From the NCBI GenBank assembly GCA_002803225.1, contig NXFV01002042.1, forward strand, positions 41,330-105,329: a DNA stretch of 64,000 nt, written 5' to 3'. Below, in pieces: positions 1 through 64,000 of this stretch. Each line of letters opens with the position of its first letter. Position 1 is the first letter of the stretch. Below the pieces are notes generated by a model, which made no database searches, was not told the DNA's origin, and was given only the letters and a program-made list of their open reading frames with translations. The DNA comes from Gamarada debralockiae. Its lineage: Eukaryota; Ascomycota; Leotiomycetes; Helotiales; Hyphodiscaceae. The translations under genes were made by a program, and so were the position numbers.

Positions 1-3000
1 AAGGCGGGACTGTTCTTGTAAAGGCTTGTTGAAAGCCTTGGCTGACGATTATACGTTGCCTTCAACTCGAATTTCGTTCGAGTTTCCCCTTGTCATTGCT
101 GAGCGTTCGTTTCGACACTTTACCGCGACTTACACCATGTAATTATCGTCCCTCATCCATGTTGGACCTTCACATTCGCTCGAACCATATACTGGTTCCT
201 AGTACATACAATCTTGCGGCGCACATCATTACAACATCAGGATGATACGGACGAAACGACGGCAAGAGATGACGATTTTCCTCTTCTTGAATTCCGACAC
301 AAAAACACACAGGCTTGTTATACTTCACGACGTACGAAACAGGATACCATAAGATACAGCGACTGGGCAACCATCACGATTGACGCTGCTATGACTTCCT
401 TCTCCTTTTTAGGTTTTACCGGATGGGACTCCGGAATGGGCTGGTCTCTTATTACGTCCGAATCGGCCTTATTATACGTTCTGCTGGACCTCGACTAATT
501 TACGGATGGATGGCATTCATTTGGCATATCGGAGCCCGGATTGCCCCCCTTCTATATATCCCCTTCGAGCTCTCCCTGAACACCGTCGATCGTGAGCTTA
601 CGACTCCTCTTACCTTACTCGATGTCCTCGATTGCTTTCGACTTTCACCCGAAACGACGATTATATTCGACTTGGTTGCGATAGCGATGGAAAAATACTT
701 CACACCTGTACTCTAATAGCACCGTTCTGTTAATGCTGCATGTTTGCTTTCTGTTTCTTCCACTCCGAGTCACCCTCTCAGAGCTCTGTCACAAGGGTTT
801 TGCCGGGTCTTCTCGGTCGATAGTGGATTCCTGTCAGTTTGCTGTCATTGCCACCCTAGGCTGGGGTTTCTCAGGCCATACTTTTTACCTTTTCGTCCAG
901 GAGCGATGAGAGGGATGGACTTGAGATGCCTACGCGACTTGGGTTGGCTCTTCTGTTGCATGAATTGGGGAAGAAAACCGCACTTTGATTGTTCTGTCTG
1001 CTTGATAAGTTAATGTACTGCACATCATGGCGTCTAGGCTGCTTAATAGGGAAGGCTGGGCAATAATAGGATATCAGTTCTTGTGCACTCTGTCTCCCGT
1101 TCCCATTTCCGTGACTTGATCGATGTTTTGCGATTGATTGACTCCCACCCCTGCGGACGATATCAGCATCTGCGACAAGAGAAATATGTGGGGAGGCTCC
1201 TCGGTAGAGAAAGTTAAGATGTAGGGATAGAAAAGCTGGTACAGATGGGCTGTCAACACAGTGGGCAGCCGATGGCAATCTTCCTGCCTCCACACGACTT
1301 GTGGCACAAGTGACTGGATTCATCGTGACCTTGCGCTAACAAGAATTGTACAGCTTCGTTCTTAAATAGGAGCAGTAGACAGAGCAGAATCTCCTAGGTA
1401 TAGAACTGGGAGCCTGCAGAGTCTGTATCATCTCCGTTTGACAAGTGGCGAGAAGGGCCCAGTATCTGCGACTGTGGGAGCTGGGTCGGTAAGACTGGCA
1501 CCTCACACTGCGGAAATGATACCGGTACTTGCTGGAAGCAGTCGGCTCAGAGGGGGAGGCCTCAGCCGGGCGATGCAAACTTCCTGAAGTTAACCTCCAA
1601 GCCAGAGACTTGAGAAGAATCCCGGGGGGTGCATACTTCGGAGTCGCTGGAAGAGTACTTGGTGAGTTCGGTCTCTGTCTCCCTGGGAGATCTAATAGAG
1701 GGCTTTTTTACCACAGAGCTAGAAGTTCAGATTCGTTGTCGGTATATTGCGTCGGGATATCGACAGCGAGAATGGGGATGGCAACAATAATCATTTTCCA
1801 AGATGAGAAGGCCTCAGCGAGGGATTACCAGCCCAACCCAACATGCAAGATCTCCGCTCGCGGCTATCAACGACGGCATGTCTGCTTCAGGTCGTGACTC
1901 ACCTGCGCTTATGTTCTCCATCCGGAACTCGGTGAAATTGCAAGCTTGGTCTTGCCACGAGTTGCTACACTTCAAACAAGCTAGCCTCAAGCTACCTCTG
2001 GGACAGGTTTCTGTGAGTGCGACAAAACGAAAGATCCGTGATGATTGTGGATTTGAATGCTTGATTGAGCTCGGAATTCACAGCCCCTAACATGCTTCGA
2101 TCTCTTCAAACCGTTTGTTTGATAACATCTATAGCTAGGTAGAAGACGACTTCTTCGAGGTGATATCTTACCACAGGAAAGTGATGAGGGATGAGCTTCG
2201 AATTGAATCGGGATAAGGCAAAGTTCTTGGCGGATCGAACGTTGAAGCTCGTTGATGTGCACAAGGGGCGCCCCTGGGTTTGAGGCATTGGACGAATTGT
2301 TCATCGTGGAGGAGTATAAAGAGCACGTCTTTCGCAATGCTTTGGAGGATCATCTCTTCGCTGTCAAGCCTCACCGAGACAATATGTCTCTTTTTCCGAG
2401 TCGTACTCGGGGAGAGAGCGACGCAGTCTCGATGAGCTAAGGGCGACTTTTTTGGTCCGTCTTGAAGAAACAGAGGCTATGGAGCTGAGTTCTTGCCAGA
2501 GATCTGGATTCCAGATTCCGTTGTCAATATTTCTGTCGAGATATCAACGACCAGAATAGAAACGACGATGAAAACATCAGTTTTGGGTTTTCCTGCTCGG
2601 TTCTGCTGTTAGTCTTGAGTATTTCTTGTTTGGCTTCGAGGTAGCCTAATGGACTGTCCCCAGCTCCACACACAGGGATCTTTCCCTGGCAGATTATATC
2701 TGTTGCAGAGGTCATATTCAGGTTTGAACACCTCTCCCAAGAGCCCATTGTCCCACATCCCTTTTAACATACTAAACGTCACTCCTGCGAGCAGAGCTTT
2801 CAAGTTTCCCGCCCACGTCTCAGCTGCCACATTGAGATATTTGGCTAGGGGTCAAGGCCACGAATTCTTTTTGGAGGGTGATTTATGACTTTTGTGAAAT
2901 CTTCTGAGATGGTTACAGTCACTGCCGAAAAAGAAGCTGCTGGTAAGGCCCGGCAGATAAATTGGATGGATTGATAGTGATCTGTAGAACATGAAAATCC

Positions 3001-5900
3001 CCAGAACCTCAGATGCGCACAGATAGGTGACTGACCCGTAGGAAAGCATTCGAGGCTATGTTCCAGTGGATCACCTACTTCGGGAGACATCTCCCGGAGA
3101 CCAGTATCCTGTGATCGGGAAGTAAGTCTTCCTCATTCTTTCTCCAGTAAAACCATCAACAGCGAGATAGAAAACGACAGTGATAGGTCTCTCGACAATG
3201 ACAATACTGCAAATTCCCTTGCTTCATTCAAAGGATTCAGCCCCCACCTACTTCCACCTGTAAGATTGAGATTGTAATTCGGATTGAATAGCTACTAGTG
3301 CGTGGGCCATGAGATTTCTCCAAGGATTGTCGAGATTCGCTTGGAAGAAAAGATGTTCGATTGCGAGTTGATTCTGAATATATAGATTGGATTTTACGGT
3401 CTCTTTGAAGAAGTGCGGAGGGAAAAAAAGGAAGGGAGGGATCCTCTTCATTATCGCCGTCGACCAAATCGTCCTTCATCGTTGAAATTTCCAACAGCTC
3501 CTACGCATTCACCAGCTCTGAAACTCGAAACATGTTCCTCACAAGTGTATCCTGCCCGAAAAGGGCAGGGGGGTGTCATTTAAGTAGAGCCATCTCGAAC
3601 ACACATGAGAATTGCAAATCATCGTCCTCCCCCGAAGCTTCGAAGCATGTTTTCAAAACCTTCCGCCTAATGAGCACGTCAGTTTGCCAGCCCCGAACTC
3701 TTCTAACAAAACACTTGCGTGGCGAGAATTTACAACCCCTCCATGTCCACAAACTGGCACTCTACAGGCCGCTCAGCAAGGATTGACAGCGAGAATGGGG
3801 ACGTCGACGATAAACTCCCTAACAACCACAATTCACCCAGCTGCCGAATAGTGGAAAGCGAGCGTGAACGTCAAGGTGGGAATGGGAGGAAGGACGCAAT
3901 GCCAACGGGGGACGGGGTTGGGTATAGTAGAGATCGATGGTGGCTTCACTCTCAAAGAAGACTACGGATTAACGGTTTTGAAATTGAAGGGTTTGAGGAA
4001 GAGTGAAGGTAATAAATATGGAGGAGGGAAGGGGTATTTCTCTTGGCTTTGGAAGTCGAATCGACACTATCGCAAACCTTGGTCGCTTGAAAGACTCCAG
4101 AAGTTCCTTGGTTCCTTGCTTCATCAAGAGTCTGCGTCTCCTCCACAGCAACCCCCCTCCCCCTCCCCCATCCCTTGAAAGGTGGGTTTGATTCGGGAAT
4201 TAACAAGCACACAAAAATCAAGAAATGAAGAATACTATAAACAGTCCTACGAAGGCAAGCGGCATGGAAATTCGTCCATTTTTCAAAATGCCGGGAACCT
4301 CAAAATCTCCGCATGTGCGCGACTTTATATTAAATGCAAATATTATCAGAGGCCTTTTATTTTCAAGCTTATATGAAATTATAAAAGTAAATGTATCTTT
4401 TATGCGACATTTAAATCAATCTAATTGATATTGTAATTATAAAATAATTATTCTTACACCTCTACGAATCTTAGATTTTTTCGCTTATTTGAAAATTGAC
4501 GAATTTTCATGTCTTCGTACTTCAAAGCCATCACCGCTACAGATCAAACATTTGACCTCCTTCTGTTGTAGCTATTTCAGACCATTGGCTGAACACCAAG
4601 AAGATCTTCAACCATCGGACTCGGCGCTCCCTCAGTTACTCAGCACTAGCAGATGGAGGGGAAGGCTCGAAGATATCAAAATGGAGACCAGGGGACTCCA
4701 GGAGGGAGCTCGCAGAGAGCCGAAGACGAAGATCTGAGACTTTGCCTACCTATCTCTCGGTGTGTTCTGTCGAAGATCAACAGCTAGAAGCAGAGCAACG
4801 GCAATAAATTCTTCGATAACGGTATTTTTACAACTGATGAGTGGAAACGGTCTGGAAGTGGGGCGTGTGGGGCTGCGATTTGAAGGGGGAAGACACAGCT
4901 GCTATGGAGCATAGGCTTGAGTTGAAGGGAGTGATAGCAGCCTGGTTGCAATAGTTTGAAGGTCAGTTATCGAATCGTTGTTTGTGGTTACAGGAGAAGA
5001 AGGTCAGTCAATAAATAGTCACAACTAAAGGAAAAGCATCAATCCGCCTCAGATCCCGACACTAAATTTAAATCTCAACCGCTTAAATTTCAACACTTGC
5101 TATCATCCGAAATCTTATATTTTGCAACCTGTGAGTTTCTCTGCCTAAGCAGCAGACTTCTTGGGATTTAAAGTGGATTGCAATCCTCTCTTCAACACAA
5201 GGAAGGGTTGGTTCGTCAACCTCGCGAAAGGAGAGGGGGTGAGAGGAGGGCCAAACCAAACATAATCCCATTCATGTGTACCCGCCTAGCTTTCCCTTAC
5301 CTCAAAATCTGGATGTCTAGAAATAGGGATGTGGAAAATCTTTCTTTCGAACAACCGACAACAGAAATGGAACAACGACGACAATTCTTCGATGACAACA
5401 GTACTCCGGACCACCACCTGCCAAGGGCGAGAAATGCACCGGAATGCCGACTTGGGAGATGCAGGAATGTACTTCGCACCTTGGAAAGAGGGCTGTATAC
5501 CTCCACACTTGGGGAAGGAGCCTACGAAGGCCCATGGCAATCTGGACCAATACCTGGGTATGAGTCAAAGCTGTGGAATTCTCATTATGAAGAAATCGCG
5601 ATAATTTATAAGGTGGTGAGATGTGATGGGGTGTTGGGACTCTTCTGGATGTCTCCCATTGACTGAAGGGATTTGGAAGTAGACGTTGAAGAAAGGCCAT
5701 GCAAAAAGAAGGGAAATATGGTAAGACGTCTCTATTTGAAGGCTACACGCTTGATATCCATAGTTGTAGCCATCGCCACAAGTGCCACCCTTCAGTGACA
5801 GCCAACAAACTAACGCCAAGACCAGGAGCCACCTATTCAACGCACGAAAAAGACCGCCCATATGTGTCTCCTAGGTATCCCAGCGTAAGTTCGTCGTCTT
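1..5900. other. gene-poor region with diverged repeats
   Basis: I see no convincing protein-coding gene in this stretch. Open frames are short, overlap on both strands and resemble no family I know. A short motif recurs near 1758, 2538, 3157, 3785, 4775 and 5380. In one frame it reads like D-I-(D/N)-S-E-N-G/N-D. The copies near 1735 and 2515 are similar over about 70 bp. An AT-rich patch lies at about 4310-4490. The region looks like decayed, duplicated sequence, possibly a degenerate gene family; this is inference. Confidence 0.4.
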
Positions 5901-6009
5901 ACATCGTTTTGTTTTCTCCCAACTCCAACTCCACCGCTTTCAATCAATCCAATTCAAACGCCCACACTGCCTTCCCTTCCCTTCCCCAATCCCAAGTCCG
6001 AGCCCAGCA

Positions 6010-8258
6010 TCAGGTCTTCCGCCGTCTCTTAATCGGACTCCCCAAACCCCCATTCGACTGCACTTCCTCCACTCCTTCCTCTTTCAGTTTGGGCGTCCCT
6101 ACCTCACTGCTCCCCGCGGTCTCAACAATCCTTCCGCCATCACCCGCACCATCCATACCCACATCAAAGTGGCTCTCTCCAACGCCCATGCTCTGATCTC
6201 CAAAGTTGACATAATCGAAGCTGCCGCCACCTCCACCAAGTGGACTGCTGCTGTTGTAGAATGCGCCGGTATCTAAGAACTGATCGAGATCAAGATTTGA
6301 GTTTGAAGGGTCAGATGCGTCGTTACCGTTAAAATAGCTGCCGTCTGTATGTAAGCCGGGGATAGAGCCGGAAGGGGAAAGAGGTTCGATGGACGCGCGA
6401 AGGTTGTCAATTCGTGCGTCTTGACTGGCTTGCATGCGTACCAGCTCGTCGATCTCCGCTTGCGTATAGCCAAGATCTTCCAAGCTAGGAGGTTGTGGTG
6501 GGGTCGGGGAGACTAGGGCGTTGTTGCTGCCAGGCGCAGAAGACGTGTTGGCCATGAGGCTGAGCATATTGGAGCGTTCATCGGAAGTAAGTGGCGAATT
6601 GCCGTTCGCAGTCTGGTAGTGTGAGAGCACCTCCGGGAATTCCATTTTATGGTCGTTGGGAAGGGCAAGGGCGTTGGTATTGTTGATGATGTTCATCATG
6701 CCTTGTTGGGGCAACGGGGTTTCGGCTTCCATCTTCATTTGCGTTGTGTCTGAGGGGGGTTCGAAGAGCTCTTCGACGGTATCGGGGCGGGGAGTGGTGC
6801 TTTGTGAATAGCTCTGAGTTTGCGGTGTTGGAGATGGGGAAACAAGGTTAGCTCCGCCGCCGGCGCTGGGTGGTGCCATGAGGAGACGTTGATTTCGGCG
6901 TCGAGGACTTAGACTGCCGGGGTGTTGCTGTTGTTGCTGATTTGATAGATCACCCATATCGACGACGTTGCCTTGTTGCTGCTGTTGGTCTTGAGGGATA
7001 CCGTTTGCAAACATTTGAGCGATATTTTGTGGGCCGAGGCCTTGGCCGTCCAAACTCCGGTTGTATACTGTAGCGAGAAAGGTTAAAATGGCATTGATTG
7101 AGTTCTCGTGTCGATCGTGCAAGGTTTGGAAAGCAACCGCTTGTTGGTAGAGTTGGTTGTGGTCTTTCCGCAATCGAGCGATGGCATTCGAAATGGCGCC
7201 TTGTTGCTTCTGAATATCTGCAAGTTGACTCTGTACAACTGCCATCTCCCGTCTTTGAAGAGGACCGGATTCAGGAGCGGCCGAAATCGCTCGGGAGGCA
7301 TGGGCGTTGTTCGTATAGCCTGCACCGTAGACCTCCTCAACGCCATCTGCTCCGTCCCCATCGCTGTCATTCTCATGCCCCTCCTCACCCTTGATCCTCT
7401 TGCTCTTGGATTTGCTTGTACCACCTTTCGGCTTGTTGATGAGCCAGAGCAAATTGGGATGGTTGCGTTTGAAGTATGGGTTGTAATATTCGCTGGGACT
7501 CTTATTCTTCCGTTCGCTGGCCTTCATCGAGTTGTCGGAAAGCCCAACCCGCTTGTGAAAGCCGTACATATTCAACTGTCGAACGAATGATGCATAATTG
7601 TTGTGCTTGAATAACTCTGGGATCAAGGTCTTAGCAAACTCATCCTCGTCCAAGACAATAAACGAATCGCCTCGATCTGACCATCGGATGAGCTCTGTAT
7701 TCTTTCCATCGTCGAGGAAACTAAAGAAAGATAAGTTAGCAAACAGGAGTCGAAAGCGAGAGACAGCGACGCTTACCTGCTTAGTTTCTGCACAAACGGC
7801 GGGATTTGCTTTCGCTTCGATTGTGCTTCTCTCTTGGCCACCGCAGCCCTCTCCTCAAGCAACTCGATATTATCGTTCTCCTCCATTAATCCGTTAGCGC
7901 TCTGCGGATCAAGTATTGAGTCGTCTCCGAACTGGCCACCCCACTGATCACCCGAATTATCGTGTGTCATGCGCTGTGCTGTTGGAACGAGTTGTCGGTT
8001 GATGGGTCGGCGAGCCAGTTGTGTCGAAGGTGCTCCGACGGATTGATCGTACTGCGCTTGGGTCATAGCCGTGTTGCCTCCGTAGTTATTCATATTGTAC
8101 GCAGCGGCGGGGTCAGTATATCCTGTGTTCTCGGCACCTTGACTCCATCGCAGATAGTCTGCTTGGGTAGGTGAAGTGAATGCTTGCTGCATTTGTGACG
8201 TCTGTACAGTTGGCGGGGATCCAGGTGCTGGTCGCTTCCGGGGGTTGCTTGGAGGCAT
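6010..8258 (-). CDS. hsf1: heat shock transcription factor (HSF family)
   Basis: Nuclear activator that binds heat-shock elements (repeats of nGAAn) as a trimer. Two exons: 8258 (or 8270) down to 7777, and 7720 to 6010. The intron 7776-7721 (56 nt) has GTAAGC and TTTAG ends. Counted from 8270 the product is 734 aa; ATG 8258 gives 730 aa and begins MPPSNPRKRPAPG, which I prefer. The winged-helix HSF DNA-binding domain spans roughly residues 155-262, with the signature FVRQLNMYGFHK and the wing/helix PYFKRNHPNLLWLI. The intron falls inside this domain, restoring QKLSSFLDDGKN. A heptad-rich coiled coil for trimerisation (HR-A/B type) lies at about 318-385. The C-terminal half is low-complexity, rich in Q, N, S, P and G with acidic patches, as expected for activation regions. 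Family assignment is secure; target genes cannot be inferred. Confidence 0.95.
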
Positions 8259-8270
8259 AGAAACGTACAT

Positions 8271-9418
8271 TCGACGATGAAGTTGCGGTCAAGAAGCACT
8301 CGTGCGGGTATGTGGACAGTCTCGTAGCCGTCGATGAAGGAATATCGTGACAGTCCTGGTCGAGGCTGACGGCAGCCTTCCTAGCCGCTTCAGGCGCCCT
8401 TATCTGCAACAATAACCTCGACTCGTATTCTCTCCACTTGTCTGTATTCTGCCGTGGTTTGTTTGATTGCTTATTGATCGCGAAAATTCTGGTTTGAGCC
8501 GAAGATGAACAGGTCGTACTGGCAAATGTAGCAGGTAGGCCAGTTGGATGCTTTAAATGTGTGTTGATCCTGAAAGGGGAGACCGCCACTGGATGCTAGA
8601 TGTGTTTAGGGCCTTCTAAAGCGCTTCTATTGTCGTAGACAAAGATCTGAGACTGGAGATGCGAATAACTCGTTGTCGCTAGGTCAATGCGGGCAGTTCG
8701 GGATGCTGCAGCACGATATTCTTTGGGGTGGCGGCACTTGAGGTGGATTTCAAGTTCTCTTTCAAGGCTTTGACGTCAATTTCAAGGTTTGACAGGTCTT
8801 CAAGTGATTGGGAGTTGATTCATGGTGTTCGTATATGCAACGAGGGTCGTTTTAGTGGGTTGGATACGTCGTTGTTCGTGTTGTATGATGGAATGATTCT
8901 GATATGATTGTGATATGTTTTTTCAACGGTCAGCGATTCGAGGCTCGGAATTTTGAACCGGTTGGTCATCGCTTATCCGCCAATCATATTTCGACTCTCG
9001 TCCGCGGCAAGGCTGAGGCCGGAGCCTTATGAGTCTTGCCGGCCTTGAGGCGTTATTATTGAACCGACCCCGATGCGGTTGGGTGTTGTTTTTTGAAGTC
9101 AAAAGAACCTATGTGAAAGAAGAAATTGGCATTGTTGATCATCTGATGATAAAGTAAAACCTGGTAGCAAAAGATTCTGATCAACTTCTATATCTTTAAT
9201 GGCCAGCTTTATGATTTCTCATTCATATGGCTGTCAAGCAATTGATCACGCTGTGTGAACTTCTTATGATGTTGGGTAGGGTCTTTGATTCTGGGAAATA
9301 AAGTATGCCCATCCGGCCCCTTAGCCCCGGCCCAATGCCACCCCATTTACTTCTCGAGGCAAGATTATTCTCATTGAGATGTTCTCCAAAGAGACCACAT
9401 CCTTATCCAGCCATGAAA
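8271..9418. other. intergenic, upstream of hsf1
   Basis: About 1.15 kb between the hsf1 start and the 3' end of the cyclophilin gene. Several TTCAAG repeats lie at 8748-8812, and a perfect palindromic CRE-like site sits among them (annotated separately). A GC-richer palindromic patch with GCCGGA and GCCGGC lies near 9008-9045. No gene seen. Confidence 0.4.
8771..8778. promoter_or_regulatory. CRE-like palindrome TGACGTCA upstream of hsf1
   Basis: A perfect 8-bp ATF/CREB (bZIP) consensus about 510 bp upstream of the hsf1 start. It sits within a cluster of TTCAAG repeats. Occupancy is unknown; an 8-mer can arise by chance. Confidence 0.35.
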
Positions 9419-11029
9419 TCACTTAGCACCCCTCCCCGCCAGCGCAGAACTCCTAGCAAACTTCTCATTCCTCGCCTGATCCCAAGCCCTTCCACTTCCG
9501 CTCATGCCAGCCTTCGCTTCTCTCTGAGCCCTCATCTCCTCCTTCAACGTCCTCGCCTTCTCCCTGGGATCAATAACCACCAACTCATCCTCAGCCTTCT
9601 TCCTATAACTCAGATCCTTGCCTAGCTTATCCTCCTTAAATGACAGGGCATGAGACATCCAGCCAATACCATCATCCTCATCCTCCTCTCCTTCTCTGTC
9701 TTGCGCATCCCATTTCTTACACGACTGGCAATTCGCTATGAAATGTAGATCGCAAAGAGCGGCTTCTTCATCATCGTCTGCTTCTCCGTTTTTGGTTTTG
9801 TCACCGTCTGGTTTGGAGGTGGGCTTCGTTTCTTTCTCTGGTGGTGCCTGCTCGAGCTTGGAACGGAAGGCTTTCAGGATATCTAGGGCTTTTTGATCGC
9901 TTGCCGATGTATTGTTGTGTGCGCCCCTCTTTCGTGCGCGTACGGATGTTGAAGGTATCATGTCCTCCAAGGCCGATTTCTTCTTTTCCTTCACAGGCGC
10001 AATTTGGACGTTGCGCTTCATGGAAGCTTTAAGTTCTGCTATTTGCGCATTCGTTCGATCCAGTAAGGATGACACTTTTTGTACAGGCTCTGGCGATGAT
10101 GAGGGTTCTCGTTCGACGTTCGCTGCTCGATTTGGGATAGATTTCGTGGGAGCTGGAGTAGGTTCGGGTGATGATTCGACAGATACTGGTTTCGTGACCC
10201 TCTTCTTGATCTCCTTCGCAGCCTTTGGTTTCGGCGCCGGCTCAGATTCCTCATTATCCATAACAACCCTCGTATCAAACTTCGTCTTCTTCAACACCGG
10301 CTCCTCCTCTCCCTCCCCATCTTCCCCAAAACTCAGCAACTGCTTCCCCGCCTTCCTCTTCTTCTTTTTCTCCGGCCCCTTCTCCCTCACAACCTCTGCG
10401 ACCCTAACCCTCTTCACCATATCCTTAAACGGATTAACCAGGACCTCTACCCCCGTAATCTTCACTGGATAAACCGGCCTCTCACTCCCCTCAGCAACCT
10501 CCATCTCCCCCATCCTAGCAACATTATAAATCGTCTCCCCCTCCACGCGCCCAAATAGCGTGTTCTTCCCCTGTAACTCCGGCGTATTACCCAGAGTAAT
10601 GAAGAACTGACTCCCATTCGTCCCTTCCGAGCCTTCATTCGCCATCCCCAACAAACCCCTCCTATTATATTTCAACCTGCTATGAAATTCATCCTTAAAC
10701 CCGACTCCCCTCTCCCCCGCATTCGCACCCTTGCGATCTTCCATAGGCCAAATCCCGCCTTCCTCCCTGGGCTCTGAAAATGCGCCGCCATCATAGATAC
10801 TTTCGCCGCCATTCCCAGTACCGGTTGGATCGCCGCCTTGGAGAATGAAACCGGGGATTAGTCGGTGGAAGATCGTGTTATCGTAGTAGCCATCGAGACA
10901 GTGTTGGAGGAAATTTCGGGACGTGAGGGGCGTTTGTTGTGCGAAGAGCTCGAGGGAGATGTCGCCGGAGGTTGTGTGGAGGATGCAGGAAGCGGTAGGT
11001 TGGGGTTCGAGGTTGTAGAGGGAGGACAT
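9419..11029 (-). CDS. cwc27: spliceosome-associated cyclophilin CWC27
   Basis: Cyclophilin-type protein associated with the activated spliceosome (NineTeen-complex/Bact stage in yeast and human). Single exon. I take the ATG at 11029 (MSSLYNLEPQPTASC), 9 codons inside the longest frame, giving 536 aa. The cyclophilin domain covers about residues 5-205, with FHRLIPGFILQGGDPTGTG and GSQFFITLG. The C-terminal 330 aa is charged, Lys/Glu/Pro-rich and coiled-coil-like, typical of CWC27. The residue matching Trp121 of human cyclophilin A is Glu (PELQGKNTLFGRV). Human CWC27 has the same change and is regarded as catalytically inactive, so this is probably a peptide-binding scaffold rather than an isomerase. 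It lies beside the U6 snRNA gene, presumably by chance. Confidence 0.93.
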   Translation of the reverse strand: MSSLYNLEPQPTASCILHTTSGDISLELFAQQTPLTSRNFLQHCLDGYYDNTIFHRLIPGFILQGGDPTGTGNGGESIYDGGAFSEPREEGGIWPMEDRKGANAGERGVGFKDEFHSRLKYNRRGLLGMANEGSEGTNGSQFFITLGNTPELQGKNTLFGRVEGETIYNVARMGEMEVAEGSERPVYPVKITGVEVLVNPFKDMVKRVRVAEVVREKGPEKKKKRKAGKQLLSFGEDGEGEEEPVLKKTKFDTRVVMDNEESEPAPKPKAAKEIKKRVTKPVSVESSPEPTPAPTKSIPNRAANVEREPSSSPEPVQKVSSLLDRTNAQIAELKASMKRNVQIAPVKEKKKSALEDMIPSTSVRARKRGAHNNTSASDQKALDILKAFRSKLEQAPPEKETKPTSKPDGDKTKNGEADDDEEAALCDLHFIANCQSCKKWDAQDREGEEDEDDGIGWMSHALSFKEDKLGKDLSYRKKAEDELVVIDPREKARTLKEEMRAQREAKAGMSGSGRAWDQARNEKFARSSALAGRGAK

Positions 11030-11612
11030 CTTGATGGGCTTGAGGGAGGCCTGCAAGTTAATGAGGCCTGGAAGTGAAAGGGGTCGGAGATTGAGATGTC
11101 GTTTGAGTTTGAGTAGTTCACTTATGTTCTGGTGTTTGAACCTTCAAATTTGTCTGTAGGCCTGAGGCTGAAATCGGAAAATCGCCAGCATCGCGTGGGG
11201 CAGTCTCAATCAACGTCGATACCCAAGTAATTGTTGAAAACGAAGTAAAGAAGTAAAAACGCGGGGGTGACATTTTATTCACTCTCAAAGAGACCAATTC
11301 ATTCATTCAAACTGGAGAAGGGCTTGGGTGTCTTCTAGTGGATTTCAGCATCATCAAGGCAAAGCGACTCAATCGCGAGTCCTCCCGCGGCTCTGTCACG
11401 CCCACTACGCAGGGAGGATCTGACAGCTCTTTCTCTTTCTTGTTCTCTCACTTCCACGAATCTTGGAATATCTCTCTCGACTCTCTCCGTTGTGATTAGG
11501 CCAGCATCCTATCGTACGGCCCCAGCCTTCACACCCTGTTGTCTTAGGTAATGGCACGTGACTGATTATTTTTCGCTTAAGGGTTGAAAAAAAAGTTGAT
11601 AAAAAAAAAACC

Positions 11613-11620
11613 AAAAAAAA
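11613..11620 (-). terminator. Pol III terminator of U6 (T8)
   Basis: A run of eight A on the plus strand reads TTTTTTTT on the U6 strand, directly after the exon 3 sequence GAAGCTACCAA. Further T runs (T10 and T8) follow at 11601-11592 and 11594-11586 or so, and could act as back-up terminators. Confidence 0.8.
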
Positions 11621-11824
11621 TTGGTAGCTTCTCTTTGATTGAGCGTGTCCTAGGATAGATTAGTATTTTCATATCACATTTTGTATATTAGTTTCACTCA
11701 CATCCTTAGTGCAGGGGCCATGCTAATCTTCTCTGTATCGTTTCCTGCGAACACGTTAGTTTGGGGATGTTTGTAAATCTTTTGGCGAGTGAAACTTACA
11801 AATTGACCAAATGCCCGAAGGCAG
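11613..11824 (-). ncRNA. U6: U6 spliceosomal snRNA gene with two introns
   Basis: U6 forms the catalytic core of the spliceosome. Exon 1 (11824-11800) holds the 5' stem-loop TGCCTTCGGGCA and ends GGTCAATTT. Exon 2 (11744-11702) runs GAAACGATACAGAGAAG through GGCCCCTGC to AAGGAT and contains the ACAGAGA and AGC boxes and most of the internal stem-loop. Exon 3 (11649-11613) starts GACACGC and ends in T8. Intron 1 (11799-11745, 55 nt) has GTAAGT, branch CTAAC and GCAG. Intron 2 (11701-11650, 52 nt) has GTGAGT, branch TACTAAT and CTAG. Joining the exons restores the conserved U6 sequence without gaps, giving an RNA of about 105 nt. Relative to yeast U6 the introns lie between U38/G39 and U80/G81. 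One extra nucleotide sits in the stem-loop tip (GCACTAAGG). Introns in U6 are known in fission yeast and other fungi. The exact 5' end is uncertain by a few nt. Confidence 0.95.
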
Positions 11825-11841
11825 AATTTTTTCAACTTAAT

Positions 11842-11853
11842 TTAATATATTAA
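11842..11853 (-). promoter_or_regulatory. TATA-like box of the U6 gene
   Basis: The palindrome TTAATATATTAA lies about 18-29 bp upstream of the inferred U6 5' end. A TATA element near this position is normal for Pol III U6 promoters in fungi. I found no convincing B box; the GTGTTCGCAG at the end of intron 1 is only a weak match. Confidence 0.6.
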
Positions 11854-11859
11854 CCTAGT

Positions 11860-13363
11860 CCTTTAGGAATTAAGCGGCCCATGTTAGCACCCTTAAACTC
11901 TTGCATTATAAATTTATATCAAAACAACTACACATTCTGATTCTTTTCTAGTAAGAGGAATCGTTTTAAAGTGGTATAATTGTCCATACACAGCTCTAGA
12001 TTAAATGATTACTCTATGCAGGATTGTTGTTGTTGTAGACATTTAGTTGGCGCTGTCCTTTATTCGGCTGCTTTTTTCGATCCGGAAGAGCCTAGCATGC
12101 CCACATCCCACGTCCTTGTAGCTATCCACTTGGTAGAAAAATGAAGTTAGCACACTTTTAATACTAGAATACATTTAGCAACATAATAGGCTATTATGGC
12201 GACAAAATATAACACTCATTTCATGAAAAACGATGTCATACTATAGATAATTATATTCGAGAGAGTCGAGTTCGAAGGGCGTCAATGACGGCGAGGAGAC
12301 ATCAACGTCGGAGTTGTTCGGGGAAAGCGAGACGATGAAGGAGAGAGAGCCTCAAGGGAAAGGGGTTGGAAAATAGATGCGACGACTGCAAAGTGGTAGA
12401 GGGGAGATGTAGAGGAGACTGGACATCGAGAGCCTTCGCAGAAGAGGGGATCGCGGCCGAGAGAAGTGTCGGAGGCGCCAAGGAGACGTAGGAATTATCG
12501 AGAGATCGACGCTAGCGAAAAAGAGAGAGATAATGAAGACAGAAGTATGGAAGTAGTATTCAAAGCTGAATCCGATCGTCATAGAATTAGAGATCGGTGG
12601 AGGCTGCGAGGACATCTATAGCTCAGATAGCTATTAAGATACAGGAGCTATCATTTTCTGTTAGGTCGACTTGTCAGTTGTAGGCACAGGCTAAGCGAGT
12701 GGTCAAGGCTACGTAAAACAGCGACCTAACCTGCCGAATTCAGCAGCGTAAACCGCTATACTCGGACTTATTATATTATAATTCTTATAATTCTTATTTT
12801 AAAAGACTGACTTAAAATTATTACTTTAAAATAAAAGATAGAAGCAATCTTCTTATATATTAATACTTATACAGAGTAGGTCAAGATAGGTAATAGAGTC
12901 AGAGTCCATTATAAACGATGTCCATCCTAATGCTTTAGACCTATGCCTCAATGCTATCATAATGTGACGAAAGACCCTGTACCACTGGCTGGGATTCGCG
13001 TCCCGTTTGTTCAGCATGATCCCTAACATGCCCGTAAACAAGTTAAATTCAATCATACAGCACGTGATAAGGGACTATCGACATTGCTCACTCTGCTTTC
13101 GGCGATTAGGGGTGCCTGGTCTGTCAAGTCGTCACAAGCCGTGGAATTGAGTGAGACCCTGTTATCATTAATTACTAAGGTGGAACGACTGATGCAAGTC
13201 GAAGGATGGACACTGGAGTGAGATATTTATGCGCTCTTTCGTTCGCCGAGAAATATTGAACACTTCAAAATAAGGACTTGGTGGTTAACACGACGGATCA
13301 AGGGCATACAAGTAAAAGTACACCTACTAACTCACTGACAAGAATTGAACCAATGCTTCTATT
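11860..13363. other. intergenic with AT-rich relic sequence
   Basis: No gene seen. The part at 12260-12610 is strikingly purine-rich on the plus strand (GAGGAGAC and AAGAGAGAG runs). It is followed at 12760-12870 by very AT-rich sequence, a pattern seen in decayed mobile DNA. Short frames here resemble nothing I know. Confidence 0.35.
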
Positions 13364-14577
13364 CTAATTCGTGGCCTCTTCCTTCTCATTTTTGGGAGGT
13401 TCCGATACCTCTTTGGCAAACGTTGCCGCCACGATTAGTGGGAAGGCAACTGTTGCTTCAACATAGACCTAATCGTTCATTAGCAATTGAACGATTGGAA
13501 ATCATCATGGCGAAACTTACTTTTACACTTTCCGCTCCAACTTTTATCTTGCCCCAACTCACGGCCTCGTCAGGCCTCGCACCCGCATCACTTCCATCGA
13601 ACTCCTGTGCCGTATTGATATAGACTGCACTTTCCGCCCCATTCCTCATCAAACAAGCGTTCGCAATGTGATGCTTGACGATACCTCCACCAAGAACGAT
13701 CATCCCAGCCCGTTTCGCCCTCACAGCAATCGTGTTCAGCTTCCTGAGATCCCTGCCGATCTCAATATCCAAATGCTTGGGCGAAGCCTTGAAGCTATGG
13801 AAATAAAACATATCGCCCAAACTCCCATCCGTCAACGCCGGGCAAAACACCGGAATGTCGTTCTTGTAGCACCAATAATACACCGACCGCTCATCATTTA
13901 TTTCCTTCCCCAATCGACGAATGATGTTCGATGGCGTCCATTTGAGTGGTTCTTCATCATCTTTGCTCGCGTCTTGCTCATCCAGCATCCTGTCCATGAT
14001 AGGGACAACCCAGTCTTCGAATTTGCAGTAGTTGTTGTTTGGGACTATGAGGTTGCCGATTCGGTTCAGGCCTTTGGCTCGGAGTTCTGCGCCGGATGTG
14101 CTGAATGCTCCCATGTATGTGTCGCCGAGACATTTGATCAAGTCTTCTTCGATACCGCCGGCTGTGGTGACGATTGCGGAGATGTGTTTGTGTTGTGCGA
14201 GGTAGCGGAGGGTACCGCGCAGGCCGGATGAGATGAGGTTGGAGGTGTAGCCTAGGAATATGGTGGTTTTGTCGCCAGTTTCAGGGTCACGCCATGCTCG
14301 CTATGGGGAGGTTAGTGTGGGATACTGAAGGATAAGTGGAGAGGATGCGTACCATGTCGTTGATTATCTTCACGGCTTGTCCAATTGAGCTAGCTTGAAA
14401 CCCCATGTTGTTCATGCCGCCAATCAAGTCATCAACAGTTATTTGGCGGCCGGCAAACTTGTTGAAGTCGAGCTCTTCAACTTTTTGGGAGCCTGCTGGC
14501 ATCTCGTTTGATTTGACGAGAACTGCATCTGTAACGGAGGAAGGTAGGGGCCCATTTTTCTCAGAGTTTGCTGCCAT
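13364..14577 (-). CDS. dys1: deoxyhypusine synthase
   Basis: Transfers the 4-aminobutyl group of spermidine to a lysine of eIF5A using NAD+, the first step of hypusine formation; cytosolic tetramer. Three exons: 14577-14353, 14300-13521 and 13468-13364. The introns (14352-14301 and 13520-13469) are 52 nt each. The spliced product is 369 aa, the usual family length. Intron 1 removal joins INDM to [10 protein letters not shown]; intron 2 removal gives [14 protein letters not shown]. The active-site region is [20 protein letters not shown], where the Lys of WGK forms the enzyme-imine intermediate. NAD and spermidine site motifs TSNLISSG and TTAGGIEED are present across exon 2. It is divergent from SNT1. 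Confidence 0.97.
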
Positions 14578-15556
14578 TTTGGAATAGTTTGAGATTGAAG
14601 AAAGTTAGAACCGGCAGAAATCTACTCTCAGATAACAGAGGAAGATGCACTCATCCCCTTGAATCCTAACCTTTGATGGTCACGTGCTCGATAGTTGATG
14701 TAACTCGTCCACTCTTCTCCCAACTCTGGGTGGAAAGCGCGGCACCAGCACGAACCAAGGATGTGTCTTTCAAGTAGAGGAGTACAGAATGGGATAATAT
14801 AGGAAAGCCTTGTCGCTTTCAGATTCAAGAAATCTAGGGCCAGGAACGCTGATATAATCTGAGCGATCTCAGAGACACTGAAGAAGCTCAGATATTTGGG
14901 CTATTGTGTGGTATCTGGAGGAGTTTCAGACTGTAAAGTAGGTAATAAATATTGTACTAGCAGGCGGTTGTTGAAGTCTTCATGAAAAATTGAACTGAGT
15001 CGGATGATGAAGCGGTAGACGAGCGCTAGCGCTTGGACCCTTGCGCTTAATTTTTGCTGCGGGCTGATCATTAGCTCGGCATAAGCGAGCCGCTAACTTT
15101 AGCCTTTCGAGATCTGGAGTTGACGAAGGTTGAAGGCCGACAATCTTAACGAACCATTCTCCTCCCGTACAACAAGCCACCCATGAAGAGATAGCGAGTC
15201 GAGCCATTACTGTCGCGCACGGCAGCAAATTATTCAAATTATTCAGGGCCCTCGACCAAGCTTCTTTTCGCTTCAGCCCACACATTTTGAGGTTTCGCAG
15301 GCAGCAGGAGAGGTGTTACATTTCCAAAGGTACAACATACCCAGGGCCTCATTCCGGACCTTCAACTCGTGAACGCGGTTGTTCACCTTAATCGTCCGAA
15401 TCAAGTCGCTGATTGAAAGCCCATAGGTCACAAAGCAATCTACCGGTCTGTCACAGTGTTCGCATTGAAAGCAACCACCAGGGCCGTTGCCCATAATCAT
15501 GAATGTCAGCATTGCAGCACGTTCACCGTCTTTCGACGCTAACTTCTCCAATCCAG
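14578..15556. other. divergent promoter region dys1/SNT1 and unresolved SNT1 5' exon
   Basis: About 980 bp between the dys1 start and the first securely coding SNT1 exon. The first SNT1 exon with its ATG must lie here, because the coding frame enters at a splice acceptor (CTAAC branch, then CCAG at 15553-15556). I could not choose a start and donor with confidence. Confidence 0.5.
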
Positions 15557-18500
15557 GTCGTCCAGAAATACGGCATATGACTCCGGCGAGTCTCGTCGCT
15601 CCCCACGAGATCGATCCCCCGCACGCTATAATGATCCACGCGATTCCGATCAATACAGAGGTGGTGCTATGCGAGGCGGAGAGAGACGTCGCTCGATTTC
15701 GGATGTAAGATCAAACCAAAATGCCTTTGCGTCGAATCGAGACAGCTTTAGAGACTCGATGGGTCGCGAATCCCGAGATTTCCCTCCCCGTGAGCCACCA
15801 AGAGGTCCGAAAGCTTTAGAGGCTCCTAGTGGCCCACGTTCATCCACGTATGGCGGAGACTATCGAGGAGACTTTGGTTATCGCGGCGATTTTAGGGGTG
15901 GCCGTGGACGTGGTCGAGGACGAGGAGGTTGGCGTGATGATAGTCGTGATAGAAGCCGGGAGACAGAGCGTGATTACAGAGCCCTAAGAGATGACAGAGG
16001 ACCTCCACCGTTTCGAGACGATAGAAGCCGGGATCGCGATCGATGGGATCGGAATGATAGCTTCAGAGGTCGCAGAGCACCCTCTCCTCAAGGCCGAGCC
16101 CGTTCTCCCAACTACGGACCTCGCGAAACTCGAGATGCACCATCGACCTTGGATCTGGACCGCGCCCGAAGAGGCTCACGAGATGGACCACTCTCTGGTG
16201 GCTCCCCCGCTTCAGATTCTTTGCAGCCTCTGGGCTTTGGTCGCGGGTATGGACGAGGCCGGGGAAGTCGTGGACGTGGAAGAGGAGGATACTACGATGA
16301 TTATCACGCTCGCAATCCATCACCTGATCCAAGCTTTGGCCGTCGCACACAACCCTCTGCCACACCTCCGCCTCAAGTTCCGGCTTTCGGTTCAACTTCA
16401 TCCAATCTGCCTCTTTCATCAGCGATTCCAAAGGGACCGAAAGCGGACATATCTGATCCAGCGCTTGGCCCAGTACCTGGCGTATCAGTTCCCACTGCCC
16501 CACGGGTTCGCGCTCATGCCTTTGGACGGCCAAAACACGAGGCCACTTCCACAAAATGGATTAATCCAGAATTTGCTGCGAAGAAGACAACATTAGACGT
16601 ATTGCAATTAGAGAACACCGGTTCGTCATCTGGGATCAAACCTAGCCCGCCAACTGAATCAAGCAATCATCCACAATCCCCACGTTTTTACCTAGATGAA
16701 AAGCAGATTGAGTTAAGGTCTGACGGAGGAAATGTACAAGAAAATGCTCCTCGCGATAGAGTCCCATCACCGCCCAAATTAGAGACTAGGTCACCCCGTC
16801 GAGAGCCTACACGCCAACGTCGATCGATATCTGGCAGACACCCTGCGGAGACCCCGGCCCAACCTTTGCACGAAGTCACTGATGATGGCTCAGAATCGGA
16901 TTCTGGCGATGATTTCGAGGACGACTTTGTGGAAGATGATATCAAAAAAGCTGAAGAGGAGATGACAAAGGCCAATGATGAAAGCAACAACCCCGTGCTT
17001 CCCCGTGAGGAAGTCGATGCCATTTACGTGAAACCTTTCATCGAATCCTCAATTGATAGACAAATAGCCGATCAAATGAATGCTATGCCAGAAGCTTGCA
17101 TCCCCGTGGAGATGCCGAAGGAACTCACTCCCGAGCCAAAGATCACTGAAAGCACCCTGTCGGTGAAGCCCAAGTCAAAAGGAAGAAGTCGCCCGACCAC
17201 ACCTCTAGCCGAGCCTGAAGCTGCTGCGAAGCCTAAGGTCAATGGTAAAGATGTGGCATCTCAGCTCGAAGCTCAAGGTTCTCCTCAGTTGCCAGACGTC
17301 ACTGCTGAGCCGCAGGCTGTACCCAGTATTCCGCAGTTGGCCTCTTCTAGTCCTGCTGGCCCAGACTTGGGGCCCAATGATCCAAAGATCAAGTCCGAAG
17401 CTACTGGAAGACCGGCTATTAATGGCAAGACTCGCAAGTCTGTACCGATGGACACATTTGATGAGAGCGAATCAGAACAAGAGTCAGAGCTTATCGAACC
17501 GACAGAGGATGATATACAGGCAGTCCGAAAGAAGATGAAGACACCTCCTTTGTCGAGTTTGCCTACCTTTAGTTGCAAGCGATGGGATCAAGATGATGAA
17601 TTTCTCAAGACTCTTGAGCCAGATCCTGGCGTTGAGGCTTTTATAATGAATAAGATGGCTGAAACACTAGCTCGCAAAAAGAGAGAGCAGGAGGAAGAAG
17701 CACAACGATGGAAGGAACGATATCTTAACTACCGCAGATGGACCGACTTTTCCAACGATCCAGTTGCTGTACGCAGTCGAGACAAATTCGCCAAGTCACG
17801 GGAGAAGAGAACAGCTGAGGCAGCAGCTATTCTAACTTCAACCCCTGCTCCGGGCTCAAAGCCGGAACCGCAGCGACGTACTGGAAGCAGATGGGCTACT
17901 GAGCACGACATAGAGAGGGTACTCCGAGAATCTGAACAAGAAGCCAGAGAAACGAAGGAGAGAGAAGAGCGCTTTGCCAGGGCCCAGACTGCGAGCGCAA
18001 AGGAAGCCAAGATCCCTGACATGTGCTGGAACGAAGAAGAGAGACTCGAAATTGCCTTTGCTGATAGAAGTCATCTGGTTCCTTTCGAGAGATCCTTTGC
18101 TATCCTTGAGTTTGGAGAACCTATCGACAATTTTACGGAAGGGGAGTGTGAAATCTTCGAGAAAGCTTACCTGGAAACCCCCAAGCAATGGGGCAAGATC
18201 GCCGAAGCTCTCCCTAACCGTGATTACAAGGCCTGCATCCAGCATTATTACCTTGTGAAGCGAACTACACAACTCAAGGAAAAGGTCAAGAAGCAGCCGA
18301 AGAGAAGGAGGAAGGCCGCGCCCAAAGGAGCCAAGCCAAAGTCGAATGCGTTGATAGCAGATATTGTCAGTCGTGATGAAGGAGAAGACGGTGCAGAGGT
18401 CGAGAATGGCGGAGAGAGACGTCGACCGAGACGTGCAGCCGCCCCAACATTCGCGTTTGAGGCTACTCCTGGTGACAGCGAAGCACCAAGTCCAGCTCCG

Positions 18501-21260
18501 ACACCAGGAAGAAAGGCAGCTGCAACACCGAAGGGAGATAATGGCAACGAGTCAGCTGCCCCAGCGAAGAGGAAGATGAAGACTCCGCGTGAGAAAGGTA
18601 CGAAACAATCGAAGAATAGCCAACTTCTTGCTGCTGCCCCCCGTGGAGCAGGATCTCCAGGTTTGCCACCGAACATATCAGCTGGTCGTGGATCTGTTGG
18701 AGCGAATACCTACCCCTCTCAATATGATGGCACTTCCGGAGGAACCTCCAACTTCATCCCTCCATATATTCCTCCTGCCGAGAGAGTCAGCAATTCCATG
18801 ACTTCAAACTTTGATCTCGTGTCGCAGCCTTTTGTTGACCAAGAACGTCTCGGCTCTGCCCCTCCGATGGGCTTCGACGCACAGCAAGACCGACGAAATC
18901 TTCAACAGACGTCGAGTTATTGGAGCGTTCCTGAACAGAACGACTTCCCTGCGTTACTAAAACATTTTGGCACAGATTGGGGTGCAATTGCAAAACATAT
19001 GACGTCGAAGACGCACGTAATGGTATACACCACCGTTTTTCAACAATGGCTTGCCGTACCGTCTGATAGTAACAAGAGTCGGCGTGTCGCTAACATCCAG
19101 ACACAGGTCAAGAATTATTATTCACGTCAGGTAGAATCGGGCAAGATGATCGCATGGGAACAAATCGCAAGGGATGCCGATGAGAAGAAAGCGCGGGGGG
19201 AGTCAACTGGACTTCCTCCAACTCCCTCGATCATTCCCAAGAGACGGTTCGAAGGCCCACAGGGCTCCATTCCGCGCTCAGGATCTGCTATGGATATTGA
19301 CGATAGTCCATCGGCCGGCCAGAATATAATGATGCAGCAGGCCTCTCCACCCCAGCCTCCCTTGAGTACACGCTTCCCTGCACTTGCCCAGGCTGGACCA
19401 GTACCTCAACCCGTTGTTCAGCCAGTCCCTTCAGCTTCCATCCTCAACAAGCACAATCCTCAGCAGCCCAGTCAACAGGCACCACAGCAAATGCAACCCC
19501 AGAACCGACCTCCCCGAGGACCTACCCTTGGTTATTTCAATACGGACCCTCAACGACCTATTATGCAAGCTTCAAATTCCCAACAAGCTCAGTCAACGCC
19601 ACCAATGCAAGATTCTGTCTCGCAGCGCTCATTGATGGTTGCGCAAGAGGCTCAGATAGAGAGACAGCAAGCTTTAAGACTTGAACGCGAACAAGCACAG
19701 GCTCAACAGGCGCAGGCACAAGCTCAACAAGCTCAGGTTCAACAAGCGCAGGCTCAAGCTCAAGCTCAAGCGCAGGCTCAGGCTCAGGCCCAGCAAGCTC
19801 ATCAGCAGGCCATGCAGAAACATGCGATGGAACGAGAACGACAACTTCAAATGAAGCAAGAGACCGACCTACCAAACCCACATCAATATGAGCCGTATTC
19901 GAATCCATCTCTTCGTCCTGGCAACATTGTGGCTCATTCGAGACCTGAAGTTCCCCAACCCGAAGTACGACGCACAGCAGCGCCACAGCAGTATCAGCCT
20001 CCAAACCATCAGGCGGTTCGTTCTCTATTGAGTGATAATACAAATGGAGGTCGAGATGTGAAGTCAAGTCCTTCACCAGCTCTTCCCCGTGCTCCGATGA
20101 GTGCGCCTTCCGCAAGCCAAGAACAATATGCGACCCCTCCACCATCTCGTTTGACCCCCGTCGCTGCGGTTCGTCAACAAGAAACTGTTCGCAAGACGTC
20201 AAGCATCATGTCCCTGCTTAACGATGAGCCAAGTGAGCCGAGACCACAGCCTCCTAAGCGTGTTAGCGATGTTACTTCTACACCAATGCAGACATCGCAA
20301 ACTCCCCCACCTCAGCACTCGCTACAAAACTCCCGTTATTCTGGACGCCCTTCTCAAGCTACTTCACAACCACCCCAACAAATTCCGCAACAAATGGCAC
20401 AAATGCCCCCTCAGCACCAACCCCCTCAGGCCCAGCATCCCTACGCTCCGCCTTCCCAACACCCAATGCATCAGCACTCCTCGTCAATTGGTCCATCCCG
20501 CAGCTATACACCCAACAGCTTCGAGCATCGAGGCTATGGCGCACCATCATCGATGCAACAACAGCAGCAACAGCAGCAGCAGTCTATCTATGCTCAACCC
20601 CCTCGTCAATCTATGGGCTCACAGCCTCCACCGAATCTTCGGGAGCCATCCCTCGGTGAGATTCACGGTGTCACAAGTGCCTACGCCCGCACATCAGCTT
20701 CCTCTCAATCTTCAATGAGGTTGAAGGAATCGCCATATTCTGCAACGCCCCCTCCTGCATCACAACCAGGCCGACAGCAAATCGCCTCCCCTCTTGACCT
20801 ACCGCAGCCTGCTGAACGTGAATACTATTCACGCCAACCATCGTATCTTATGCAACAACAATCGAGTGCAGCTGGCTCGCCACAACTTGGACCTCCATAC
20901 CATTCCCAGGCACAGCAACCCAGTCATCGGCAACTTGCTTTTGGACAAGCTCACACAGCATCACCTCCAACCTCGTATGCGACGCAACGTCCAATGCATC
21001 GGTCTCGACAAAACAGTTTCGATGGTCGATATTCGAGTGCAGCGTCCTCCGCCCCACCACAACAGCAAGGATACATTCAGGCACCCCAGCACCAAGGTAC
21101 GCCGCTGTCGATGCAATTCCAGCAGCAACACGCAGCTCAGGATCGGTTTGAGATCAACTATGAGAGGAGACGGATTGAGGAGCAACATCAACAGCGATTA
21201 GATCAGCAGAGGTTGGAACAACAGCGATTGGAGGAGCAGCGTCGCAGAGGATTTAATTAA
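15557..21260 (+). CDS. snt1: SANT-domain co-repressor, Set3C subunit Snt1-like (5' exon missing)
   Basis: Resembles the NCoR/SMRT family scaffold Snt1, which bridges histone deacetylases in the Set3 complex. The main exon is open from the acceptor at 15557; a start at ATG 15669 would give 1863 aa. Codons upstream of that ATG still read as basic/Ser-Arg protein (SSRNTAYDSGESRRSPRDRSP), so the true start lies in an earlier exon. The N-terminus is RG/RS-rich. A conserved charged helical region lies at about 640-760. The first SANT domain is near 820-865 (CEIFEKAYLETPKQWGKIAE, ending QHYYLVKR). A second, more diverged SANT domain is at about 1083-1155 (DFPALLKHFGTDWGAIAKHM). The C-terminal 700 aa is Gln/Pro-rich with an (AQ)n tract at 19690-19800 and a poly-Gln run near 20560, ending in a Glu/Gln/Arg coiled coil. 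Confidence 0.88.
19690..19812 (+). repeat. in-frame CAGGCT/CAAGCT hexamer repeat inside SNT1
   Basis: A tandem series of CARGCN codon pairs encodes an alternating Gln-Ala tract. It is likely length-variable between strains. A second short CAA/CAG run lies at 20556-20582. Confidence 0.75.
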
Positions 21261-23375
21261 GATTTCTGTTTATGAGATGACGTCAATTTGGAGACGAGAC
21301 GAAGGAATGGATTTTGGTCAGGTCTCTCCATGTAGATCAGTATGATGACACTTTCATGGAAGAGGAGAGATAGATGGCGTTGGATGATGTACACTATGCC
21401 ATGATACCCCTGCACCAAGCAGGCGTTAGGAAATATCACTTGTAACAATTCCCCTGGCTCCTCCGAGTGATTGATGTGAAGGCCCTAGTGACTAATATGA
21501 CTCCAAGTTCGTGTCGCACGATCAAGTACCATTGTACTACTATTCCAGCATTAAGATTGACATTGTTAAAACAATTCGCTTTTTTTTTTTTAATTGTGCA
21601 GTTAACACATTTGCGATCAGGGTTCTTGCTGGACCCAACTTCCCAAGTACAAATTGCGTCTCCAATCCACCTCTTAACTTCAATGGCGTGGTTATGGCGT
21701 TTACGAGGAGACTCCTCAATCATCAATTTCATATTACTAATTCCATTCTTGTCTCGTGCTTGAGTGGAAAATGCCTTATTTGATTATATACGACCTGTAG
21801 TTTTTGCCGGCTTAATCGAGCGGACGTTAGTTTAAGTTGGATTGGACTAGACTGGGTGCCGAGAAATGGTGGGTGACAGCCGAAGTGAAGTGAGGGGGGT
21901 TCCCGACCCAAATCCTGCATTACATGCCTAGAAATCGGACTTTCCAACAATCAAGGTCCGCGAGTTAAATCGAGGAAGTAAGGCTAACGATGTTATTAAA
22001 GAACTGAATTATCACCGTAGGTTTTATAGAGGTTCAAATATCAAAATCTAACAGCAAACTCAGAGTATCACCACCACCCTTAAAATCCTCGCTTAGCAAC
22101 CTTGTCAATCCCAGGAAAGGTATCGGTAGGTACGAACGCTTATTCATATCCAATGCTTCAACTCAAAGGAATCAGAGTATTTTTGGGCTTCAGGATCCAA
22201 TCTCAAAGTAAGTTGTTCGAGATGGACAACAAGTCACAGGATTTAAATCGGGGTGGAAGAGAGAGGCTTAGAATCTACTCGCGACTTTTGTTAGCATCAA
22301 TGACGAGGGAAAGGCTTCCACGGGTATGTAACCACTTAGTGAGCCATAGTTTCCATAGTGGACGTTTCAGGGATTGCTAACCACTGTGATGGCTGTTGCT
22401 GTTCAGTGGCGTGGAAAATCTCTGTTAGTTGACCTAGCACTCAATGATGTGGATCCCGCTGAACACCCCCAAACGAACTATCAATCGTCCTGCAATGCTT
22501 TTATGAGACCGTTCGTATAACCAGTTGAATAGACCGGCGACATTTCCGAAAAGAAGACCGGGTATCGTTGTCTATGCAAAACCGAAGATGAAAATCCCAG
22601 ACATGCCGCCGAATATCGCCGGGGGGGACCAGCTGCGAAAGTTATTGAGCAATACTGTCACGCAGTATAATGCCTATTGGTGTTATTACTGTACAAGTAA
22701 TGGCAAATGGAGTTGTGAGGCAGAGTATTACTTCCCCTCGAAAGCTGGTGTCCTTTGATATCAAACCCGTCTTCACATGAACTACCTGAGCCCTAAGTGT
22801 TAGGAAGCTTACAGTTTACATATGGGAGGTTCATGAAGGGTATCAGAAAGTAGGTATAAAGGGGTTCAACACTCAGCAAACGTCACCTGTGTTCTTGGAA
22901 AAGTTCCAGACTCTGTGACCAAATCACGATCACGAAAGTTCTTGATACTTTCTTGCGTGCAACTTTGCCAACCTTTGATTGAGAGGAAATTCTGAAAATG
23001 TGGGGTGACGCAGAGGAGGGGTGGCTGAAGTCCAGGTGGAGCAACTGGAAGGAATTGCACTTATTCAATCGCAACCGCTGGCCTCTAGCCCGAATGGAAA
23101 GGCAATCAAACTTTGTAGAATTCAATCAGCCAATTCACTAAATGCCAGTGTATTTGTCCTGAAAGAATTATCCACTAGCCGCATGGCTCTTCTTCGGGTT
23201 CTTTAAAAATCTACTTAAGGCCTTAGCCTCGCGGTCTCTAAGACTTCTTCCCTTCTCCACAACATCTCCTCAAGGTCTCTCAAGAAACAACGCAAGCCTT
23301 TCAATTTCAGTTTTGTCTTTCGAGAAACAACTTAATAGAAACAAACAAATACACATTTCGATAACGCATGACAAC
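21261..23375. other. intergenic, no gene recognised
   Basis: About 2.1 kb after SNT1. It contains a T11 run near 21581-21591 and a TGACGTCA palindrome at 21278-21285 in the SNT1 3' region. Short frames at 22102-22380 and 22525-22758 have no recognisable domain and no splice context that extends them. CT-rich sequence at 23220-23300 may be promoter for the following small gene. Confidence 0.4.
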
Positions 23376-23864
23376 ATGACGTTCAACATGCCCACCACTC
23401 GAATGGCCGCAGTTTTGGCTGCCTTGCCCTTCGGTTTGGCTTCCCCGTTTGCCAATGCCGGTCCTGGCTATGGTTTGCCTAATGATACCTCTGTCATTGC
23501 TTGTGTTCATAGGTCCCATTTTTATACTGAAAGGTTATGTCGCATTTAAATCCTCTCCTCATCTCTGAAGTTGGTTGAATGATTCACTAATAATTGTTAA
23601 CCTTTAGGAGACCCTTGCACCAGAGCTGCCGTGGCATAGAGAAACTGCAACAAGCTTGGTTATGATGCTACGGCATCATATGGCCCAGGCGGTCTCATCG
23701 AGCAGTGTCTTTGCAAGGGCTTCTCATGGGGCTTCTCCGAATGGTCCCACCTCCTCACCGGATGCTTGACCTATTTCGAAAATGGCAATCCTTTCGTCCT
23801 CAATCAGATGCGGCAACTCATCTCCTGTGCCTATTCTGATAGTCATAACTTGCCTCTTGGTTAA
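23376..23864 (+). pseudogene. broken small secreted cysteine-rich protein gene
   Basis: Exon 1 from ATG 23376 or 23388 encodes a signal-peptide-like stretch (MAAVLAALPFGLASPFANA) followed by a short mature start and a Cys. A second exon after the acceptor near 23606 encodes a further six Cys (DPC, NCN, EQCLCK, TGC, ISC) and ends at TAA 23862-23864. An in-frame TAG at 23637-23639 interrupts it. The best donor (23524) does not put exon 2 in the Cys-rich frame. One rescue is a weak donor GTTCAT at 23505 with acceptor CATAG at 23639, which would skip the stop, so an intact gene is not excluded. No known family. Function unknown. Confidence 0.5.
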
Positions 23865-24386
23865 TTCTGGGAGACAGAGTGTTTTTGGATAGATTAATCG
23901 CATTGCTGCTGGCTTGCTGGCGTGATGGCGTTCTTTGGGCATACTGGGAGAGAGGTTTCTGCAAATATAGCGAGCAATTAAAAAGCGTTGACTTTAATTC
24001 TGATTCTGATTTCCTCGTTGACGAAGAAAATGACGTCCGAGGAAAGTTTTGTGGTGGTCCTTGAACATTAAAGCCGCCGTGGCGGTCGGAGTCCGGAGGT
24101 GGCTTTTCAGCCACAAGCCACGTTTTCGCGTTGCGGAGGAAATCAACCCCGCGATCCTGCGACCCTTACGCTTCTTTCAAGCCACTTGGATGAGAAATTT
24201 TGAGATATAAGGCTGCAGAATTTCCCTCTGCGATAACTTCCTACGTCTTCATACTCGATACAAAAATCTACTTTCTTCGCACAGAAACTTTAATTGATCG
24301 CAAACTAGACTTCTTCAACCATATATCACGTGATACACCGTCCCTTCCCCTTGAATTCCAAACTTCATTCGGCTTCGACCTTCAAA

Positions 24387-25042
24387 ATGTATCTGCTTAA
24401 TACAAGCATCGAAATCTCAGCTTCCCCAGAGGCTGTAAGGGAAAAGGTATGTTTGGCCCATTTCCAGTTCGAATCCGCAACAATTCGACCATTAGATGCC
24501 TTTCCCTTCTCGTTTCAGACCCGTTTTTCGACATGTGAACTGAAGATTTCCTAGTTCCTCGATTTCCCACAAATTCCAAACTATCACCCCAACGGCTTCT
24601 TCAGGTCCTTGGGCCCAGCAATCCCAAACAAACCCCTCGAAGCCGGCGACAAAATGCACAACGTCCTGAAAGGGATGACTATTGATCCGATTTTCCTTGT
24701 ATGTCTCCTCTTTTCTCCCTTCCTCTTCCACATATCCCCTTCGATAAACTCTCTCCAAACTAACGTCTCCCCCAGGAAAACTCCGAAACCTGTTTCCGAT
24801 GGCGAGGCAGCTTCATCGGAATCTTCAACGGCGAGCACATCTTCCGCTTTGAGCAAAGCACCAAGACTCAAGGTGGTACGACGTTTGTGCATGAAGAAAA
24901 ATTCACGGGCATTTTGGCATGGGTGATGGGTGAAGGTTTTCTGGCGCGCTTAATTGGGGCTAGGGAGAATACGAAGAAGGGCTTTGAAGGGTATAATCGG
25001 GATTTGAAGGCTTGGTGTGAGGGGTCGAAGGGTGGGGATTAG
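24387..25042 (+). CDS. SRPBCC (START-like) superfamily protein
   Basis: Small single-domain protein of the polyketide-cyclase/START-like fold that usually binds a hydrophobic ligand; substrate unknown. Three exons: 24387-24446, 24555-24698 and 24776-25042, giving 156 aa. Intron ends are GTATGT...CCTAG and GTATGT...CCCAG, the second with an AACTAAC branch. The N-terminus is MYLLNTSIEISASPEAVREK (typical first strand and helix). Middle strands carry GDKMHNVLKGM and FRWRGSFIGIFNGEHIF. The C-terminal helix is FARLIGARENTKKGFEGYNRDLK-like. No signal peptide or membrane segment, so it is probably cytosolic. Confidence 0.8.
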
Positions 25043-26046
25043 TGGGATGAAGTGATAGAAAGTGAGATTCAGATTGGCTGTTGGAGTTCTCATTTAGAAT
25101 CGGAGAGTGGGCTATGTACATTGGGGAGTTAGGTAGGAGTTGTGTTGATTATTGACTGGATAGACTTGAATTTTGAGATTGAACTTGCGAGGATTACTGC
25201 AATGTAGATGCTGTTGCGAAGAAGATTATTCATAGCAGGAATTCTGCTTCATGAAACTAGGAAGCAGGCTAATGGCAAGAGGGGAACTCGCAAGATATGA
25301 TTTGCGGCTTGAAGTGACGACGTTCAGGAGAAGTCACCACGTGACCAACAACAGCTTTCACATGGGTTCGCAACTGAGCTTCTGTTTTTCAATTTCAATC
25401 CTTATTAGGATTCTCAGTCTCTATATATTTTTCTAAGCCTCACACATTGATACAGTTGCAGGGCAAATTCAATTGAGTCAAGAAGGAATAGCAAGCCAAG
25501 GGAAACAAAGTTCTGCACTGATAGCTAGGACTGAACGTAATCTGGTGTGGTTTCAAAGTCTTTTGATCTTGACAATGTACAACGTTCTTTGTCAAAAGAG
25601 AGATCCTATTATGAAGGATCCCCGCTTTAGAAGTTGTGTGAAATGCGAAGACAGATACAGACCAAAAGTAGCAGAGAGCATGCCGTGATTGAACTTGAGC
25701 CCCAAGTAGCCTCCTCAGATCTCAAAGCAAATTCACTGAAGTAAACACGCTAGCGCGCCTGTAGTTCCTAAATTCACTATTGCGGGCGTTGGGAGTCTCG
25801 TTCAGGCAGTATAAGAGACTCACTTCTCGACTGTCTCTCCCCTTTCCCTTCCTCTGTCAACAACGTCAACAATTTCAACTTCAATACGAGACCTCAACAT
25901 AACATAACTTAAGCACAACATACTAGAACATCAATGCATTAAAGGCAACTTCTTAAACAAAATCGAATACTTTAACTTCAAGACACTGCCTGAACATCCT
26001 TCACTTCGCCACAAACCATTCCCTCAACCCCAAAACAACATTCAAG
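25043..26046. other. intergenic
   Basis: About 1 kb without a recognisable gene. A TATA-like AGTATAAGAG at 25808-25817 and pyrimidine-rich sequence at 25825-25860 suggest a former promoter for the following secreted-protein relic, with an A/C-rich 5' leader up to 26046. Confidence 0.4.
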
Positions 26047-26571
26047 ATGAAGCTCCACATCACTCTCGTCACCCTTGCGATGGTCTGCATCCAGCAGGCT
26101 CTCGCACAGACCGTCACTGCTTCACTCTATGCTCTCGCCTGGAAACCCAATGCCCAACATCACCCACGTAACTTTTCCCTTTCACTTCTAATATCATCAA
26201 CTTCAATAGCTCAGGTTGAATCACCAACTGAGCTTCGATTGATGGATTGAATCGAGAGATCATTTGCTTTACACTCATACTGACATAAGCCTCATCAGTT
26301 TGAAAGTACTGTTGTAGTCCCACCATACGCGAACGCCGACCCATCCAAGGCTATCCAGCAAATCTGGCCTGGCATTGGACTCGTTGACGGTTCTCATCTT
26401 CTGAACAGCATCACGAACCAAGCCGGAACTGGAACTTGGCAATTGACACCTGATTTTGTGACACTCCCATTCATCAGGCTATCAGGATCTTTGCAATATA
26501 GACCTAGCTGCCATGTCCGAGACCAAGGTTTTGAATCACTCAGCACCCATAAAACATTCCTTATTCCGTGA
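26047..26571 (+). pseudogene. frameshifted, 3'-truncated secreted protein gene
   Basis: Exon 1 encodes a clear signal peptide (MKLHITLVTLAMVCIQQALA) and a short mature start. A donor GTAACT lies at 26168 and an acceptor ATCAG at 26294-26298. The second exon reads FESTVVVPPYANADPSKAIQ and IWPGIGLVDGSHLL. This resembles the start of a secreted fungal protein family that I know only as uncharacterised, concanavalin-A-like. The frames do not join: exon 1 ends one base out of phase with exon 2. A single-base loss near 26150 would explain it, because the shifted frame reads PNITH before FES. The reading ends at TGA 26569-26571, far short of a full domain. Convergent RFC3 ends only 62 bp away. Confidence 0.6.
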
Positions 26572-26632
26572 GCCATCCATATAACGCCAGGCTATTATGC
26601 AACACCACATCCCACGTCGCAACTCCTCCAAA

Positions 26633-27982
26633 TCAAGCTTTCACACCATCCATAAGCTCCACTCCGTTTCTAACAACACCCACCACAGCACCAGTCTGAA
26701 CCACCTCTCCACCTCCACCACTCAACCTATATTCCACTTCTGCCAAACCATCTAACCAAGTTATCATAACCGGCGCCGGGACATCCAACTTCGTTAACTC
26801 CTCGCTGAGCGCTGTGATGATATCTGCTAATGCGAGACCTTGATTTGCTTTGAGGGAGTTGATCATTTGCAGGCAGGATGTTACGTCGGTGGTTTTGAGA
26901 AGTGTGTTGAGGATTTTGGAGATATCTTCGGGATGGGGAGAGGCTACGCATTCATAGATCGTGGTTTCGGTGATGAGGTCTCGGACTATGTCTTTTTCGG
27001 CGATTTTGGGCGTGCCTTTGATGTGGAGTGGTGTGCCTATACAGAAAACACATTAGTTTGGTTGTGCGGAGTAGGGGCATGGGAAAGAATTACTGCTTGC
27101 GTGACAAGCTTGTAAAACGTTCAATGCTCGTCTCATATCTCCTTTGCTCAATGTCACCAGCGCATCGGTAGCTTCAGGGCTGGTATGAACGTTCTCCTCC
27201 AGGATAACTTTATCAACTAACACTCTAATATCCCTCTCCTTTAACGGACTGAATCTGAATCTCGTGCATCGACTCAATAACGCTGGACTGAGCTTATGCG
27301 TATAGTTTGCAATGATGCAGAATCTCGTGTTCGCAGTATATTTCTCCATGATCCGTCTCAGAGCCATTTGTGCAGTCGATGTCATGGCATCTGCCTCGTC
27401 CAGAATGATGAGCTTGTATGCCGCAATCGATGTCGATCCGCTGGACGTAGGATTCATTGTGAAGATTTGCTTCGTGCTGGCAAAGGTTTTAATTTGCTCA
27501 CGCACAACTTCGATTCCACGATCATCGGAGGCGTTGAGCTCGAGCACCATTTGTCGCATGTTCTTCGCGCCATAGATTCGACGTGCGAGAGCAAGGATAG
27601 TGGAGGTTTTACCAGTTCCAGGGGGACCGTAGAGGAGGAGGTGGGGAAGTCTCTGCAGACCTTGTCAGTCGAGCAGCTAGCATTCAGAGAGATCCACATA
27701 CATTCGTGTCCACGAACTTGTTGATGGTCGCAAGAATATCTTGATGACCAGAAACATCTTCAAGGGTATCTGGTCGGTATTTTTCGACCCTACCAATTCT
27801 TTTAGCATCTCAATTGCTCCTTCAACACGTCGAAACACGTACCATGGAAGACTGTCTTCAGCCTCGACTGGCAGGTTCGCAGCGCTTCTCTTTCCTTTTG
27901 AATTGGTGTTGTCGGAACTGAACATTATCTCGTCGCGCGCTCGAGGCGCATCAATGTCCATATCATCTTCGTAGTCTGACAT
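26633..27982 (-). CDS. rfc3: replication factor C subunit 3 (clamp loader)
   Basis: AAA+ subunit of the RFC complex that loads PCNA; equivalent to yeast Rfc3 and human RFC5. Four exons: 27982-27843, 27789-27702, 27652-27094 and 27036-26633. Introns are 53, 49 and 57 nt. Product 396 aa. Removing intron 1 restores LPWVEKYRPDT; removing intron 2 restores the Walker A region HLLLYGPPGTGKTS. Walker B is LIILDEADAM, and the SRC arginine-finger motif is LLSRCTRFRF. GDMRRALNVLQ follows in sensor 2. A Ser/Thr-rich insert (MNPTSSGSTSIAA) before Walker B is longer than in yeast. An acidic N-terminal extension of about 40 aa precedes the conserved part. The C-terminal collar domain is in exon 4. Confidence 0.97.
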
Positions 27983-28419
27983 CTTTGCGGGTGTGATACT
28001 TGGTTATGAACTGAGGAGTTGCTGAAGGGAGGGGGGGAGAAAGACGCGTTTTTCGAGGCGCGTAAAGTGCTGCTCCACCTCAGTCACGTGGCGACCTGCC
28101 CAACCTAAACTTTGGTCCCGCATTACAACCCAGTCCAATTCAAAGTGGAAAACAATGACACACTGTGTCACAGTTATTCTGACTTCCAATGAGTCATATC
28201 AGACAATACTTAAAAAAGCCCTAGAATAGTACTTTTGAAGTTGGAATTGAGAAATCGTATGTGGACATTTTCCCAAAAAAGGATTTTGCCATTTTGTGTA
28301 CTAATAAGAGCCCCAATTTCTCTAATATCACTTCCCACGTAGTAGAGCTAATACCTATTTCATAGTTATTGGCCACTAATTCGATAAGCTTTCTATCTCT
28401 TATTATTTTTGCGTTTAAG

Positions 28420-29185
28420 GGATAAGTAAATTAGTAACTAGAAGCCTAGAATTTTCATAATACAAAGCCTAAAAAGTTAGCAATTATATAAGCCTGTAAT
28501 TTAGTAACTAATACCGTATTAATTGGTTTATAAGACTCCAACCCTACTACTAGACCCCCCCCGTTTATAAGACGCTGGAAACACACCAAAATCACCCCTG
28601 CAAATAGGGTCTGCAGTGGTGAAATTTAATGTGCAAGTTAGGGTCTTATAAACCAATTAATACGGTAGCTTAATCTTTTAGCGATCAAGAGCCTGTAAAT
28701 TTAGCAACTGATAGCTTGGAATTTTAGAAATCAAGAGCTTGTTAGTTTAGCGACTAACAGCCTAAAAGTTTAATAATTTAGAGCCTGTAAATTAGCGACC
28801 GGTTATTTGAAATTTTAGCGATTAAGGGCCTGTAAATTAGCGACTAATAGCTTGAAATTTTAGTGATCAAGAGCCTGTAAATTTAGTGACTAATAGCCTA
28901 AAATCTTAGCGACTAAAAGCCTATAAATAAGGAACTGATGGCTTAGAATTTTAGTAATTAAAGGCCTGTAAATTAGCGATTAACAGCTTGAAATTTTAGC
29001 GATCAAGAGCCTATAAATTAGTGACTAATAGCCTAAAATTTTAGTAATTAAGGGCCTATAAATTAGCAACCAACAGCTTAAAATTTTAGTAATTAAGGGC
29101 TTGTAAATTTGCCTTCCAAGTAATAGCTTACTCACTTAAAGCCCAAAGCTTTAATAATCCAATGCCTATAACTTAATAACTAATA
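28420..29185. repeat. AT-rich minisatellite, 45-bp unit made of two ~22-bp half repeats
   Basis: Degenerate tandem array. Units starting near 28691, 28736, 28780, 28826, 28869, 28915, 28960, 29005, 29050 and 29095 alternate two half-repeats close to AGCCTGTAAATTAGCGACTA and AGCTTGAAATTTTAGCGATC. Older, more diverged units lie at 28420-28511. The array is interrupted by an inverted-repeat element at 28512-28667. No coding potential. Confidence 0.85.
28512..28667. mobile_element. 156-bp MITE with 25-bp perfect terminal inverted repeats
   Basis: The ends 28512-28536 and 28643-28667 are exact inverted copies starting TACCGTATTAATTGG. The outermost TA on each side may be a TA target duplication, as in Tc1/mariner/pogo elements. 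The inner motif GTTTATAAGAC occurs a third time at 28563-28573. It is too short for a transposase. It sits inside the minisatellite array. Confidence 0.8.
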
Positions 29186-29478
29186 GCCTGTAGAATCCCT
29201 GATTCTAGGCTTTTATTCACTATTTTTTTATTACTTAGGCATTGAGATAGGGCGTGAGAAAAGCAAAGTCTGTTCTAGTTTTACAAAGGCGGTGAGCGAA
29301 TTCAATTTATTTTTTATTTTATTTTTTAAATTTTTTTTTGGAGGAAAAATGTCCATATACCCTGCCGACAAGGACGTTGACCAACACTAGCGGCTGTCCG
29401 ACCGTTACAGCTAATATATCGACATCTCTTAGGTTTCCATCTGTATCTCTCGAGTAGGAAAGCAATAAGGTTATTAAG

Positions 29479-30168
29479 ATGGAGAATTTCACGTTATTTC
29501 CAAATCTAGCCGTCGAACTACGCCTTAAGATCTGGAGATCTACCCTACCGGGGCCTCGGAATGTTGGCATAAAGATCAGGATTAAGGATGCAGGCTTCGG
29601 CGGCTGGATAGCCAGAAAAAATACTCCTCCTCCGCCAGTGGCCCTTCAAGTCTGCCATGAATCACGCGAGGAGGCTCTGAAATACTATATCCTATCTTTC
29701 GGTACGACAGTTTATCCACCTACGGTATATTTCAACTATCAAATCGACACTCTCTGCTTCGGCGACGGAATTGACAACCAAAACCGGTTTCCCGAAGGTA
29801 CTCCCTATGGCACGGGTGCAAGCGACTACTTGCTCAATCTATGGCATGGAAAAACCTACAACCCCTACGACTCCAAGGCAATACAAGCAGAGGATATTAA
29901 ATATATCACTTTGGATGTTGATGAGAATATCTATAGCAGACCGTCTTTCTGTTGGGAGGAGATTCGTCGCTTTGAGGGATTGGAGAAGTTGCTTGTGGTT
30001 ACTTGGGATCCGGAGGCGAGAGCGGATGAGCTTATGGCTTATTTTAGGACGGCGATGAATACGGTTGCGGAGGCTAATCCTGAATGGGTGGTCCCAAAGA
30101 CTGAGGTTGTGTCTGCTTCGGGCAGAGCGTGGGGCAGTCTTCAGCCGGGACAAGAAGTGTCTATATGA
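29479..30168 (+). CDS. 2EXR domain protein
   Basis: Single-exon gene, 229 aa. The N-terminus FTLFPNLAVELRLKIWRSTL is the hallmark of the fungal 2EXR family (PF20150), with PPVALQVCHESREEALKYY following at about 53-72 and YFNYQIDTLCF at about 86. The family is common in filamentous ascomycetes and often multi-copy. Its role is unknown; the first part is F-box-like. ATG 29479 directly starts the domain. No signal peptide or membrane segment. It lies immediately after AT-rich repeats, which fits an accessory gene. Confidence 0.85.
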   Translation: MENFTLFPNLAVELRLKIWRSTLPGPRNVGIKIRIKDAGFGGWIARKNTPPPPVALQVCHESREEALKYYILSFGTTVYPPTVYFNYQIDTLCFGDGIDNQNRFPEGTPYGTGASDYLLNLWHGKTYNPYDSKAIQAEDIKYITLDVDENIYSRPSFCWEEIRRFEGLEKLLVVTWDPEARADELMAYFRTAMNTVAEANPEWVVPKTEVVSASGRAWGSLQPGQEVSI

Positions 30169-30657
30169 TTTGGTCGCAGCGCTAGATTCTGCAACTTGAA
30201 ATATATTGGATGATCTAGGCTGTCTCTATAATTTCCCAGAGCTCTTTCGCGTGTTAAAAGGGACGACGCCAACAAGATTTAAGCTGAGACCTTAGAAATG
30301 CATACGCCAGTCTCTGACGCAGTAAATTAAGGAGGAGAGTTGGAACATTTTGCAAAATTGGAATACATAGGAAGAGAGAAGAGGGAGAAGTTGAGATGTT
30401 GGCAAGATTCGACATTGGCGCAAGGGCTATTCGAGGGCAGAGGTCGGTGCTGCTCTCCCTAGCTGGAGCCTATGGACTATCCGGGTATGATGTTTGACAA
30501 AATTGGAAAATCCGTGTGGTACAGTGGCAGGAGAATGAATAAAGGTAAGAATTCTATTTCTAGTGAAACAAACTCGATCTGTCATGCTTTGCTGCCTCAA
30601 CGCCTTTAAACATTGGTATCGTCGGAGCGCTTAGAAATCGAATCGAACCCTCGACGC
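30169..30657. other. intergenic
   Basis: About 490 bp between the 2EXR gene and the transporter relic. No gene or repeat recognised. Confidence 0.35.
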
Positions 30658-31700
30658 TTAGACGATATATCTCTCAATAGCATGATCCTCAACTTCACCA
30701 GCAAGTATATCCCCATCCCCCACAGGTGCATAAGAATGTTCCTCTAAATCAGAGTTCCTCCTGGTTATGTAAGTGCGTAATGCCAGCGCCAATATAGCAC
30801 CGAATGCCATCGGTGCAGTGCACACTCCCAGGCCCCGAGGATGGCTAGGCTCATTAACTGCTCTCCACTAAGGCTTTACCCCAGCCGGTGAGAACAGGGT
30901 AGCTAGCTGAGCTGCACGGAACAGCATCGCCAAGACGAGTCCTCTCTTATATCCCGACCGCTCGTTGCCCAACGCCCAAGAAATGGTGATCGTCATGGCA
31001 TCGTAGCATCCTATGCAAGCGGGAAATATGGCAAAATAAGACAACCATTCGCTCCATTCGAAATGGGCAACTAAAGACATGACACTAAATCCCAGGGCGG
31101 AAACAAACATATAAACGACAACAAAGCAGCCCCGTATCTGTACCTTGTCTGACATCCTCGCCACGATGAATATTGAGCAGATAGAAACAAAATATGGGGC
31201 TATCTTTAGGACGTTGAAAATCAAGTGTGATGGGCCCATGTCTGCAAAGACAGTAAAGAAGAAGTATGGCACATAAGCAAAGGATATTTGAGAATTCAAT
31301 GCCAGGTAGCAAGGTGCTGGTGCAGCTGCCGGATTGCAGCAGATGAAGATAGCGACAGAGAGGATATTTTTGGGTTGGAGATCCTACTAGGTTGCGTTTC
31401 TAGTTGGCCTAATAATTTGACTCTTGAACTCTCACGGAAGACAAGACTTCATCGACAGAACTGAAGACTCGTATCCATGGTATGAGGGCGACGAGAAGAC
31501 CGAGCATGCCATCGAAAGCGAAGATAGCTCGCCAATTGAGGCCCCATGTGTCTTTGAGAAAGCCGGCTATGGCTGAGAGGATACCAAGCCAGCGGTTCTT
31601 GCTTGATCCAAGACTATCACTTTCTGAGTAATTATCATCTGGGGAATGAGGAGTTGTAACTAACTCACAGAAGTCCGTATCAATCTTGCCTGTGCGCGTG
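30658..31700 (-). pseudogene. decayed MFS transporter (allantoate-permease-like)
   Basis: Reads from about 31700 down to TAA 30658. Fragments resemble the second half of a Dal5/TNA1-type anion:cation symporter. One is a membrane helix with a GLNWRAIFAFDGMLGLLVAL pattern. Then comes a long frame at 31299-30868 with several helices (LIFNVLKIAPYFVSICSIFI, then GYKRGLVLAMLFRAAQLA), and a hydrophilic tail (RRNSDLEEHSYAPVGDGD). A stop at 30868-30870 separates the helices from the tail, and a stop-rich stretch at about 31390-31420 separates the upstream fragment. The N-terminal half is not found. It is therefore most likely a truncated pseudogene. Confidence 0.65.
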
Positions 31701-32459
31701 GTAGAAAGAAGTAGAAGGTTCTAGTAAGCCAGGGGAGTGACCCAATGAATATTTAATGTTTAGCTTGGTACGATTTACTACGGTAACTCTCAGAATCAAT
31801 CATGGACCAAACATTTTCGATCCCCGTCCCCAAAACACCGTGAAAAGAGTGCTCGCGCGGTAATCGACTTCGAATTCAGACCCTTTATTTCGATGCTGGC
31901 TAGACCCAAGATCAGATTATACTACAGACTTGACACGTGGGCAAATCCCTAACACACCGTCTTACCCCTCAAAAACACCTCACAAGTGCTAAGGTTCGTC
32001 TTAGTACACCATAACGGAAGCGCCTAATCGAATGGGTAACTGCCTCCCGTACGAATCGACTAGTTCCTTGGTCAGAGATAACTGCTCTCCTTAGTTTAGA
32101 TTGTGGGCTTAAAGCCATTCGGACAGCCTTTAAAACAAAAGGATATACACGTCGACCTGTATGATAAAAGCTATCTCTTACATACGAGAATTAATTTCAA
32201 AGACTTTAATTGGCTATAGAGCATGAAGATTGGACAGAAGAGCAATGGTTTTCAGTCCTTTGGAGCAATGAAACTTGGGTGAAGCTTGGAAGATATACTT
32301 GACCTCGAAGAGAAGTGGTCCTGAGAACATATCGTCACTAGATGAATACATGAGAAATCTATTCATTATGTAATTTCGAACACATACAAAACATTGTATA
32401 TAACGCATCTTATTCGTTGTGAACACTCCTAAGATCCTGGTTCCCAACAACACCTCTCA
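31701..32459. other. intergenic
   Basis: About 760 bp downstream of the hydrolase gene and upstream of the transporter relic. I see no gene or tRNA. Confidence 0.35.
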
Positions 32460-33792
32460 TTAAAAGCCATGTTTTGCCAAGAAGTCCGTGATCACTCCAA
32501 ACGAACCCGTTGCATTTAACTGTTACATATCAGCACACGTCTCCAGCAGGCTGGTATTAGGTTCTTACTGAAAGATTGATGCCGTGACCAGAGTCCGGTT
32601 GCATGTAAACTTGCAAGTCTTTCGAATTGGGGAACGTCTTTTCTGCACCGGGGACGAGGATCCCACCGCAGTATCCAGTACAGAATATGAGGTCGTATTC
32701 CCCCGTCATAACTAACACTGGGCCCGTGAAATTCGTTCCCAACGGAGTAATCCCCAAAGTAATGACCTCCATCAGCGCAAAAGGCTGCTTGTTAGCATCC
32801 GCAGCCTTGACAACACCAATATCATAAAATGGCTGCTTGAAGAACCTAGCACTGCATCAGTCTCGACCAACATTCAATCCATTTGGGATCCATATACGTA
32901 GCGATATTCGAAAATATATCAACCCAAGTAATATACCCCCCATCCAGCTGCCTCCATCTCGCCGGGCTCTGTATATTAGCTAACTTCGGCTGCCAACTTA
33001 AGAACGTCTCCGCAGAGCTGGGATTCTCATATCCAATGCCAGTCAGGATCGCGGCGTCGACGAGGCTCTTGTTTGTTGCTAGAACAGCATTTGAAATTAC
33101 GCTACCGAAGCTGTGGCCGAGGAGCACGACGTTCTTGGGTTTTAGGCCGAATTTTCCGGAGCGGATTTGTGCGACGAGTTGTTCGAGGATTGCTTCTTGG
33201 ATTGAGACTTGTGCGACGTAACCGGAAACACTGGGGATTTGCCTGTTAGTAAATGGGAATGGGAGGGGTGGGGAAGGGTAAGACGAACACTGAGGATTCG
33301 GCGAGGCCGAGTCGGTCGTAGTAGAAGACTGAGTGACCTCGAGCTATCGCGTAGTCGACGAAGCTGTAGTTTTCGGGTTCGAACTCGGGATCCCAATAGC
33401 TAACACTACTGTCAGTAACGCACTCGGTGGGCAAATTGGCATAAATACCTTCTGTCAAAGCCAAAGCCATGGGAGGCAAGCAACACCGTCCCACTTCCGC
33501 CACTTGTCGGAGCACAGAATGTTCCTGAGATTTGATAGGATGCGGTCGCAGGGGCGGCTGTTACAATAGGATGAAAAGAGACGTTTGAATCCCACCGACC
33601 AAGATCGGTCGTCAAAGCAGTTGCATCGAAGTTCGTGAACAGTTCCGGAAGAGCCCATATGTAATTGATGGTTGAAGTCGTTACTGGGAGAACATAATCT
33701 TTGCATTGCTTGAATGAAGGTGTGGGGTTTGCAATTGCCAAGTTGACAAGGAGAGCGCCAACGGCAAGACTTTGAAAGGTTGTTGAATGCAT
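32460..33792 (-). CDS. secreted alpha/beta hydrolase
   Basis: Probable extracellular esterase/lipase-type enzyme; substrate unknown. Five exons: 33792-33449, 33399-33289, 33230-32898, 32845-32569 and 32519-32460, giving 374 aa. Introns are 49, 58, 52 and 49 nt. The N-terminus MHSTTFQSLAVGALLVNLAI ending ANPTPS is a signal peptide. The nucleophile elbow is LLGHSFGSV with Ser about 192; SVFYYDRLGLAES precedes it. The acid residue probably lies in VLVMTGEYDLIFC, and the catalytic His in DSGHGINLS near the C-terminus. Exon 3 to 4 splicing (donor GTATAT, acceptor GCTAG) removes a frame conflict and restores DIFSNIATFFKQPFYDIG. The exon 2/3 junction has an alternative acceptor at AACAG that would insert 4 residues. 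Confidence 0.85.
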
Positions 33793-34399
33793 TTTGTTAA
33801 TTGGATGATAGTTATTAGAATATGTCTGACTCAAACTCAACAATGAGGGACATTTCGAGATTTTTATACTACAGTAAATAGCCACTGAAAGTTTCTCAAA
33901 TTCTGAAGCCACAATTCAAGAGTCATACACTTGCATGTACCGAGTGCATGGAAAACCCCAAGTTCGAATTGAGGCTCGTAGTAAACATACTTTATAATCG
34001 TAATCATACGGACCTGTAGCGGCTATATGCAATGATGGACCTCGCTATTGCAGAATCCTTCGTACTGGGGAGGAGAATGATCACTAATCCCAGCACCGAA
34101 AGCATGCTGATTGGACTCAACTCTCGCTTACACCAGGCTTTCCCGAAATGTACAGTAATCTTCCGATTCCGTTCCGGCCGAGAAAGGACTATGTATGGGT
34201 CTGCAGAATTGGTGGAGGCGAGGAAAGACGATTGCGGGATTTGAACTGAGGTTTGGGAGAGCAAAATGAATGCAAATCGAGAATTTGAGTCCCATGAATG
34301 CTACAGCGATATGCTCATGCATAATCTTCATTCACCGCATGCCCATTTACGTACGGGCTGCGTCTGGAGGAACCCAGCCACCCCGTGAGCCCAGACTTT
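33793..34399. other. intergenic
   Basis: About 600 bp, promoter side of the hydrolase and 3' side of the aldo/keto reductase. No gene seen. Confidence 0.35.
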
Positions 34400-35465
34400 T
34401 CAATGGAAGTAGTTAGCGCACACCCCTTTGACTCTCGCCCATCCATCATCAAATGCCTTCAGCACTTCTTCGGGCAACGGTCCCTTCTCCAAATTCGCAA
34501 GATTTTCCTCCAGCTGCTTTGCACTACTTGCGCCAATGATAATTGCATCACTGTTCTCCTTCTTCAGCATCGAATGATTCGTTATCCAACGCAGCGCACA
34601 TTCAGCTTCTGAAAGTCCATGTTTCTTTGCCACAGGGCGCAGAATATCCAGCGCATCGAAATACTCTTCTTTCCAGTACCGGCGGCGATAGTTCTGACCC
34701 TGATTCCTCTTCGGATCAAATCTGCTGCCCTCCTCATGATCTCCTTCCGTCATATCGCGGTGGTAACGATCAGTCAAGTATCCGCCAGCGAGGGGATTGA
34801 ACTCATAGAACGAGATGCCGTATTTGCGAAGACAAGGAAACAGCTCGGGCTCAACGGCTCGATGCAGTGCATTGTACACGCCCTGGTAAGCTGTAGGTTT
34901 GATCCAGCCATTGCGGTCGCAGATCTCAACCATCTGGGCTACTTCCCAGGACATATAATTGCTGATCCCAAAACGCTTGAAGTAACCTTCCTTGTACAGA
35001 TTGTTGACTTCTCTCAGAGTGTCTTCGTACGGCGTACTCCGATCTGGGGCGTGCAAGTACCACATGTCGATTTTGTCTGCTTTGAGAGAGGCCAGGGACC
35101 GCGTGAGAGCTGCTCGTAAATGTTCTGGTCGATGAGTGGTTTTTACATCGGGTCCAAGACCGAGATCAGTTCGGGGGGAGAACTTGGTGTCCATGACGAG
35201 GCCGCGATCCTGCCAATGAAGTTGGCCAAGATATTGCTCGCTACTTCCGCCGCCGTAAACGATGGCGGTATCCAGTTCATTGTGTCCGTGTTTCTGGAAC
35301 ACATCAAGAATGGCAGCACATTCTTCTAGTGAATGAACGCGGGCTTGTTCGGCGCCTGTGAAGAGGTGAGAGGGAGTTCGAAACGGGGGAAGCAGGAATA
35401 CCCTTTTTGCCAAAGGTCATCGCGCCGAACACGATCTTAACGGCGGTCTTTGGAGATTGAGCCAT
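34400..35465 (-). CDS. aldo/keto reductase, AKR7-like
   Basis: NADPH-dependent carbonyl reductase of the group containing aflatoxin-aldehyde reductases; physiological substrate unknown. Two exons: 35465-35402 and 35355-34400, with a 46-nt intron (GTATTC...CACAG). Product 339 aa. Exon 1 supplies the first strand MAQSPKTAVKIVFGAMTFGK, which the downstream exon lacks. Catalytic tetrad residues are visible: Asp and Tyr in LDTAIVYGGG, Lys in MDTKFSP and His in DMWYLHAPD. The cofactor/loop region AYQGVYNALHR and the terminal segment IIGASSAKQLEENL follow. Cytosolic. Confidence 0.92.
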
Positions 35466-37961
35466 TGTGAAAAGAACACGATTGGGATTTTGGTATTTCG
35501 TGACTCCTTGATCGATATGAATAGTTCAATAGATAAATTGTGAGGAGCTCAAATATCCATTGGTGGGGCAACGGCGATAAGCGCGGAATTAAGACATCAA
35601 CAAAACACGCAAGTAGTTTGCAATTGATGCTGATGATGAAATCAGTCCCAATTTTTCACCGTATTTACCTACCAATCACGAATTATTTAACTCCCTTTGG
35701 ACACCTCCTAAGAAAAGAAACCACCACAATCACAACCTACGTCCAGCAGGCACACCCGGAACACCCGGCACAGTTCCTATTCTCCTTTCCTTCCTCTTCC
35801 CTCATTCACTCCTCTTCTACTCCCATAGTATCCTCCCCAATCTGCGTCTATCTTGAATCAAATCATCTACTCTACATATCTTTCCAAAAGAAGCCATACT
35901 GACACCAAGATTTTGAATAGCCCGGCACCCTAGGAACTCCCGCCACAAAGACACACTAACCATCACAATCGGTGCTTCCTCAACTGCAACTTCAGATATT
36001 TCTATAATCACTTCGACAGGTGACTCAGCGGCCGGGAGCTCCGCTGCAACTGCTGGACTACGAAGAAGAACGGAGGAATGAGAGGGACTGTACTGTCTCT
36101 AGGTGGGTTGGCGGTGGGTGTTGTGTTTGTGCTGTAATGGAACGATGAAGAGAAGGCGTGCAGAACCCCCCCTCCCTTTCTCTTTCTTTCCACCGGCCCC
36201 GGAGGGGAGAGAGACCTAGAGTGAGGAAGATAATGGTGATAGAGGATGAAGAATATACTTTTCTTCCGGGGTTCTTGGCCCTAGGGTCGCAAAATAAAGG
36301 TTTTTTGAGGCGCCGAAGTTTGTTTTTAGAAATATCGCATATGCTTTGTAGAAGAAAACTTAGACTCCATGTCAGGGAACTTCTTCCTCGCCATTAGTAG
36401 ATGGAAGACTTGATCCTATCTCCTTTCTGATATCGCCCAACAAAGCAGCATACATTGTTGACACCGACCTGTCTACCCTGTCATTTATCTGTCGCATAGT
36501 CATTCGAACAGTTCAGGCATCTTTATTTCACGTCGCATCCCCATTGGTTTCTCTGACATTCTGACCTGGATCCAGTCTCGAGAATGGCCTGATACCTTAG
36601 CCGGATTCTGCCCTCCTCCATAGAATTTGTGTTTGTATTGTTGTCTTGTCTGTTGATGTTGAAGTTCCTGTAGTCATTGCTTCAGAGCTAAAAATGAGCA
36701 CTCAGCAGTAGATCGTTGCTTGATTGGAAGATAGTCAATTTTCGAAGTTGGGGGCTGTTCGACATGGGCAACCAGTCGGTCCAAAGCACCTTCAACTCCC
36801 TTCTAAACGTTGAGTGTTGCCATTCACCGAGGCTCTTTAGATTCGCCCAATTTTCAGATGAGGATGTTTGATGGCGCTGCGCCCGTTTTGCATAGTGGGA
36901 GTTCTCAAGTGAGACTCTTCTTCCTCACAGGGCAGGTGTGCAAGTGGGCAAGCGAGCAATGTGAGCATTTACAGACGTTAATATCCTCTTCGATATTCAG
37001 CCGAATAGCCACTGACCCACAATGATTACTTCCGTAATTCGTTTCTTATCTGAAAACGAAATTCTCAAAGCAAAGAAGCTGCTGTAGGAGAAGAATTTCA
37101 AGCTCGTAGATTACAGTTGTTACAGCCACGGGAACATATTCTCTGCTTGGTCACACTTCTCGAAAGACCTTTCGAGATCGTTTCAATGTAACTCATTCTT
37201 CTGCTTAGTCGTTCGAGCTGGAAAGTATAAATAACGCCGACTAATGTTCCACAGCACTGGTAATTAAAACAATGACCTTGGCTTGCTGAAGAGGGTGGAC
37301 CTTTGAGTGCTCAATCTTGAGATCGGAAATAAAATGGAAGACTCAATGAAGTTATGCCCTCTCCAAAAGCCACAGCAGTGACTGCGCAACTAATATTGGA
37401 ATGTTGGACGTTCGGTTTTTGGCTTTTTGGTGTCTTCCACCTTATTGTCGTTGGTGGAATTCTCGTTGTCATGCAGTCCTTCACTCCTCGAGAACGAAGG
37501 CGGAGTCAAAATGCTGTACTTGACCAACTTCTCGAGTCTTGAATACTTAGAGGCGGTTGAGGTTCATTTTCTGCGGAATACAGAAGAGCTGACAGGCGTA
37601 CGCAACTCTGGTGCAAACGCCCACGCCCAGTCTGCTAAGAACTTGCGGATTGGTCCCCCTGCTTCTTCCGCTAAAGTACGAGTTGTGAGAGCAGGATGGA
37701 GGATGGAGGAGGGAGGAAGTACTGACAAGATAAGTGACTACTCCATGGAAACAAGTCATTCATGGAAGCACGAGAAAATGAGGTTGTGTATTCGTTCTGT
37801 CGATATCAGTCCTGAATAATTAGGTGCCGCTCGTTCTCTACTGAGAAGTATACATACCCTCCGCAAACACCTTGTCTACTCCCCTTTCGAAATGAATACC
37901 AAATCTAAGATGAAAAGGGTACTTCTGGAACTTGGAAAGACCACCAAAACCGCCTCAAAAC
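35466..37961. other. 2.5-kb intergenic region, no gene recognised
   Basis: Several short frames on both strands (for example 37427-37819) lack domains and extend no neighbour. It contains pyrimidine-rich stretches near 35790-35860 and 36165-36195. It may hold a regulatory region or an undetected small multi-exon gene. Confidence 0.35.
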
Positions 37962-38579
37962 TCAATACCCCAAAACACCAAGCACCTTCTCTGTAGTAGT
38001 AACCGTCGCATAGCCAGTCAACATACTCATCGCAGCATTATACGTCTCCTCAGCCCCAAGCTGCTTCCCCGTCAACCAATCCTCCATCCCATAAGCCGCA
38101 CACGCATCCCCCACAACAACCATCTTATACCCCAAATCCGTGCCATTTCTCGTTGTATCATTAACACACTGTGCTGCATCCATTCCAATCACCACAATCT
38201 TCCTCTTCTCCTCGCCTTCTTTCCCCTCACCAGAACCCAAAGCCCCAAGTTCTTCAACCTTAGCCTTCAGCCCACTCGCCACAAATGGACTCCCCACATT
38301 CTTGACAAACACAGGCTCGCCATTCTCGGGCTTGGCACAAGGGTGTATGGCATAGGTCTCAGGATGAATTGCGGCGATGGGGTTCGTGGGATCAAAGATG
38401 TCGTCGTGTTGGACATGGAGGATTGGCCAGTTTTTGGTACGCCAGGTTGAGAGGAGATGGGTGACGTTTGGGACGAGGTTGGGTGTTGAGCGGCCGCCCA
38501 ATTCGGGTGCGCCTTCGACGAGGCCTTGTTGGAGGTCGATTATGAGCAGGATTGGTGGGAGGGTTGTTGCGGTTGCCAT
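37962..38579 (-). CDS. isochorismatase-like cysteine hydrolase
   Basis: Single exon, 205 aa, about the usual family length. First strand PPILLIIDLQQGLV has the catalytic Asp; VFVKNVGSPF has the catalytic Lys. IVVIGMDAAQCVNDTTR carries the nucleophile Cys and the conserved TTR-like turn. These residues fit an amidase/hydrolase of the nicotinamidase-isochorismatase superfamily; the substrate cannot be told. No signal peptide. A charged Gly/Glu/Lys loop (GSGEGKEGEEKRK) is inserted before the nucleophile strand. Confidence 0.92.
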   Translation of the reverse strand: MATATTLPPILLIIDLQQGLVEGAPELGGRSTPNLVPNVTHLLSTWRTKNWPILHVQHDDIFDPTNPIAAIHPETYAIHPCAKPENGEPVFVKNVGSPFVASGLKAKVEELGALGSGEGKEGEEKRKIVVIGMDAAQCVNDTTRNGTDLGYKMVVVGDACAAYGMEDWLTGKQLGAEETYNAAMSMLTGYATVTTTEKVLGVLGY

Positions 38580-39278
38580 TGTAGAAATTGATTAACAATT
38601 GAATATTGACATACTAGACAGGAGTCTTCAATCCAATCGACGGGAGTGTGGTGGTACAGGTGCTCTGGGAAAGTGAGGGAAAGAATCGAGATCGCCTGTC
38701 GAGTAATCAACTCAGTCAGCTGCGAGCTTCAGTGGTTGGAGATGACTCAATAAACCGTTTATATTCAAGAAACTACTGAGACAAACTAAAAACTAATCTC
38801 CCAACTTCTGCGACGTTGGTGAGAATGAGCAGAAGCGCGTCATGAAATCGCGTCGTGGGATTGGCGCGGGGTTGTCAACTAAGCCTAACCTTATGGTGCG
38901 GGGTAATTTCCATCCGCCTCATGCACCATGAGCACTCCCTATCCCAATCCCTGCTTCCCAATGCGGAAGGTGTCAGTTTCTTCCCACTCCTTTTCCTGCT
39001 GATTTCGAGCCGATCTTCTCTTGCCGTCACGAAACTGGCTGGGAATTAGGCTGCCAGATGAGACTGGAGTCTTGTTATTTCAACAATGTCATCCATGGAT
39101 CTGTTTTCTTAATCTCTGCACAATCATTCGAGTTTGATGCTTACATGTGTTGGGGCCAAGTGGTTTTCATTGCAAGGGAGATACAGATGCAGGTAGATAC
39201 AAGAAGTGAACAACGCCGGATACCAACACCACGCTTCCTCATACGTTCATCTCAATCTCATTGTACAGATCACATCCC
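38580..39278. other. intergenic
   Basis: About 700 bp between two minus-strand genes. No additional gene recognised. Confidence 0.35.
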
Positions 39279-40133
39279 TCATGCAACACTCGAGATACCA
39301 GGCGACGACGCAGTAGGCGTTGGCGGCAAGGTCTGAGAAATCGTGACAGCACCAGTATAAAGCGGTGGCCCCGGAATCGTATAGTTGGAAAGCGGAGCGT
39401 AGATATCGATGTAAATCCCCGGGTCTGTCTCACTGTAGAACGAGGTCGCCAATTCACCAGCCGGCTTCGTGGTCCCTGAACTAGTGATCGCAAGACTGAC
39501 ACACTGTGGGTAGTTTTGTGCTCCACCGAGAGAATTCGCCGCGTGTAGAGCAATGATCTCGTGGCGCAGAACGTAGTTGCCCGTCGCGATACTGGGAGGG
39601 ATTTCTACCGTCCAGCTGTTGTTATTTGCGATGAGCACATCGGTGGCCCAGTATCCATCCGTGACATTGGGGTTGAGCAGCCCAAGTTGGTCAATTTTGA
39701 AGAATTCAAGTGTAGTTTTGTCGACGGTCTCGCACGGCCCGTTACAGTTTGCTAGGTAGTCGATAACGGGACCGTGATGGCTGGTTGGCCATGGTGTCCA
39801 TTGGAGTTCGACTGTTTGGCCGGCCTTAACAGGTGCTTCGATCATGGCATTTGTTGCTGCCAAGTGACAGATGATGTCGGAGGTTTGGTAGGCCGAGGGG
39901 GCGATGAATCCATTGGAGAGGTCTTCTGGGATGACCCACCCAACAGTAATCGGAGCTGGAGTGATGTATTGATAAGAAGGATTATAGCCCTCGTAACTGG
40001 GAGAATGTCAGTAAATATTGACACGTATTTTGAGATTTGAAGCTTACAAGATGCCATTTGCAACGATTCCGGAGACAGTACCATGGGCAGCAACGGTGGA
40101 GATAAAACCCAGAAAGATTATCTTCCAAAACAT
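39279..40133 (-). CDS. AA9 lytic polysaccharide monooxygenase
   Basis: Secreted copper enzyme that oxidatively cleaves cellulose or related glucans. Two exons: 40133-40048 and 39996-39279, with a 51-nt intron (GTAAGC...CCCAG). Product 267 aa. Signal peptide MFWKIIFLGFISTVAA is followed directly by HGTVSG, so processing would expose the N-terminal His of the copper brace. The second copper His is in PTSHHGPVIDYL, and the axial Tyr in AQNYPQCVSLAI. RHEIIALHAA is a typical AA9 strand. The C-terminal tail is Pro/Thr/Ser-rich and carries no cellulose-binding module. A TATA-like TATGTATAAAG lies about 110 bp upstream of the start. Confidence 0.93.
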
Positions 40134-42504
40134 GATTGAAGTTATGGATAACGAAAGATCTTTTCAAGATTTCCAGACAAAGATTTCGACTAGATAGAGA
40201 GAAAATATTAGAAGTTTTTGCCAACAGAAAGGGAGCACTTTATACATATATTGCCAAGGCCCGGACGCATTGGTTCGCTGGTTAATGGAAGATGAGAGGA
40301 ATCTTCCAGTTGTGAATCTGAAAAAACCTTGATTCTTCGTGATGTATGTGATACACACTTGTAATGCTACCAATTACAGCCAATGGTTTGGCAAAAGTAT
40401 ATATTCCAAGCGTCTGATGACTGGGTCCCTCGAAAGCTTTTCAATCTGTAGTTAATATACTCGGCTCGTAGGCTTGTCTTTCTCCGCCTATTACCTCTTC
40501 AGATGAAGGCATAGATTCTTTGATATTGATTAGACAAAGATTAAGTGCCGAAGTGGAGGTGCCACAAGGCGTGTTGTCAGGGATTGACCCCAGCTTTTCG
40601 TGTTTCAACGTCCCGTCGAGCCGTCGGTTCTCCAGATCTACTGCTTTTAGCCGCAATATGCTGGGGGTGAGGATGCAGAAATATGCTATTCGTCCCCACG
40701 TTGAGTCTTGTGATTTAGCTCATACGATAATGGGCGAATGAAACATTGGAGCAACCGGTACCTAGGCACGATGGAGGCTTTCAGGGCAAAGATTTGCAGT
40801 CTGTAGATGGGGTGATTTGGGCCATCTTAGGAGGGAAGAAAGGGTACCCAAGGCTTTTGGGATAGATGCACAAAAGCAAGGAATTGATTGTGCAGGAGGA
40901 AGCGAGAAGATCTACTTGACAAAAAGGGGGGAGGGAGGCTGCGCTAAACGAAGTCGAGCCGAATCGTGGACCTGGTCGTGCTTTGACGGGTTATGACGAG
41001 AGATAAAGAATGTCCAGCTATGATACAGTGATTTATTTTCACGTGTGAAAGTATTAAGAGGAAATTGTTATCTATCCTTGATCCTCGAAATATTTAATAG
41101 CAGGGTATATTTTATATCAGGCCTGGATTCTAGATCTGCAGATCACTAAGTACGCGTGGTACGGAGGTGGGGATAGGAGGAAACTATCAGCACCCTGGAT
41201 TTCCCGCTAAAGTTAAGGGGCTCAGCATGCTACTTCAGGGTCACTTCCTTATCCAAGATTGCCATGGAAAAGTGTTCCCCCCCCCTTTTCCCTTTTCCCC
41301 TCCAAAAAAAAACCCCCCCACAAACTTAAGTGGAAGGACTCTAACGCCCCTTGGCATTTCTGCAACCCGAGAGCGACGACTAAAACTGTTTCAACAACAA
41401 CAAAATTGAGAGACAACGAGCAGGTCAAGAAAAAACAAGGAGATGCAAATCCTTCTATGACCTTAAGCTGCAGCTTCGCTGGACCCAGGTTTCTCAGTAA
41501 ATTTCTCCAAATTTGAGCAATCAGAGAACCAATCTCTTGGCTTCATGCTGGGCATGAAGGATTATGTGAAAAACTGAACGTTATTATCGCTGCCTAGAAC
41601 TTTCCTATTTTTGTTATCGGATATCGCAGTGTTCTGTGGCTCTTCCTAAAAAATACCATCACTTGATCATCTAGTGACATGCAAAGGGCCTCTAAGTGAG
41701 AGAACAAAACCATACCACAGAGAATCTTGAGTATTAGAAGGCAATGAGTGCCACTCATTCCCCACCCAGTGACGGGCCTCTCTGGATTCGTTCGAAATTC
41801 TTAGCTGATCTCATTTACCCCTCCACAAGCTTTAAATATTGACAGTCTGCCACAGGAAGCTGTGCACACTCAACTATTTTGCTTTCGAAAACCTTGAGTA
41901 GGCGATGCCTTCATCAGCCGAAGACCAGCCTCCATCGTATTTTCTCCTTGCTGAGGCACACCAGTGGAAGGACCTGAAGAAGTCTTCACTCATTCTTATT
42001 CATGGCCACACATCAATTTCGCCGTTCTTCTGCAGATGTGGAATCCGAACTCGGAAGGTGCCAAGTATTGTCTTGAAGTTCACAGAAGTAGTGCTGTCTT
42101 CGCTTTGTTGTCTTCTCGGCCAGTAGGACACTCCTGAACGATCACCATCATATCAATTCTCGAATCTCTCCAAGTTATTGAGAGAGGCAGATGCGTGGAA
42201 ACAAATTGAGTAGAGGAGAGAGGGCTCCAAGATCTTCAACATGTTTCTCTGACATTGCCGTTGTGATTCCTTATTTTACTTCATTGCATTTTCCTTATAC
42301 TTCATCTTTGGGCCGGCGGGTCCATCCCCTCCCTTCGCGATGTCGCCAATGGATGGAGGCAATGGCTAGTGTCCCAGGTCTGATAGAAACAACCAAGCGT
42401 GAATATCTGTGGGTTCACGTTGTTGGAAATCACAATTGGGCAAAGTTGTCCTTTATATACTGTCGCTAAAATCTCCATCTACCTCCAAACCCACAAGTCC
42501 TCTC
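40134..42504. other. 2.4-kb intergenic region, no gene recognised
   Basis: AA9 promoter side, then long non-coding sequence. It holds low-complexity tracts at 41277-41325 (C10, then T/C, A9 and C7). A short frame at 41905-42126 has no recognisable domain. Confidence 0.35.
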
Positions 42505-43668
42505 CTATTCCATTGCCCCACCCAAAGGTTGAATGATCGTATAACTCATCCCACTTCCTTTCTCTTGAACGCCATTCGTCAAATAAAGCGGCGTCATAGT
42601 CCCATCTTCACTGAAGAACAACTGCGGTCTTTCCCTTCTGTAGAAATCTACGCTCGTACCATCAGTATACTCCACCAACGTACTGAACGCCAATGTATTA
42701 TTGTTGAATGTCCACGGATCTTCCAAAGTCCTCGAATATGCATGTCGCCCAACCATCGGCCCATTACCAAACCCACCGTCAGGCTCCAAAGAATGCGTCA
42801 GCATGTGGAAATGCCCTCGCTTGTCGCGCCAGATGAATGGGTCTTCGTTGGGAGCGGAGAACAGTGGCTGGGATTGAATCTTAGTGTAAGGACCAGAATA
42901 TGATGGTGCGGTTGCGAGATTGAGAAGTTCATCGCCAGAGCAATTGTATGGACACCCTCTGTAGGCTAGCAGAATCTCGCTCGTCTCATTGTGGTCGGAG
43001 TACAATGGGAATGACGAGGGGTTGGTGACGTCCGCATCCCAAGTATCATCATCTGCGCCTTTAAATATCTGGCCTTCAAATGTCCAAGTCTTGAGATCAA
43101 GGGAAGATTGGACGGAGATGCCGCTCTCGCCGTTGATGTAATTTCCTGGCCCACATGTGAAGCTGGGACTTGTGCAGGTATCTGGTGGTGATTGTGGACA
43201 GCCTATGTAATACAGCAGGTATTTCTTGTCGGTGGGTGAGTAGATGACGGTAGGGTTGTGTGCAAAGGCTCCGACTACTTCTTGAGCGAATGTGTAAGGG
43301 CCAGCTGGACCGGTTGTGGACTCAGCTCTTATGATTCTACTATAAGGAGACCAGTAATCGAGCCCACAGTCATCTGTGAACTCTGCGAGGAAGAGATGGA
43401 AGAGGTTGGGGTCGTCAGGGTCGTGGATAATTTTGGAACCCCAGGATGAGGTCCCGGTGCTGGTGAGGTTGTACCCTGAGTCGCGTGTGGCGGGCCGGAG
43501 ATCTAATGCACCGCAATCGGAAGACGACCAACCCGAATCACACTTGCAAGTCTTGATAACTGGGAGACAGATTCCGTTCAGGTTGCAGTCATCATCTGTC
43601 TGGCAGGTTGGTGTCCATGTGGAGGCCACTGCCACAATGAGGACGGGGATGAGCAAAAGGAATCGCAT
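42505..43668 (-). CDS. secreted EGF-like/five-bladed beta-propeller protein (GH43-like fold)
   Basis: Single exon, 387 aa. Signal peptide MRFLLLIPVLIVAVAS. A cysteine-rich EGF-like module follows at about 18-54 (CQTDDDCNLNGICL, then CKCDSGW). The rest resembles a glycosyl-hydrolase five-bladed propeller: SSWGSKIIHDPDDPNLFHLF, AHNPTVIYSPTDKKYLLYY, APNEDPFIWRDKRGHFHML and RERPQLFF are blade-like repeats with acidic residues at typical catalytic places. Whether it is an active glycosidase is unclear. ATG 43668 starts the signal peptide. It lies next to the AA9 gene in the secreted-enzyme stretch. Confidence 0.82.
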   Translation of the reverse strand: MRFLLLIPVLIVAVASTWTPTCQTDDDCNLNGICLPVIKTCKCDSGWSSSDCGALDLRPATRDSGYNLTSTGTSSWGSKIIHDPDDPNLFHLFLAEFTDDCGLDYWSPYSRIIRAESTTGPAGPYTFAQEVVGAFAHNPTVIYSPTDKKYLLYYIGCPQSPPDTCTSPSFTCGPGNYINGESGISVQSSLDLKTWTFEGQIFKGADDDTWDADVTNPSSFPLYSDHNETSEILLAYRGCPYNCSGDELLNLATAPSYSGPYTKIQSQPLFSAPNEDPFIWRDKRGHFHMLTHSLEPDGGFGNGPMVGRHAYSRTLEDPWTFNNNTLAFSTLVEYTDGTSVDFYRRERPQLFFSEDGTMTPLYLTNGVQEKGSGMSYTIIQPLGGAME

Positions 43669-44389
43669 TGTGAAGATTATTTACAAGATTGATGAGAACG
43701 ACATGACTTTTGTTCCGAGACATGTTGTATAAATATTCTCGAGTACAGTGCTCGGCACTCGAGGCTTCTCGAGAGTCGCCGAAAGGTGGGGGTGGGGTAA
43801 TGGGCCCCTCATTCCGTGATTAAGTTTAGACGGCTTTGCAGATCTTTCTTGTCAGTAATGCTTTCTTACAAGAGTGCTTTCTGCTTCTACAGTGCCTGCG
43901 TCATCAGCTGCTTAATCTGTATTAGCAGCTCCCTCACTCGAGGCAAATTACTCATTGGGTGAAGGGATACGAGTCAAAATGCGTCTCAAGTACCACCCAT
44001 TTGACCCATACAGCCCCACTTTTGATCCAAATAGCCTGATTCTCGTCTTTCGGGAATATAGGATGGCCATGGTTTGAACTTTTGGAAAGTCGAGCCATCC
44101 ACGTGACGAGGCGGACTGAAGGTGCGATGACTGGGCCAGTATCCGAGTGCATGGTTGCCTGTAAACGATATGCTTTCTCCTCCTCGGCCATATTGTAATC
44201 CAAGGAGATCTTGCGGGAGAAGGAGCCACATCCGTTACCTTGCATCGCGAGGGTCCAAGGCCCCCTGAAGCGACACAATCTATCTAGAAAGACAACAAGA
44301 AATCCATGCTCGTGCACGAGGCTGCGAACTGTCAACCTTCGCACGTTGCTTTTGTGACAGGACTTATCTCCATACTCTCGATTTCGAGA
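43669..44389. other. intergenic with an unassigned minus-strand frame
   Basis: Promoter side of the propeller gene, then a 130-codon minus-strand frame at 43952-44344. Parts of it look protein-like (CGSFSRKISLDYNMAEEEKAY), but it has no recognised domain. It abuts the HET relic head to head and may be a gene fragment. Confidence 0.3.
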
Positions 44390-46198
44390 ATGTCAGGCTC
44401 GGAAACAACCCGCTTCGTTCATTCGCCGCTTGGCCCAGGGAGTAATGAAATCCGGCTGCTCTATCTTCATCTCGCGTACGAGACTACGCAGACATTCGAT
44501 GCAAGCTCCGGCATACCAAACTTGATGACAAACCGGTATATAAAGCACTCTCTTATGCGTGGGGCGGTAACGCTGCCCATTTTCGTCCATGGAAAGATCT
44601 ACCACGGGACGGCGAACTGTCATTCTGCGTTGCTTCGACTTGGACAGACGGGGGAGACGTGCCTCTGAATTGACGCTATCTGCATCAATCGGAAAGACGA
44701 CGAAGAAAAGTCCCATTCAAGCTGCTCGTATGCGTGATGTTCATCATTCCGCGGAAGAAGTCATCGTGTGGCTAGGCCGCAGCGAAGCAGAGCGAGGACC
44801 CGATGACGAAAATAATGACAAGCTTGCATTGGCGCTGATAAAGGACTTGTCGTCCCAAGAGATTAATGATGCTTTGAATTTCTGTCAGTTTGTAGACTGA
44901 AAGTAGATCACTCGGCATAGTTGGAAAGCCCTGACGCAGCTACTCAGCCATTCGCGGTTCGAGAGATTGTAGGCGGTCCAAGAATATACTGTTGCATCAA
45001 GCATCAAAACCACAGCGCTACTACTGTATCACTCAGAAAATCTCGACGCACTGATGGGAATTGTTCAAAGTGTCTTCAATGACATAGATGACCAAGCGTT
45101 GCTGGAAATCTCCCTTGGCTGGAAGGCTTCACCTGTGAGTTCAGAAGCGGATTTTTCGGTTGCTCTAAGCGACTCCTACTGTGTCAACGATATGATAGAC
45201 GAAAGAATGAGATATCTGACGTGCCACTCCTTGATATTATATTGTTCACCAAGGACTGCAAATGCTTCGACCCTTTGGATCGATTTTTTGCGGTCATCGG
45301 TCTGTTGGAACACCATAGAAGGAAAGCACTTCTGGTGGACTATACTCAGTCTTTGCCTGATCTATACACACATATGTGTTGGTTTATGATTCTGGACTGT
45401 AACAATCTTAGCGTGATATGTTTCAACAGATGCGAGCTTCTCGAACCTCCGGACTTTGCGCAATTCCCATCTTGGATGTTCGATTGGCGGGCATACCAAT
45501 ATGCCTTTATCTATGACACCTTCCAAGCTAGTCTCAACACTCACCCCAAGGTTTCAATTTGTAGCAGCTTGTCAACCCTGGAAGTCCACGGAGTCCGGGT
45601 TGACGTCGTTATAGAGTCTTCGTAATTCAAAGACTTCCCTGGGGCAACCTCAGATGTCATCGAGTGGGCTTTCAGAGCACTGGGGCTGCATCTCTGGAAA
45701 ACGCACTTCACCACATATCCCAACGGATGTGATTCTATGGAAGTTTGGCTTAGAGCAATACTTTCAGATTTTGATCTAATGGATAGGACCCGGAGATTGA
45801 GCCAAGAGAATTTTCAAAATATCATGACGCTATCTGGGGGAGCCGAGCGCTCTGTGGGAGATAACGGGCTGGCATCACTTAAGACAGCTGAAGCAAACAG
45901 AGATTGGGAGGCAATTGCGAACGATACCAGACATGGGGTACGCCCATGAAAGCAGGACCACTGTTTACCAGAGAAAATTTTTCGTTTCAAAGATGGGATA
46001 CATCGGTGTGGATCCATTCGCCCCTCGAAGAAAGTGATATAGTATGTCTTTTTCTTGGATGCAATGTCCCAATGTTAATTCGGAAGGACAGCGACTACCA
46101 TCGTCTCGTTGGTGATTGCTTTGTATTGGGATTAATGGACGGCAAAGGGCTTCAGTGCAGGAAGGAGGGTGACGAACATGAAGTCTTCCGACTGAGAT
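44390..46198 (+). pseudogene. HET-domain (heterokaryon incompatibility) pseudogene
   Basis: HET-domain proteins act in fungal non-self recognition. Diagnostic pieces occur in order but in several frames. KPVYKALSYAWGG lies at about 44532-44571; IDAICINRKDDEEKSH at about 44672-44719, preceded by TGA where the family has Trp; and RMRDVHHSAEEVIVWLGRSE at about 44728-44787. Further on are a CFDPLDRFFAVIGLLEHHRR block at about 45261-45320 and the typical C-terminal segment DIVCLFLGCNVPMLIRK with GDCFVLGLMDGKG at about 46035-46148. At least three frame changes and two stops break it. It is therefore a decayed gene; the TGG-to-TGA change would fit RIP-type mutation but also simple decay. Confidence 0.8.
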
Positions 46199-46800
46199 AA
46201 GTGTTCCGATACTTCCTCCCATGGCAATCCCACGGAAGCGAGATTGCAGGCTACTTGCTGCATTACTGATTGAGATATTCAGTTGAGGTATTTATGGCGT
46301 TTCTCTCTTGCTTGGTATGTAGCCCGTCGAAACTTTCGGCGCGCATCTTAGCGGGATGGAATAACACTTGTGAATTATTAAAGAGCGCGACAAGTGTTAT
46401 TAGAAGAAACTCGAGCAAGTCTATAACAACGGGACATTCGAACCTCGAATTCTTGATCATTCTCTTCAAGAGACCTCTTGGCACGAGACGTCCCATTTCC
46501 GAGTCGGCAGTTCTCAATTCTCAAACATTCGAACTTGTCTTCCAAAATGTAAATGTCCTCAACTTGAGGTCATCAAGCTTTCAAATTGGATAAAGGCGAT
46601 CCAATCGAAACTAAAAGGCCACAAAATCAGCGTGTCGATTAAATAGTGGAAGAAATCAAAATAAAAAGTTGCGCGTTTGGATTGAGTTTAATATTGACGC
46701 CTGAAGAACAAGGCCACTGATTCCCTCCACCAGCCAACCACCCCACCATCTCACGAGCTCACTCTCCCACAGCCACTAATCCTCCCTCAACACCGCAACA
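46199..46800. other. intergenic, ARPC3 promoter
   Basis: About 600 bp between the HET relic and ARPC3. The last 100 bp is C-rich with ACCCACCATC-like sequence just before the start. No other gene. Confidence 0.4.
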
Positions 46801-47844
46801 ATGCCCGTAAGTCCCTCCACATCTTCCTTTCCGCTCAATCCCCGCCATCCCCATATCACACAGGCTAACAGCCCAAGGCATACAACAGCATATTCAACCA
46901 CGACTCTTCCGAGCCGACCACCGCCCTAATCGGAAACTTCCCTCTTCTCCCCCTCCGCACGAAAGTCCGCGGACCAGCCTACACACTCCCTCTCGATGCC
47001 TCACTCCCTCTCCACTTGTCCCCGGAACCAGATTCAGAGAGTTACGATGCGCTGGACGAGGTTCTAAGCTTGTTTCGCGCCAATACGTTCTTTCGCAACT
47101 TTGAGATCCAGGGCCCGGCGGATCGATTGCTGATTTATGGCATTTTGTGGGTTAGTGAATGTTTGGGGAAGATTAGGCCGAATATGAATGCTAGGTACGT
47201 GGATCGACTTTTGGAGTGGTGGTTGGTGGTCGCGTGCAGATGAGGAACGAGGAGCGTAGAGGGGCAGTGTCTGGCACCGCACGCTGGCATGAATGATATC
47301 TGTCGCATCGGCCAGCTGCTTGGAAGCACCAACCTTAACGTACTGGTACACCAAGGTTGACTGCTTTCACTGTTCCCTTCTCAATTACATGTTTCGTCGA
47401 TATGGAACAATTGCTGACAACGTCACAACAGAGAAGCCCAAAAAGAAGTCCAAAACATAGCTCTCGACAGTAACTTCGCCATTCCAGGCGACCCAGGTTT
47501 CCCTCTTAACCAGGTAAGCCCTCCTACCCCTTACCCCATCCGATACCCTCCTTCTCTTTTCCCCTGCATCTGCTCCCCTAATCCGTCAGATCCAATCCCA
47601 ACCTCAACCATCACTCCTTGCCATGCAAAAATGCTGACACGCGCCCTTCCAATAGATATTCAACCCCCCCTCCAACCGCCAAGAAGCTGAAACGCTACGC
47701 CAATACCTCTCCCAAGTCCGTCAAGAACTCGCGGCCAGATTATTGGCACGGGTATATGAGGATGCGGCCGGTGTGGGCGATGGAAAGCCTAGTAAGTGGT
47801 GGTTGAGCTTTACGAAGAGGAAGTTTATGGGGAAGAGTTTGTGA
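46801..47844 (+). CDS. arc18: Arp2/3 complex subunit 3 (ARPC3, p21)
   Basis: Structural subunit of the Arp2/3 actin-nucleating complex. Four exons: 46801-46806, 46878-47194, 47432-47513 and 47656-47844, giving 197 aa. Exon 1 is a micro-exon holding only ATG CCC; splicing restores MPAYNSIFNHDS. The later introns are unusually long for this window (237 and 142 nt). Family motifs are IGNFPLLPLRTKVRGPAY, FFRNFEIQGPADRLLIYGIL, NIALDSNFAIPGDPGFPLN and, at the end, GKPSKWWLSFTKRKFM followed by GKSL. Its 3' end is convergent with TRM6, 182 bp apart. Confidence 0.96.
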
Positions 47845-48026
47845 ATGGGTCTGGACGATGCTATGGGTTGAATGGGAGTGGAGGGCGGCGCAGATACAAG
47901 GGAGGAGAGATGGTGCTGAATGATAGACATGGCATGGTATGTTGGGCTTCATGGGTAATGGATTGCAAAGACGATCAATTGCAATCCCAAAAGCGTTCTG
48001 GCTCTGTTACATCCATACAGAGCAAT

Positions 48027-49840
48027 TCAAGAACCGTCCATCTCGACATCCTCTCCAATTTCTCCCTTCGCATCCTCCACTTGCATTTCCTCATCTCTCA
48101 CCAACCCATCACCAGCCTTCAGCTTATCCCCACCCTTCTCCCTCTTCCGCACAAACTTCCCCCTAGCCTCGACCTTCCCCTCCGCAGGCTTAACCCTAAC
48201 ACCCGTAAACAGATACCCCTCCGCCCCACCCTTTCCGGTCATAAGTGGATGCGTACGTCCGGGTAAAACCTGCCATTCCCTGACCCTCGCACTCTGCACA
48301 CTAGAATTCAATACCAGTGTCGGATTGAGAGGGAAATCTTCGTTGCCTGCCCACTTCGCTTTCTCTTCTTCGGTTTGTAACGAGGAGAAGGAAGAAGGCG
48401 GGGACTGGATGAAAGCCGTTCTTCGGGACGTGGAATAAAAATCCGAGAGGGTCACGAGGGGCTCGATGGTGGGACTGTAGATCACGATTGGCGCGCCGCC
48501 GCGGAGAAGGGGAATGGTATGCCGAAGGATAGACTCGGGGGACATTGAGGAGGCTATTGCCAAGCCGTCAAGCCCGCCTGCTAGGGTACTCTCTACAATA
48601 AACTTAGTGCGATTGTAGCGTCGCAGTTTGCGGTAATAAGTCCCTCGTTTCCCAGACTTCATTTCGAGGATTTCTTGAGGAGTGTGGGAGGGTGGTGGTG
48701 AGGAATATGTGCTGTCGAGATGCGGGCTGATGAGTTGTAGCCAGGAGAGGGGGAGGAGGTGAGAGGCTAGCGGGTGCGTGTGGTAGGTTGAAGAGGTGGG
48801 GGCGTTGGGCGTGTAGTGGAAGTAAGATAGGAGAGAGAGATTGGGTTGAGCGTTGGTGTGGAGGAGGGTTAGAGTGTTGGAGGATGCGAAGTGCGGTGCG
48901 AAGTTACCCCTTTCTCTGTGGCCATTTTCTTGGACTTCTTCTTCGTCGAAATTCGAGGTTTCAGAACAGTCGTCGTCTTCGGGGTAGAGTATTCCCATTT
49001 TTTCGGCCATGGCTGCTACGAGAAGTCCTCCAGTTTCGTCGACGACGAGCCATCTCCCCCCTTCTGTTCCTGGAATAGATTCGGGGGAAGAGGCATAATG
49101 CACGTTCGACCAACTCCCAGCTAAAGCTAGCATTTCCTCCCGGAACTCCAGTATCTTACTCGCATCTTTCTCCTCCACCAACCACTGACACAACATCGGT
49201 ACATCCAACGGCAAGACCGTAAACCTCCTCAAATACTTTTTTGTCTTCAACAACTTGTACTTCGCCAGACTAAACGCGGTCTTCTGCTCAATGCCCGTAT
49301 GTGATAGCATAAGCTTTGCAATCAAATCCTTCCCAGCACCCGTTCCCTCTCGTTTCAGCTCTTCGATCTCTTCCATAGTGAGTGTTTGCCGCGCGGAGTC
49401 ATCAATCGTCTCGCGGTTAGAACGCATTATAACCTCGCCGTTCTCACCGACGAGTTGGAATTCGACGCCATCCCCTGCGTCGATTATTGAGGATGGATTG
49501 GAGGGGCTAGAGGAAGCTTGTTCTTCGGCTATGGTGTCGGCGTGGAGTTCGGAGGCGGGTACGAAGCGTAGACCGGAAGAAGAAGAGCCAGGGACTCGGT
49601 CGAGGAGCTCGTAGGTTTGGTTGTAAGGGCGGGAGAGGAGGTGGTTGGTGGAGAAAGAGCCGTATTTTCCTAGGGATATAATGCTGAGGGGCGTTAGTGG
49701 GAAGATCTGGAGAGCATAGAAGGAAGAGTAAGAAATAGGGCTGCGGACACTTACGAATTGGGAATTACTTGAAGGACTTTCAGGGAATCCGAGGGCAGTC
49801 TCAAGACCACCCAGGCGTTGGGTTTAACAAGAGAATGCAT
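48027..49840 (-). CDS. trm6: tRNA (adenine58-N1)-methyltransferase non-catalytic subunit
   Basis: Partner of Trm61 in the nuclear complex that makes m1A58 in tRNA; also known as Gcd10. Two exons: 49840-49755 and 49683-48027, with a 71-nt intron (GTAAGT, CACTAAC branch, CTCAG). Product 580 aa, longer than yeast (478) owing to disordered inserts. Exon 1 starts MHSLVKPNAWVVLRLPSDSL, and exon 2 continues IISLGKYGSFSTNHLLSRPY. Conserved blocks are SRQTLT-like ARQTLTMEEIEELKREG, IAKLMLSHTGIEQKTAFSLA and KYLRRFTVLPLD. The C-terminal half contains the Rossmann-like partner domain and a Lys/Glu-rich tail. Confidence 0.93.
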
Positions 49841-50624
49841 TTTGCTCGAAATATAGACTTATCGGTTGGTCCAGATGTCATAAAATCATTCTCAGATAGA
49901 TCTATGTCCCGTTGTGTGTCCGCTGTTGTGATACGCGAGGTTGTCCAGCCTTGTTCGGAGTCGGATGAATCAAAATCTCCTCCCAAAATAATTTCTCAGC
50001 CTTGAACCAAAGACGCATTCGGCCACCGGAGTCATGCAGGCTCACCGTCATGGGCTTGGCGGCCGTGCAGGAGGATTTTGGGGGCAAATCCAGGATATCG
50101 ATGGACGCGCAAGCAGTCAACGTACGACCAAACCAACGCCATGTGGGACGAGAGAAGCTTAATCCATTGAAGAGACCAGATTGCTGTTAAGCTTTTAAAC
50201 CCCTCTTCTTTTGATATTAACCATTCAATTAAAGGACACTTTTGCGCCACAGTTCCTATGTTTAGAGCTTTTTGGCCATGTGGCTGGTGACGCTCTATCG
50301 ATAATCGTGTACGAGTAAACGAGTCCGAACACCTTCATTACTCGCTGCCTGCTTCTTGCTCTGTCGTTTGGAACTACTCTCAATCTTTCTGGATATTACG
50401 ATTTACAAGGGAATTCGAGATTCACCACCGAAGGACTGCAATTCAACTACGTTCACATTCAATCCGGAATGACCTTGCGTGGAAGATCTCATCACTGATT
50501 CCCAACCCCCCACCGCCACGAGACTATCAACGGAAGATCGAAGCCACGACAATTCGACTCATTCAAGTTTCTTTGAAGTCTGAACGCTAAGTTCTGTCGG
50601 CCCAACTACTACAGATCTATCAAA
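49841..50624. other. divergent promoter region trm6/MINDY gene
   Basis: About 780 bp between two divergent starts, so probably two promoters and the MINDY 5' leader. No gene recognised. Confidence 0.4.
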
Positions 50625-53483
50625 ATGGTTACTCGAAAGCCAGTTCCTTCAGGCGCAAACGCAAGTCTTGCCCCTGCTTCATCGCCACCCTACCCAGTTA
50701 CTCCCACCGCACCAAACGCCCCTCCACCTTTCCGAATGCAAGATGTACGAAACGAACTTCGATCTCCTCAATCCGAGCCAGATAGCGCCAGTGTATGGAG
50801 TGGAGAAGGATTGGATAAGATTGCAGGACAAGATACCAGCGCTAAACAGGATATCCCAGATTCTTTGAAAGTTGGACCGCCTGGATATACACCCAAAGGC
50901 TCGCAAGAGATGTTAAGACCAAGTGCGGCGACTACGAATCCATACTTGCAGAAGCAGAGTGCACAGGGTGGAGGATTGAATGATGGAAGGGAAAGCAGTG
51001 CAAGTGCTTGGGGTGGATTTGCTGAGAGACCTGCGCCACCAACAGGCGCTCCTCCTCCTCCTCCTCCTCCTCTTCCTAAAGGTATGGACCCATTCTGGGT
51101 ATGAGAGCCAGGAAACATGCTAACATATGCAGATACTCCACTTCCGTCCGAGCAATTCTCGAACCTCGCAGTTTCCGAACCAAGCAATAATCCATGGCAA
51201 CCAGCTCTCAGCGCCGCGTCTTCAGAGAAGCCAAGTCCTCTTCCTTCACTTCATCGACAAGATTCAGGAAACGAAGCATGGTCTGCTCCTCCACCAGCTA
51301 GACAAGCGCCTACAATACCAGAACAGCAGCCTGTTCTGATCGACGTTGACGAAACCGAGTCGCCTGCATGGGACGAAGATGATGAATCCGAGCCACCTGT
51401 ACCGCAAGAGATGCCAGCTACTCCACTCGAACCACATCAAATTGCTGAGGAACAACGCGCGTGGTACGAAAGTCAAGGACAAAGTCAACAGCACCTGCCA
51501 GCAACAAGTCAATTCTTGATGCCAGAAGATCCGGAACAACAAGGAGACGGCTGGAATATCGTTGATCATGAAGGTCCTGGACAACATAGTGGAATTATTA
51601 GTGCAGATGGAGCAGTGTTGGAAAGATTTACCAGCGAAGAGCATGCACCTGCACTTCCTCCAAGAAGATCACAGGAGCAAGCTCCCCCACAGCCACCAAG
51701 ACCAACCGTTGTTGATACGACAAATAGAAGTACGTCCTCTATAGCAAGTCCAGCAACCATTGCGGCTCGGAAGCAGAAGAAAGAGACATATGAGATCAAG
51801 AAGATTACCTGGCATGATGTCACGGCTGCCAAAAATCCACGAGTCTCGCCAATCCTGGTACAAAATGCCAATGGGCCATGCCCATTATTAGCTTTGGTCA
51901 ACGCCTTAACGCTCTCAACACCAGCAGATGTCGAGACAGCATTGGTGGAAACGCTAAGATCACGTGAACAAGTATCACTTGGTCTCCTCCTTGATGCAGT
52001 GTTCGATGAACTCATGTCTGGCCGACGGGGAGATGCAGCTCAAGAACTCCCTGATGTCAGCGATCTCTATCAATTCCTCCTAGCTCTCCATACAGGCATG
52101 AATGTCAACCCACGATTCTTCCCCACAGAAAAGTCAAAATCCGCAGCCGACCCCCGAAATTCCATGTCACATATCCATCCTACAGAACGCGACGCCGCAA
52201 CCCCTGGCACTTTTGAAGATACCCGAGAAATGAAACTCTACTCTACATTTTCCCTTCCCCTCATTCACGGCTGGCTTCCCGATCGAGACTCTCCAGCATA
52301 TGCGGCGTTGAAGAGGTCTGCGAATTCATATGAAGATGCACAAAATCTAATGTTCCATGAAGAGGAGCTGGAAGACAAACTTCAGCGTGAAGGACTTAGC
52401 TTTGAGGAGCAAGCTACACTTGAAGATATTGCTACCATCAAAGCATTCTTCAATACGGCAGCTACACAGCTTACACCTTTTGGCCTGGACACGATCACGA
52501 CCTCTTTGGCACCAGGAGCAGTGGCGATTCTCTTCAGAAATGATCACTTCTCTACCCTATACAGACACCCTGATACTTTACAATTATTACAATTAGTCAC
52601 GGATATGGGATATGCAGGCCATGAAGAAGTAGTCTGGGAATCCCTCATCGACGTGAATGGCGAAAATGCAGAATTCTTCTCAGGAGATTTCCGTCTCGTT
52701 GGAGGAGCATCAGCTTCGCCGGTACTGAATCACGCACAAGCCCAGTCGAATGAAGGCTGGACTACAGTTCCAGTCCGCAATCGAAACCAGCACCAACAGA
52801 ACGCAAGCAGTTCATCAAACCACATCCCTCAAGAAGCCCAACCACGAAGTCCAACCACAGAACAAGAAGATCACGACCTCGCCTTAGCTCTCCAACTGCA
52901 AGAAGAGGAAGAGGAACGCCATCGTGCCGAGATTGCGCGACGACAACGCGAGACAGAACTGAGCCAGCAATATATCGAGCAACAAGGTCAACAAGTTCAG
53001 CAAAACAACAACGTCCCAGTCTCACAACGTGGTGGTGCAGGGCAAGGACGGAATCGCGGACCAAGCAATAGCAACCAAGGTCGTGGAGGCACAAATCTCG
53101 AAGCACGTCCCGCGATTCCTCCACGACGTAGCGGCCCAGGAGCAGGAGGTCAGCCCATCGACCCAGAAGCAGGCGTCGACGCTCCACCACCTTCCTACGA
53201 ACAAGCTGCCAATCAAGCAGCGTATGTACCGCCGGCCAACCATCCCGCTCATCCTAACGCAAGTCCGAATATGCAACGACGCATGTCTGCGTACTCTGCC
53301 ACTGCGTCGACGATGGGTAACAGTCCTGCGGGTAATGGGCGGGGAGGAAGGAGACAGACGCTTGTGGAGCAGATACCGGGTGGACGGCCTGTGGGTAGGG
53401 TTAATACTGGGGGTAGCATGAGGGGTCAGGGATTGGCTCAGCAGCAGCAGGATGAGAGGAGTAAAGACTGCATTGTCATGTGA
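50625..53483 (+). CDS. MINDY-type deubiquitinase (FAM63 family) with CaaX end
   Basis: Cysteine protease of the MINDY family, which trims K48-linked ubiquitin chains. Two exons: 50625-51081 and 51133-53483, with a 51-nt intron (GTATGG, GCTAAC branch, TGCAG). Product 935 aa. About 370 N-terminal residues are disordered and Pro-rich. The catalytic domain runs from YEIKKITWHDV to about residue 690. Motif SPILVQNANGPCPLLALVNA holds the oxyanion Gln and nucleophile Cys402; FRNDHFSTLYRH holds the catalytic His624. After it come a Gln/Glu-rich motif resembling ubiquitin-interacting helices (EQEDHDLALALQLQEEEEER) and a disordered tail. The protein ends CIVM, a fitting CaaX prenylation box as in some animal MINDY proteins, so membrane anchoring is possible. 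Confidence 0.94.
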
Positions 53484-55929
<2,446 letters not shown>

Positions 55930-56620
55930 ATGAGACTGGGGTTGGTTGCATGATTGGGCGTATGTTTTTATGAGCTTGACGGTAGTACATAATGATATTT
56001 GAAAGCTTGATGAAGTCTGTTCTCAAATTGTGAACGCTGCTTCTTTTACACAGTTGGCATTGCAGGTTGAAACTACAGACCACCATCCCCCGCGACAAGT
56101 GTCAGCATTCCTCAATTTGCATTCTCCCCATACTATAATTGCCCCTCCGCAGATCCGCAGAAAGCCATGCTCGAAGAGTGCACTTCCAATAAGGTTGAGT
56201 TTATGTCATCCCATTGGAGGTACCCTCCTGACTCTACTAGGATTAAAACCATTTGCGATAGAGTCGGAGTTTTGTGCTTTTCCGAGTATGGCCATGCATT
56301 CTTCCAACTTCATGTCGCTTCAAATGCTCTGATTTTTCGAAATACTGTATTTTGATTAAGCCACTTTTCTGGGTCTTCGTCCGTAATGATAACCTTGAAA
56401 AAAAGGTTTTCGAAGATCGTTAACGCTGATAACATGCCCTCCTTAATTCCCTCCATTTCCGGTTGCAAGATGCCATTTTCGATTGCGAGCCTGTCTCTTG
56501 TAATGAAATCGCAATATGGAGACCCGATGAAGCAAGCATGCCGACGAAGCAAAGAGGGATGGAACATGACAGAGGTTTAGAAAGTGAGAGTAGAAAAATT
56601 CGTCAAAAATAAAACCAAAA

Positions 56621-56688
56621 CCACAGACTGAGGAGAACTGGGCATCCCCGTCCGCTCTGCCATAACATAAGCCTCACCAGAGGTTGAC
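56621..56688 (+). pseudogene. 5S rRNA-like relic (truncated)
   Basis: The stretch GAGAACTGGGCATCCCCGTC followed by CGCTCTGCCATAACATAAGC closely resembles the middle of fungal 5S rRNA. The similarity fades after AGAGGTT. The 5' end (ACATACGACC-type start) and the 3' half are missing. In Pezizomycotina 5S genes are dispersed and relics are common, which fits. Confidence 0.6.
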
Positions 56689-56949
56689 ATTAATTTCATG
56701 ATTTTTAGGGCTAATTTAGTCAATTAAAATGCTGATTAATAATCAATATGCTTTAATATACTATAGGAATAAAGTCCGTCTAATTCAAAATTGAATCCAG
56801 TGACGCTATTGACATATGATCGTCTTCTATATGCGCATGAAGCTAAGGTTACGCTACTGGTGAAAACTTTTGAATGGTGGGTTGTCGCAGACGACTAAGT
56901 ATCATAGAGTATTTTTGGAAGATCATGTCGGGAAAGACAAGACGAGACG

Positions 56950-57345
56950 TGGTGATGCTAGCGAAAAACTTGAAAAAGTGCCGACAGAATTCGGCAGCGC
57001 GGATGACATTTGACTAGTCCTTAACCTTACTAGTTGTGTGGACAAGAAAGGCGAGCAGTACTGTAATATCAGCTGGCAGAAACCTTAAAAGTTAGCCAAT
57101 TACAGAATTGAGCCGCGCGGCGGACAGCGAAATGCGAGCCGAATGCTATCTAGCAGAAAGCTTGAAAAAGTTCCGATTCATAGAATTCAGCCGCGCGGAT
57201 GAATTTTGACTAGTGCTTGGCGTTGATAGCTTATGTATAAGGGAAAGGCGAGCCGGGTATACGAGTGGGAAAAAGAATTAAATTCTATAAAGCGAAACTC
57301 GAGACGAGACGATCGAGACAAAGACTGGGTTGAAGCCGCGCGGGA
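56950..57345. repeat. diverged repeats sharing CTTGAAAAAGT and GCCGCGCGGATGA
   Basis: Units near 56957, 57068 and 57165 share the order (A)GCAGAAA-CTTGAAAAAGT-CCGA-AGAATTC-GCCGCGCGG-TTTGACTAGT. The pair at 56957 and 57165 is the clearest. A partial GCCGCGCGG copy lies at 57335. Spacing is irregular. Origin unknown. Confidence 0.55.
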
Positions 57346-57401
57346 AGCTGTCTCACACCCCGCCTTGCGATGGGCTTAGTAATCATGTTCATCATGCCAA
57401 T

Positions 57402-57840
57402 AGTGGCTGTCAGGATTCTCGGCGCACGCCCAAAAATTACCTCAAAACACACCAAAACCTACCTACTTTACAGAATTATAACAACTCATAGAACAAATTA
57501 ACTTTGTCAAAATTGAAGATCTGATTAAAGATAGATAAAAATAGTAATTTGTACTATTTAGATTTTTAATAACTAGTACCCTACTATTATTCTATAATAT
57601 TAGTGATTTTATTAAGGAAATTTGTTAGCGAAATTTATCTATTTAGATATCTCTTGAAATATTGAGATTTGAAGAAACCTTCTGCGGGTGCGATTACTCT
57701 CTAAATCATAATCAGTTTATATATGTAATACTAAATATTGTTTAAATATAAATTTGTAGAGTTATAAAGTTGGAAAAACAGCATTTTTGGTGTGTTTTCG
57801 GCTAAATCTGGGGCCTGCGCCGAGAATCCTGACAGCCACT
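57402..57840. mobile_element. 439-bp MITE-like element with 25-bp terminal inverted repeats
   Basis: Ends 57402-57426 and 57816-57840 are exact inverted copies starting AGTGGCTGTCAGGATTCTCG. Subterminal AACACACCAAAA occurs at both sides in inverted orientation. The core is very AT-rich with no open frame. No clear target duplication; TA on the left and TG on the right flank the inner GTGGC. Confidence 0.8.
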
Positions 57841-58048
57841 GTTGATGCCAGCTAACCACGAGCATCTCGAAGTGCCTGGAATGTCTAGTCCGCAGCGAAT
57901 TGTTTCTTACATCATGGCTTTCGGAGTAGTATAAAGGTTGCCGATTCCTTTGAAGATGTGACTTTATCCCTCCTCAGCAGATCATCCATTTGTCCCGATT
58001 ACTCAAGCTGTATCGCTTTTTTTGAACCTACCCCCCTATCATGCCACA

Positions 58049-59299
58049 ATGTCCTCCCCAACTAGGACCAAGGTTTGGACTGTCCAAGGCAACACTGGTT
58101 TTGATAGTCTCGTTTTCAATGAACACGGCACCATCCCACAATTAGCACCGAGCGATGTCCTCGTGAAGTTTCATGCTGTGTCCCTAAACTATAGGGACAT
58201 TTCCATTCCCAAGGTCTTTACGCTCCGAGCCTTTTTGGTTTCTATGCTAACATTGAACAGGGTACATTTCCTCTCGGCAATAACGAAGGCGTCGTACCAG
58301 GATCAGACGGTGCCGGTGAAGTCATTGCTGTCGGTAGCAAAGTGACACGCTTCCAAAAGGGATCGAAAGTTGTTACACTCTTCAACCAAGAACACCAATA
58401 TGGATCCCTCAATCCTCAGTCGATTGCCACCGGATTGGGTGGAAATCTCGATGGTACGCTTCGACAGTATGGGACCTTCCACGAGAATGGTCTTGTGGCT
58501 ATGCCGGAAACCTTGAACTGGATAGAGGCCTCGACGCTGTCGTGCGCAGCGCTCACGGCCTGGAACGCCTTATACGGCCTCAGAGCGATCAAACCTGGCC
58601 AATTCGTGCTGACGCAAGGCACCGGCGGCGTGTCTTTATTCGCTATACAATTTGCAAAGGCTGCGGGCGCCAGGGTCATTGCTACTACTTCGTCTTCAGA
58701 AAAAGCTCGACGCTTGAAGGGGATTGGCGCTGATCATGTCATCAATTATAAGGAGGTTCCTAACTGGGGAGAGGAGGCGAAGAAATTGACGTCCTCAAGG
58801 GGTGGGGTTGATTATGTTGTTGAGATTGGGGGTGCCGGAACTATGGCGCAATCTATCAACTCCATCAGGATGGATGGCATCATTAACGTCATCGGCTGGC
58901 TGAGCGGGGGCGCAGATAAGGAACCAAGCTTCTTGGAATGCGTGAGTAAGCTTTTCACCGTGCGAGGTTTGTTTGTTGGAAGCAGGGAAATGTTTGAGGA
59001 TATGGTAAGCGTCCGGTCTTCGATCACTCTTCCCCTTTCCTATCCCTCACTCCAATTCGAATATCCACGTCTCATAAATGCAATACGTGCTAATTGCTCT
59101 ACAGAATCTTGCTATTGATGGAAATAACATAAAACCCATTGTCGATCAGCAAGTCTTCAAATTCGAGGATCTTAAGTTGTGAGTCCACCTTAGGAAATTT
59201 CACCCCCAAGTAAAGGATATTCTACTAAAGTATCTTAGGGCATATGAATACATGTGGGCCCAGAAGCACTTGGGAAAGGTTTGCATCAAAATTGATTAG
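58049..59299 (+). CDS. medium-chain oxidoreductase (zinc-free quinone-oxidoreductase type)
   Basis: NADPH-dependent dehydrogenase/reductase of the MDR superfamily; substrate unknown. Four exons: 58049-58213, 58261-59004, 59105-59178 and 59239-59299, giving 347 aa. Introns are 47, 100 and 60 nt. The GroES-like domain has DVLVKFHAVSLNYRDI; it lacks the catalytic-zinc Cys of alcohol dehydrogenases. VPGSDGAGEVIAVGSKV and the nucleotide-binding region LTQGTGGVSLFAIQFAKAAG with GADHVINYK follow. The end QKHLGKVCIKID is typical of the family. ATG 58049 is preferred over the in-frame TTG upstream. It is convergent with a Zn2Cys6 regulator, with a MITE in between. Confidence 0.92.
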
Positions 59300-59410
59300 G
59301 TTCACACTGGAGCAGAAGCGGAGAGGCTAGCTTTGTATCGGAAAAATGATTTGTCCATATTATGTGCTCGTCAAGGTAGATGAATAATTTGAATCTCCTA
59401 TCCCTTGGAC

Positions 59411-59689
59411 CGGCAGGAACTACCACAACGCTAGCCTATCTTAGTAAGGTCAGTTCGCTAAGCATAGGTGGTACGCTGTAATGAGGATCGGTTATAGCGT
59501 ATCGCTTCAGCGTATTTAGTGGACAGTAATCGCTAAAGGTCCCTAAATTTACAGTGACCTCTACGCTAAACAAACCCCTGCTGACTTATCCGCTTATCTC
59601 ACGTGCAATTCCATTTTAGGTATAGCCACACTCTAATCTCCCGAAGTCATTGGCCAAAACGCTTACTAGCGTTGTGGTAGTTCCTGCCG
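59411..59689. mobile_element. 279-bp MITE-like element with 24-bp terminal inverted repeats
   Basis: Ends 59411-59434 and 59666-59689 are exact inverted copies starting CGGCAGGAACTACCACAACG. The interior is moderately AT-rich and has no open frame. It lies between the 3' ends of the oxidoreductase and the Zn2Cys6 gene. No obvious target duplication. Confidence 0.8.
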
Positions 59690-59762
59690 TAGCTTGTTTT
59701 TCAAATTGTGTATTTGCCGATTTAACGCCAGTGAGACGGCCTAACAAATGCTACTAACACAA

Positions 59763-61666
59763 TCAGATGAGCAGAGCCTTTATCCCTAAACTAGTCATAG
59801 CTGTTGTCCAGCTCCATGGATGAGACCTTTGACCTCGTCGACCTCTCCAACATTCTTCCATAATAGCCAATGCCTTTTCAAAATTACAAAAGACTCCGCC
59901 GTCCATATTCGCGGTAGACGCAATCGACCGGAAGTCGTCCTCGTATTGGTCTTCTGCCATGCAACCAGCAACGCAGAAAGGCCAAACAAGATGCCGCGAC
60001 CACCGAACGTCGGGAAGGCTTCGAAAGGCCTCGAGTGTCTCCGTTACACTCTCTTTGATCTCAGAAATCTCAGGATATGCACCGGATACGACAACATGGA
60101 GATACACTTGTGCGGCGCATGCAAAAATGTGAGTGACATACCGGCTTTCTAGAGTCCGAATGCCGCATGGGTCAATCTGTGGATTCAAAGGCTGCTTTAG
60201 GTGCTCTGCTATTCCAGTCTTCAATCGCGCTTCGATAGAGGCCGCTCGACGAGCCAGCTCAAGGAGGCTTAAGTTACCACAGCTCTGTGCTACAGACTTC
60301 CACTCAGCCAAGATCGCGATGTCCATAATGATGACCATGGCCCAATTCTTGCATCCCATCAACTTGCATAACTGAATCCTACCGTCCTCAACTTGAAGAA
60401 GGGAGGAGAAGACATCCGGATACCTTGGTTTCTCACCTGTAGTTACAGAGGAAAGGATGTCAAACCAGACAAGTGCTGAAGCAAAAAAGTTGAGAGCCAA
60501 CGCCTCATCGGAAGATAAAGAAGCCAGGCTGCCGGTCTCATTTCCTGGATGTTGGGAGTAAATCGTTGCCGCGTGTCTTGAGTCAAAGGCGTTTCGGGGC
60601 ATACTAAAGCTGCCCTTGATCTCCACGAATAAGGCTCGCGCGGCCTGCAGATGTGTCTGCCAATCGTGATTGCCTCCTCTGAAAACCTGTAGAAATATAC
60701 CCGTTTATCAGCTGTTCTAGTGAGAGAGGTAATGTGACCTACCTCAAATGAGACCAGTTGAATCATACAGGCAAGGATCTCAACTCGAGTGGTCATTGGA
60801 CCCAAACCAATTTCCAAGCCCAGACCATCAATATGGCGTCTTAGCTCGACTATTGTCAGAGAATAGTGCCTCTCCAGATCTGCTAGTGTGCTGCTATTGC
60901 CATGGGCCTCAGAAGAGACAGGTAGTGTAGAGCTCTGATGGTACGCGCTCAAGCTCAGAGCCGCATGAAACAACGGCTTAGTGCGGAGTAGAATGCTGAG
61001 AAGCCAGCCGCGCCCGCCTTCGGACACCAAAGGGCTGTAGAATCTAAATTGCAAGGGAAAGACAATATCCAGATAGTGCATGAGAAGGTTCGTTTCGCGT
61101 CCGTTGTAGCTGTGCAATGACCTTGTCAATCCGCAGCTGAGACATGTTGACAGGGAAGGCTCATGAGCGGGATCCGTTTCTTTCACTCGTGGGGTCCGGT
61201 GGGTAGCCACTTCGACGATGGGGAGGCGTTGTACAAGCGGGTCATCGTAATGTGCTGGGGAGGGTGGCCAAGATGATGCAGGAGCTTCGAACGTCGATCC
61301 AATAGTGCTGAAGCTAGGACGCGTAGCCTCGACCGGGGAAGGTTCCGTAGGAGATAGCTGACGCTTGTTCTGACCGCTTCCTGATTCGACCAAGGAACCT
61401 CCTACCAGCAAGGGGAGTTGCTTGCTCCCGCGCGAAGAGTTGCGGACCCGCCTCTTACGCTTATAATTCTCCTTTATAGCTCTCTTGATGCACTCCGCCT
61501 CCGCTTTTTCCCTCTTGCCCCCATCCATCCACGCTGGTTTCTCTCCATAACCATGGCAGGTGATATGAAGTGAATCACATGTCAAGCAAACTGGGCGCTC
61601 TTCCAAACATTTTTTCTTACGAACTCGACATGTCCAGCAACCGTTGCTACTGCGTGCTGCACTCAT
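59763..61666 (-). CDS. Zn2Cys6 transcription factor, Fungal_trans_2 type
   Basis: Nuclear regulator. Two exons: 61666-60743 and 60686-59763, each 924 nt, with a 56-nt intron (GTAGGT...TACAG). Product 615 aa. The binuclear cluster CWTCRVRKKKCLEERPVCLT ends at C30 and C37, with spacing CX2CX6CX6CX2CX6C from Cys10. A Lys/Arg-rich linker (KRAIKENYKRKRRVRNSSRG) acts as likely nuclear signal. The rest matches the Fungal_trans_2 pattern: LLMHYLDIVFPLQFRFY at about 200 and LSISAYH-like LSLSAYHQSS. The C-terminal motif DVRWSRHLVWPFCVAGCMAE is typical. The targets are unknown; the convergent oxidoreductase is a candidate only by position. Confidence 0.92.
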
Positions 61667-62020
61667 GCTGATACTTCCCGAATCAAAAAGACCTTTGGGT
61701 GTCGAGGCTTGTCAAGGGTTAAACAGGGTCGGCCATCTGTCCTTGTCCTTTGAGATTTTTAGCTTATGTCAAATAATAACCCTTTTAAATGTTTACGAGA
61801 TTCCCCGATACTTTCCGAGCCGACACTTACCGAGCCTACTCGTACAAAGATATATTCAAACCCCCCACCTTTGATTTCTCTTCATTTCACAGCACACTAC
61901 TATATATTCGTTTGACTATCGCCGAAACAATAACGAGTAGGGGGTTACTCACGAAATTCAGATTATAAGAAATGGCAGGCCACGAAAGCCCCTTAGATCT
62001 AAAGAGGTCTACCATGATGA
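61667..62020. other. intergenic
   Basis: About 350 bp upstream of the regulator. CCTACTCG- and TTTCCGAG-like blocks appear, but no gene. Confidence 0.35.
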
Positions 62021-63600
62021 GCGATACTTTTCCATAAACGGCAGAAAACTTCGGACGATTCTTCTCCAAACGATTTCATCGAGGATAATATACATCAACG
62101 ACGCGGAGTGGCCGCAGCTGCTATTGAAGATATCCAAGAGTGCAGCCTGCTTTTGCAGAAGATGATCGAGATTTTCGGTGGTGATGCGACCTCTCGCACA
62201 TTTGGTGACCTTCTACTTTCTCTATCGGTACCTTCTGAAGGCACTACCGAACAAATTCAGGACCTTATTGCGAAGGAGGTCACTGTAGGTACGTCTCTAC
62301 TTGCCCTCGATCACTTCCTCGGGAAGGATAAACCAGAGCATGATACCCATTGCCACAACGTCGACAAATTATGGAATACATTTGTCAAGGAATTAGATAC
62401 AAAATCGTCTGGCCAAGTCAACATAAAGGAACTCTCAAAGCCATCTGGCCCCTCTCAAGCAAAACTCTTTGTACTCTGGAACTGTCCATCTTACAAGACT
62501 CATCGTTCAATTGGCTCGCATACTTTGGACCCCAGCAATCCGTGCCTGCTTCTCCAAGTTCAGAGAATTGGTATGAATCCATCAGTTCTTACCGCAGATA
62601 TGATTCCCATTCGGAAAGACCACGATGAGGACATGTCTTGGGAGGAGTTGTATAGGGGATGGCCAGAAATCAGACGGCTCTGCCAGCAATTCAACATGAT
62701 GCTTGCTCAAGGAAATCGATTTATTCTCGTCTTAGGAAAGGAAAACTTTATTGCGGTCAAGGCCTATCTCGATGCCGACAAGTCCATCAAAGCTGTCAGA
62801 GTAGATTTATCCCTGAAACCTTCAGTTAATATTTATAAGGATCCGGCACATTACCTGGTTATCAAAGACTCAACTACTGGGGAAATTCGCCAATTGATCT
62901 TCTTCTCATACCATTTGGAGTTTTCCTTCACGGCGAATATAAACAGGTTAGCCTCTACCATGACTTGATCTGGAATGCTGCTTGTGACTTTGCTCGAGTT
63001 AGAGTGATCAAGGAGGATCTTTTTACCTCGGGGTTCACATACCACCGTGCCGTGGAGCTTGCCATACAGGAGAGGGCACGAGAGCTGTCTATGCAGAAGT
63101 CAACACCGCAGCAGACTATACCTCTAGATGAAGCGAAGAAGGCCTTCTTGCATATATTGCGAGACAGCCCTCAACTGGTAGCTCAGCTTGAGCAGACTCC
63201 CTCTGGAGAGAGTTACATCTCGCAGATATTAACCGCTTGTAATCACAGGCTTAGCAGCAGATGGGACGACCCTGCTTTTTCGTGGGCCACATGGGGACAT
63301 AACAAGCATGTAGCTTTGCAGAAAGCAACTGGTAGGTTTGGCGGTAAAGAAACGAAAGCTCCGGGGTCAGATTGGTGGTCAACACCATCGGGGCAAGCTA
63401 ACAAGTATGCCCTGGATCGCAACCACCAGGCACACAAAGACATTTCCACGTATAAATGGAAGGCACTAATGGCAACATACGATGTTCGTTCTCTTTTGAC
63501 GAAGACGGAGGCGGACCTTAGCTCCGCGGAGTTGGCTGCCAAGGACATGATTATGGGGCTGAAAGAAGAGGGCGAGAACGAACAGAGGGTCGGTAAATAA
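62021..63600 (+). pseudogene. unrecognised protein gene with a frameshift and no clear start
   Basis: A frame open from 62021 to 62968 continues in the next frame to TAA 63598-63600. Around 62890-62915 the first frame (GEIRQLIFFS) gives way to IPFGVFLHGEYKQVSLYHDL in the second, so a one-base shift interrupts one protein of roughly 500 aa. No in-frame ATG precedes the conserved-looking N-terminal part (AIEDIQECSLLLQKMIEIFG); the first is within it. Protein-like segments include RIGMNPSVLTADMIP, SWEELYRGWPEIRRLC, RFILVLGKENFIAVKAYL and SWATWGHNKHVALQKATG. I do not recognise the family. It lacks introns and is followed 340 bp later by a long poly(A) tract, which would fit a retrocopy. A sequencing error or missed exon is also possible. 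Confidence 0.5.
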
Positions 63601-63938
63601 TTCGGCATTATCCTGCAAAAATTGGCTACCTTCTATGATGTAGTCAAGTGGCCCAATGGACTAAGATTTCACGGCGATGGTGGGGGATCAATGCCAGACC
63701 CAGATCCATATAAGGAATGTCCTCATCCAGCAGTAAGATTGTTCAAGTTTATAAGAAGTAAGGAAAACCGGCAAAGGCGTTTTGCTCAATTTGGACTGTG
63801 AACTGTTATTATCTCCTTGTCTAATATACTCTAGGTGTAAGAGTCTTAGACAGAAAAAGACATTAATGTCAATTATCAAACAGCAGGGAATAAACCTCCC
63901 GAGCACTTCTAACTAACCAAAGGTTTTGAATCAAATTG
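63601..63938. other. 3' flank of the frameshifted ORF
   Basis: About 340 bp of AT-rich sequence between the stop and the poly(A) tract. No gene recognised. It could be a copied 3' untranslated region. Confidence 0.35.

Positions 63939-63994
<56 letters not shown>
63939..63994. repeat. poly(A) tract, 56 nt
   Basis: An uninterrupted run of 56 A, then C and five A at the window edge. It may be a retroposition tail, a simple mononucleotide repeat, or an assembly-end artefact. Confidence 0.9.
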
Positions 63995-63995
<1 letters not shown>

Positions 63996-64000
63996 AAAAA

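Follow-up and report, generated by a model that had tools for sequence, protein, structure and literature searches.

The locus at 11827-11613 on the minus strand of the window (the whole stretch of 64,000 nucleotides of Gamarada debralockiae DNA analysed here) raises the question of how a U6 snRNA gene can be split when U6 is needed to splice U6. The gene, hereafter U6-A, is made of three exons and two introns, and when its GT-AG introns of 55 and 52 nt are taken out, what remains is about 100 nt long and is a canonical U6. The features of the gene are the following.

11842 to 11849, minus strand: TATA-like box TATATTAA, read from the sequence, with its first base 22 nt ahead of the inferred start.
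11800 to 11827, minus strand: exon 1, with the 5' stem-loop UGCC-UUCG-GGCA followed by GGUCAAUUU, ending at yeast U38; its 5' end (11827) is inferred and uncertain by a few nt.
11745 to 11799, minus strand: intron 1, 55 nt, GTAAGT...CTAAC...CAG, between yeast U38 and G39.
11787 to 11796, minus strand: intron 1 segment AGTTTCACTC, a perfect complement of 11699-11690 in intron 2.
11755 to 11759, minus strand: branch site CTAAC of intron 1.
11702 to 11744, minus strand: exon 2, GAAACG ACAGAGA ... CUAAGGAU, yeast G39 to U80.
11650 to 11701, minus strand: intron 2, 52 nt, GTGAGT...TACTAAT...TAG, between yeast U80 and G81.
11690 to 11699, minus strand: intron 2 segment GAGTGAAACT, the partner of the intron 1 segment at 11787-11796.
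11659 to 11665, minus strand: branch site TACTAAT of intron 2, read from the sequence.
11615 to 11649, minus strand: exon 3, GACACGCUC, with the U2 helix II strand CAAAGAGAAGCU and the 3' end; the 3' boundary (11615) is placed arbitrarily within the T run.
11613 to 11620, minus strand: T8 run, a Pol III type terminator.

The sequence-only reading had described a U6 gene with two mRNA-type introns, placed between U38 and G39 and between U80 and G81, and this description was confirmed. Across the joined exons, GAAACG...GATGACAC was identical at 48 of 48 positions to fission-yeast U6, as we take this reference to read, one of its loop bases being uncertain, and the junctions fell at what are presumably 38/39 and 80/81 of the S. 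cerevisiae U6 (112 nt). In the assembly scan, the unspliced gene scored 44.0 bits with the Rfam U6 model (RF00026), for which the cut-off is 44, and no U6 match was listed when the entire window was scanned at the cut-off. Once spliced, U6-A contains the invariant core ACAGAGA...AGC...internal stem-loop in addition to this Rfam match. By motif, the upstream TATA and the T-run terminator correspond to a Pol III type architecture, and GT-AG introns with branch sites, together with an exact U6 after excision, are what characterizes an intron-bearing fungal U6. U6-A is probably a working U6 snRNA gene, a judgement made jointly with the wider account given below.

To estimate how often such introns arise by chance, a strict motif (5' splice site, branch site, and YAG) was searched in fixed-length stretches on both strands of about 0.5 Mb of sequence. 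It was found at 7 of 502,688 places for a length of 55 nt, and at 12 of 502,826 places for a length of 52 nt; introns 1 and 2 of U6-A, respectively, pass it. A loose intron motif was dropped as evidence, with 190 matches against 222 in a reversed control and hence no separation. Because the loose motif was equally common in reversed sequence, the evidence lies in the exact coincidence of the motif with the U6 exon boundaries. Four of the seven snRNA introns found in the assembly, including both introns of U6-A, pass the strict motif. Of the three others, U4 intron 1 and intron 2 of the U2 gene on contig C166 deviate in the sixth nucleotide of the 5' splice site, and intron 1 of the latter gene ends in AAG in place of YAG. 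A CTRAY branch site was present in all seven, with 10-12 nt 3' of the branch A. The earlier claim that the branch sites resemble those of mRNA introns was also borne out, as two putative mRNA introns of the single Prp8 locus, placed where its Pfam match is interrupted, are of the same type and end in TACTAACTTTTAATAG and TACTAATAAGACAATAG.

The 10-nt complement between the two introns of U6-A touches both 5' splice sites, and only 6 of 5000 shuffles reached 10 nt. A regulatory helix between the introns was rejected: the predicted fold of the precursor was not unusually stable when compared to shuffles (z −0.10), and the helix was missing from the predicted structure.

A search of the whole genome for an intronless U6, suggested by the sequence-only reading, was performed with Rfam and revealed one on contig C507 (positions 132-234, 78 bits), hereafter U6-B. 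A search of the assembly with 24 nt of the U6 core, tolerating at most 3 mismatches, gave only two places, U6-A and C507. The two genes differ at 3 of 44 core positions (93% identity), and one of the changes in U6-B leads, in predicted structures, to a G-G mismatch in stem II with both U4s. The 5' stem of U6-B is quite unlike that of U6-A in sequence, with its pairing intact, and a TATA-like box lies 28 nt before the gene, which also has a T run of its own; these features argue for U6-B function. The dependence of U6 splicing on U6 itself is less troubling given the intronless U6-B. About 430 nt from U6-B, a rearranged U6-like fragment was observed on the same contig (L001, 666-710), in which ATACAGAG is followed by an inverted AGAAGATTAGCAT.

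Going further than the sequence-only reading, we found that the assembly contains, outside this locus, split genes for U4 and U2 as well. U4 is present as one copy with two introns (U4-A, contig C1106, 67.2 bits unspliced) and one intronless copy (U4-B, contig C102, 98.7 bits). In U4-A (L009, 1387-1625), the introns, of 49 and 55 nt, are of the mRNA type and surround an exon 2 of just 8 nt (GTTTTACG); their sites are presumably yeast 14/15, in the U6-pairing part, and 22/23, in the 5' stem-loop. For U2, an intronless gene (U2-B, contig C429), a gene with one intron of 52 nt (L010, contig C781), and a gene with two introns of 54 and 50 nt (L012, contig C166) were found. We take the site of intron 1, common to C781 and C166, to be yeast 8/9, in helix II with U6, and that of intron 2, present in C166 only, to be yeast 30/31, which separates helix I from the region that pairs with the branch site. 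Over the 5' domain exon, the genes on C781 and C166 agree at 67 of 70 positions, and over their common intron at 29 of 54; the exon has thus been preserved and the intron has diverged, which is what introns that are spliced out should show. In predicted structures, 3 of 32 pairs changed on both sides between U4-B and U4-A with pairing kept, and among the three U2s two-sided, pairing-preserving changes were seen in 15 of 44 pairs, with 6 of 44 broken or gapped in one sequence. Judged by these paired changes, the U4 and U2 copies, both intronless and split, look like functional RNAs.

Four U1 loci were detected, three alike and one variant on contig C331, with Rfam scores of 61.9, 55.8, 53.0, and 29.5 bits, all under the cut-off of 69.5, and no intron was observed in any of the four in the Rfam alignments. 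No U5 was found in the assembly by Rfam at E 0.001 or E 10 (46 of 2940 candidates scored), or by two loop-plus-Sm patterns; U5 may be split or diverged, and hence missed by these searches.

The pairing predicted among these RNAs was then compared. Stem II was the most stable for U6-A with U4-B (−34.2 kcal/mol), and for U6-B it reached −30.1 and −19.5 kcal/mol, which is weaker than for U6-A with each U4. Stem I of U6-A was predicted at −9.3 kcal/mol with U4-A and −8.5 kcal/mol with U4-B, and its helix II with the three U2s at −13.5 to −15.4 kcal/mol, so that U6-A is predicted to form stems I and II with U4, and helix II with U2, as a U6 should. Each U6 would be able to pair with each U4 and U2, and the split and intronless sets are therefore not exclusive by pairing. 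One value counts against the account that we favor, as U6-A pairs worse with the spliced U4-A (−23.6 kcal/mol) than with the intronless U4-B.

The DNA itself shows the exons, the splice and branch sites, the motifs of promoter and terminator, the further copies, and the potential for pairing; from these we infer transcription, splicing, function of both U6 copies, and a single nucleus for all copies, in an account that we hold to be probable as a whole. Pol III would transcribe U6-A from the upstream TATA-like box to the T run, and the ordinary spliceosome would remove both short, mRNA-type introns of pre-U6-A to give a canonical U6. The diverged, intronless U6-B would probably be made in the same nucleus, and U4 and U2 would be arranged alike, with split copies and intronless paralogues. 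The U6 that starts the splicing of pre-U6-A could come from U6-B or have been made in earlier rounds. Both U6 genes are most likely functional; pre-U6-A would be spliced by spliceosomes in which U6 is already present, and U6-B would let this splicing begin from scratch.

Introns inside splicing RNAs are natural records of intron entry into genes, and it was proposed from the window alone that those of U6-A lie where reverse splicing would place them. We regard as plausible, though just short of probable, that reverse splicing from spliceosomes brought the introns into the RNAs of U6, U4, and U2, and that they were then copied back into the genes. The six distinct intron sites are all in RNAs that take part in U2/U6 or U4/U6 pairing, with none seen in the four U1 loci, in agreement with such an origin. 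Both U2 sites fall within nucleotides 1-31 and both U4 sites within nucleotides 1-22, a clustering with a probability of 0.0007 under uniform spread, for thresholds chosen after seeing the data; a cDNA-mediated loss of 3' introns could also leave this 5' bias. In addition, intron 2 is present in only one of the two split U2 genes, where it has the 12-mer GCCTTTGCTAAC, around the branch site, in common with intron 1, which may point to copying, although the branch-site consensus accounts for part of the match. However, U4, which is not part of the catalytic spliceosome, is split too, yet it is gone when catalysis occurs. Moreover, no donor intron of U6-A was found in one whole-gene DNA search of the genome, which returned only U6-A and U6-B and may overlook matches that are decayed or very short; the recognizable donor expected under reverse splicing was thus not detected, although donors may have decayed. 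A reverse-splicing origin is compatible both with the intron positions and with the account given above. The intronless copies provide built-in controls, and a comparison of sites across Leotiomycetes could test this origin.

It may also be asked whether the splicing of pre-snRNAs acts as feedback on splicing capacity. We consider it rather unlikely that one nucleus contains two sets, an intronless one (U6-B, U4-B, and U2-B) and a split one (U6-A, U4-A, and U2-A), of which the latter is under splicing feedback. The intronless set, perhaps with the variant U1 of contig C331, would then assemble without prior snRNA splicing, and the split set would be matured solely by a working spliceosome. If this were true, the ratio of the sets would report or tune splicing capacity.

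An unlikely alternative is that a second fungus owns the intronless U6, U4, and U2, and that in the fungus of the window all are split, as in fission yeast, with U6-A as its sole U6. The intronless copies are strongly diverged from the split ones (61% identity for U2, 73% for U4, and 79% for U6), and in five of six stretches of their contigs (C507, C102, and C429) the 4-mer correlation with the pool was 0.65-0.82, when compared to 0.83-0.92 in 12 stretches of other contigs and 0.82-0.93 in six stretches of the window. Furthermore, C507 is short (14 kb) and AT-rich at its U6-B end, and the protein tested from it has just three relatives, all unnamed. On the other side, the assembly (54.3 Mb, 1112 contigs) contains only one Prp8 locus, and its RPB2-domain genes number three, as expected if Pol I, II, and III have one each; both counts argue against a second complete fungus. 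The contigs of U4-B and U2-B, of 119 and 102 kb, are big for a minor contaminant, and the sixth stretch, on C429, correlated at 0.93 with the pool. For one protein on C1066 and one on C429, the best named relatives were from Helotiales, with that of the C429 protein in Hyaloscypha (58%), followed by Sordariomycetes. The GC content of sampled contigs was 0.445-0.495. A GH20 protein of the window (54004-55926) was 93% identical to one protein and 81-82% identical to those of Mollisiaceae, which belong to Helotiales, Leotiomycetes, and of Acephala and Hyphodiscus. As the contigs with intronless copies are partly off the 4-mer profile, one organism is held to be likely rather than proved, and all snRNA copies would then be in one nucleus.

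It is improbable that U6-A is dead or dispensable, with U6-B as the source of all U6. The sequence-only reading had considered that an intact intronless U6 elsewhere, together with a lack of transcription or splicing of U6-A, would make U6-A a pseudogene, and an intronless U6 that has a 5' stem, a TATA-like box, and a T run is indeed present; however, U6-B is the diverged copy, with its three core changes and the G-G mismatch. In U6-A, the core and the signals of both introns are intact. Because the canonical core is in U6-A and the divergence in U6-B, we do not consider U6-A to be a pseudogene.

Finally, the fission yeast U6 intron holds an internal Pol III B box, and retention of the U6-A introns for such a promoter element is very doubtful, as no forward GWTCRANNC with up to one mismatch was found in either intron, the nearest being beyond the terminator, and as U4 and U2, which are Pol II genes, are split as well. 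The one point in its favor is a Trichoderma table entry, "U6 snRNA promoter with 1st intron" (PMC9518982), which also suggests a split U6 elsewhere in Pezizomycotina.

Our preferred account, in which U6-A is spliced beside an intronless U6-B, extends known systems. As the sequence-only reading had stated, introns in fungal U6 are already known: fission yeast U6 has one intron near the catalytic nucleotides, for which reverse splicing was proposed (PMC10484740). U6-A likewise has an mRNA-type intron near the catalytic nucleotides, but it contains two introns rather than one, and the assembly has in addition an intronless U6 and split genes for U4 and U2. The fission yeast gene with its mRNA-type intron was reportedly described by Tani and Ohshima in 1989 and 1991, and Canzler et al. 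are said to have reported multiply interrupted fungal U6 genes in 2016. Insertions in fungal U6 are independent at several sites, and some genes, with examples in Rhodosporidium, presumably resemble U6-A in carrying more than one intron. The U2 gene of Rhodotorula hasegawae was reportedly found in 1993 to contain an intron; the likeness is that of one mRNA-type intron, whereas here one or two are found per split U2 gene, with an intronless U2 in addition, and in an ascomycete. Fungal U3 snoRNA also contains spliceosomal introns, with split and intronless copies in some species, including two Leotiomycetes (PMC5832005). It is, like U6-A, a small structured RNA with spliceosomal introns; unlike U3, which is outside the spliceosome, the RNAs split here are the splicing machine itself. 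In a literature search that missed most subscription papers, no published report was found of introns in U4 snRNA, or of introns in U2, U4, and U6 together. One candidate for introns in U4 was rejected, as it concerns a mitochondrial rRNA region (PMC10210050). The split U6, U4, and U2 beside intronless copies go further than any report found.

Some additional observations concern the sequences at and around these loci. A palindromic element, GTTTGCTTT...AGCAAAC or close to it, is located at least about 100 nt upstream of the split U4, both split U2 genes, and one U1 gene (L009, L010, L012, and L015), and by eye it was observed at none of U4-B, U1-B, and the U6 genes. Downstream of the U1, U2, and U4 loci (L008-L016), a 3' box made of TTCATTG, a hairpin, and TGAAGAAG, or close to it, was found, the weakest being in L012; this common box is likely to be an RNase III type processing signal. 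The variant U1 (L016, C331:7952-8100, minus strand, 29.5 bits) has an intact Sm-like site and 3' box, and its 5' end is AUUCAUACCC, not AUACUUACCU, a difference that would give it better pairing with GUAUG-type 5' splice sites.
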